A DNA stretch of 64,000 nucleotides, from NCBI RefSeq assembly GCF_000149955.1, contig NC_030995.1, positions 1,612,001 through 1,676,000 of the forward strand, written 5' to 3'. The stretch is from Fusarium oxysporum f. sp. lycopersici 4287 (taxonomy: Eukaryota; Ascomycota; Sordariomycetes; Hypocreales; Nectriaceae). A program made the position numbers and the translations under genes. Shown piece after piece: positions 1 through 64,000 of the stretch (the first letter of the stretch is position 1; each line of letters starts with the position of its first letter). Under the pieces are notes generated by a model that ran no database searches, was not told where the DNA came from, and saw only the letters and a program-made list of their open reading frames with translations.

Positions 1-3000
1 CTTGACCACGCCAATGGTGTGGTCGGGTCACTTGGGCGCCAGTTCACGCGCCCGCACATGGAGGACAACCTAAGTGTGTCCTAGCTCCCCTGTCATGTAG
101 CGACAGAATTGCTTCCTCAGCCCTGACTCGCTTTCCAACCGCGTTTTTGTCCGCAGTCCAGGAGACAAGTCTCATACTTGGTTAGGGTGATTTGGAGCCT
201 TTAGTGTTTTGTCCAAGTTGCGGGGAACTGGAGTTGTTGGTAGATTTGCTGGTCTACAACTGACTACCGGCATGAAGCAATGAAGTTCGTCTTTTCGTAC
301 CAGCAAATCATGATTTCAGGTGGGGTTCAGAGGCACATTCGTCTCTCAATTTTGATGCTTCGTGAATGCAACCCCTCCTGGGTTCCCTTCCTGACCGCCT
401 TCGATTCGATGCATTCATTCGAACGTCCAATTGTTACGCAGGGCGAGCTTGCAGACAAAGATGATAAAGCAAGCATGCTGGTTTTCTTTTGCGACATTAC
501 TTTGGACATGGATCCACACAAATGGGACAGAGGACCCCATTGATGCACACTTTGCCAATTTCTGCAGGGGAGCAGTTGTCTAGACCGACAGCATGCTAGG
601 GTTGAGTACCGCTGTACGAAGACTGGCCAAGAACGATATTCGAAGCTCGTCACTCTCGTCAACTATGGCCCACATGCGCCTGTATTTCTTGGAAACATAC
701 ACAGTTTCAAGGCGGTGAGTAACCCCTGTCATTGGCCTACCCCATTTTGCACCATCACAAGACGCAGCAAAAACAATTGAAGATTGAGCTTGAAGATTTC
801 CATTGACCGACGCTTTTGCAAGAAGACTCAAACAGTCCAAAGACGATACCAACCCACTGGAAATCTTGCTGACTTAGTGGCTTCATACTAACTTAGAATG
901 GGATAAGCCGTCTCCGACATCTTTCGATCGCAGGTGTGTGCATATCAACGGACGGTTTGCCGGCTTTGGTGTCCCTGCTCAGCACGGAAGTCAATCTGGA
1001 TGGAAGATGAGTTTGTGTCAATTGAAAGACAAATTCATTCATCCCCGTTGGCTGAGCAAGCCCATGAATGAATCGATGAGTGTCGATGATGAGTAGCAGT
1101 TTTCAGCGATGAGATTGCCCAGAAGGGGAAGCTCACATGCAACAATACATCCAAATACAAGGTTTCTTTCTGATCGAAACAGCCATATCCTGTTCATGGC
1201 TTTATCTGAAATCACTTGAGGAGACGTCACGACAATTGCTCGCGCGAGCCTGAGATGGTGTGCATCGCGAATTGTGCAGAAGGACGTTTTCAGATAGTAA
1301 GTTAATACCTAATTGTCACCCTTCCAGCTGCAGATACATCTTATCAGATGGGGCAGATGTTGGACAAGGGGCACAGGACCAGTTGCTTAATTCACCTGGG
1401 CTGATTGCTAACAATTTACTGCAACGATCTAGTCCAAGGCCACCTCTACAAACGCGATTACGCACAATCCCTCATTTTTGTTTCATGATTATAGAGGGCT
1501 GCCGAATCACTGATACGATGAGATTGGATGCTACAGATAGACTCGCACCGTATTGCGGCCACAGTGCCCCAGCATCGCACAGATACCGATATCTCGGAAA
1601 CACAGCCAGCCGGGCTCTATCCACTATTGAATCAAGGGTAGAAAACAAGCAGCGACCTTTAACAGCCAGTCAGTAGCGCTGTTTAGAGGACCTTAGTTCC
1701 AGTGACCCAGTAGATCATTGACCACCCGGTCCTGACGAGATGGCGGATGTCACTTGCATATCCAGGAACGTGTGAGGCTACGGCAAGCCATCCAGTGTGA
1801 CGGTGGACGGCAGTCTGCCTAGTCTACATTGACGGTGTCTTTGATTCCCAGCAAACGTGGGCTAGTTAGAAGCCGGTCTACCACGATCTCAGCTTCCCGT
1901 GGTCCTGGGAATCTCCCGCACGCCGGCGGCTTGTCATGTGCAACATCAAACAAAATCGGGGAGCGGAACAGACAGCACCGGTTAACTTTGTTTGAACTGG
2001 CACCTTCGGGCTTCACGACTGTTCGCCGACGGTACGTGCGAGGAAGATATTTTCGAGATGACCAGTCATGTTACTGATCTGCGGGCCAATCTCACTTCTT
2101 CTGGATGATTGATGAAGGCCCACCACACCGCGAGGACACTCAGATCTTGGTGGGCTGAGCGGCGCTAGCGATCTACAGAGCGGTGGGCATATAGCCCTTC
2201 AATTCAGCTCATTAGCGCATGTCGAATTGGGCCTGGTGCACAAGTGGAATTGGGACTTCTTCTCCGTAAATTGCCCTAGCGTGCTAGCACAGACCTGGAG
2301 GCTGGCGATTCAATATCGTTGGCCTCCACTATCAAAGCCTGTTGCTAAGGAAAGATGTTCTGAATCCAGCTATTCAGAGATTCGACAGTTCCTTGCAATC
2401 GGTAGGGGCAGAAATTAACAGAAAAGCGATTATCAGGGTTCTCTCTGTCATCTCTTTGGCGCAAAGCTGACTCGATGCTCGGCACGTCAAAGATTTGCCC
2501 CTTCCCATAGGCCACGAAAGTTATGTGGCTTCACATCATGAAACATGGACGGATGCGTTGCTGAAAGAAACGACACAGATGATACTGCTTTCTGGGCTGG
2601 TCTGGAGAATTGGTCGTATTCACTCTCCCTGAAAACAGAAAGGCACCTAGGTTGCTGGAAACAGGCTTGTCGGGGTCTTCGCACGTTCCTGGATGTTGTT
2701 TCACTCCTAACTACGATAGGTTGGCATTGGATAAACTCACAGCCCCTGCTAAGATCTGGTGCTGAAGATGCCCAGCCACGCGACTAACAGAACTGACAGG
2801 CTATCGTCGTCCAGCCGCTTCCGATTACTCAACTTTGTCTACAGACTGGAGGCTGGTGGCTGAGATTTCTCTTGCGGCTATTATTTGATAAAAGAACAGG
2901 GCACGGGTCAGGCTGAACATATCCCCAACCTCACTGATTGAGCGCTATGAACAGATGGACGTCAGAACCATGCTAACAAGAGCCCATCCTGACACGGTTC

Positions 3001-6000
3001 CTTGCGATATTTGACATTCAAGGTTGAGACAGGTTCCGTGACAGGGAAATGAGATACGCTGCAAGCAAACGCGATGCCGACGGCAGCGCCCATCCGGCAA
3101 AAGAATCCGCCACCGACGTAATTATCAAGCTGGCGATTCATCGCACGTTTCCAGCAATTCTGCCAGTCAGCCATGCGTGGAATATCGCGCTCGGAAAGAC
3201 ACAATGTTGAGAGGATAATGATGGGGTATGCTGAGCAAATACCATACGGCACTGTACAGTACTGTGAGACTGGATACAGAGACAGTTCAGTCCCAACAGC
3301 ATGGGGCCTCGCTTTCAAAGTGTGGATCCTATCTCATACCTTGCATCCATGCATCACAGCAACAGGGAGGAGGTCCTCTCTAGCGTCCCCGTGATGGTTC
3401 TCATCAGCAGGGCCAGGCGAAGTTGCCCTGGCTATCGCGGCTCGCACATGGACTTGGCGGTTGGTTTCTTTTCCGCCTTGTCGCTGTGTGCTGTTGCATC
3501 ATCAAACACCCAATTTGCTAACATTCAAAGATAATATGTGCGCCTTTCTGGGTCCGTGGACAGTGACGTAGCAAAATGCATCGCTGTTGGGTCAGGAAAC
3601 TCTGCTACATATGGGCGTGCGTTAACTAAAAGAGACGTAGTCGGGAGAACGGATATTTGGTCATTGACGGTGACATGCATGATATTTCCCATGACTGTAT
3701 GTTGAAGCAGGGCTATCTGAGGATTGTCAAAAAAGAGGGAGGGGGTTTCACTCCCATGGGTCGATGATTGCCAGCGGAACCCTGAGCGGAAAGGGGAAGT
3801 CGTATGCGTCTACCATACAGCATAATGACGAGTAAACACACCGACAGATGTGTTTCGGTCTGGGGGTTCGCCGCGGCAAGCGACAAAGAGGATGTGTCAT
3901 ATGTCACAATCTTGGAGCATCAAATCAACCAAAAGGTGACAAAATGATACGAATACAAACAACATTTTGCTATGCCATGCATACCTGGGCTGGAGCTGAG
4001 CATAGAGTTGAGCGAGCACGGCACGACGCGATATTGACACTGATTGCGCGGTGGTCTGGGCTGAATCTTTAGCTAGAATCATCAGTCCCCATCGCGTCTG
4101 GAGAAAGCTTGGACGGACCAGGACCAAGGGATAGACACAGGGGGGGCCGGAGAACCATTGCTCAATCAATATCGAGCACCAAGCCTCCGGGAAATGCCAC
4201 GCCATAGGCATACGGCGTGCTGTGAATGAATGGTATTGGTCCCGGAGCCACGCCGGACTCAAGCTCTTGCCTTCATTCCTGGGGTGCATCGACGGGACGG
4301 GTGAGGAGGCACTTGGAATCAGACTCTCACTCACTCTGTTCTGGGAGTCTGTCTCTTGGCCGATCCGCACACTCTCGCTATTCAGCCTTTGGTTTGTGGG
4401 CCCCCTGCACCCTGTCATCCAGCCGTGGCTGTTGTTTCTGTCTATCCCTGCAGGTAGTGGAAACTGAACAGCTTCTGAGCCTCTCCAACAGACCTTTATC
4501 ATTTTGTCCGTAGATTCTGGGTGCTGGTGTTGGCAAAACATGCCCATAGGTTTGTTTCTCTTTTGCTATTCCCATGAGGCGTTGGGTTGCCTCCGTACGC
4601 CTACACCCGTCGCCGAATATTTTCGGTGGGATTTTTGAGCTCAACCTAATGTCCCCATCATGGCAAACACGGTCCATCCGAGTTGCCTCAATCACTGCCG
4701 GAGAGGCTGACATACGTGCAAATGATTTCGGGCAACATGGACAAGTTGGGGGAATGGACCCGAAACCTGGCGTCGTGTCTGAGAGTCAGTAGAAGAGCAG
4801 AAGTCATGTTAGGCTGTTCTGGAACTTTGCAAAGATTTGGGGCGTTTCCCATCAGAAGGCGGCGAAACCGTCTTGGTCAGCCATGACTGACTCGGCCTGG
4901 TACGCCGCGTCGTGTCGTGTCGTGCCATACCATGTCATATCGCGCCGACAGACTATCCCGTATGCCGCTATTGTTGCCGTCTTGCGCATCGAGGCAGTGA
5001 CATTCAATCTCGAGATTCCATGTGCGTCACTGGAGAATTTCAATCGAGATTAGCATGGTTCTCATGATGCGTCCGCGTCTATCCGCACCACATCAGCCTT
5101 GATACTCAACCTGAGTAGTGCCCAACTCTTGGTCAGGGGCAAGGCGGGTCTATTAATATTGATCTTCATGATTACATCTCCTTCGCTACCCTGTAGCTAA
5201 AGTCATGAGAGTGTATTTTTCTAATTATCCTCATTGACCGAGTGCTTCGGTCGTCAGTTTGAGGGGCTGCCCTATTCATTTGGTGGTGAGCGCAACCTAA
5301 CAAATTACTACAACATCGTCTTATGATTTTCTATATGTATACATGAATATACTACATGGTCTTACCTTTCGTAAGAATTTGATATCTAATTGGCATGTCA
5401 TGACTGGCGACCTAGCCATGAAGGGGAACCATAAGATATTAGGTTAGGGATGAATATTTCCTGTATATCAGTGAACCCATAGCAAATCTTGGCCTGAAAG
5501 ACAGGTAATGTCTTGCATATCGTTGATAATGATCGACCAGACGCTACTCCTTGATATGGCATACACATCCGGCGCTATGGGCGGATCACGACCGGCCGTT
5601 GGTGTTGAAAAGCTTGTCTCACCAGGCACTCCAAGCTACTGAAGCTATTCAACTCCAGGGCTCTTCTCCAAGTCTTGGCTAAGACAGAAGAGCTAACTAC
5701 CATCTCATGGCGATCAACGACTGCTCAACGAAACATACGCCGCCAGGTGCTGTTCATGATATTTACTGTGGTGCCGGTCAGATCTTACGTGGACGGATGC
5801 ACCGGTGATAAGTCTTCGCCGGAAGCAACCAATTCGATGACTTACCCAGATCCAGGAGCAGATCAGGCCTGGCAGCAGCTTGAAATAGAAATCAAACAAA
5901 TCCGGCTCACCAAAAGGTGATGTCTGGGCTTGAATGACTTGACCGATGGAACTCGTCAAGAACCCATGAAAGAGGGACAACCAGACATCAATTCAAGTCT

Positions 6001-7866
6001 TGGGCCCACAGCCAACAGTTACAGAGAAGAGCGGAGAAAAGGAGGTAATTCAAAGAGGAGCAAGAAGATGATCAACCCGGAGGTATGCAACCAAGACTCT
6101 CTCTACTGCACCATCCGCAGAAGAGTCCTGCTTATCAAACACATTCTCAACGGTGACATTACCAGACTAGATCATTACACCAATTAATGTTGTACGTCCG
6201 TGTTCTTGTGGCAGGATCATTCAGTGCTATAACACGACACGAGTTTTCATGTCACTATGCAATTGTAACTAGGCCTAGCCATTGTCACGTCCAAACAGAA
6301 GGTGGCTTGAAAATGGATGATCCTGACCGTCCAGAATGGCCGCCTAGAGAAGATCGCATAGCAACAGGTCAATGGTGTAGAACCTATAAAGAACGATCTC
6401 AGAGGCCTGGGTGCTGGGTTGACTGGATCAACGAGGCATAACGGGGAGTGTCCACGGGTCTTGCTTGTGACCCTTTTGCACCGGGGAACTCAATTATTTG
6501 TACGCGAGACTGATGACGACAGAATCGGTTGCATTCTTTGGTGCCAATAATCAACATCTTATCATTAGGCGTACGTTGAGGAGTAGGTATATCTGTAAAG
6601 GGGTGATGGACCAAAGCCAGAGTCAAGTCGGATGATATCCGCGATGCCAACGATTGAGTCAAAACACCAAGAACGAAGTTTGAATAGCCGTGCCAGATTA
6701 CTACAGAATTCATGAGTTATCGCGCAGCTTTGGATAGGCAGTCGTATACCTCGATGGCCCAAAGTGTTAAAGGGCTGACACTGACGGTAAGCTGAGTCTG
6801 CACAGATGAGCATGTACACACAAGCCAAGGCGACGGCCAACTCGACAAAGCATTCAGCGCCCAACTCTCTGTCAATGCTGTCAGCGTCTCGAGGCACCAA
6901 GGAAACCTGCTAGTGTACAAAGATCCGCAAGAGGATAATCACGGTCCCAAAGCATGAGGTAATTATCCTCAATACATCCAGACAACAAGACGCAGACTTC
7001 AAACAGCATCGAGAATGATGTTTGACACTGAAAATACAATTGATTTCGACTAAAACTTGTGCCTCGTTCTGGCCATCGCAATCATCGCGCTGATGGGAGC
7101 ACGGTTTGGGTAGACATAGAAACCAACTCGTACGTATGAGAAACGGGGATACTACAAGGACACATCGGTTAGGGGGGGGGGGGGCGGGGGCAACCGATAC
7201 CATCAAAGGCAACCAGACTATGAAGAAGCAGTGATATACGTGGTGATCTATGTGACAGTAACCTGGGAATGTTCCTCTCCAATACTTCAATGGGTCCGAT
7301 ACTTTTCTGTAGGCGCTTAGTCGCGAGATAACATACATTCAATTACACCATCAACATAGAGTGAGTCGTGTTAGTTGAGTGAACTACAATTGTCTATTGA
7401 ACATACAGCTCGACTCTTGACAAGATTGTCATCGACCTCCAGAACACGAGGCCTCCAATAAAGGTGGGATATTTTCCCCTTATCTCCACCTGCGAGCGTT
7501 TTCCATACCGCTCGACACGATATCATCATCCCAATCTAAAGCCATTATTTCGAATAACATAAAATAGAAAACGAGAAAATGCCACATAAAGTGCGTGACC
7601 AAACCGATCCGCAATCAAACCAGAAATCCAGACTCGCATGACGAGTCAAGTCTAATCGAATCACCCATCTCTAACAAACAAACGCCTTGGGTGTCATATA
7701 CTTTTGAGAATCCGAGGATCCATAATGTGAGGCTGCCTGATCCGTATCACGAGAGGGTGGTAACCCAATATGAATAAACCTCTTACCACCGACGGTTACG
7801 GTTGCCGATGGGCATGTTGTTAGCGTTGGCTGGAGGTCCAGTCAGCTCGATAGGTATCTAGCTGCT
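1..7866. other. Gene-poor region, no intact gene recognised
   Basis: No reading frame here gives a recognisable protein, and none can be extended across plausible introns into a convincing gene. Around 280-1260 on the plus strand several short frames read like protein but are broken by stops, which could be a decayed gene; I cannot name the parent. Base composition is not strongly AT-skewed, so heavy repeat-induced point mutation is not evident by eye. The last few hundred bases are presumably the 3' untranslated region of the DBP2-type gene that ends at 7867. Confidence 0.5.
7164..7198. repeat. G-tract enclosed by a 7-bp inverted repeat
   Basis: A run of 13 G (7172-7184), one C, then 5 G (7186-7190) lies between ATCGGTT (7164-7170) and its exact reverse complement AACCGAT (7192-7198). 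The arrangement would put the G-rich tract in the loop of a hairpin. It lies about 670 bp downstream of the DBP2 stop. Function unknown. Confidence 0.7.
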
Positions 7867-10298
<2,432 letters not shown>

Positions 10299-11104
10299 TA
10301 TTTCAGGTGAAGAGAGATAAGACAGAGCCGTTTGGAATGCACCCGTCTAGGAAGGGGGAAAGGGGAGTATTAGAATAAAGAAAGACGTGGGATGCGCAAT
10401 ATGATATCTCGAAGTTACGAGATTAGCCTTCTGTTTGATGAAGAAGGAGTGCGCGCCCGAAGGATGAGATGATGAATGGGAAAGGGAGAGATGAATGGAG
10501 GAGGATGTGTGAAGTTTTAAGAGAACCGGCTCGGACGCGCTGACCATGTAATTTTTTTTTTTTTGCTCTCGCCGCTAGGCAAGTCCGCCTGGTAGATCCA
10601 CATAATTCTTTTGAGGCGGCGGTGTGATTGGGCTAGAATGCTCCACTGAAAAGAACCCTTGAGATGCCGCCACCTTAGTCAGGAACCTTGTGGGTCTTAC
10701 CCTATACTTCCAAACTTTTCACAATTTCTTATCGTAGGACTTCACATGACATTTTAGGTAGCGTTAGTTCTTACATTCTTTATCCATCTGTAGTGCTCTA
10801 CTGGGTTATAGGGCGAAATACAGAAACGAATGTCATGTCCATTAGTTTGCGTAACCCCTGCATAGGTTGTCAATCTACAAATGCACAGCTCAAAAGTTCT
10901 TAGATAATACTCCAAGTGCACGGATAGCAAAGCAGTTTCAAAGCCCAAATGTATTAGGCACTGTCAAAAACACTTACATCGAAGAGATGGCTGCATGTCT
11001 GTGATGGTAGAGCTAACATGAAATAACTGTATCAATCATCACAGCGTGAAATAGCTGGTCGCATATTGAATAATTAGGTGGTAATTTGTTCCTCTAGTAT
11101 CTAC
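10299..11104. other. Intergenic region between DBP2 and kynureninase genes
   Basis: Contains the promoter and 5' leader of the DBP2 gene (minus strand, reading away from 10298) and the 3' flank of the kynureninase gene. An 11-13 base T tract lies near 10551-10563. No further gene seen. Confidence 0.6.
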
Positions 11105-12617
11105 CTACTCATCCATTTGCTGCCTTTTCCACTTTACATCCAGGGCCTCCTCTAACGCGCCCCTGAACGCACCGACAAAGCCCCAGCAATCTAAGAAAGT
11201 ATTATACAGCGGTGCAGGCGCTACTCTAATCACATTCGGTCTGCGCTCGTCAACCAGAACACTCCTCCTCTCAAGACCAGCCATGACCTCATCAAGCAAT
11301 CCATCGGCCAGGAGAATGCTCACCTGCGCCCCACGACGTTCTTGCTCACTTGGCGTGATGATCTTCCAGTACGTGCTCATGTCCTGCGGCAGCTTCTGCA
11401 GTTCGGAGACGAGATAGGCCGTTAATCTGGTGCTCTTTTCGCGTAGAGGAGCCATACCGCCGGCCAGCTCGAATACCTCTAAGGAAGCACAGAGAGATGT
11501 TATGTCGAGTACGGAGGGATTGCTGAGTTGAAACCCTGCTGCGCCAGGAACAGGAACGAAACCAGGTCTCATGGCGAATCGGTTCTTCTTGTCGTTTCCC
11601 CACCAGCCGGCGAGTCTCACGTTGTGCGATCCATCGTCCGCAACCTCCGTGTGACGTTCGTGAACAAACATACCTCCAATACAGCCTGGTCCGCCATTCA
11701 AGTACTTGTATGTACACCAAGCAGCCGCGTCGACGTTCCAGTCGTGTAATGAGAGAGGCACGTTACCTGCAGCATGAGCGAGATCCCAAATGACGAATAC
11801 GCCACGCTCGCGAGCAAAACTAGTCAGATGTGGAATATCGAGGAGCTGGCCCGAGTAGTATTGGATACCTGGAAGGAGAAGTACTGCAGTAGTGGAGGCG
11901 TGCTTCTCGATAATGGACTCGACATATTCGTTAGAGAGAATGTCCTCGTTATTTGGAGCCTCAATGGTAATCATCGAGTCTTCAGGACGGAGTCCGTGAT
12001 GCCGTATTTGTGTCTCAACAGCATACTAAGCATCCATGTTAGCACCTCGATTGCCTAGTGCTGAGTTGAATCACTGACATGATCACTTGGGAACGCTTTG
12101 CTCTCTAGTATGATTTTATGCCGTCCCTTAACATCAGGCTTGTAAAATGCCGCCATCAATAAGTGAAGATTGGCCGTGAGAGTCTGCATGACAGCCACTT
12201 CGCTGACCTTGCCGCCCACGATTGGCGCAGTCATCTCGGCCGCACGAGCATCAACGTCTAGCCATGTTGGCAGAGGAGAGTCATCAAGGGGCTTGAAGTG
12301 GCCCTGCACACCTTGTGTGCGCCATGTCGCGAGGTATTGCTGTATGCGATCTAAAGTGCGTTTGGGCTGAAGACCGAGAGAGTTGCCTACAAGGTAAATC
12401 GCTCTATCATTGGCATCTGCAAGAGTTAGACCAACATGGAGGATACGCTAGATATCAGAGAAGTACACTAACCCGTGCTGTCACTGGTAGGGAGAGTTTT
12501 GCGAGCTACATCAGCTTTGGAGGGGATGTTGAACTCGTCGCGAGTGTGTCTGAGAGCGTCACTGGAGTCCAGCTCAATGGCGTGGTCCCTGCCAGAAAGC
12601 TTGGAGGAGTCACCCAT
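11105..12617 (-). CDS. Kynureninase (L-kynurenine hydrolase)
   Basis: PLP-dependent hydrolase of the tryptophan to NAD (kynurenine) pathway. It cleaves kynurenine or 3-hydroxykynurenine to anthranilate or 3-hydroxyanthranilate plus alanine, in the cytosol. Three exons (12617-12473, 12416-12079, 12025-11105) give 467 aa, typical for the family. The PLP-lysine region reads AAWCTYKYLNGGPGCIGG. The preceding DLAHAAGNVPL and following LAGWWGND and RPGFVPVPGAAGFQLSNP stretches are the conserved active-site segments. The start MGDSSKLSGRDHA is the first ATG in frame and is followed by the usual LDSSDALRHTRDEFNIP motif. Fungi often carry two BNA5 paralogues, so I cannot say which this is. Confidence 0.95.
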
Positions 12618-13448
12618 GGCCAAGAGCACAGACAGGTCAGGTTATATCGTGCAATGAGTTGCCCACCTTGGGTCTAGGGAATGAACAAATTCTCTTCCCC
12701 ACGTCACGTTCCCGAGTAAAGTAGCTAATGTAGATGACAAGCTCCGCATATCGGCTTGACGCGGGGAGCTTCTGCCCCGCAGCCAAACTTGGGAGCTCCC
12801 GACTTATGGCCGGGACCATTTGGAGATGCAGGATTTGATATCCATATGAAGAGCACGAGGCCAGGCCAGACAGGGCATCTACATTACATATGATGCAGAA
12901 TTCTTCATGTGAAAGGTAGGTCCACGAACCAAGACATCGATGTGCTCTGTCACCTTGTCCGGTGTCACAAGAACCCCCTTTCTGGCATCATACTATGGTA
13001 TGTACACAACGAGAGAGCAGCTCGAAGAGAGCACTCACAGGCACAAGCAAGACCCGCGTATTTGTTCACGATATGAAGTTTTGTTGATTCTTTTTCCCCA
13101 TCCTCCACAAGTCTCCCTGCTTTTCGCTTTTCTGCGCACTCTAGCTATGTCATACAAGGGGCCTGCCTCTCCCATCTATATCCGTGAACAAAGAAAAAAT
13201 TACAGAACAAAAAAAGAAGTAAAGAAAGACCAAAGCGAGGTTTACAAAATGAAGCATCCCATCCCAAGCCCGATTCTAATCAGACATCTATTAGTCCGGC
13301 CCAGTTAATGCACAATGCTCCAAGTACACCCTCCCAAGAACAGATCGTCGTAAGATGCAGTCCGTGGACAATATAAAGTCCTCGGCTATCGCATCTCATA
13401 TCAGGGTATCGAACCTTGTTGCATAAAAGGTTTTGTTGGATCGAGGGT
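12618..13448. other. Intergenic region, kynureninase promoter side
   Basis: Holds the upstream region of the kynureninase gene and the 3' flank of the NDE1 gene, both minus strand. An A-rich tract lies near 13190-13230. No gene or RNA recognised. Confidence 0.6.
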
Positions 13449-15318
13449 TTACTCGCGAGAGACGTCACGGCCGAAGGCCTTGGACTTGAGCCAGTCAACA
13501 GCGACCAGCACACGGTTTCGGGCTAGAGAAACCCAGTTAGCGCGATTATAATGTCAATCATAGTTTGTGATGAACTTACTGCTGAAGCACATGGAGAGGT
13601 AGGCACTTCGCCAGAACAGGTAGGTCAAGCCGCCACCACTGGCAATGTTACCGTTGAACCAAGGAACATCAGCAACAGCCTTCTCGCTACCAATGTAGGC
13701 CAAGCTACCCTGGTGGGAGTATCGGAAGGGCTTGACGTCCTTGATCCGGCGAAGCTGCTTCTCAAGGCTCTCAATCTCAGCGGCGACCTCAGCAGAGTTA
13801 CCCTGCTTGAGGTTCAGGCTGCTGCTGAGCTCCTTGATGCGAGCCTCCTGAGAGTCAGTCTTCGCCATGTTGTTGAACAGGCGGGCCAGGAAAGAACCCT
13901 CCTGGGAAGCGACCTGAGCAGTAGGGGCGTAGCCAGCAACGGCGCAGTCACCGACGGCCCAGATATCGCGGGTGCCCTGGACAACAAGGTACTCGTTGAC
14001 AGCAAGACCACGGCGAGAATCCTTCTGGGCGGGAACCTTGCTCATGAGGTCACGGACAATGGGGCGAACAGCGTTTCCGGTAGCCCAGACAAGCAGACCG
14101 TAAGGGATACGGAGAGTTTGCTTGGTGCCATCAGGACCAGCGCACTCAGCCTCAACAAAGTCCTCTGTCACCCTCTTGACCATGGTCTTGAGTTTGATGT
14201 CAATGTTCTCCTCGCGCAGGGTGTTCTCGGTGTACTCAATGAGCTGCTTGGAGAAAGAAGGGAGAACGTTGGGAAGGGCCTCAATAAGAGTGACCTTGAA
14301 GCGGTGGCTGATCTCGGGAATCAGCTTCTTGATGTCGTCCTCGAAGAAATCACGGAGCTCTCCAGCGAACTCGACACCAGTAGGACCACCACCAACAACG
14401 ACCATGTGCATGAGACGGTCGATCTCTTCTTGGGATTGACCCTTGAAAGAAGCGCGCTCAACACAGTCCATAATCTTCTTGCGGATCAGCTGGGCATCAC
14501 CAATCTCCTTGAGGAAGCAACTGTTCTCGCGGACACCGGGAATACCGAAAGTGGCATTCTCAGCACCGACACCAATGACGAGCATGTCGTAGGGGATCTC
14601 AGTCTGAGAGTGAGGGCCCTTGCCCTCGGTGTTGTCCTTGATCTTGACAACCTTGCGATCAGGGTCAACAGAGGAAGCCTCAGCTTCGTAGTACTTAACG
14701 GCACCCTTCTTGTGGCGGAGGATAGTGCGGACAGGCTCCATGATTGAGCGGTGCTCAATAAGACCGGTTGTGCATGAAGGCAGGAGGGGAGTGAAGAGGA
14801 AGTAGTTGCGAGGAGAGACGACGATGACATTGTAGTTCTCGGTGTCGAGGTTCTTCAGGAGACCGACAGAGCCCCAACCGGATCCTAAAGAAGGGTATTG
14901 CGTCAGTAACTTGGCATGATATGTGGGAGGAGCGCCTATAGCTATGCGCGCCGAATTACTCACCCAAAACGACAAGAGTCTTCTTGGAAGGGTCAGGCTG
15001 GTACTGCTCTTGAGGGTGGCGGTCATCGTAGATAACGTAACATGTGTAACCGACGAGAGCACCGAGAGAGAGGTATGTGAGTCTCCATGTCCATCGGAGG
15101 GTTCGTCGAATCTTGCCAGGCTTGGGCTTGGGCTTGGGTGCCTCGTCAGCATAGGCTCTTCGGAAGGCAATGCGGCCAGAGTTGTTGAGTTTCATGGCGA
15201 TAGAAGGTCGAGCAGAGGTCTTGGAGGCAGTAGAAAGGGCGCGAGTCGCAATGCGACTGCTGGGGGCCATCTGGCCGACCCGGGAGAGGGCCGTCATGGC
15301 TCGCGCGGAGGAAGCCAT
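13449..15318 (-). CDS. External (cytosol-facing) mitochondrial NADH:ubiquinone oxidoreductase, type II
   Basis: Rotenone-insensitive single-subunit NADH dehydrogenase of the mitochondrial inner membrane. It passes electrons from cytosolic or matrix NADH to ubiquinone without pumping protons. Three exons (15318-14964, 14884-13580, 13522-13449) give 577 aa. The N-terminus is basic and Ser/Ala-rich (mitochondrial presequence), followed by a hydrophobic segment (YLSLGALVGYTCYVIY) as in external Nde-type enzymes. The FAD dinucleotide-binding motif VVLGSGWGSVGLL spans the first intron, and the NADH-binding motif is VVVGGGPTGVEFAGEL. There is no EF-hand insertion, so it is the calcium-independent Nde form rather than NDE with calcium binding. 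The C-terminus ends DWLKSKAFGRDVSRE on a short third exon. The minus-strand leader just upstream of the ATG is CT-rich, common for well-expressed fungal genes. Confidence 0.93.
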
Positions 15319-18300
15319 TGGGAGGATCTGGTAGAGAGGAGCTCAATTGAGAGTGATTGAAGGGAGAAGGAGAGAAAAGAAGAGGAAAGAAAGAATAGAG
15401 GACACAGACTGAGAGTCTCTGGACCAGATGAGGGCGTCGCGAGCGGATGGGGCTGGTGACGGACGGAGGTGAGTCGAAGGAGAATCAGTCACAACCCACG
15501 AAAGAGGGCGAGAGAATTTAGTGTACAAGAACTGGACCTTAGTTGCGGTACGTAACTGGAGGCGAAGCTAGCAGACAGTGAGTGAGTGAAAAGAGAGACC
15601 CTCATCGGCTGGCCGGACACAAGGTAACTAGGGTGCAAGAAAAGATGATGGCATAGTTATATTTGATAGTGTTTGGCTTCTTTTTTGCTACCGTCCTGTC
15701 CCCCCTCGAGATAAGACATCCCGTCTTCCATTTCTTGCTTGCGTTTAAGGCTCCACTAAAAAGTTCAGGTTCCCTGCCCGTGCCTTCAAGACTTCAAGCT
15801 TAGCGGAGCGGGTCGGCGTGGGCTTCCGTCCTCAGCTACCTAAGCTACGGGTGCTGCATGGCCCTGAATGACGCCCACTGAACGAATGAATGGCTTTAAA
15901 TCAGAGATCATCTTCCATTTGGGCGGCCAAATGATTGGGGTTCGGATTTGATAACTTGTGGTCACAAGAATCACAGTTTTCCTTCTGATATCTTCTCGTG
16001 TTGGCTTGTGATTATCACTTATCACTTCTCGTCTCCAAATTCAGACTCCAATAACCCAATCCAATGGACCGGACCGGGCTTCAACACCGATCCGCAGCTT
16101 TGGTTCAGATAAAAGTTGCAGTGCAGTTAAAAATTGGGGTTGATTGCTCATCCTAACACCTAAAATTTTTGTCAACCTTTACCCTCTAGCTTCTAGTCTT
16201 TCGCCTTCTGGCCCTTGGCGTGTCCGGCCCGTTATGAAATCGGCAAAACTCCACTAACTTACCGAGCAAACCCCCTGTATACGATTCTATTTTCTAGTAT
16301 CATGACGAGTGCTGGTGACAATATCAAGGTGAAGGAGGCGGGTTTCCTCCTCCATTGCTCGTGATAATTCGGTCTGATGCTATCAGAACATTGTGCATAA
16401 TTCTGTCACACCATCACCACCACTACATATCACTATTGTTTATCATTGTTCTGCTGTGTGGTCAACTCGACATAAATCTCGGTGTCTCTCCGTTTCCGGC
16501 CGCCCGGGTTGCTTTCAGCAGAGAAATGTGACATTGGCATTCATTGTGGACTGCTCGATCCTTGAAGCCTTTGGCGAGCGATAGAGCGCATGAACAACAG
16601 CCTTGTCATGAAAGATTGATAGACATATTACGTATACTGTTACTGTATTTCGGCATCCGGAATACGGGAACACCAAGCATCCAATATCTTGCTTTTTATG
16701 TCCCCGATTTTGATCCATTGAGACAGTCCACGCTGTAATATCCATTTTATTGCAGTCTGCCAATCAAATGCGGTAATTCCCTGGATCTTAAGCCTGTAGA
16801 TGGAAAACCTCCGGCCCTGAAGGATAGGAGACTGTCATCCGTCGGTGAAAACCCGGTTTCTCGCGCTCTCATTTCTGATTTCTGAGGTGTTAGGAGACAC
16901 CGCGGTGTGTCGGTGAGGCTTTTAACCCTTGGCGCGGATTAGTCCATCATTGGATACAGAGCGAACGATATTAACCATAAGAACTTCAAAGTATTCATGC
17001 AATAAATATTGTAGAGGGCGGTTAATTTCAGGTGCCTGTAGGAAAATAAGATGCGCGATTTGGTCTCGTTTGGGAAGCTCCTAGCGCATTCACATGTCGC
17101 TAACAGCCTCTCACTTACAGGATACGCGGTATTACCCAAATAGGTGTTACTGCTATTGTGAACGACGAGCGAATGGTAGATTTGCCGTCGTAATTGCATT
17201 GTAATTCATGACAGAAGCTATTGTCTTATATCTCTCATCCCGTTTTCTTGAGTAATTGCCCAATGTCTCGCTTACCATTTGCTGGTTGCTGATCAATTTT
17301 GGTAGATTAGGCTGTTGATGTCTATCATTTGCGTGGGGTGTTGACTTATATCGAAACACCATCGAAATATTTCTACCTCACCCAACCTTATCATGTGAAA
17401 TCTAGATGAAATATGTAATCCCCAGATCTTGACGCGATTCTCGTACTATACCCCAGAATCAGATAAAGATTGGGGGGGTTTAGTGCATCCCTGACAGCCA
17501 GTCCATCTCGGAGCCGCAGTCACATCTTGTCAACCTTGCATCCGTAGAAGCGCACACAATTCATCTCTCGCGATGAACCTCAACCCGAACCCTTAAAAAG
17601 AGCTCACTCCCATTTTCTGTCTAGTGCCCGCCGTGCTCGCTCCCTTGGACCGGGTGGATCTCATCGTGGAGCCTCAAGAAGAGAAAACGTTCATGTCCGC
17701 AAGCGCGCTAATGACGGATCCGCGCTTCAGTGCGTTCTGTTCATGATGGTGAACATGGACATAGGCGAGGTATGTGATTGGAGCGCGTTCTCAAGGGGTC
17801 TTCGGTGAGCGAGCACGGTGAGGAAGCTGAAGACTGCGTCTATTTCAACTTCAAATGTCATTTAGTTTGTGCGTATCTGGGATGTGGTGATGGGGGCAAG
17901 ATCTTGCTAGCCCTTTATGGGGACGGCCACTCGGAGAATTCTCCGACACTGATGAATGCGATGTTTAGTATTATCAAGAGCACTTGCGTTCATCTGATGG
18001 GGCATGTGACGGATTTACTTTCTGGGCCATCCTGCCAGTTGCAAGTTTATTGTCTTGTTTGATGATAAAACACTCCTTCTTCACGAAACACTTGTGGCGA
18101 CATGTCCAGCAGCTCTTGATTGTCATGATGGCTGGAGCAGCAATGAGTAATTGCCTGTCTCCACTACACATGGAATCTGGAACTGACGCAAAAGCTTTTT
18201 TCAAGGGTCCATCAAATGATGACTTTATCCACAAATGATTTAACATCAAACATCCACTCTGAGTCTTGGATATCGGACCGTCTTGCATGCGCCATGAATC

Positions 18301-19463
18301 GCTGACTTTGCCGGCGGGGACCGGCATTTGATGTGCAAACCCCAGATGAGGCTGCTGAAAACGATAGCCGGATGGCAAGCCGATATCATGAGACTCAATG
18401 TGTCGAAGGTTGAAGATTCCGAAGCAAAACGAGCTTCAGATTGTTGAGTGTGTCTCGAGTCTGGGCATCTGAAGCAGAATAACCAACCACCTGTCGATCT
18501 TTCGAACCACCATACATGAACTTCATATGATGATAGTCTGAGCGTCAATCAACATCATATCATTTATCCTCAACTACATAAGCTGTCAAGGAGGATTGAA
18601 TCCTTCGTTAATAACCGATCTATCACAGAAAACCCAATTGATGAAGAACGAGCAGTGACAGCCCCCCTGCATAACCGTCTTCATCAATCTCTTGCGACAG
18701 GCTGAAACAGGAGCTTGACTTTGAGACGTGCAACCCCTGCCGCTAGAAACCTACAAGCTGAGGCAACCCGTCGCTAACACATATGCAGCCATTTCTGCAC
18801 CAGCCCTGTTAGCACATCAACGACGGGCTACCGTGCTTCCATCCTGAATCTTGGTTCTTGGGCAAAGAAGCGACACCAAGCGTTTTCAAACAGCAGACAA
18901 AGACTTTTGAACTACCAGGTTCGGCTTGAATGTTTCGTGTTACTCGCATCGTGCCCCTGAACCCTGAGATCGCCTTGGCTGTATGGGGTTTATCACCGTC
19001 TATGGCTGTCGGATCCTTGTCTTTATAATGTATCATATCGTATCGTATCGCATGTATAATGTAACTGTTGATCTTGTCTCATCCCACGGACCAACTCCAG
19101 CTCTAACCTTGGAGGTTCCTCGCGCTTCACTTCCTCTCTCGTCCGTCCTCTCGTTTCTCTTCCTCTTCAATCAGCAGAAACTCCATTTCTCGCTTTTTGC
19201 ATGTCATAAACCGCCAAGCCCTTATATTCTTTCCTTTGTCCTTCTCTTCCTTTGCTCTTGATCAAGGCTGGACCTTCGTTTGAATAACACTTTCTTTTAT
19301 CTGATCAAGTCAGTGACTTGCATCATCAAACACTCATTTCCTGATACCCGGACTATTCATCCAACGCCTTGGGTATCCAAATCATATCAAGACATATTAT
19401 AAAGACCCTTGGTTCATTAATACTTTTTGTTTATAATCAACACAACTCAGAATACCTACGACA
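15319..19463. other. 4.1-kb gene-free interval
   Basis: Between two divergently oriented genes (NDE1 on minus, membrane protein on plus). No frame of convincing coding quality was found in either strand, allowing for introns. 19100-19260 is pyrimidine-rich on the plus strand and is probably the 5' leader of the gene starting at 19464. The rest shows no recognised element. Confidence 0.55.
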
Positions 19464-21084
19464 ATGGCGCCTTTTGATGAGCCCCATTACCTTCGGTGGC
19501 AGAGACAAGCAAAGAGGGCTTTTGGTGCGACTCTGCCGGATTGGACCATCGCCGATGACAGCGACGACTATGATGTTCACATTATGAAGAAGCGCACAGC
19601 AAGGCCGAGACGTAGACGAAGCAATGTTCCAACTTCATCCGGGGAGCCTGAGGTCATGATCAATATCCTACGGGAGCCTTATGCCAAGCGAACCGATACT
19701 GTCGACCCTGCGACTGAGAAGCAGAAGCAGGACGCGAAGAAGGAAGAGAGTAGTGACAGTGAGAGTGAAGGTGATGACGCAGCCGACAGTGGAAGTGAGA
19801 GCGAGAGCGAGGACGAAGATGAAGAGCCCAAGAAGAGTGAAGAAGACAAAACCAGCGACGACGCCAACCCAATCAACATCAAATTACCTGCATCATCAAC
19901 AAACTCACCATCAGTTGAAGCTCCATCAGCTGAGGGAAGTATGTCGGATTCTCCTTTGGTAAGTCAGATCCTTGACCCGCTCATCATGTCCAAGTCGTTT
20001 TGGATTGAAAGACATGTCAAATGCATTGAAAGCTCGGTCTTGCTAACTCCTCTAAAGGTCGAAGGTGGTGATGGTATGCACTCCAATGTTCACAAGATCC
20101 TGCTGGGTGTTGGATCCGTCGGTATGCTCTACCTGTCCACTTCACCTATAACATTACAGACTGCTAACACGATATCAAGGCGGCTTTCTATTCCTACTTG
20201 GCATTGGCTTCCTCATCTGGAAATTCTACTCAAGGAAGCAGTCACCAAAGAAGCCTGCTCCCATTGATGACATGAACTTCGACAAGCCCAGCCGCTTTGA
20301 GAACCTCGTTTCCAAGGTGCCTTTCCTCGGATCACGCTACGGTCACAAGGGCTGGTACACAATCGAAGATCCATCCTATTCTCCTCCGTCCTATTCTCCG
20401 CCTCTTGCCGAGAAGGCACGACCTCAGTCACCACTCTTCATGCCTAAGCAATCCGACAACTTCCTCACAGTGCCCAGCCTACCGTTCGGTGTTTATCGTA
20501 CGAGTGGCGACAGAAGGACAGGGGTTACAAACTATGACATTGACGCTGTCAGCCCTACAAGCACAACCTTTGTCGAGAGCGCTGTTGAAGTCCAGGTCGT
20601 GGCTCGTCATGATCCCAAGGACTCTCTGAGCACGCCGTACAAACCTCAACAACACAAGCGAATCCCCTCTACCACACCATATGCCTACGATGTCGGACGA
20701 CGTCAGACCGGTGTTAGCGAACTCTCCTCCATCTCCTCTGGCTTCGGCGACGGCGACATCGTCGTGACGCCTACCACTCAGACTGTCCAAAGCGTCCCAT
20801 CGCGACCAGAGCCTTCACGACAACCCACATGGAAGTCTACCAACTCTGTCGGCCGCCGTGACACTGTATCTACAGTAGCTTCAGTGGATACACGACCACG
20901 TTTCCGCTCAGTGAACTCATGGGTGAAGCAGCAGAATGGGCAATTGCGACGAGCTCAACGACAACAAGAGAACAGCCTTGATAGTGACGCTCCTCCGGTT
21001 CCTCCTCTGGCCCCCCCTCCTGAGCAGGACTTCAGATACATGTTGCAAGACGATGAGAGACCACGTCCAGTGGAGATGGTCTAG
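19464..21084 (+). CDS. Hypothetical single-pass membrane protein with acidic Ser/Glu region
   Basis: I do not recognise the family. Three exons (19464-19958, 20058-20121, 20180-21084) splice in frame to 487 aa. Residues about 95-140 are a highly acidic Ser/Glu/Asp tract. A hydrophobic segment at about residues 179-200, built from ILLGVGSVGG plus FLFLLGIGFLIW, spans the second intron and looks like one transmembrane helix, followed by basic KFYSRKQSPKK. By the positive-inside rule the C-terminal half would be cytosolic. That half is Pro/Ser/Thr-rich with repeated SYSPPSYSPP, and ends PPVPPLAPPPEQDFRYMLQDDE. There is no signal peptide. The start codon sits in a good context (CAATGG). Confidence 0.8.
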
Positions 21085-21281
21085 GATGGGTTCGGGAAAC
21101 ATGCATGATATATAGAGGCACCTTTGAAAGGAGTATGGCTGGACCAGGCGTCAGATACCTACGTTGGATTTTGTGACATAAACAAGGAAACAAACATATG
21201 GAACCAAGTGTATACTCAATTCTATGTCTATTAATTGATCGATCTAGTCTACTTCTCCGGTTTTTATGTCTGTATGTGAAC

Positions 21282-23380
21282 TTAGGTCTGCTTGGCAGGG
21301 AACATCTCCCAAAAGCCAATTTCCATCTAAATCGTATTAGTCAAACGTCACTGTTCAAAAGGACGAGCATATACCTTGAGAGCATGGATGAAGATCTGAA
21401 CAAGCTCTTCAATTCGCGAAGGTGACTGCAGTTGAATATGCTTTTCGAGCAGGGCTGTTTCTTGGTTAATAGACAGATACTCAATGAAACTGAGAAAGAC
21501 TCACTAGATCCCAACTTGACAGCGTCAGTGTAATCCTCTTCATTGTAGTTCTTGATCCACGCCCAGTACGTGTTTCCCTCGCGGACAGTCTTCTCATGGT
21601 CGTGGAGCATCTTTGCTGCGGCACCATAACCAAGGAGGCATGGAGCAAGAGCCATTTGAAGACCAACCCAATCGCCATTTTGACCAACGTCAAGGACATA
21701 ACGAGTGTATGCGGTGCAGGCTGCAAAGAAAATCAGAAAAAGATCACTTGTCATCGAACTGCTTAAACTTGCCCTGCTTCTCTGGTGTGGCTCGAATCTG
21801 CTCGATGGACACACCGAAGCTCTCGCAGTACGAGGTATGGAGCTTCAGTTCATGCATGATATGCTGAACTATTTCTGTTGCCTATAGAGAGGTCATGAGG
21901 TCGTGTACAATATAGAATTAAGAGAACATACTCGAGAAATATCCTCAATGTTTTGTGCCTTGTAGGCAGCGAGGGCATTGGCACGTGAAAAGTGAATCTG
22001 TAAATAATGATTAGCTTGGGATCGTTATATGTTTTGAAGACCAACCAAGTATAGGTAATCTTGGATGATATAGCCCTTGAAGGATTCGAGAGGCAGAGTT
22101 CCGTCACCCATAGCCATGACGAAGGGATGGTAAACAAACTCCTTCCAGACGTCGCGGACATCAGGGCGCTCGAGAAGCCACTCGATGAAGTAGCCGCTGT
22201 TCTTCGAGTTAGTACAACAAAAGATGAGGGACGCTTTATGAACGTACGGAGCAAATGGGAGAGAATAGGTCGAGTGGAAGTGGTTTAGAGGACCATGCCC
22301 CTTGCCTAGGCCAGGTGCTGTTCGAATGGCAGCTTCAATGTATCGGCAGGCTGATCGAACAGCCGTAGGTGTATCAAGTCCCTTGGCCAAGTTTGATGCG
22401 ATGGCCGCTAACAAACCAATTAGTATGAGACCAGAGTTCTTAGGCAAGTTTGTCACCTACACGCCAGAGAGCACCCCGTCCCATGGGTACTCGAGCTCGC
22501 CTGGTATGGGCTCTTGACTCTGACAACCTCACCATCACCGCCAACAAGAACGTCTATAACAACACTCCTCTCCTCTTCGGTCTCAGCCACAGTCAAGTCC
22601 TCCTTCATGGGCCGGTGTCCGCCCTTGACGAGCACCCACTTAGGACCTAGAGCCTGGATTCGCTGGGCTACAGTCTCAAGGTCTTGCACACTGCGAACCT
22701 CAGGGACTTCTTGACCGTTTTGGGAAAGGATAAGAATAGCTTCAGGAATGTTTGGCGTGAGAACTGTAGTGTGCGGTAGAAGGTGCTTGCAGAGATGTTG
22801 AATGGCTTCATTGGGGAGGAGTGTTGCACCAGAAGTCGAAACCATGACCTGAAAGCCAAGTGTTAGAAAGATCCTAATATAGATCTGTAAGGGGGCACAT
22901 ACTGGATCTACGACAAGTGACGGGATGCTATGCTTAACCATGGTCTTTGCAACCATCTCTATCGTCTCTGTAGAAGCAAGCATGCCTACCAAGGTGTTAG
23001 TCATTGTGCAACACAGCGAAATCGTTGACCAACTCACCAGTCTTGACAACATCGACACCGACATCTTCAACACAAGCATCGATCTGCTGAGAGACGAAAT
23101 CGGTGGGAATGACATGAATGCCCTTGACGCCTTGAGTGTTTTGCGCAGTCAGAGCCGTAGTGGCCGTCATAGCGTAGCAGCCATGAGCAGCGATGACTTT
23201 CTGATCCGCTTCAAGTCCTCTGATGATTTTCCGTCAGCATATATTGCGATTGAACATAAAAGTATCATGAAAACGTCTTCAAAAGGCTCCATCATGCCAC
23301 TTTAAGTATAAGGAAAACTATACTTACGCTCCGCCCGAACTGTCCGACCCCGCGATGACAAGCACTCGTCCTTGTACCAT
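21282..23380 (-). CDS. Hydroxymethylpyrimidine/phosphomethylpyrimidine kinase fused to TenA thiaminase II (Thi20 type)
   Basis: Bifunctional cytosolic enzyme of thiamine biosynthesis and salvage. The N-terminal ThiD half phosphorylates HMP and HMP-P; the C-terminal TenA half hydrolyses thiamine-derived pyrimidines. The start [18 protein letters not shown] is the ribokinase-like N-terminus, with the first donor right after it (exon 1, 23380-23328). Further marks are [25 protein letters not shown] (around an intron), [15 protein letters not shown] and the anion-hole motif [11 protein letters not shown]. The TenA half shows [28 protein letters not shown], the [13 protein letters not shown] region with a candidate catalytic Cys, and LAPCLLGYG. 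Several short introns are present. The last exon encodes [14 protein letters not shown] before the stop at 21282-21284. Expected length is roughly 500 aa. No thiamine riboswitch was recognised in its introns or leader. Confidence 0.92.
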
Positions 23381-24089
23381 GATAAAGGATATCTTTAGGA
23401 GGGTTCAAAGAATGGTCAATACAATGAATCTACCAAGAAAAGATGTATGATATAGGTGTCGTGAAGGAGTAACTTGGCCTAGATCGGAACTGAGCTCGCT
23501 CTTAATCCCGCGTTTCGGTTACTCAAGGAAGCGGCGTTGGTATTGGCAGGCGATGTTAATTGCTCTGGTGGGGCCGAGTAATTCACCGTCATCATAGTTA
23601 CAAGTCGTACATTATCAGGTCATGATGTTACTTATCTACTCCCTGAACCCTAAAATTAACCAGCTAATTGTAAATTCGACATACTTAGTACCTGGTTCCT
23701 CAATATCATGAGTCCTTGTCGTAGACTGATTTGTAATTTGGGCATATGATGCTACTAGTCGAATCAAACGAGCAATGCTGTAATATCTTACTATAATATC
23801 CTCAACTTCACTTGGTCTCGTTCTAAGAAGCCCTCTCAGATAAAACCAGAAGCATCCCTTCTTCGATGTTTTGCCCAAAACTCCATTATTCAAAACCCAG
23901 ATCAGACACCAATCCCCTTTACAGCAGCTACTCGTCACAAGGATATATACAGCTCAAGACCCGCCTGCCACCCCTTAACGCGCCATCATGATTCTTTGTC
24001 ATTGGTATCGTGTAGTTGAAACTTTCCAACGTCGTGTTGCTTTTGGCTATGTAGTCATCCTACATCTTCGAAATATCATTGCCAATATC
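23381..24089. other. Intergenic region between Thi20 and Rictor genes
   Basis: Upstream region of the Thi20-type gene and 3' flank of the Rictor gene, both minus strand. Nothing else recognised. Confidence 0.55.
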
Positions 24090-27000
24090 TTACCTCCTCA
24101 ATCTAAGAGGAGCTGGTGTAAGATCTGGTGGCGGTGCCGGCGGCTCGCTGATGCTCCGCTGCCTCTCTGTCCTGTCATCCCCGGAGCTATTTTCGCCCTC
24201 GCCGCTTTCTTCTTCACTTTCCTCTTGGCTGTTATCATCGCTACTGTCGTCATCTTCGTCATCCTCCTCCTCATCAAATACTATTTGTCGCATCACGTTC
24301 TTGTCAAACAAATCTATAACCATCCTTCTCACCCCTAGCCGGTAGTGGTTCCATTCCATTGCGCTCATCACTTCTTTGAAGAACTGCGTACTTTTGAAGG
24401 CGCTTGGTTTGTGTGCCCGAAGCTTCTGGAGGTCAGTAAGCGCCTTCTTGTAGAGGACCATATTTCCTAGGTCCACAATGAGTTCCAGGACTCTTCTGTT
24501 AACATCCGCCTCGCTCAACAGAGCAGGTATCTCTGCTGGCTCAAGAGGTGGTCGAGCGGCGCGAGGTGGTGGCGCCTCCTGGGCTGTCCGTTGACTTGAC
24601 GGCAGGGTGATTGACGTTACCGTCTTTTGTTTCCACGCTGTCAGTGATAATAACCTTGATAGGTCATTGGGGATGCAGAATCCGAGCGAGGTACCCATTG
24701 GTGTTGTGTTGGCATCCCATCCATGTTCAGATAGAATCTCCAGACCGTGCGTAGAGCGGGAAATCAGGCCAAGAACGAAGAATGCAGTGCCCCTTAGACT
24801 CATTACTTCATGGGTCTCAGCAATTCGAATGATATGCTCTACCACGTCGTTGGATTCCAAGAACGGTGCTCCAAGTTCCATGGACCCAACGTTGCCAACA
24901 GCCCAAAGGCAGCCTTTCACCTTCGTAAGCATTTCCGCATCTCCCTTATCCATGCCATGCTCACGAATCGTAGCTGCAAAATCCTCAAAATGACCCTTAT
25001 CACTGAGCAGCCTACATCCCTCCTGGGTACGGGTCAACTCTCGATAGAAGTGCGGTGGTACATGGTTGTCATGGTAGTCCCCATCAATCTCACCATCATC
25101 AAATAAACTCATGCGAGGATTGTGCTCGTCTGGATCAATGAGGAACGCTTTGGCCAAGCTTGCCTCTATGACCCTGACATATGTATCGTTACGCCCCAGG
25201 AACCAGTCGTCCATTTCGTTACTGATGTAATCCAGTCCATCCAGGTAATGGTATCCGATAGATGTTGATAAGAACCGTAAGAGCAGCGGTGCTCCGATTT
25301 CTCCCAGATGATCAAGAGCTGGTCGGCATTCAACAATGTACTCCAGGTAGGTCTTGCGATTACAAGCTTTCTCCAAGATCTTCACAGCCGTGGCACAGAC
25401 CTCAATCTCGGGATCGTAAAGCTGTGTGACCAAGAGCTGAATGGCCCATTTCGAGTCACCAACGCCACCCTGTCCGTTGGCTGATGGTACTGGCCGGATG
25501 GCGTATTTGCGAAGGGCATTGGTCGCATGAATTCGGATTTCCTTTGTGCCAGCAGTTAAAGCTTTGGACAACAAGACTCGAGGATGACCCTGGACGCTAT
25601 AATCGAAGCTGGACAGGAGCAACTTGATGAGGTCTGGCCTCTGCTTCAAGTCCACGATGTGATACATCATATTGAACATCCTCCAACGTTCTAGTAGTTG
25701 AAGACCTTTAGGATCACCACTTAAAACACCAAGCATTGAGAAGTAGCCCGCGCAAAGTGTGTCAGTAACTCGATCTCTTGAGAACATTGGATACTGGGCT
25801 GTGAGGCCGCTAGTCTGAAGAAGTGTTGTTAGTGATCAAGTTGAGGAAACCATAAGAGCATCAAGCCTTACCGGATCGCATTGTGCTAGACACTCAGCTA
25901 TCTGTCTAAGCAACTTGCTGTCTGCCAAGAATTTAATTCCCTCAGGGGATTGAAGTAGAGAGTGCATCAGGGCACAACCAGCTCGGACATACTTTTGTGT
26001 GGCACGAGTGTTTTTGACGTTAGCAAACCTGTATTTGAAAGGGCGATAGAAGCTGATGATTCTCTTCATGAACTTGGATGCTTTGATGGCCTCTTCAAGT
26101 CTCTTGCCGCTTTGTAGAGGGCCATCGATGATCTTGAGAATAGTCTCCCAGTTCCACTTAGCATAGTTCGAGCTGTTGAGGACATTACTATCAATCAACA
26201 GTTGCCGGAAAGTAGCATCATCAAAAACCAGAGATTGATGGGATTTGGGGGCCTCATCAATCGCGGATATGTCATTCGAGTTGTGACCTGACGATAACGC
26301 ACCGGACAAGGCACCCGTGGGCGCACTCCTGTATAAAGTACGACTGACGCTACTGATCTGGTAAACAATCCCCGACGCCACCCAGTGATCATTGTTGCCA
26401 ATGTTGGCAGCCGATGAGAAGAGTTCCGGCAGGAGGTGAAGCTCGGCGCTCCAGGATGGAGGTAACAGGCGACTGGAAAGTTTCAGCACTTCGCTTATTA
26501 GAAGGGTCGTCTTGCGCTGGAGAGTCGGATTCTCGTCTCCTTGAGCAATCTTTAGGAGCACTGGTAGGAGGCCTGCTCGAATGAGCACTGCCAGCAAAAG
26601 AGCTGTGTAGTGCTCGACGAAATTTTGTTCACCGCTGTCCTCTTCTGTGAACTGTAAATGGCTCTTGTCCTTTTGGTTTGACTTCAGATTCGCTACTCGA
26701 CCGTACGTTGTCAATCTCCTTCCAGCAAGAAAAGAGGTTGCCCACGCTGGTGGTTTGATCCGTAGAAGTGAGAATATAAGATCAAGAATAGTCTCCCGAA
26801 CCACATCACTCGGCAATAGCATGCTCGTGATCAAGGATCGAATTGTGCGGAGATCATACATGCAGAGAGTCATGAGCCCTGGCCATGACTTCAAAGCTGT
26901 TGCAATGGCTTTGGAGTTCTGTTTCATGATACTTTCGTTGGTCAGGAGGTGGTCAGTAAAGACAGTAAATAGCGCTTCCAGACCATATCCGGGTTGTATG

Positions 27001-28362
27001 TATTTCCGCTTTCGAGGTGAGTCGAGCAGGTATAAAAATGCAGAGGTCAAACTTTCGGGAGATTTGTAGACGCCTTCTGAAAGGGCCTCCGTCAATGGTC
27101 CCAAACCACCGGATGCCACCAAAAGTGCTGGATCCTGCACTATAAGTTCTGCTAATGTCTCGATGCAGATAGGCCTTAGACGGTCCAAGTCTCCCTCGGC
27201 CGGCTGAGCATTTGCTCGTCGGTCTTCTCCATGCTCTGCAACTGCTACTATCGTGCGCACCACGGCTCGAGAGATCTCTTTCACTCCGCCTTTGACATCA
27301 AGAAATGCACGGACGAACTTGAGGGCCTGCTCACGTTCAACATCCGCTTTGCGGTAGTTATTAAGTGATCTGATTATGTCAGTAAAAGGGGCGCGGCCAC
27401 AGTCGAAGTACATACCGTATCACCAGATAATCCGTGTTCAGACTTCGGATCTTCTTAAGTGATGCCACATCCGAAATAGCATATCTGGTCATTCGATAGC
27501 CAGCAGCCACGACTTCGCGACTCTCGCTTAGGAGCATTACCTGCATGCGGAGCCCAAAAATTGACCAGACCAAGTCGTACTTAAGAGTTGGGTAACGCTT
27601 GAAGAGATCGACGAGCTGATTCCCCCGCGAGACGTAGTACTCCGGCATCATGCCCTCAACCTCTAAGGCCTGGAGCAGTTCCGCAAGCGCAAATGTCGGA
27701 CTTTCTGTTGGTTCCTCATTGTCAGACTCTACAACAGATCGTGACACGCTTTGTGGCGAACGCAGTCCAATTGGTCTCCCGGATTCGACAACGTTGCTCT
27801 GGGTACGGTTTCGTTTTGGCGTCGCAGGTGGAATCTGTCGTGTATGCTGAGCATCTGAAATCTTTTGGCGCAAGTCCTTGATACGCAAGTTGCTGGCGTT
27901 AAGCTCCGCCTCAACCTTTTGTCGTTGCTCTTTGGTCTGCTTCGCTTTCTTAGAGTTCAGCGCCTCTAGCATGTTCTCACTCCCCTCCTTGATTTTCATC
28001 TCACGGTTGAGTCGTTCTTTCAGATGTGCCAGAGCTTGCTCAGCTAGCGTGTCTACGTCATCCTCTTCCACCTTGTCCATGAAGCTGCTTGGGTATATTG
28101 ACCCCGCTTCAGTCTTACTCCCAGCCCGACTACGCAACTCTGAACTGAAGCTGCCGGGAGCAACATTGAGACTGCTTCCCCTTGGCGCAAAAGATACGGC
28201 CGAAGCCGAGAGATTTCGGGCGTTAGCGCCATTGGGAGGTTGTAGACCCGAATCGCCTCGGTCGAAGCTCGTGCGACCAGATAACTGCTGAGGCAGGTTG
28301 TGTTGTGAAGGTTGGCTCGGAGGGGTCATGCCCTTCTGAGCTGCCGCGGAAGAGCTCAGCAT
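24090..28362 (-). CDS. TORC2 subunit Rictor/Pianissimo (Ste20/Tsc11 type)
   Basis: Scaffold subunit of TOR complex 2, which controls AGC kinases, actin polarity and sphingolipid homeostasis. Three exons (28362-27416, 27369-25872, 25814-24090) give 1389 aa in frame. Residues about 105-165 form a coiled-coil/HR1-like segment (QALAHLKERLNREMKIKEG). The Rictor N-terminal helical-repeat region follows. Near residue 1110 is the family signature GCLWAVGNVGSMELG, then MSLRGTAFFVLGLISRSTHG. The C-terminus is a long acidic Asp/Glu/Ser tract followed by a Pro-rich end. The start is uncertain: the frame stays open about 60-70 nt upstream but has no ATG before a stop, so the first ATG (MLSSSAAAQKG) is used. 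An upstream exon cannot be excluded. Confidence 0.93.
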
Positions 28363-29679
28363 ATCAGCGGCAAACAGCCCACCGGTTGGGACTGGGCCCA
28401 AAGGTGGTGGAAGAGCATTCGTCGATCAACGGGCGACTGAGGTAACGAGTGCGGAGGATGCGATCGCGGTCAAGGTTCTTGTGCGTTACAGTGACTTCGT
28501 TTGGTAGGCGTATATTCGTTCGCAAAATGGCGGTATAAAGTGACTGTCTAGATCTAATGCTGCGAGCGATCGTAATGTTGTGTCGTATGTATAACTTCGA
28601 CCGCGTTTTCGGTGATCGCGCTGTCAGAGAAGCTGTATCTGGACAGCGAAACTGGTTCAAGCAGGAGTTTCAAGAGAGCGGAGTTGTCGCCGAAGACGTT
28701 GGAGGTAGCTTGCGTGGATTCCAAGGCGATGGTGGTGCAAAAGCGATGTAGCCACGATACGGGGTTGAAGGTTCAGATCACCAACAGAAGCAATAACCAG
28801 ATTGATGCCGTACAGAACCTTACGTAGATAGGCCAATATCAGAGCAAAACGAGCGAGGTTCAAGGACCAGTTTGGCAGGGTTTCGAGAGACGAGGGGACA
28901 GGTGATTGGAGGATCGAGAACAGAGGTTGTTGGCTTGCGGGCAACCAGGGCCTAAAGTGGAGGCGGACAAGACCCAGCCAGATGGTGATGCATTCCACTT
29001 ACAAACCTGCCCGGGGCACTAAAGTCAACCTAGTGCTCTGTAAACTGTGCTGCACCCTGCAGTTGCGGGCGGCTTCACTACCTTAGAACCTAAAGTTTTG
29101 GAAAAGCTCCGGTACAGTAGCGTGCTGTAGGTTAGATGCTCTGAGCTTAAAACATTGTATTCCGGGGTTACGATGGAGTTAGGAGAACATCCATGAAGCT
29201 GAGGAGCTGGAGAACTGAGCTTGAGAGTCAGTGCCAATAGTAATAGAGGGTATATTGCAAGCAAGCTGTTTGGCGCACGGCAGCTGATTGTCGTTGTAGG
29301 CCTTCGTCCTCATATAAGCATATAGCTTCCACCTTGGCATAGCATTTGAAGCCTGGGCAATAATGATTTCGCCATCTGCTTTCTTGACCATGTTCACATG
29401 CTGGTACACACAAATAAAAAACCCCTTACTAGGAATATATTGGTGCTTCGTGAGGCCATCACCAAAAATGTGAAAGATAACCTACAGGCTGCATGCCGGC
29501 GCCTTGTAATACTCCGAACTCATCAGACCGGAGGGCGTGAATCCAGGATTGCCTTTAACATAAACACCAGAATCTGACTGGTACTCTCCCCTCATAATCT
29601 CGTACCTCATCTTTTCTGCAACCATAACTCAACTTGTGTTCGTATCGCAGGAATCATGCGATGTTGAGTCGCATTATAA

Positions 29680-29704
29680 GATAAGATAGACAAGTCAAGA
29701 TAAG
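29680..29704 (+). promoter_or_regulatory. Cluster of three GATA motifs upstream of uricase
   Basis: GATAAG at 29680-29685, GATAGA at 29685-29690 and GATAAG at 29699-29704 lie about 485 bp upstream of the uricase ATG. AreA/NIT2-type GATA factors activate purine catabolism genes under nitrogen limitation and prefer closely spaced sites; the role here is inferred. Confidence 0.5.
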
Positions 29705-29750
29705 AGCTCCGATGGCTCCAGGCGGGCCCCGATATACGGGATCGAGGGCA

Positions 29751-29764
29751 TCGGCGTCCTCCGG
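29751..29764 (+). promoter_or_regulatory. Possible purine-regulator (UaY-like) site
   Basis: TCGG-N6-CCGG, one base off the TCGG-N6-CCGA consensus bound by the Aspergillus purine-pathway activator UaY. It lies about 420 bp upstream of the uricase start and close to the GATA cluster. Confidence 0.35.
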
Positions 29765-30186
29765 GGCCCGGCACCGACCCCCATCGCCCCATGGAAAAGC
29801 TTCAATTCGCTAACAATTGCAACATCGGACATTGAATTGTTCGGCCGTAGGCGCTTGTTTCTGATCGCCAACGTCCGTCTCCGTCCGTTGAGCCGCTTAG
29901 AGTAGCGTTGTTTGGTTGCTTTGTCTCTAATTACCTTAGCCGGAGCTGTCATTATCGCTGGGAAGGGGGGGCTGACATCCCAACCATTCTGCATACTTGC
30001 TAATCTATATTTAAAAGCCTATTCCTCCCCTTTCCTCCTTTCAAACCATACTGTGCTTAATCTTGATTCTTGAAAACATTGCCATCGCTCATCTCTTGTT
30101 GCAATACACTGAACCTGAAACCTTATCTGGTCTTATCCGGTATCAACTACACGTCTTCAGACTTATCTCACAACAAGCCTCTCACA

Positions 30187-31149
30187 ATGCCTTACGTATC
30201 TGCTGCTCGCTATGGCAAGGACAATGTCCGCGTCTGCAAGGTTGATCGCGATGCCTCTACTGGCATCCAGACCGTCACTGAGATGACCGTCTGCTGTCTT
30301 CTCGAGGGAGAGATTGAGACCTCCTACACCAAGGCCGATAACAGTGTTGTCGTTGCCACCGACTCTATCAAGAACACCATCTACATTACCGCCAAGCAGA
30401 ACCCTGTCAACCCTCCTGAGTTGTACGCCTCTATCCTCGGTAGCCACTTCATCGAGAAGTACAGCCACATTCATGTTGCCAACGTCAACGTCAAGACTGT
30501 TCGCTGGCAGCGTCTGGAGGTTGATGGCAAGCCTCACCCTCACAGCTTTTTCAAGGATGGTGAGGAGACCCGAAATGTGGAGGTTCGCGTGAGCCGACAG
30601 GAAGGCATCCAGATCAAGAGCTCTCTTGTTGGCTTGACTGTACTTAAGAGCACCGGTTCTGCTTTCCACGGCTTTGTTCGCGATGAGTACACAACTCTTC
30701 CTGAGACCTGGGATCGTATCTTCTCAACCGATGTTGATGCTACATGGAAGTGGAAGAAGTTTGACTCACTGAACGCTGTCAAGGCCTTTGCTCCCAAATT
30801 CGACAGTGCTCGAGAGGCGGCACGCAACACCACCCTCAAGATCTTTGCCGAGGACGACAGTGCTAGTGTGCAAGCCACCATGTACAAGATGTCTACTCAG
30901 ATTCTCGAGCTCGTGCCCGAGATTACGACAGTCACTTACGCACTGCCCAACAAACATTACTTCGAGATTGGTAAGCCTGGACACGCTTCCCCAAGTCGAC
31001 TGTTGATACTAACCTCTTATCTAGACCTGAGCTGGCACAAGGGACTCAAGAACACAGGCAAGGATGCTGAGGTTTATGCGCCCCAGTCTGGCCCCAATGG
31101 TCTTATCAAGTGCGAAGTGTCTCGTGACAACTTGCAATCAAAGCTATAA
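30187..31149 (+). CDS. Urate oxidase (uricase), peroxisomal
   Basis: Oxidises uric acid to 5-hydroxyisourate with release of hydrogen peroxide, the entry to the ureide branch of purine catabolism. Two exons (30187-30970, 31025-31149) give 302 aa, the usual size. Family marks include the N-terminal YGKDNVRVCKV, TDSIKNTIYITAK, HIHVANVNVKTVRW, GLTVLKSTGSAFHGFVRDEYTTLPET and LPNKHYFEI followed by the exon-2 DLSWHKGL. The protein ends in SKL, a canonical PTS1 peroxisomal targeting signal. The start MPYVSAARYGK is chosen because it aligns with the usual N-terminus; the frame is open further upstream but has no family similarity. The upstream GATA cluster and UaY-like site suggest nitrogen and purine control. 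Confidence 0.97.
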   Translation: MPYVSAARYGKDNVRVCKVDRDASTGIQTVTEMTVCCLLEGEIETSYTKADNSVVVATDSIKNTIYITAKQNPVNPPELYASILGSHFIEKYSHIHVANVNVKTVRWQRLEVDGKPHPHSFFKDGEETRNVEVRVSRQEGIQIKSSLVGLTVLKSTGSAFHGFVRDEYTTLPETWDRIFSTDVDATWKWKKFDSLNAVKAFAPKFDSAREAARNTTLKIFAEDDSASVQATMYKMSTQILELVPEITTVTYALPNKHYFEIGKPGHASPSRLLILTSYLDLSWHKGLKNTGKDAEVYAPQSGPNGLIKCEVSRDNLQSKL

Positions 31150-31622
31150 AGGGGCGTTGAGAATGGTTGTATTCTGCGGCGATAGATGTCAAGATGGAAC
31201 GTTATAATGAACCCAGGATAAAGATTGATACCAAGCGATGAACTTAGATTCTAGCACTAGATATGATTTTAGTAATTATGTTAATTTTGCTACCTTTCTG
31301 CCTGTCCTGATTGTATTGTGTTGAAACCTGTACTGTGGTATTCCCTCACTCATGCCTTTTTTACGATAATATCCATGACCGTGAACCGTAGGGGCATAAT
31401 CAGGGTAAATGTCACTGGCAGAACGTAAACCAGACCCAGTGTCTTTGTGCAGCAGGTGAAATGCACACCGGACACATCACATCATGAAAACGTTGATAAT
31501 TGCTTGGTGCTAGGTCATAATATGCCCAAGATATTGGTACAAATAGTACAAGGACTCTCATAGCCCATCCGCATAGTCTTTACTGCGCAGCTCCCTCGTT
31601 CCATAGTTACTCCCGTGATTTC
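31150..31622. other. Convergent intergenic region, uricase / uL13m
   Basis: 3' flanks of uricase (+) and the uL13m gene (-). Nothing else recognised. Confidence 0.6.
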
Positions 31623-32220
31623 TTATAATCGCTTCTTATCGCCATTTCGGACCCTTTCGGTGGCCTTCTCCCAACCTTCCTCTCCCACTGGTACGCCAGC
31701 AAACCGTATCAAGTTATCCTTGTACGGATGAGCATCGCCCTCAAACGCCTTAAGTCTTGCCAATCGCTTGTCTCGTAGTCGGTTCTTGGGCAACATGCCA
31801 CGCACAGCCTTGCGCAGAACCTCACTGCCTCCGTGCGCCTCCATGAGTGCGTCCATTGTTATGGACTTGAGGCTGCCAGGTCGTGTCGTGTGTCGGTAGT
31901 AAGGCTTTTGCCACTTCTTGCGGCCGGTTGTGTAAAGAGCGGCGCAGTTGGTCACGACAACGTAGTCACCGCAATCGGTTGATGGGTCGAAAATCGGCTT
32001 GTGCTTGCCCATGAGAAGAACGGCGATGCGGGATGCGAGACGGCCGAGTGAAGGTGGTGTAACGCCGGGCTGAGTAGAGAGTGTGGCATGAGGGGCGGAG
32101 GCAGATACACTATGCCATACTCGAGAGTAGGCCAGTTTTGTCTATTTGATATTGGTTAGACAAGAGAAAGATTTGAGGATATTCATCTTATCAGCTCACC
32201 AGACCGAGGACTTGCGACAT
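31623..32220 (-). CDS. Mitochondrial large-subunit ribosomal protein uL13m (Mrpl23 type)
   Basis: Component of the mitochondrial 54S large ribosomal subunit. Most of the protein is on exon 2 (32141-31623), with LGRLASRIAVLLMGKHKP, DCGDYVVVTNCAALYTTGRK and RGMLPKNRLRDKRLARLKAFEGDAHPY, all L13 signatures. I infer a 21-nt first exon (32220-32200) encoding MSQVLGL, followed by a GTGAGC donor and a 58-nt intron. It joins in frame to TKLAYSRVWHSVSA, which matches the known start of fungal Mrpl23 proteins (MSQ...LAF/YxRxWH). The result is 179 aa. A start at the internal MGKHKP would lose the conserved GRLAS helix. It shares a 360-bp divergent promoter with the copper chaperone gene. Confidence 0.92.
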
Positions 32221-32580
32221 CTTGAAGGCTTTGAGAGATCAATCTCTCACAATTTACCTCCAATTGGGTTGGTCAGCCGCAAAACTGGTGAAGGGGGGGT
32301 CAAATCGTCGTGTAGCTTCGTTTTGCTGTATCGCGAGATCTACCAACACCGAAACGCTCAACCAGAAAGTTTGGATCCAGATGCCAAGAATTAATTGCTG
32401 ACTCAGGAAGAAGGACAGTCACGTGCTAATAGCTTAAATCCCGAAGCCACTGCCTGACCCGCTTCCGGGGTGCGGAAGTGTGCGACAACGGCCGGACCCC
32501 GATGTTATCACTCGATTGTGGATTTCAAAGCAGCGAACAAAACCCGCCCACGTCGTGCTACAACCTTGTTTTCTAAGCAA
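32221..32580. promoter_or_regulatory. Divergent promoter, uL13m / copper chaperone
   Basis: A 360-bp region between two divergent starts. A CACGTG palindrome at 32420-32425 (within GTCACGTG, a Cbf1/bHLH-type site) lies near the middle. No other motif was assigned. Confidence 0.5.
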
Positions 32581-33808
32581 ATGCCTCTCAAGTTTACACC
32601 TGCAAGAGTATTTACAACTGCTTCTCTCTTTACAATAGCTGGTTATTCAGCATATCAATATCGAATCTCACGTATCAACTCTAACACCACGCCCCCCACT
32701 TGTAAGTTCTCCAACTTCTATGCGATTCTCTTACACTATGAGTATGAAACTAACGGATCGACGCAGCATCTAACAAGATGACGGCCGATAACTCGTTTGA
32801 GGTGCGCACAAAATTCTGAGCTATGAGTCATGGCTGAGAAAAGGGGACGAGGAGAGTTGTTGAGATCTTTTCCCAGTATTCAGGTACTAATGAAACGTCT
32901 TGAAAACAGACCCTCTTTGCTGTTCCGCTGTCATGTGACGGTTGTGTCAAGGCGGTTTCAGACTCTCTGTACAAGCTCGGCGGTATCAGTAATGTGGAAG
33001 GCAACTTGAAGGACCAGTTGATTTCTGTTAAGGGCACCGGTAAGGCGAGCTAACTCACCGAGCCGTGTACAAGCTAACGGTGCCGAACTTCCAGCTCCCC
33101 CATCAGCTATCGTAGAAGCTATCCAAGCCACCGGAAGAGATGCCATCTTGCGTGGAACGGGGGCCTCAAACAGTATGTGCAGAGCAGTTACTCACCCTCC
33201 TGTGATACAATCACACAGCCATTGGATTGCCGGCTCCTCAAATCTTGGCTCTACAACTTGGTACAATCAATCACTGACCTCGAAATCTGACAGGTGCCGC
33301 TGTGAGTATTCTCGAAACATTTGAAGATCCTGTGGATGGCTTCTACGAAGAGCCTAGCAGAGATGTAAGGGGGCTAGCAAGAATGGTACAAGTTAGTTCA
33401 GGACGGACATTGGTTGACTTGACTATCCGCGGCGTTTCGCCCGGAACTTACAAAGCTTCAATTCGCGCATACGGTGACTTGAAGAACGGTGCGACCTCAA
33501 CGGGTCCTGTCTGGACAGGAGATGACAACAAGCCTCGGGGTGACCTGGGTACTATTGAGGTCGGTGAGGATGGACGGGGCGCAGCCTTCATAGACCATGG
33601 TTTCCAAATCTGGGAGGTCATTGGACACGCCATGGTTCTGACAAGGCAGGAAGAGAAGGACGAACCACTGAAGAACGATAAGGACACCGTCGTCGGCATT
33701 ATCGCACGAAGCGCTGGCATGTGGGATAACGATAAGACGGTGTGCTCATGCACAGGCAAGACGCTTTGGGAGGAACGAAAGGACGAGGTTCAGAAGGGAA
33801 TGCTATGA
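32581..33808 (+). CDS. Copper chaperone for superoxide dismutase (Ccs1), with N-terminal extension
   Basis: Delivers copper to Cu/Zn-SOD and forms its disulphide, in the cytosol and mitochondrial intermembrane space. Five exons (32581-32701, 32767-32801, 32910-33039, 33095-33172, 33294-33808) splice in frame to 292 aa. The heavy-metal domain carries SCDGC (M/LxCxxC) in FAVPLSCDGCVKAV. Domain II is SOD-like (LVDLTIRGVSPGTYKASIRAYGD, GFQIWEVIGHAMVLTR). The C-terminal copper-transfer CSC motif is in NDKTVCSCTGKTLWEER. Exon 1 adds 40-odd residues with a basic start and a hydrophobic stretch (residues about 11-26, FTTASLFTIAGYSAY), which looks like a mitochondrial signal/anchor. A second in-frame ATG in exon 2 (MTADNSFE) would give a short cytosolic form. 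Confidence 0.92.
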
Positions 33809-36800
33809 TAACGAGGCATTTACCAAATCCAAGTCGCCAACCAAGTCTGAATATTAACGCTGAACAGTGCCAAGAGGAGGATTATTTCTGATTTATGGCA
33901 TGATGCACACCCTTTGTTGAAGGCTTGTCGTCCACTCAACTGTTTCTCCGCAGACTTGAAACAAAGCCCATGTAATTTAAGTTGGGTTGAAGAGTGACAA
34001 GTGGAAGATCTGTAACGTATCGACGGTGCTGCAGCGAGATGTGGTGCGATATCTGACCTGGGAACAAGATCGAACATGGGTCTTTTCCATGATCATGGTT
34101 CGATATCATTCCAAAGAGGCAATATCCTCGTGTTTAGCTGAGCCTCACGGAAAAACTGATTCTCGTACTCGTTCACCTTAAAAGAATTCGGAACTATTTT
34201 CTGCGGTTACATATCCTCGTGATAAAAGCTAGTAAACGGCTGATGGAAGTTTGAGACTAAGGCATAGACGGCAAGTAGAATCTGAGATCCAAGGCTTCAA
34301 TGCATTGACAGTAAGACCTTGCTGGGATGAAGATGAAACCCCAGAGATCAGCCACAGAATTATGCGAGACAATGGTGTAAGTGACAGCTGTAACATGTTC
34401 CATTGGCATCTACCTTGACGTCAGTCACGATAGGCTAGCACTCCCAAGCTGAGATTCGGAGTAGATCGACTGTTTCGATGCCTTTAAAGAGAAAAGAATT
34501 TTCAGGTGAGTGAAGGATGAGACGAAGAGACAGGGACGATACCTGTTCGTGTGTATGAGAGAGACGGGAGGAAATACAAGGCTGAGGGTTAGCTCAAACC
34601 TTCGCATCAGGATAGTAGATAAACTCAAGATCTGATGTACGATGAAAAACAGGGCGAGATGAAGGAACAAGAAACTGTTCAAAGTTGAATCTGGAACTTA
34701 GATACAATACTAACTAACCTTGATGGGTACATGATCGACTATTGCCGTTGAATCTGCTCGTACTGTGAGACAAACAGACAGACAGGTCAAGATATGATTA
34801 TTCAACATGAACCATTTTCATGGTAACTATGCGTGAATCTAAAATTTCTGGAGGAATTCTGGCTCTTTCATTTATATTAACCAATGACTTTGACTCGCTT
34901 GTTAAGCGATGCCGACAGATTTTCAACTTTATTAACTTTTTGCATTAAGTAGATATCTCAATATACGCGAAAGTGCCTGATGTACACTGTCGATTTTAAG
35001 CTCACCAAATAGTTTCCGGCGTGAGATTGTCTCAGATATCTTGTGCCTGAACGTCATGACGTCTAGAAACTTTCTGCTACGTCCCCGGGTCTCGGGCTGT
35101 AACCAACTGGCACCCCTGGCTCCATGGGGCTCCGGATCACCATATGCCGAAAGGTTCAATGCAACATGCACTGCCGCAGTTGTTGTAAGGCCTCCCGCAG
35201 AAAGGGAGTACATCTATATAGTTGTTGGCCCGGTAAGGAGGCCAGACGGGGTCTGAATGTCAGGAGGAAAACTCCCAACACAGTCAGGCTCGAGAGACTG
35301 GATGAAGAGCCCGGACTGGTGGTACGGTATGGATACTCGGTACTATATCGTACACAGCCAGATGCGTGTTGAGTGGGCGCATTAGCGTCGAGAGCTGGCG
35401 GCAATCGAAGCAAGGGATAGGCTGGGAATTCTCCAAAATGAAGATGTTGTAAAAAATCACGAGAGTAAACATCATCATCTGTCGTTTGGTTCAAGTCATG
35501 AAAGTTGTTCCTTTTGGTGCCGGTTTCTTCCTAATCTCCGTTTGCCAAGATCGCTTGAGAGTCTCTCCCTGGTGGCCGCTAGGGGTTGGATCTCGGCTCT
35601 TTGCTAACGAAGGCACAACGACTCTCGTTTTCACTCACCGTAAATCCACTGGTCCTCGCATCTTGGCAGCTTGGGCTGGGCAGGTAGGTACCACTTGTAA
35701 AGCTCATTTCGATCCCGTGCCTTCGGGACCGAAGCCTTAATAGAACAAAACGTAACGATCGAGTCCAGTAACAGTAAGTTAGACTGCTGTATGTTCCATT
35801 CCTTTGGGCCTATACTGCAGGGTCCATCACTCTAAACTGCCCACATCAGGGCGCTTAAACCCAGATTAGGGTTGATCGAGAGGATGGTACGCACGTCATT
35901 CGACACCAGCAGCTTGGACGCATAATCCCATCCCATCAGCCACGGCGGTCGACCAGGGTATGACTTGACTTGTTGGCATTGTAAGTTCGACTGAAGATTT
36001 CCCATCATGGGAGAGAGGGGAGAATTGGAGTAGGCGCCGAGGGGTGGGTCATTCAGGCAAGACCCTGGTATAGTGGCCAATGAGAAGATGCGCCTGAGAG
36101 TGACCAGCACCTGTGACAGTCGCTGCAGCAGGTGCATAAAGTAACCCCGTTGTCTAAGCAAACCCTGGCAGAACCCCAAATCATTCATCACAGTTCGCAT
36201 AGAACCTTTCGATTACTTTGAGGCATCTGACGACGCTGCTGAATGCAGTGGTTCGATCTAACATGAGAGCTAGTTTCATGAGGGTAGGATACACCCAATT
36301 TAGCTCTCATCTATGTGAAGAAAGACATCACATCTAGTTCATCACATCACAGGTGACGGTTATGCATTCAGTCTTAGTCTACACCGTCAAACAGTCAACT
36401 TTTCTTTTTCGAATTCCCCAATATCCATTATGCCAGTGGAGAAGAGAAACAAGATGAGGATTTTAGGTTCCCAGCTCAAACCCGGCCCGGTAAGAGTGTT
36501 GGTAAACCTCTTACATGTGGCTAGCGGTCGATCAGACGTTGCACATGCACTGAGAGAAGTAATACATTTCAGATCTCAGATGCAGTCGGAAACATTGCTG
36601 TAGCAGAGGCAAGAGGAAGAGAAAAACGTGCGAACCCTTGTTGCACATCCCCCTGGCCCGCTGAGCAGAGACTGCAGAGTGTGGTTGTAGAGAGTCAGGT
36701 CCCCCGTAGGCCGTGTGACAACCATCATCGACCAATTCCCATCGCCTCTAGGCGCTGGGTCTAGTTGCACCAGCCACTCATCGGTTGTTGTGCCGTATGT

Positions 36801-37801
36801 CATCTCAAGCACTGCTGCAATCGATCATTTCCATCACCACGCCATTGACTCTTGGCTCGCAATAATCTCTTGTTCGATCTAGAAATAGGCCATGAAATTG
36901 GCAGTTTTGTTCTTCGCAAAAGTTTTGATTCCATGTGTTTGCAGCTGAGCCGGAGAGAAACATCCCACTTACATGACGATTTCTTGGCCTATTCTCTCAA
37001 GCTGGATATAGTAATGACAACTCGGCCTCTCGATTGTAGTTCTCCGATCAGTATCTTAAACGTCTCTTGTTTGTTGTATCGAGATAGCTGTTGCATACAA
37101 TAGCTTGTTCTATACGCGCTTAGTTCTCGAGTCAATGTCCAACACTCAACCCAAGGCTTTTCAACCACTTCTCAACCAACCTCAGCAACCAACAATTCCT
37201 GAAGCTATAAAAAGAATACTCCGAGAACAGAATCGATATACATCAGTACGATCCAACCTAATCTCCTATCGATTATCTATATCACAAAACAAACCAATCC
37301 CCTCATCGTCTAGTCACTAAGCACATCTTGACTTTCCTCTTTCTCTCTCGAGGTAGCGCCACTGGCTCGGCCGCCAAGACAGGAGTGCGCCAATTGCTTG
37401 CTTCAGGCTCTTCGCACTCCAGCACCGGACTAACCCTGCAAAGCCAACCCCCTGTCCCTTTCACCTCAGTGTCCGCCAGGCCCATACTTGGCCTACCCCT
37501 GTACCCCCGTACCGTGCCTAGCGTACCTACCCCCCCGCCACCATTCGACCCGACCGCACCGCACCGCACCTTCCTTACCTCTGGTCACAGGTGCTGCCCG
37601 CCGAATAATAAGTTGGGACAGCCCTCATACATTAAGCGCCCATTCTGAGCCCCTCAACTCTCCCTTGACTCTTTGAATTTCTGCTATTTACCACGAATAT
37701 CCCCCTATACTGTTTTCTATTCCCGATCATTCCGCTCTTACATATCTACCTATTACTCTAAATTCCAATCTGCTGTGGTACTTTGCCCTGCAACGACAAT
37801 C
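33809..37801. other. 4-kb gene-free interval
   Basis: Between the copper chaperone (+) and NoxR (+) genes. Short frames at 33987-34181, 35041-35740 and 36532-36812 look like chance openings, with no family similarity or credible splice continuation. The region just upstream of 37802 (37320-37800) is pyrimidine-rich and probably holds the NoxR promoter and leader. Confidence 0.5.
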
Positions 37802-39610
37802 ATGTCGTTGAAACAGGTACAGTCCTCCACTGTCATGTCTTCCAATCAGTCCACTAACTCAATTCCTCTCTACAGGAAATCGAGACCTGGGTGGCAGCCC
37901 TGGGCCGTTACGATAATAATGAATTCGAAGAGGCTCTCAACGAGTTTGGAAAAATTGGCGACACTAGCAAGATCCTCTTCAACATGGGCGTGATCCATGC
38001 CACACTCGGCGAGCACGAGAAAGCTGTATGCAAACCTTTACAGACTATACAATTTAACAATACTAATTGCTTGGCTAGGTTGAGAGCTACCAACGAGCCA
38101 TTCGACTTGACCAATACCTCGCCGTTGCCTACTTTCAGCAAGGCGTCTCGAATTTCCTCCTCGGCGACTTCGAAGAAGCCCTCGCCAACTTCAACGACAC
38201 ACTCCTTTACCTCCGTGGCAATGCCATGATCGACTACGCTCAGCTCGGTCTTCTATTCAAACTCTACTCCTGCGAGGTGCTTTTCAACCGAGGTCTTTGC
38301 TACATCTACTTGCAGCAGATGGAGGCTGGTATGCAGGATTTCTCGTATGCTGTGAAGGAGAAGGTGGTGGAAGATCACAATGTTATTGATGATGCTATAA
38401 GAGAACAGGCGGAGGTTTGTAATTCCATAACATTTACCCTGGCTGCTCATCTAACTTGATTAGGGTTATACTGTCTTCTCAATTCCTGTCGGAGTTGTCT
38501 ACAGACCCAACGAAGCCAAAGTTCGAAACCTCAAAACAAAAGATTATCTTGGCAAAGCCAGACTTGTGGCAGCTTCAGATCGTGCAAATGCCTTCACTGG
38601 ATTTGCAGGTTCCGAAATCAAGAACGTAAGTTGTTCTCAACGTTTCTGTGCTGAAATTTCCTTGACTAACAACATTTAGGCTGGTAAGCTAGAGGTCAAG
38701 GATGACCGGCCTGCCGACAATATTTCCTTCGCCGCTACAAATCTCGTCAAACCTGGTCTTTCGTCTCGGAGACAACAATCAGAACCTCCGAACAACCGAA
38801 ATGTATTTCCGCCAACACCTCCACCCGAGAACGAGCGCCCATCTCGTGCTGCTTCTGTTCGCGGTGGGAAGCCTCAGTTGGCTAAACTCAACATACAGCA
38901 GGCCGAGCCAAACCGCCGGTACGAGAAGGCAACTTCACCACCAGATAGCCGTTCTCGGCCCATGCCCGCAAGATCAGCATCTGCTGCTAGTTCTAGAATG
39001 ATGCAGAGGGAGCCTCAACCTCTCCAGTTAAGACCCCGGCAGATCCCAGAAGAGACAGGGTCACCAGAGGATGTCTATGCTATGTACCAGGGAGGCGATC
39101 CTTACCGAAACTCAAGAGGGTCTACCGGCAGTCGGCGCCAGAGACAGCCACAGTATTCTGAAGAGGAAGACGGATCAGATTATGATGGCACCATCAACGA
39201 GAACGACTTCGAGATGATCGGTCAACGCCGAGGTCCAGGCTCTGTTTCAGGTCAACGTGGTAACCGACGACCAGAGATCACAAAGATCCGTGTCAAGGTC
39301 CACGCTGATGAAGTCAAACTCATCATGATCGCTCCTGATATCAAATACGAAACGCTAGCCGACAAGGTTCGCGATAAGTTTAATATTAGGCGACGATTTA
39401 AGATTAAGGTTAAGGACGAAGACATGCCCAATGGGGACATGATTACAGTGGGCGACCAGGATGACCTGGAGATGGTGATTGATAGTGTCAAGGAGGAAGC
39501 AAAGAAACAACGAGCAGAGACTGGCAAGATGGAGGTATGTGGATATTCCCCTTCTTATGGTGCTGAACCCATCGCTAACATAATTGCAGATTTGGATCTT
39601 TCAACTTTAG
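37802..39610 (+). CDS. NADPH oxidase regulator NoxR (p67phox-like)
   Basis: Regulatory subunit that binds Rac and activates NoxA/NoxB NADPH oxidases, needed for hyphal fusion, sexual development and polarised growth in filamentous fungi. Six exons (37802-37816, 37876-38025, 38079-38414, 38464-38625, 38680-39534, 39590-39610) give 512 aa. Exon 1 encodes only MSLKQ and the last exon only seven residues plus stop. The N-terminus has p67phox-like TPRs (FNMGVIHATLGEHEKAVESYQRAI continuing into LAVAYFQQGVSNFLLGDFEEA), then the activation-domain-like segment YTVFSIPVGVVYRP. After a disordered middle, a PB1 domain lies near residues 410-490, with the acidic OPCA stretch KDEDMPNGDMITVGDQDDLEMVI split here as KDEDMPNGD and DQDDLEMVI. 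No SH3 domain is present, as usual for fungal NoxR. Confidence 0.95.
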
Positions 39611-40175
39611 ACATATACCCTGACAGCGCGCATTTGCATTTTGGATATTTACGAATTTCTATCACGAAGCAATGGCTTGTGAGTTGACCAAGAAATCCCC
39701 AGAAAAGACCCTTTTCTGTTCTTGGATTTTTATCATTATCTTAATCTTGTACTTTTCAAAGCATGTCAAAATAGTCAGCATATCAAGGGTCTTTAAGTTA
39801 GATGGCAGGCAGCCGGAGTCCGGGGTATTTGATTTCTACCCATCTAATCACTCATACGGAGGGAAGCAGAGAAAAGAACAGGGCGAGACCCAAGGGTTCG
39901 CATTCAACCTCAATCATGACGTTATGACAACACCACATTCGATAGTCCATCGTGAAGCAAGTTAGTTGATCGTGAATAGGGGTTGGTAGTAATTACCCCA
40001 GCCATGCCAGTCATTGAATTTGCACATAATGTTACAGCTACTCATACAACACATCTCCAATTTAATCCAAAGCCCTGCCCCAAATACTCAATACCATAGA
40101 CGACAAATCAACTGGACGACTTTTCATATCTCTGCCGAATGCGTTCGGCTTCTGAAGCTAATAGACCTCTGTTCT
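39611..40175. other. Convergent intergenic region, NoxR / GluRS
   Basis: 3' flanks of the two genes. Nothing else recognised. Confidence 0.6.
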
Positions 40176-43128
<2,953 letters not shown>

Positions 43129-44637
43129 ATGGATGAGAACCCTTTCAACGCGGGCGCTCCCGGTGCCGAGGAGGTCGATCTCTATGGTACGTACAAAAAG
43201 ACAAGTTTATTCCTCCCACTCGTTATCGCCAAATTTGTGGTGGTTGATAAGCAAGGCCTGCCTGGCTAACTTGGTTGCTAGAACTTCTGGAGATCGACAG
43301 AACTGCCACACCAGATCAGATCAAGAAGGCTTACCGCAAGGTATGTGATCGCGGTTACACAGATCGTACAGCACTTTCTTACAAATTCGAAATAGGCCGC
43401 CCTCAAGTATCACCCAGACAAGGTCGCCGAAGAGCATCGAGAAGAATCCGAAGCCAAGTTCAAGGAAGTCACGCAAGCCTACGAAATTCTCAGCGATGAG
43501 CAGAAGCGCGAGCTCTACGATGTTCACGGCATGGCCGCCTTCGACAAGTCCCGAGGCGGTCCTGGTGGTCCTGAGGTCGACCTCAACGACATCCTCTCCC
43601 AGATGTTTGGCTTCGGCATGGGTCCCGGAGGCCCTGGAGGCCCTGGAGGCCCCGGCGGCGCTCGCCGACCCAGACGTGGTCCCGATGAGGAACAGGAGTA
43701 CAAGGTGACGCTCGAGGAGCTTTACCGTGGCAAGACTGTCAAGTTTGCTGCGAACAAGCAGGTACTTTGCGGCCAGTGCAAGGGCTCTGGCGGCAAAGAG
43801 AAGGCCAAGTCTTCGTCCTGCGAGCGCTGCAAGGGCAATGGTATCGTTGAGGCCTTCCGTCAGATCGGTCCTGGTATGATGCGCCGTGAGACCGTTATTT
43901 GCGATCACTGCCAGGGTGCCGGCCAGGTCTTCAAGGAGAAGGACCGATGCAAGAAGTGCAAGGGCAAGCGAACAACACAGGAGAAGAAGGTTCTCGAAAT
44001 TTACATTCCCAGAGGCTCCATGCAGGGCGAGCGTATTGTCCTGGAGGGTGAAGCCGACCAGTACCCAGACCAAACGCCTGGCGATATCGTCTTCACCCTT
44101 GTGGAAGAGCCCCACGATGTCTTCACTCGCATTGGACATGATCTGTCTGCTGAGCTGACTGTATCACTTGGAGAGGCTCTGTCAGGTTTCTCACGAACAG
44201 TATTCAAGCACCTCGATGGACGTGGCATTCACATCGAGCGACCTCAAGGCAAGATCCTGCGACCAGGTGACTGCCTCAAGGTCCCCGGCGAGGGTATGCC
44301 TATGAAGCGTGGGGAGACCAAGGGTGACCTCTACCTGATTGTCAAGGTGGAGTTCCCTGAGGATGGCTGGCTGAAGAGCGAATCGGAGTACCAGACATTG
44401 CAAAAGATGCTGCCTCCTCCCCCTGCGAATGTTGAAGCTGAGGAAGTTGATGAGGTCGAGTATGAGGATGATGCTGACATCGAGAAGGTAAGCATATTTC
44501 TTCGTGACTGGGCTTGAAGCCAGTAGCTAATTCGGTGATAGATGGGTGAGAACTCGGGTGATGGCCGATTCGGTGGTGACTGGGAGGACGACGAAGACGA
44601 TATGGGCGATGGCCAAGCTCAGTGCCAGACCCAGTGA
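43129..44637 (+). CDS. Type I DnaJ/Hsp40 co-chaperone
   Basis: Class A J-protein that stimulates Hsp70 and presents substrates. Four exons (43129-43186, 43282-43340, 43396-44487, 44542-44637) give 434 aa. The J domain is at residues about 17-80, with the HPD motif (KYHPDKV). A Gly/Phe-Gly-Pro linker is followed by four zinc-finger repeats, [24 protein letters not shown] and CKKCKGKR, then the substrate-binding C-terminal domains. The C-terminal tail is acidic and ends in Cys-Gln-Thr-Gln, a CaaX-like box with Gln as the last residue, comparable to the CASQ of yeast Ydj1. This implies farnesylation and membrane association. The insertion of GPGGPGG repeats in the linker is unusual but in keeping with a G/F region. 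It could be a Ydj1 or an Xdj1-class protein; the CaaX-like end favours Ydj1. Confidence 0.94.
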
Positions 44638-45622
44638 TCGGTGATATCTCTGCATCGACGAAGATGGAATATTCTTAAAGACGTGAAGTTTCTGCTCTGG
44701 ATTAATGAAGTGATGACTATCTCACGATCAGGGGCAGGTTCGCTGCCATGGCGATGGCGGTGCTAGGGCAACAGGTTTATCAGTATCAGGGCCAAAGTCA
44801 GAGGCTTTCAGGATGACATCAAAAGGAGAGACGACTGAAGACTTGTTCGTTTTGGAAAGGAAAATCCAAAATGGTATCATATCATGACAGACCATACACA
44901 CCAAACCACACCACTCTTGGGTTCAAAGAAGGGACAGGTCTCGGTCTCGAAGGCCGAGAGATTCCGTTGCAGGAGATACATGATAGATAGACTCGTGCAT
45001 AGACATATTGTAGAGGCTTGAGCTTTAAATTCCTGTAATTAATTGGTGAGATGTTGTGCAAGTGTGAGCGAGAACAAAGGAGAGCGAGGTGAAGTCTGAG
45101 GTGGGAACTTGCATCGTAGAGGTACCGACTTTAAAGTCGATACTTCAAAGTGGACCCACCACCTCTTTGGGCTCCTTTAGTCGAATCAACTTACACCAAA
45201 CAACTCCAAAGTTGATCACTTCCTTTACGTTGACAAGTAGATGAGAGCCAACTTGTATGGGTGCTGATTCTGATGGCATTCTTTGACTCTTGCGGGCATA
45301 CTCTGTCTGCACCTAAAGCATCCGATATGCCTAAAATCACACTACTCACTCAATCAACAGCCAACTGATGTATAAGAGCAAGGAGTTCTCCCTTATCTTC
45401 CGCTGCCCAACTGTTTGTAGTCTCTCTGACAACATATCTTATTCAGAGTTTTTCGACTTGAGTACGATTTATATAAATACTCAAAACCATGCATATCGAG
45501 GGATCTGTCTCACAATCCCATCTATCTAGACCCACCCCCGCCAATTGACGTAATCCTGAACCTCCACCACTAACATCAGCACCAACCTAACTCCTCCAGC
45601 AATCTCATTCCCAACTTCCACA
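44638..45622. other. Intergenic region, DnaJ to Snf8
   Basis: 3' flank of the DnaJ gene and the upstream region of the Snf8 gene. No additional gene seen. Confidence 0.6.
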
Positions 45623-46405
45623 ATGTCACGCAAAGGCGTAGGCCTTGCGGCCTTTGACCGCTCACGCCTCACATCAGCACAATTCGCATCACATGGCTCT
45701 TCCCTGCGCGCCAATAACGCCCAAGCTCTCGAAACACAGCTCGCCGTGTTCCGCTCCCTCCTCCAGCAGTTCGCAAACACACACGCTCGCGATATCCGCT
45801 CCGATCCCGCTTTTCGCGCCCAATTTGCTCGCATGTGCGCTGCCATCGGTGTAGATCCACTAGCGAGCAGCAATAGCAACAGTAGCTCGGATGGAAGCTC
45901 CATATGGGCGCAGTTGCTCGGAAAGACGGTCAACGATTTCTACTTTGAGCTCGCTGTAAGGATTGTCGAGGTCTGCGGTGCCACGCGCGGGGAGAACGGA
46001 GGTCTTATCGGTCTGGCGGAGCTCAGAGAGCGAGTTGCCGCAGGACGTATGGATGGCGCTGATCCCATTGCTGATGATGATGTCCGGCGCGCGGTACAGA
46101 CGCTTGCTCCGCTAGGCGGCGCGTATGCTGTCGTGCGTGTAGGTCGAAAGGAATATGTGCGGAGCGTACCCCGTGAACTCAACGATGACCAAGTCTCGGT
46201 CGTTGAGGCGGCGCAAGTCCTGGGTTATGTGAGTGTCGGCATGCTGAGGGATAACCTGGGCTGGGATAGGGCACGCGCCCGAACCGTGATAGACGATCTC
46301 GTTGCAGGCGGCATGCTGTGGGTTGACAAGCAGACAAAGGGCGAGTGGGAGTATTGGAGTCCTGGGTTTATGGCCGAGGCTGCTGCTCCGGATGAAGGCG
46401 ACTGA
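45623..46405 (+). CDS. ESCRT-II subunit Snf8/Vps22
   Basis: Subunit of the ESCRT-II complex (Vps22-Vps25-Vps36), which sorts ubiquitinated membrane proteins into multivesicular bodies at endosomes. It is a single exon of 260 aa, usual size. The N-terminus MSRKGVGLAAFDRSR and the helical region QLAVFRSLLQQFANTHARDI are typical, followed by DPAFRAQFARMCAAIGVDPLA and the two winged-helix domains, with FYFELAVRIVEVC, YVRSVPRELNDD and WEYWSPGF near the end. A short Ser/Asn-rich run (SNSNSSSDGSS) sits between the helical and winged-helix parts. Confidence 0.95.
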   Translation: MSRKGVGLAAFDRSRLTSAQFASHGSSLRANNAQALETQLAVFRSLLQQFANTHARDIRSDPAFRAQFARMCAAIGVDPLASSNSNSSSDGSSIWAQLLGKTVNDFYFELAVRIVEVCGATRGENGGLIGLAELRERVAAGRMDGADPIADDDVRRAVQTLAPLGGAYAVVRVGRKEYVRSVPRELNDDQVSVVEAAQVLGYVSVGMLRDNLGWDRARARTVIDDLVAGGMLWVDKQTKGEWEYWSPGFMAEAAAPDEGD

Positions 46406-47250
46406 AGCACCCCAATGCACTGGCTTCTCCCTTCTGCGGAGTGTCTCGAAACGCGGCAGGCTATACGACTATTGTGGCAAAGCAGAAGCCCCGACCGTGG
46501 ATCTCATAAGACAAAGCGAGAGTGCTTGAAACTCATGAGGCGCCTGCCTTGTTTTGGTTCCGTCATGCAGTCAGGCTACCCGGCTTACATACCGAGCCTC
46601 CATCACTCACCTCGCATGCCATGGTGGGTTGACCATTTAAGGGACATTTCGCATCCGCAAATAGTCCCGGCACAGCAGTCCGAAGCCACCATCAGGATTT
46701 CCAGCCATGATGTCACATGGGAGATGTGAAGAACCCTTCCGAAATGATAGGGCCCCAAGGCCTTTCGCTCAAAGCTTTAGACAGATGTCACTCACGTATC
46801 AGAGTTATTATTCACATCTCCTCAAATTAGGCTCTAACAGGCCAACCAGGTAATTCTACTATAGAAGGTGTATAAAAAAGATAAAAATACTAGTTCATTT
46901 CATTAACCAGCAACTCGCACATACAAACATACACATCTTACCACTTCCCCTCCACATTGCCCTTATCCTTAACCAGAAATTCTCTTGTAGATACATGTTC
47001 AACAGCCTGAGTTCAGGACGGGCACCGGTCCAACTCACCCCCTCATCTCGGGTATATACTTGTCAAGCGACACGACCCATCCGAGCATGGGTTTCAACAT
47101 CATCCACCCATCGCCAAGAAGTCAATGTTGGTTCACTCCTTCGTCACCAGGTTTCCCTCCTCTTTAAATGCTTTAACCGTTCCTAATGCCATCTTCTACC
47201 TGTCTTCATTGGCGTGGCTGAGCTCGGATCGGCGCTTGAGATGGAGTCGC
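46406..47250. other. Convergent intergenic region, Snf8 / PMP22-family gene
   Basis: 3' flanks of two convergent genes. Nothing further recognised. Confidence 0.6.
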
Positions 47251-48434
47251 TTAGTAGGGAGGGTTGGGGCCACCCATGCCAGGAGGAGGGTAGTCATCGG
47301 GGCGGCCTGGTCGCATATCACCAGCGTTGGATCGACGGTCGTCACCGAAGTGCTTCTTGCGGAGAGCTGCGAGACGCTTCTTCTTGGTGATGGTGTTGAT
47401 GTAGGTGCCGATGATGAAGGACACAATGTTGAAGAAGGGGACCCAGAGCTGGTCAGGGAGGAACTTCTGAGCAAAAGCCAGGCAGATAGGCGAGGTGATC
47501 CACGAGACCCGCATCACCTTCCAGAAGCCGACCTTGACGGTAGCACGAACCTGATGGTAGGTGCGAGCGCCGGCAATGAGAGCCATAGCAACGAGGTAGA
47601 CGCTGTTCTGGATAGGAGCGATCTAGGGGTTGTGTTAGCGACTGATGATACAAAACTGGGTCCTTCAAATCTCGCTCAAGTTGCGTCCCCAAGTTTTCTC
47701 CGAACATGAACGTCCTTCAATCGCCTCACTTGCAACTTGATCGTACAGGCTTGTTCTATCAAACCATCGATCTCTGCCTCTAAATGCGCACGAGCTGGAC
47801 AATCAAGGAATGTTGTTTATAACTTACAATGAGATTGCTGACAAGAATCTGCAGAATCTTGGCGCGCAGGCTGGTACGGCCCTTGAAAGCCTTCTGGAGC
47901 GCCCAGATGAGGAAATGGCCTAGAGGAGCGCTGATGAGAGCACCATATGCGGCCATCTTGGGAACACGAGCAGTGAAGTAGTTGCCGTGCTTGTTGCGGT
48001 CCTTGGCGAGCCATGAAGCGACGAGCTCCTGTGTACCAGCAAGAGTACCAGCGGTGAGCATCTTGGTGCGCAGAGGGTTGTCCTCAAGCTCTTTGATGTA
48101 AGCCTATCAGGTCGTTAGTCATGATCAGTGTGGTTTTCCTCCGGGATCATGCGGAGCCATAGCATCATAGCTTGGGGAAGTAGCTTATGCGCGTTCTAGC
48201 TTCCGGCATCCTGAGCAGGTCGGGTCTCCAACGTACCGCCAGATAACCCTTAGTACCAGCGTTCTTCATACCACCAGTCAAAGCTGTACCGATCACAGCA
48301 GAGACGGGGTGGTGGCCCTTTGTGCCGGGAATCTTGCCAGCTTCGGCCTGGTCAAGCATGTCGCCCATCTTCTCAGTGGCATCGTGGACCTTTTCCGACA
48401 CCTTGGTGACGGTTTCACTCTTGAAGTCAACCAT
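47251..48434 (-). CDS. Mpv17/PMP22-family membrane protein (candidate Woronin sorting protein, WSC)
   Basis: Multi-pass membrane protein of the Mpv17/PMP22 family. Three exons (48434-48237, 48103-47828, 47622-47251) give 281 aa. Family marks are LRTKMLTAGTLAGTQELVA (first membrane segment), AYGALISAPLGHFLIWALQKAF, ILVSNLI joined to IAPIQNSVYL over the last intron, and GFWKVMRVSWITSPICLAFAQ. The family also has fungal members that form the Woronin sorting complex in peroxisomal membranes and mitochondrial Sym1. The first 65 residues here (MVDFKSETVTKVSEKVHDATEKMGD...) are an acidic/amphipathic extension that is not in animal PMP22, and the C-terminus is a Pro-rich soluble tail. PMP22-like similarity and length favour a peroxisomal protein, but orthology to WSC is unproven. 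Confidence 0.8.
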
Positions 48435-50464
48435 GCTTGCTATTATTCGGCTATATGGCGGTGATGGTGAAGGGTATGATTAAGTAAGAAGCGCGTTCTA
48501 GTTCGAGGTCCAGATAAGAATATTATTTTGATCCGACTCAGGGCAAATTGCTCCAGATTGAATGATGCCTTTTGATCTGTTCGACCTTGGTTTGTTTTCA
48601 CGGCGCGCTATGTCCTTTCGTCGTCGTCGTGATCGTCCTCGTCGGATGTTATCGTCAAAGTCAACACGGCCGCGACGGCGTCATCAACGGGTCGAGTCAA
48701 GGGTCAGACGCGCAAAAGAGACTTTAATCGAATCGTCAGTGAGGATGTCCAAGATAAACAGGTGGGGTCTAATGATCGCGGATCGTTATTGACATGGGGA
48801 TGAGGGAATGTGCGCGCTCAACAACAGTAGCTGGACATGACAATGGATGACAGGAGAGAGGACTTGACAAGATGGTGAGAGAATATTGAAAGGCAAGGAT
48901 TGAGGTGGGTCAGAGTCAATTGAGGTTCTCGTGAGGTATCTAGCCAATGGCTTTGTTTACTCGAGCAACAAGACCAGAGAGGTTGAGGGAAGGGCTGCAA
49001 GTCGATGATGACGGGTGATGGAAGGTGATGGATGCTGTTGTTGTTGACGTGGAGTTCCAGCTCATCCCAGTCCAGGGTAATCGGAACAGAGAGGAAAGAA
49101 AATAAACTTACAAGCGCCGGTGCCGAAGGATGATGATGGTGGTGATGATGATAAGTTGAAGATGGTGAGATGGGGGAGACAGACGTGGACGTGAGTGGAG
49201 CGAAGCGGTTGGGTTGGTCTTGATTTGTTTGTCTCAGGCCTTAGGTGCTAAGGATGGAGGTGACCGATCTGGGGGGACTGGGAGCTGGGAGGAGGAGGAG
49301 GGACCTGTGCGTGCGTGCGTGCGTGCTGGACTGGGCTGGACTGGACTTTGACTGGGAGATGAGATTGATGGGCGAGAGAGAAGTCAAGTCAAGTCAAGCT
49401 CAGCTCACTCCAGACACTTGAGCTGCAACAAGACAGGGGCAACGTCCAAAGACGGTGGCTGGGGGATGTAGAGTTCGTGTACCGTTGCAGCATGGCGCAA
49501 GGCTAAAGAATACTCAATCGATACATTAATCTACCCAGTCCACAATGCCTCGGCCCGCTGTAAATAATAACAATCGAGCCAACCAAATCTCTCAAAACAA
49601 AACAGTGTTTACCCCTGGTAAAATGGGTGCCTCCATTCGGCAGCTTCAGCTACCGCGGCTCCAGCTCCCAAATTGGCGAGCTTGCGTGCTGACATCCACT
49701 CAGAATCCACCAGCTTCCTCTTATGTACAGCAACCCAGTCGATGGAGCTCCCCGGGCCTTGAATGGAAATTTCAGCCACAAGTGTCCATCCGTATTCTTC
49801 CTCTCCCTCTTCGGCTGTCTCCTCGCCCAGACCTCGGTCTCCTCCAATATCCTCTATCTATCTACGAAACATGAATAGCTTCATGTACTATCAGCACCCT
49901 ATTCTCACTCGCTTGTTCTGCACGACACTACATGAAACTACCGAGTTGGCCTAACCTCCTTAGCCTCTTCGGTAATCATGGCCGGGACGTGTTGAAAAAA
50001 GAGTGGCTGGGTCAATCACTTTGCATACAGAGTACAGAGGCATACACTCACTCCATGCGCATACAGGGATCCCTTCACGTGAAAATGGCTCCTCCAACAT
50101 CCGGAATCTTCTCGCTATAAATGATGTATGTGTATATATATGTATGCAAATACTTCTTATCAACAGAGGCGCCCTCTGTAAACTAGGTCCCAAGGATATG
50201 TCAAAATGCCCAAAGCACGGCCCGAGGATTCGATTCATGCCAATCCTCGCTCAATCAAAGGCCGTGCCCTTCAAACGCCTATACCTAACACAACGGACTG
50301 TCTTCATGGACGTGTCCAGAACCAGCAATCCATATTCCCCCTAGATAGTCAAGTCGTTCAACGAATCAAGAAAGAGATCTCCTTTTCGTACAGAGCTAAG
50401 CCTCTGGCCCAGCTGTTAAAGCCAACGATGTACTCAAAACGCCCTCGTGCTTCGATAAGCTATT
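48435..50464. other. Intergenic region upstream of the PMP22-family gene
   Basis: About 2 kb between the PMP22-family start and the Tea4-type stop, both minus strand, so it is mostly the upstream region of the former. It contains simple-sequence DNA (see 49307-49326). A short plus-strand frame from 49545 begins MPRPAVNNNNR but has no recognisable homology, and I leave it unannotated. Confidence 0.55.
49307..49326. repeat. GTGC tetranucleotide microsatellite
   Basis: Five perfect GTGC copies in a GC-rich upstream region. Confidence 0.85.
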
Positions 50465-53400
50465 TCATACTGAGCCGCGAAGCCGTTGCTTTCTAGCCAA
50501 CCAGTCCCCGAGCATATTGTCAAGTTGCTGTAGCTGCGTTAGTATTGTTGCAGAATAATATATGCCCAATGAGGCGACGAGGAAAATACTCACAGTGGTA
50601 ATCTCCGCTAGCTTCGCGTTCTGCTCTCTGAACATACCACTAACCACCGGGTGGTCTTTGCCAACAGGTTCCACGTCTGTCTTGTCGTACACGACCATGA
50701 GAAGATCTCGAACGTGCTCACCATCATCAAAGAAGGCACGAAGCTTCTCGTCATCCCAGCCAGGTTCTTTGGCACTTTTCGTTGAGCTACTATCCTTGGG
50801 TGTCTCGTCACCAGGCATGAGCTCTGGTGACGGTACATCGGAGGACGAGCGACCTTCTTGGGAGGACGTGTCGATCTCCAGTGCTGGTGGCCGTGTTGCG
50901 TTAACAGGTGACACCTGCACTGGTGATTCTGACAGACGATCCTTCTGGCCTTGGCCTGCCGCTGTGGATGCGTTCGGCTTGGCGGCTGCATCGAAGCTAT
51001 CAGGGAACGCTCCTGGCAGTTGTGGCCGTAGTCCACCCTCGGGCTTCTTCTCGGCGGGTTGCTCTGGTGTCGTTCGGTTCGTAGGCTGAGACACATCATC
51101 CTCATCGGAGCTTGACAATTCATCCAGATCCATCAATGGGCGAGGCTTGACTGTCTTGGTTGCCCTAGGCTCGCCTCCTGTGCTTGCGCTGCGGCCCAGC
51201 GCCCTCGCCAATGCCTTCGTATCGTCGTGTTGTGCAGCGGCTGAGGAGGACCGTACCTTGGCCGGATCCCCGCCAATTTGTGAATTTGATGGCACTTCAT
51301 GTGTCTCTTGTGTCTCGGGATTGACGATCCGCATCGACGCCGGTGGCACGTTGGACACATCGTTGACCCGAGACTCGGCCAGATAAGCTGCGAGTTCCAT
51401 TGTCGATGAGGTCTCCCCGCCCTTGCCAGGAGATGTTTCAGTTCGGGGCATCTGCTTTTGAAGTTTGCTAGTGCTCCGTTGCGGTTGTCTGTCAGGCGAC
51501 GCGACCTCTTCAATTGACTCGCTGTCCCGAGGCTCCGATACAATATCCATAGAGCGCTTGCCAAAAGATTCGTCGTCATCGTCAACCGACTTCTTTCTGT
51601 CCTTTCTGGAAAAGAAACTTCGGATGGCGCTCGGCTTCTTTTCCTTCTCTTTCCGAGACTTATCTTGGTGCTTCTTCTTCTCCTTATCGGACATGAGCTC
51701 CTTGTCCATCTTATCAAGACTTCCTCGGGACTTGATGTCCTTGGTTGTTGAGTCCTGGGAAGGCCGAGGTTGATTGTCGTCTCGTAGCAAGTTAGGCGTG
51801 AGAGTAATCTTCTTGGTCTCGACTGTCTCATCTCTAAAGAAAGAGTCGGTGTTTCTGACAGTACCATTGCGGGATCTGCTGGGGCCTTCCTGTTTGTTGT
51901 CGAATAGTATTTCCTCACTGCTTCTCGTCTCATCTTCCTCTTCCACAGTGTCGACCTTCGACGGCTCCATAGCCATTTTAACTTCTTTATTTGAACGGGG
52001 CTTAAGAGGCTCAACCCTGGCGCTCTCCTCTGATGAATCATCTTCTATGATCGATATTGTTGAAGCTGGATCTCGGGTATCTTTCTTTTGTTCTTGTTGT
52101 TGATCTTGCTTGGTTGTGGTGGTCGAGCCGGCGAATAAGTCGTCCAAGTCTTCTTCGTCGGATGAATAGTCGTCGATTTCAGTGTAGTCATGGTACGTTG
52201 GGGAAGTGAATGTGACCGTTTTGCGTCCAAATCTAATTGGCGATTTGAACGTCTGTTGCTTCTTCTCTGCTGTATCCCCTAACATAGTTGCAGAGAGCTG
52301 TATTGATTTTTAGTAACAATTTTGGGTCTTGGACCAAGTCAATTTACGTACATCAACATTCCTGTGTTTATTCAGACGTGCTAGACGTTCCGTCGGCGTC
52401 TCAATATGCTCTGCGGGTAGATATCCTGGTATTTCTTTAGTCACTAGCCAGTAGAAGTGGAAATCTTTGCACTTACCAATGCTGCTGTCTTTAACAACTC
52501 TGACCAGCCACCAGTAGCTGTTGCTATCGTCTAGCAAAACCATAGTGTCACCTTTGGTTGCATTTGCTTGACCTTCAACGGTAGCCACGAAAGTGTGAAG
52601 GGCGTAAACGAATTCGAAATCAATGTCCTCTATGTCTTGTAAGCACTCGACCGCCCAGCCGGAGTCAATGAAATCGTAGTCGTCAGGAATGGAGAGTGCA
52701 GAATCATCGTCTTCAAAAGATTCTTCGTAGGGAATAGTCAGCGCGGGATCGAAGTCGGGGGTTTCGTCGTCGTCCAAATCCGAATCGGATAGATCCAGCA
52801 TTGGATCACAGTCATAGAATATGTCCTGCTCTCTGTTATCGGCTACGGTGCCCTTTCCTCCAATACTCGATCCTTCAGCAGAAGGATGCTAGCCTTCATT
52901 ACTGTTGGACCTAAACTGTGGTTCCACTTCTTCAAATGTTTCGTGAAATTCGGCCGTCGAATTGGACGTTGTCCAGCTATCGTCGGGTTCGGGTTCGGCG
53001 TCGTTACTGTGCTCGTCGCGACCGTTATACTCACCATGAAGACGATGGTTCCGGACTTTCGTGGGCAATGCTCGTGGAAGCTGCGCAATTGCGCATGGGC
53101 TGGGTACACAATTGGGGGGTTCGGGATATGGCGAGCAAACTCTGATGCCGCTTGAACCAGAGATACTGGGAGTACTACTCCTTTGCGAAGGTAGGGAAGA
53201 GACACGGCGCGGCCATGCCACAGGGGCAGCGACGGGGGAGCACCCACCATCTTCAATCGAAGGCGAACTAGAGATCTTATCCATCATATCGTCATCGAGG
53301 TCATCGTCGCCGTCGAGCTCGCCCTCATCCGAAGATGAGACGCCTCCATTCTGCGCAATTGCCAGTGCATCTTCTTGGTTCATATTGCTATTCTTGTCGC

Positions 53401-54176
53401 GTGCACCCTGTGCGCGAGTATTCCCACTCGTAGAATTTGCGACAAGTTCGTCTGCGAAGGAATCAATTTCGTCGAGGCTGTTGCGGTTGTCGAGAGAAAC
53501 TCTTGGAGAGCGTCGCTGTTCGTCTGCAATGTCGTGTGTGACCTCACGAATAGTCTCAGCTTGGTGGGGACCTAGGGAGTTGGCGTTGCCGCCCAGACGT
53601 GGGCTTTTCGAGTGGTCCTGGGCGGATGGAGAGTGATGATCTTGAAGATCGATAGTATCTGCGATCGGGGGAAAGGTTCGTAAACGTCAGTTTGTGGTGT
53701 CGTCAAAAGAAGCGTGTGGACACAAGGAATGAGAAAGCAGAGGACTAAGTCGAGTGGTTGGAATGTATCGTGACTTGCAGCGACCCCGGAGAGCAATAGA
53801 AAGGTTCGAGCTTGGACAGTGACCAGGGGGCAAGGGTAGACGAAAGTACGATGAAACGTAAAGAAAAAGAAAGTAATAAAAAAAGAATGGGCAAGGGAGA
53901 AGTTGGCCGAAGGTCTACTTCAAGGGTTCCATGTGGTTGAATAGACGAAGTTTGTATGTAAAGGGGGCAGGGGAAAGAAAGTTGTACTCTAAGAGGGACC
54001 GACGAAACAACACGAGGATGAGGCTGCGCAAGAGGCGATGCACCCCAATCGCAAATCCCAAAGGCTGAGACTTAGGGTGACATTGGCGTTGGCATCTCGT
54101 TCCAAGTATAAAAGGCAGGACAGCGAAGGCAAAACACTAGGCACATACCGGCTCGGACGATCGATGGTCGTGTCAT
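50465..54176 (-). CDS. Tea4/Bud14-type SH3 polarity factor, with one in-frame TAG
   Basis: Cell-end/polarity landmark that recruits protein phosphatase 1 and links microtubule tips to actin (Tea4/Wsh3 in fission yeast, Bud14 in budding yeast, TeaC in Aspergillus). Exons: 54176-54149 (MTRPSIVRA), 53658-52477, 52425-52352, 52297-50594, 50533-50465. Together they read 1018 aa plus one in-frame TAG at codon 266 (52889-52891). The frame before and after the TAG is the same. The 265 residues before it are Ser/acidic-rich. Downstream lie an acidic stretch, an SH3 domain at about 359-413 (YALHTFVATVEG, YWWLVRV, GYLPAEHIE) and the PP1-docking KTVTF at 454-458, so a protein ending at the TAG would lack both. 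The TAG is either recoded (see the hairpin at 52881-52897) or removed by a 192-nt intron, 53034-52843 (GTGAGT donor, in phase), which would give 954 aa. Loss of function by mutation or a sequence error is possible. Confidence 0.85.
50534..50593 (-). other. 60-nt, frame-preserving intron encoding a hydrophobic stretch
   Basis: Donor GTGAGT, branch/acceptor ACTAACGCAG, so it is clearly an intron. It is a multiple of three without a stop. If retained it would insert 20 mostly hydrophobic residues (VSIFLVASLGIY...) after AEITT near the C-terminus of the Tea4-type protein. Confidence 0.75.
52881..52897 (-). promoter_or_regulatory. tRNA anticodon-arm-like hairpin around the in-frame UAG (candidate A-to-I editing site)
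   Basis: On the coding (minus) strand, GAAGG (52897-52893), loop CUAGCAU (52892-52886) and CCUUC (52885-52881) form a perfect 5-bp stem with a 7-nt loop. That is the size of a tRNA anticodon stem-loop. The stop codon UAG occupies loop positions 2-4. Its adenosine (complement of 52890) is at loop position 3, equivalent to wobble A34, preceded by U as at U33. Yeast tRNA-Ala(IGC) has the loop UUIGCIU (from UUAGCAU), so only the first loop base differs. A-to-I change would turn UAG into UIG, read as UGG (Trp). Confidence 0.6.
53659..54148 (-). other. Long (490-nt) first intron of the Tea4-type gene
   Basis: The donor GTATGT follows nine codons plus one base; the acceptor CGCAG is before ATACTATCGATC. 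It keeps phase and joins MTRPSIVRA to DTIDLQDHHS. This start is inferred, because no ATG precedes a stop in the second-exon frame immediately upstream. Confidence 0.7.
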
Positions 54177-56683
54177 TTTGACGGGTGGAAACGACGAGCG
54201 AGGCCGTCAACAAGTCACTCTGCTCCAACTCTGTCCCTGAAGGCGCAAGGCACCAAAAGATGGGATATGCTTGACCCCTGGCGCCAGAGAAGCGCCGTCT
54301 CAATTTTTTATTTCAAACTCGAGGCGTTGGATGCTGACGGCTGGGGGCCGGGTTTTTTGTTGCTTGTCTATGCCGTTGCGTGAGAGGCGGGCGGTAGATC
54401 CTTGCGAGGATGTTCTCGTCCAACTCAGAGGTACCTGATTGCTTTGTTTGTTTGTTTGTTTGTTTGCTTTGGTCGTTGGGGGCGTTAGGATATCAGGCTT
54501 TCGGTCGTGGTACTCGCTTGGATTTGGTGTCGCTCAGCGTGGTGAACAAGGTTGCGCCCGTAAAAGTCAATCGATCAACCAATACGCCCAGTGGCCAGCC
54601 ACGGGCTCGTCCAACATGAAGCTGCTTTTGCGCAAGTGAGTGGGAATGGATCTGAGTGTCGGAAAACTGGAGAGAACGAGCGACGATCTTTGTTCCGTGC
54701 CTATGTGGAAAAAGGATGGCGTAGCAGTAGGTAATAATAATAATAAAGTGAACTGGCCTGGCCTAGCCCAAGTTTCGTTTCCTGGCGGGACCTTGGCAGC
54801 AGAGGAGTCCGGGCACCAAAAAAGATTGACTCCACTGCCGCAGTGAAACTACCACTGATACTGTCACTGTCAGGCACCTCTGTTGGTGTGGTCACTGATT
54901 CAAGAGGAATAGATCTAACGTTTTCTGCCCTAACAATCCCTCTAGAATCTTTTAGCAAATTTTCATGTCTCCTATTCTAACCACGCAGTCTAGATGCCAA
55001 AGCCCCTAATGCACTTTGTCTATCGCAAACGGGTGATGTTAGTGCGGAGGGGGACGAGCCCGTTGAATGGAGCGTCACCCGTTTCAGATAACTCGTCCAT
55101 CCAGGTTGAAAGCAGCTCGATAATCGAGAGCAAAAGATCTACTGCACGGAAACAAAAGTGGAGGCTGCGGTTTAATGGCCGGTCTATTAGACCATTTTTA
55201 GGGCCAAGACGGGAGAGAATGATAAATGGAAGCAAAAGAAAAGAAGAGCGCGTGATGAGACGACGATACTGAGAGCAGGGGTCTCTTTTTCACTGACTCT
55301 CCGTTCTCCCTTTGAAGGCTGAACCAGTCAGAGTAAAGGACCATGATGCGAGCGGCAGCATTGATTGAGAAGTGAGCTAGATGGAGTCATGCAACGCACT
55401 GTAGAAAAATGACCACTTGCCCATTGACAGTGCTTTCGTTTCATTTATATCAGCTGCATATCACTTACACTCCATTAAATGTATTGTAGATAGTCTCCTC
55501 TTGTGGTGGCATTGTACCTCTCGCCGATTCCGTGACAAGACGGGATGGAGCGCGTTTCCCATTAAAACCCCTGAATGCTTAGCGTTTCCAAGAAACCGTA
55601 AACTTTGGCTCTAACGCAACCGGGGAATCGTTCAGGGCCACCCGCGTCTCGGCGGGGCCCTTGAAACGCTGAAACGTCCAGACGCCCAATGGGTCTTGCT
55701 CAGGGGAAATTGAGTTCATTGGCTGTGAGTAAATGTTCCCTTCCAGCTTCAATCCACTGTATGAAAATAAGGCAGTCCTGCAATTGACTTTTCAACGTCA
55801 CTGAAGTTATGTAATTAAATGTCACGACGTACCCGAGTTCGTCAATTTGATGCTTACTCGGTTGCCAAGCCGGTACTCTGTGTGGCAATCATTGTAACCC
55901 TCAGTGGCCTCAAAATCACCTCTGTAGTCTGTTGTCTGTGACCTCACATGTCCAAGTCAACCACACCATGAGGTATGCAGTGCAATTACCCAGCATACCA
56001 TTGGATTCCATCAAAACACCGTCTTGCAGAGGAAACGACCATTCGTCTCTTGTCATGTGCTTCTTTACCAACTCGGCCATCTATACAACAGATCAGCCAT
56101 ACAGCCTTTGCCACGATAAACTCATTGTACATATGAGGAGGCCATGGTACGACCTCACGCATATCTACATGCAAATTGTTGTCCCGCCAATGAACTATCA
56201 ACATGAAATCAAGCTATCAATACATGACACGTGACAATGCTATGCATCTCATGTACCAGGTAATCTAGTGTGTTCTATTTCTATCACACTCAGCACGACT
56301 GATAGATCACTTTGAGCAATCAGATCTAAGTCGTTCGGTAATTCTCCTGAGACAATCAGGCGTCTCAAAGTCTTTCTCCAGCGTGCAACAGCAGAAGCAA
56401 ACAGAAACAGCACAAGTTTCACTTGATGAACTCACCAAGTAAAGTCACCAATGTGGGAAATAAAATATGAACTTCAAAATCTTGATTAATATCGACTAAA
56501 TAAACATAGTCTTTTCTGACTTTTCTTTAACCTTGACCCATTCATTAGGCCCATGCCAGGGCCGTCCCAAACATGGCAAACACACCGTGACAATGCTCAT
56601 CTCTCATCAGAGAAAACAAATAATGCTATGCTTATAAACAATTCAAATCATACGCTTCAACACCGTTCCATGCAATCAACTTT
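54177..56683. other. 2.5-kb intergenic region, Tea4-type gene to GDH2
   Basis: Upstream region of the Tea4-type gene and the 3' flank of GDH2, both minus strand. A TTTG microsatellite is at 54443-54466. No gene recognised. Confidence 0.55.
54443..54466. repeat. TTTG tetranucleotide microsatellite
   Basis: Six perfect TTTG copies, about 270 bp upstream of the inferred Tea4-type start. Confidence 0.85.
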
Positions 56684-59600
56684 TTAGTTGGCGATCTGGG
56701 CCATACGCTTAGACATACTGTCGCAATAGTTAGCATATGTTCTGGTATCATGGTATCATGGGTTACACTTACAAGTCGTAGAAGGCAAACTGGCTGGGGC
56801 TGCTGCCGAACTCGTACACGAATCGACTGGCAAGGTAGGAGCCGAAGATGCTTCGGAGGTAGGAGTCGGGGATGCGAGCGATCAAGGTGTCGAGACCAAT
56901 CTTCTCGAGGAGAAGACGGGGCAGAGCATCTTGAAGAACAGATCGGCGGATCTTCTCGTTGTCCCAGAGGTCGGAGTGCTGGAGCTTCTCATCAAGATCG
57001 GTAATGGCAACGGAGAGCTTGTCAGAGAGGATAGATCGGGGAGTTCCGGTCTGCTCATGCTCGCGCCAGATAGCCTCAAACTCAAGGCGGGCGTTCTCCT
57101 GAATCTTGAGCTGAACCTGCTTGACGTAGTCCTTGTAGAACTGAGGAGCCTCGCCCTGGGCGTTGTGGCACATGTTCTCAACGAAGCCCTCGTCGTCGAA
57201 AGACAGAGAAGCAAGAACCTCAAGGGAGGACGATGTCACACCACCCTTGTTGGCAGAGGCATCCTTGTACAGAATGCAGCCAGCAGCCTCGAGGCGAAGC
57301 TTAGCCTCCTGGGTAATGAAGAGGTTGGCTCCCTCAACGAGGTAAGGGATGATGCACTTGCCATCCTTGATGAGACGGTTGACCGAGATGAGGTCAATGG
57401 AGGCGGGACGACCACCACAAGGGACGAAGCAGTCGACACTGCCAGTGTCACGGAGATGGAAGGTGTTACGGAACGATGTACCGTTGTTGATAACCTCGCC
57501 ATTGGGGAGAGTGATGTTGACGTCGTCGCACAGGACTCGGTAACCCTCGGGAGACAGCTTGGAAACATCGTACTCGATGATCATCTTGCGGCCGTTGGCA
57601 AGGCGCAGAAGCTCGTCACGGTCGAGACCGTTGGGGTCAGCAAGAACTCCAGAGCCATCCACAATGGCAGTGTACTTCTCGTTACCAAGCTTTATCTCGT
57701 TGCTGCCCAGGTCACCATCGGGGCCACCAGTCTGCATCTTGCGGATAGTAGAGGGGTCAAGCTCGAGCTTTCGGTAGATACCCTTGACGTACTCACGAAC
57801 AGACAGGGTGGTCATGCCGTAGGTGTCGTGAGGAATACCACCAAGCTTGGGAGACTTGCCAGTGAAGAAGGACTTCCACCAGGGGGCGCCACGGGATCGA
57901 GCGTGCTCAGTAGCCCAGTCGACCAGCTCAGCGGTGTTCTCATCAGGGCCCATGAAGATGATCTCCTCCTTGCCGTAGAGGTCGACAACAGGGTTCTTGA
58001 TACCAGGGGTCTCGGCGGGCAGAAGAAGATCAAGGATACTATCAATGTACTTCTCGAAAGCCTCACGGGCACGGTTCTGCTGCTTAGGGTCCAACAGAAT
58101 AACACCCTTGGAGCCACCCTCGGGAATGTCCTTGTTCTTGCGCTGCTGTGTGCTGGCAAGACCGTAGTTCTCATCGAAGATGCTGCGGGCGTTGATGCCA
58201 TAAGCCTCCTTGTTGCGAGACTTGACGATTCGGATACCACCGCGAGAGATATCCTTGAATCGGAGGTGGAAACCTCGGGACTCAGAGCTGATGACGAGGA
58301 ACATGCCGTAGAGGGGCTTGGGGTACTCGACCTCGGGGAGGAAAGATGGGTCAAGACGGAAGCTCAGAGCGACCTTGGTAGGGGTGAAGTAGTTGGTCTT
58401 GAGGATGGCGTTGTTGAACACACGGAAGGCAGTGAGAACCATCTCATCATGCTCGTTGTTGACGTTCTTGGAGATCTTGTCCTTGAGAGCGTCGTCGGAG
58501 AGAACCTCGACGGACAGGCTGGAGGAGACAACCTTCACGGGGTCATCCTGGTCCTTAACAAGGTGGATGTTGGCGAAAGAAGCGTAAAGAGCACGAACGA
58601 GACCGGGGTAGTTCTGAATAATCTCATAAATGTACTCAGGAGTAAATGTCTCAGAACGGAGACGGCGCTTCAGGTTAGAAAGGAGGGCCTGCTGAGCGTT
58701 GTTCTTAACATCCAGAAGCTCGGCAAGAGTAGAGTACTCTGGTCCCAATCGGTTCAGGAAGTGCTGAACGAACACCCAAGCGGAGTGGGCGTAGACGGAT
58801 TCCTGAAGGCTGAGCTGTCCATCGAGGAAAAGGTTGTGGAACTTGTTGTGGGGGAGACAGTAGAGGAGAGAAACCTCCTTGGAGATCTGGTCAATGGACT
58901 CCTCAATTGAAGGGAACTGTCCACTGCTCTCGACGGTGTCAGAAGTAGGTCGGAGGTAGACACTCATGACGGTGATACCGTTGGAGAACTGCTCGAGGTA
59001 CTTTCGAGATGAGGTGACGCCATAGTAGTGGTAAAGGTCACTGAGGGCAGAGAAAAGACCCTGGGCAGTGCGAGAGCGGAAGGCAACGACCATTCGCTTC
59101 TCGTCGGTGTTCTCAATATCGAAGACCTCGATGACGGGACCAGCTCGGTTAACGGCGAGCTCAATGATGTCCTGGTAGATTTGCTTGGTGTTGTCAGTGG
59201 CCTTGCGGAGGAAGCCGTTGTCGGCAATGAGCTCGAGGTTGGTCTCCTTGGGGTCGGTCTGCTCAGGTGGAGTGGCAAACTGGCACTGGTAGACGAAGTA
59301 ACATCGGAGAGTTGCCTTGGAGCTGGGGCTCACGACAGCGGGAGATCGGAAAGTCTCAACGCGGTACTTGCTGTGGCCGGGGTGATCAATGTACTTGGCC
59401 TCGAGGCGTTCCTCATAGCGAGGACCAGCAGTGTTGGTCTTGCCAGCAACGCTGGTATCAATGTAGATGGCATGGTCGTTAGCCTCCATATCCAGTCGGA
59501 TCTCCTCCTGCTTATCCTCGCGAGCGAAGGAAGCGACCTTAGCGGCATACAGAGAGGTGATGTGGCTGGAGATGACATCGGGGGTCTCAAGCTCGAAGTA

Positions 59601-59975
59601 GACATCATCGATGCCAAGCTTCTCGTAGAACCACTCGATCTGCTCATCAATTTGAGGCTCGGGGACGAAACCAGCAGCTGAGATGATAGACTTCACAGTC
59701 TTCTTCTGCTCAGGCTTGCCAGTGAACTCAGGGGCAATGTAGCCAACGGTGGCAGATCGCAGAATGCGGTGGCCGTTGCCGCCATTGCCATTTTGCAGAG
59801 GAACGGAGAAGTGAGTAGGCTGGGGAGAAGGACCACGGCTGGCCTCAGTGGCCTTGACGTTAGCCACGGGGTTGGCGGAAATGGCAGTCATGTTGGATTT
59901 CTGATATGGATCTGTGTAATCAGGGAAAGTCTGAGAGGGCAGCATGTTAGTGGGCGATTCTGTTATAGGCGCCAT
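56684..59975 (-). CDS. NAD-specific glutamate dehydrogenase (GDH2 type, about 115 kDa)
   Basis: Oxidatively deaminates glutamate to 2-oxoglutarate and ammonium with NAD, a catabolic enzyme of nitrogen metabolism. Two exons (59975-56773 and 56717-56684) give 1078 aa, the usual size for the large fungal NAD-GDH. The start MAPITESPTNML is the first ATG in the open frame; the reading frame stays open upstream, but the ATG-less stretch there overlaps the TATA box. Marks are IPEGGSKGVILLDP, IIFMGPDENTAELVDWA and GIYRKLELDPSTIRKMQTGGPDGDLGS in short pieces such as MQTGGPDGDLGS, and FVPCGGRPASIDL. Exon 2 supplies MSKRMAQIAN after FAFYDF, completing the conserved end; without splicing the frame stops one codon later. 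Confidence 0.97.
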
Positions 59976-62900
59976 CTTGGCGAGATGCCTAGATGGAGAG
60001 TGAAGTTTGGTGGTGTAAACGCAAGACGACAAAACGAAATGATTGAAAACAGTGATGGGATGAACAAGATGGAGACGAGATGAGCCAGCTGCAAGTGTCT
60101 TATATAGACAGTTCGGCTTGAGCAAACAAGGAAGCCTGAAGATAACAGTTCTCCTGTCGTCACCGCTGTAGCCAACTCAACCAGAGTTTCGGTCAGAGCT
60201 CGTGACTCAAAGCGAACTAAGGAAAAGAGGCATTTGATACGGGGCTGCTGACCCAGAGGCTGCCCTGCGCCCGTGAAGGCCAAACTCAATGATCCAGTGA
60301 TCATTGGTATTGAACCCGTCCCGGGAGGCTCATTCCAGGTCCTATCCGGGGCGTCCATGCTCGCACTCACTGGACGCCACTAGATCGGGGACCTGAAAAT
60401 GCACTGCAGATGCTGGGGCTGGGGCTGGGGCTGTTTGCAGCACCTAATGCGAACCGCTCAGCTCGCTGGGAAGCTTATCTCTGATACGGAGCACCAGAAT
60501 CCCGGTGTAAGCCGCCCGGGCCGGCTCTCGTATTCTCGCCATTGGGTAGTGAAAATCAGGGGGAAGCCAATCAACGGCGCCATGGATTCGCGATAAGGGC
60601 AAAATGACGAAGGGGTAGTGGGCAGTGCTGTAGTCAGATAAGACTTATCCGCTACTTACCGGCTAGAGTTTGTGACGATCAATTCGTTTCGTCACTGAAA
60701 ATAGATAATTCTAGGTCGGTAATGCCGAACTTATAGCGGGGCCTTCTAAAAGAAGATGGCGAGAGGAAGTTATTCAGAAGAATAACAAGATTGCCGTAAA
60801 AGGTTCTCAGATGAGAGGAGGGTTGGTTAAAGTTCTGACGGCAGGTTAGTATATCTGTCATACACTGCCAACCTGAGCAGGCGTTTGACTCGGTGTGCAC
60901 GAACTCAGCGCAGCCATCCGTCAGCCCTGTCGTAAATAGAAACTGAAGACGGTATGTCTAGAACAAGAGATAACAAAAGCTCTCTTGATACGTCGAGGTT
61001 GGTTTGAGATGACGAGGTTCAAAGCTCAAGCCAGGACAGGGAATATGATCTCTAAATAAAGACGAGGTAGGAGTGATAAGGGGTTCAAGGTAGATAGAAG
61101 AAGGCTTCTTTTTGTGAGGAGAAGCAAATGCAAAATGCAATAGGTAATCAACAAGTTTGAGGTCAAGTGACTTATCTCTCCAACTTTCGAAGCCAGAAGA
61201 TATTGGGACTGGCGATGGAAGCTTTATATACTGTCCGTGTCTAAGTGTCTCTCAATGACGACCCAGAAGTCTACGATGGTACAAAGTACCTCGCGGTCTT
61301 TTACAATGGGGTACGTACCAGCATTAATGTCTCCATTGACTCCAAACATGTCGACATATTGCCTTCTCTTACACCGTCTCGCCTGTAGGTACCAAGTAAA
61401 AGTTGTCACGCTGCCATAAAAAAACCACATCCCTTGCCAGGTCCTGGTCTTCCGCTCACCTTGCCTACACACCCCCTTCCCGCTTGTGGGGCAGACCCTG
61501 CTGGGAGTTTGCTGGGCATGAGGCCCGGCGGGTGTTTATTTTGAGGTACGTGTTTGTTTTTTGCCTTTCATTTGCACCGGGCAGACCGGAGAAAAAGTGC
61601 AGTGGACAGCAATAGACACAGCGAATGACCCCCGCCACAACCCTCTACAGCAGCTTACTTACAGCACATGCAGCACATTCACAGAGCTTATGGTTTGCCC
61701 AGTCACTTGGTTCGATTTCCTCATATTTCACTTCGCAATCAGCAAAGTAGAAACTTGGCATACACAAGAAGAGATAGAAGTATTCAGACAATAAACATCA
61801 CCGGCCCGGTCGTCCTGAGGCCTCTCCTCTCCAATTGGTACCTGCTCGCTACTGTACTGTACCACTACCACCCCTCCTGAAGCGGAGCCCAGCCCAGCTA
61901 AGCCCGCCAGAAGAGTCGAGAAGAAAGAATTTTGGCTGCAGCAACACCCCCGATCGTGATCATGACCTCACGGAGTACAGTGCAGTACCTACAAGAAAAA
62001 GTCCCATTCAATTACCCAATAGTGCCTCTGGTCTAAACCTCAAAGGGAAGCCTTGTTTGGAACCTGACTTCTCTCGCCTGGACCAAGCGCCTGGTTCCTG
62101 AAGAGTCTGTAGGTGAGGGAGCCCCCAGGAATTATTCAGATTTACCAGTGGGGAAGAGGCCCGGTTATTCGAGGCTCTGCAGTTTTTGCATGGAATCCCG
62201 CCTTCTCCAGATTTTCGTTTGACACCACTAGTGCAAATTTGTTGCCAATGGGAGAGTTGTTTGCTAGACTTTAACTCTTCTGCCAGTTTACGTCGATATC
62301 TTGTAACAACTTCACATACCACACATTCTCACATAATGGATATCAGCGTTTAGGAAATGGCTTGAAAAGTTTTCAGAGACTAGCTGGGTCAGGACAAACG
62401 CTCTATTTGACAGGTTGGTCACTGTAAGTCGACATAAAGAGCCTCCAGCTCCATTTGCAGACTTTGATAACGTAAGTCTACATAACTATCCATACGCTAT
62501 GCATGAAAACGGCACCACACACTTAGCTTCTTTCGTTCACCCAAACGGTGTGGAGAATGGTGCGATTCAACTCAATTCACTCACCACTCACCTTGGCTCG
62601 CCCTGCGGGTTTGTCTCTGCGAGTCATCGTCAATGGCAACTTCGTGACATGCAGATCCGACCTTGAATTCCGGTTTTTCAATGCTCTCTCTGTTTTGGGT
62701 TTCAGAGGATTATTACAGCGTTGGACTACGGTATCTCACAAGATCCCGGTCAACATGCACGTTGCCCTGGCTGTGCTTGTCCAAGTGGTCGTAATAACTG
62801 CCTGAAATGATGTTGCCATGATGTGCTTCAAGCTGAGCCGGACCGTATTAATAAACCATACAGTTCTGACATGCGAAACGGCCAGGCCAACAAGAATGAT

Positions 62901-64000
62901 GATTCGTACGAAAACTGGATCGCCTGCATTTGACTAATTCCACGTCTGATTGACATTGACTTCTAGTGATATCTATTTGGAGCATGTTTGATAAATGTCA
63001 TGTAGTTTCGAACAACGTCGACTTCAATGGGCCCATGTATCAACAATTGTGTCAGCCCATGGTTTACGTGGTGTAAGATAATGCTGGGATTTCGCATCAG
63101 CCAAGAAACTATATGCTTTGGTTGGTTCTGAGCCTGCCAACAAGCGACGAATAGTTCACCTCCATGGAACCTTGCTCAATATCGTTCTAAGCCATCAAAA
63201 TCTTGACAAGCCAAGAATCCGCCTCAAAGGATACGGTACCTGAACCGAATTCCTACACGACTCACTACCCCAGACGGGAAGCTGGCGTTGAACGCTGACC
63301 GCAGCAGCAAATGCCAGGCGAGCTAGCTGAAATGCCCTCGTACCCCAGACAATAGAACCCAAATCTGGCTCACCTGACTTAAAGAAAGCAAAGCCAGTGC
63401 TCACCGAACTTTCCAGACCTTGGCCATTCTAAGGGGAACGATCACGGGGCCGGGACTAGTCTCGATTTCTAGGGGAAATAATTTCACCTTGGGGGAGATC
63501 CATTCCCCAGATCGAGTAACAGTCAAGATCATGAAGTTAAAAAAAAAAAATGTGTTGGCAAGGTGATACTTCCCACCCTTCTTCTTCCCCAAGATACCAG
63601 TAGACAAGGGAGCAAGGGAGAGCACAGCACACCGGTAGGTTCTGACCTGTCGCTATTGAAGGAGCCGGACCACGACAAGGTTCCTCCGGCCGTCGCGGGG
63701 CCGTTGGTTCGGTACTTACGTACAGGTACCTTCTCCGGGGTACCATCAATGACACAATGGTTGAGGTCGAGGGGGAGTCGAGGAGCACTTGACTGCAGCA
63801 CGAGGGGGTTTATTGCGAAACGAAGGGCAAGTCTGGCATAAGACAGGAGTTGCACAACATAGCATGGCTTTCTTGAATGATAGAGTTTAGACAAGATTGG
63901 TCAGTTCGTTCTTGAGCTGCCCTGTTGTCATCAACAATACTACTCTTCAATGATTCATCTGACCTGGAACAGAAGCTCTAATTCTCCAATACCCCAGACT
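59976..64000. other. Gene-free end of the window, upstream of GDH2
   Basis: 4 kb with no recognised gene. The first part is the GDH2 promoter and leader. Short frames further on (61403-62101, 62415-62805, 63401-63894) show no family similarity and no credible splice structure. A poly-A tract of about 12 bases is near 63539-63550. A gene continuing beyond 64000 cannot be excluded. Confidence 0.5.
60100..60106 (-). promoter_or_regulatory. TATA box of the GDH2 gene
   Basis: TATATAA on the minus strand, within TCTATATAAG, about 125 bp upstream of the GDH2 ATG. Confidence 0.6.

Follow-up and report, generated by a model that had tools for sequence, protein, structure and literature searches.

A widely kept UAG inside an in-frame optional intron of a Bud14-type gene of Fusarium oxysporum, and a second genomic copy of its hairpin sequence

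A Tea4/Bud14-type gene of Fusarium oxysporum f. sp. lycopersici 4287 bears an in-frame TAG, which lies within an intron that is itself coding and appears to be optional. We put at nearly nine in ten the probability that this gene corresponds, as orthologue in the F. oxysporum complex, to FgBUD14 of F. graminearum, and that the widely kept UAG inside its in-frame optional intron allows three outcomes: (i) splicing of the intron would give an 812-aa Bud14 with SH3 and PP1 motifs; (ii) retention without editing would leave a 265-aa N-terminal fragment; and (iii) retention with editing of the UAG to UGG would give a 1018-aa protein. The Bud14 switch itself is of a conserved, known kind; new here is a second copy in the genome of the 17-mer that surrounds the stop, again with an in-frame TAG.

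The gene and its optional intron

The features below lie in the window, i.e. the whole 64,000-nucleotide stretch of contig NC_030995.1 that was analysed, and are numbered from its first letter.

50465..54176, minus strand: Tea4/Bud14-type gene, five exons, ATG at 54176
54176-54149, 53658-52477, 52425-52352, 52297-50594 and 50533-50465, minus strand: its exons, from translation and homologues
52630..53247, minus strand: exitron-like intron of 618 nt (GTGGGT...ACATAG), in frame and optional, that holds the TAG; junction from homologues
53022..53034, minus strand: possible alternative donor GTGAGTATAACGG; paired with the acceptor at 52630 it would remove 405 nt in frame, the TAG included
52889..52891, minus strand: in-frame TAG, codon 266 (exon 1 joined); candidate edited A at 52890
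52881..52897, minus strand: hairpin GAAGG-CUAGCAU-CCUUC enclosing the TAG, from predicted RNA folding
52866..52916, minus strand: 51-nt micro-intron implied by a F. odoratissimum model (P0001, joining PH to IGG); donor GTTTAG, poor
52493..52603, minus strand: SH3 domain core (Pfam SH3_1), the rest being in exon 3
52208..52222, minus strand: KTVTF, a motif of PP1-docking type, from translation, downstream of the TAG

With the TAG read through, the gene has 1018 codons; 50527 is an alternative to the modelled acceptor of the last exon. As originally predicted, open frames in the same register flank the stop (265 aa before, 192 aa after), and the SH3 domain and PP1-type motif lie downstream of it. 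The Pfam SH3_1 match scores 22.1 bits, slightly below the 22.9 cut-off, in a domain that is split by an intron, and KTVTF at 52222-52208 is presumably a PP1-type docking motif. The protein shows 97% identity to the Fusarium odoratissimum model at 100% coverage, 97% identity to a protein of F. oxysporum f. sp. raphani at 67% coverage, and 78% over 100% in alignment with the F. graminearum protein P0014. The first two values point to the F. oxysporum complex. A 60-aa SH3 segment has one match in the 61.2-Mb genome, which thus holds a single SH3 gene of Tea4/Bud14 type. In budding yeast the counterpart of Tea4 is Bud14 (PMC4737401, in part), and on homology and position numbering, rather than on a locus identifier, the gene is the likely orthologue of FgBUD14.

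Some of the Tea4/Bud14 proteins retrieved (P0002-P0004, P0046, P0145) bear the names 'ATP dependent RNA helicase' or 'NAD-specific glutamate dehydrogenase', apparently by misnaming; the latter label was perhaps taken from the neighbouring gene. Antisense to that NAD-glutamate dehydrogenase gene (frame 56769-60176, minus strand) runs a 726-aa open frame at 56730-58910 on the plus strand, with no Pfam match.

The optional intron begins with GT and ends with AG, carries CTTAC, resembling a branch site, ~10 nt upstream of its 3' end, is a multiple of three in length and, apart from the TAG, is coding when retained. Its position was taken from homologues: SIED (or a close variant) is joined to EDIDFEF in 24 of the 240 retrieved, these being the best 120 of 1474 matches in a whole-protein search together with the best 120 of 536 matches to the N-terminal frame. 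Two of the entries bearing this junction (P0010, P0011) are long uninterrupted proteins from contigs of ~3.2 kb, which look like assembled RNA because the other introns are absent from them as well. A further entry, P0042, would be RNA of a relative that retains the region, starting after the stop. The intron at 53247-52630 appears to be the counterpart of 'intron 2' of FgBUD14.

Removal of this intron takes out 206 codons, the TAG among them, and the resulting protein keeps its SH3 and PP1 motifs with no need of editing. The original prediction, which overlooked this intron, made full-length protein wholly dependent on active editing. That was too strong: with the TAG inside an optional intron that keeps the frame, editing is not the sole route to an SH3-containing protein. 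The alternative intron named in that prediction, 53034-52843, was rejected as the main alternative, since the homologues share the junction 53247-52630 instead. Pairing of the donor at 53034 with the acceptor at 52630 was seen in none of the 240 homologues. Many orthologues also have the residues GEY, encoded here at the GGTGAGTA donor-like site (53034-53022), as though a further donor had been preserved.

Hairpin and editing context of the stop

Just as had been described, the stop lies in a hairpin of five perfect base pairs and a 7-nt loop, its A at loop position 3 and preceded by U. In the predicted ensemble the mean stem-pair probability is 0.99, 0.99 and 0.98 with flanks of 30, 60 and 100 nt, and the candidate A is unpaired with probability 0.99-1.0; the predicted minimum-energy fold sets the hairpin within a longer imperfect stem. 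A 7-bp hairpin directly 3' (AUCCUUC-UGCU-GAAGGAU, -8.3 kcal/mol alone) competes with it and is outcompeted in the predicted ensemble. Folding energies are ordinary when compared with shuffles (z of -0.96 for the 17-mer, -1.42 for 51 nt, -1.72 for 101 nt and -0.73 for 181 nt). A perfect Watson-Crick 5-bp/7-nt hairpin in the same register surrounds 4 of the 1252 TAGs counted over the two strands of the window, or 12 once G-U pairs are allowed; the chance of such a hairpin for a TAG chosen beforehand is ~0.3-1%. By itself the hairpin is unremarkable in 64 kb; what makes it remarkable is its coincidence with a conserved in-frame stop. A pattern search for orthologue DNA in viral_contigs and genome_contigs returned 3 and 16 matches, none from a relative.

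The loop had been read as a mimic of the tRNA-Ala anticodon arm. As letters, CUAGCAU is indeed one base apart from the UUAGCAU of tRNA-Ala(AGC). The tRNA-Ala(AGC) of this genome was not recovered among the 30 of 63 scored tRNA matches that were examined; the commonest A34 tRNA among the 38 tRNA genes seen is Thr(AGU), with 9 genes and the loop CUAGUAA, two bases off. The putative mimicry is a resemblance of letters.

Published preferences of editing sites are U at -1, G or A at +1 and +3, and a hairpin loop (PMC11156358; PMC9600606, in part), the neighbouring letters outweighing the hairpin according to Feng et al. 2022 (mBio; PMC9600606, in part). The present site fits them, with U at -1, G at +1, A at +3 and an A predicted to be unpaired in the loop, and the stop is, as proposed, of the kind that A-to-I editing corrects in Fusarium. 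For FgBUD14 itself, a 2024 review reports editing of the stop and alternative splicing in sexual reproduction, and places the UAG at 1334, inside the alternatively spliced intron 2 (PMC11156358); a paper on this gene stands in the reference list of the review (Liang et al. 2021, Environ Microbiol 23:5052). Deletion of FgBUD14 greatly decreases croziers and asci (PMC11050156, in part), and FgBud14 is located at crozier tips and interacts with FgAma1 (PMC12582100, in part), while PMC9408904 and PMC9605648 name the gene solely in their reference lists. The candidate A here is at 1287 from the ATG on genomic DNA; the position 1334 matches if intron 1 of F. graminearum measures 471-495 nt (490 in the present gene), a fit that assumes the tail from the last shared residues of P0014 to the stop to be as in F. 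poae.

The idea of an editing switch in this gene is accordingly not new, being in essence published for FgBUD14. By analogy with F. graminearum, editing and alternative splicing may both occur in the present species, and the editing would then be done by Tad2-Tad3 with Ame1, the published editing enzyme (PMC11087585, in part). The PF00383 deaminase family has 9 matches in the genome, with Tad2 and Tad3 not told apart. We found no literature joining Tea4 with A-to-I editing in Fusarium; searches on Tea4 in Fusarium, on exitrons in fungi, and on editing with mismatch repair in F. graminearum gave, by title, nothing on this subject.

Conservation of the stop and competing readings

With the 265-aa N-terminal frame as query, 536 homologue matches were obtained, and among the best 120 of them we looked closely at the first 21 (P0121-P0141). 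Sixteen of these 21, from several species and sources, terminate by eye at the homologous place, with SNEG, SNEV, SNKG, DDGG, DDEG, DDES, MDEG, MHEG, SHEG or SKKG before the shared end. This count rests on the last letters and on the distance from SIEDG (116-136 residues; 118 here), and in an automatic alignment the ends of some homologues (P0128, P0131) do not fall opposite the stop. Two more (P0132, P0135) end close by with different final letters, and three avoid the stop, P0138 by joining SIED to EDIDF and the other two (P0121, P0122) through introns of another kind. Confinement of the stop to a single strain, which the original prediction had considered, is thereby answered in the negative. 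The judgement was made on proteins, in which the TAG codon and the stem are invisible.

The gene is split in two at the stop, as consecutive GenBank loci, in F. austroafricanum, F. longipes and Fusarium sp. NRRL 66182, and the post-stop protein is conserved: 17 proteins match parts of residues 250-345 at 53-96% identity. None of these 17 reads through uninterrupted with tryptophan at the stop. Nor is a tryptophan clearly at the site in any of the 240 retrieved homologues; six of seven text matches fall elsewhere, and the seventh (P0054 of Conoideocrella, ENGWCS) is one residue off in one alignment but not in another. As judged from these proteins, the premature stop is old and widely kept in the genus Fusarium, and a chance stop was rejected because of this conservation.

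N-terminal Tea4 frames of other Sordariomycetes (P0144-P0221) also terminate inside the optional intron, at residues typical of the lineage: ESSM, FDTP, RLTKA or CRPEG directly before the stop (by name, e.g. Hypoxylon, Daldinia, Coniochaeta and Tolypocladium). Stops in this intron may possibly have been gained repeatedly across the Sordariomycetes.

The most serious competitor shares the anatomy and the orthology with the main explanation and differs on editing in this species: only splicing would matter in the F. oxysporum complex, where any need for the protein would be served by removing the intron, and the TAG would survive as a harmless leftover from an ancestor that had a sexual stage. 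No sexual stage is known for F. oxysporum or its complex, so editing may never occur there. The RNA-like contigs and the 24 of 240 homologues that lack the region agree with this, as do the ends of the other Sordariomycetes frames, which fall at different places as if stops there were tolerated. Against it, 192 aa remain open after the stop with their protein sequence conserved, and the RNA-like contig of a relative (P0042) retains the region; we consider such a relic possible, though on the unlikely side.

An improbable alternative is that a micro-intron, at 52916-52866 (51 nt, coordinates worked out by hand from the sequence) or at 53034-52873, removes the stop and leaves a mature RNA that lacks it. 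Several Fusarium models do skip the stop by varied introns (P0001, P0002, P0003, P0005, P0014, P0121, P0122), but the models are mutually inconsistent, the donor of the 51-nt version is poor, and the same artefact is seen at CHE1, another conserved Fusarium premature stop (PMC11169179, in part). Micro-introns around the stop were rejected because the database models disagree among themselves, and the 51-nt one is probably an annotation artefact.

Ribosomal readthrough of the stop could also yield the long form with no editing, and UAG-C is a permissive context for this in other systems; with editing reported for FgBUD14 it is unnecessary, and we hold it to be very improbable. A sequencing error or strain-specific mutation is scarcely credible when 16 of the top 21 N-terminal matches, of several species and sources, have the same end point.

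A second copy of the 17-mer, and likeness to known systems

The hairpin 17-mer, GAAGGCTAGCATCCTTC, is found exactly twice in the 61-Mb genome, once in BUD14 and once in a MutL-like gene:

C1:2343992-2344008 (L041:1501-1517), minus strand: exact copy of the 17-mer in a MutL-like gene, TAG in frame

There the frame is open for 791 aa before the TAG and for 230 aa after it; the upstream part matches MutL/PMS proteins, and the 230-aa part has no Pfam match. The stop stands between EG and HPS in both genes. A second exact copy is expected ~0.007 times by chance (our own estimate, 2 x 61.2 Mb / 4^17), and the reversed control pattern has no exact match in the genome. The predicted fold of the MutL-like copy differs, with mean hairpin stem-pair probabilities of 0.16, 0.0 and 0.0 at flanks of 30, 60 and 100 nt. 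There are 18 near matches with 1-2 mismatches, bringing all matches to 20 versus 7 for the reversed control. Ten near matches were checked, leaving out six more copies of one repeat-like match, one of another, and one lacking the TAG; at no checked match is the TAG flanked by long open frames before and after, the longest frame preceding it being 65 codons, with 15 following (L077).

Since both copies of the 17-mer have the TAG between long open frames, BUD14 and the MutL-like gene might be recoded jointly. We regard it as doubtful, and rather unlikely, that the 17-mer is a portable editing element by which a polarity factor and a recombination or mismatch-repair protein could be recoded together by a single editing activity. 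Were the MutL-like copy also edited, it would supply a defined substrate with which to probe recognition by Tad2-Tad3-Ame1.

The site would combine three known layers in one gene, namely an optional intron, a premature stop and editing. Its persistence in a lineage with no known sexual stage makes it a natural test case for the fate of sexual-stage editing sites once editing is gone: they might decay, or splicing might shelter them.

Exitrons of plants and animals are introns that also code and have a length that is a multiple of three; the Bud14 intron is likewise coding and a multiple of three, but carries its own conserved stop. PUK1, AMD1 and FgAMA1 also have stops in their coding regions, corrected by sexual-stage editing, whereas no optional intron around their stop is mentioned in the review (PMC11156358). 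CHE1 (PMC11169179, in part) shares a UAG in a hairpin loop that is kept across related Fusarium, with three kinds of annotation artefact around it; it differs as a zinc-finger gene edited in hyphae, with no optional intron described in the part of the paper available. FgBUD14 is likewise a Tea4/Bud14 gene with its UAG in an alternatively spliced intron and at a consistent position (1334 versus 1287). The comparison covers gene anatomy and position, and the present species differs in having no known sexual stage.
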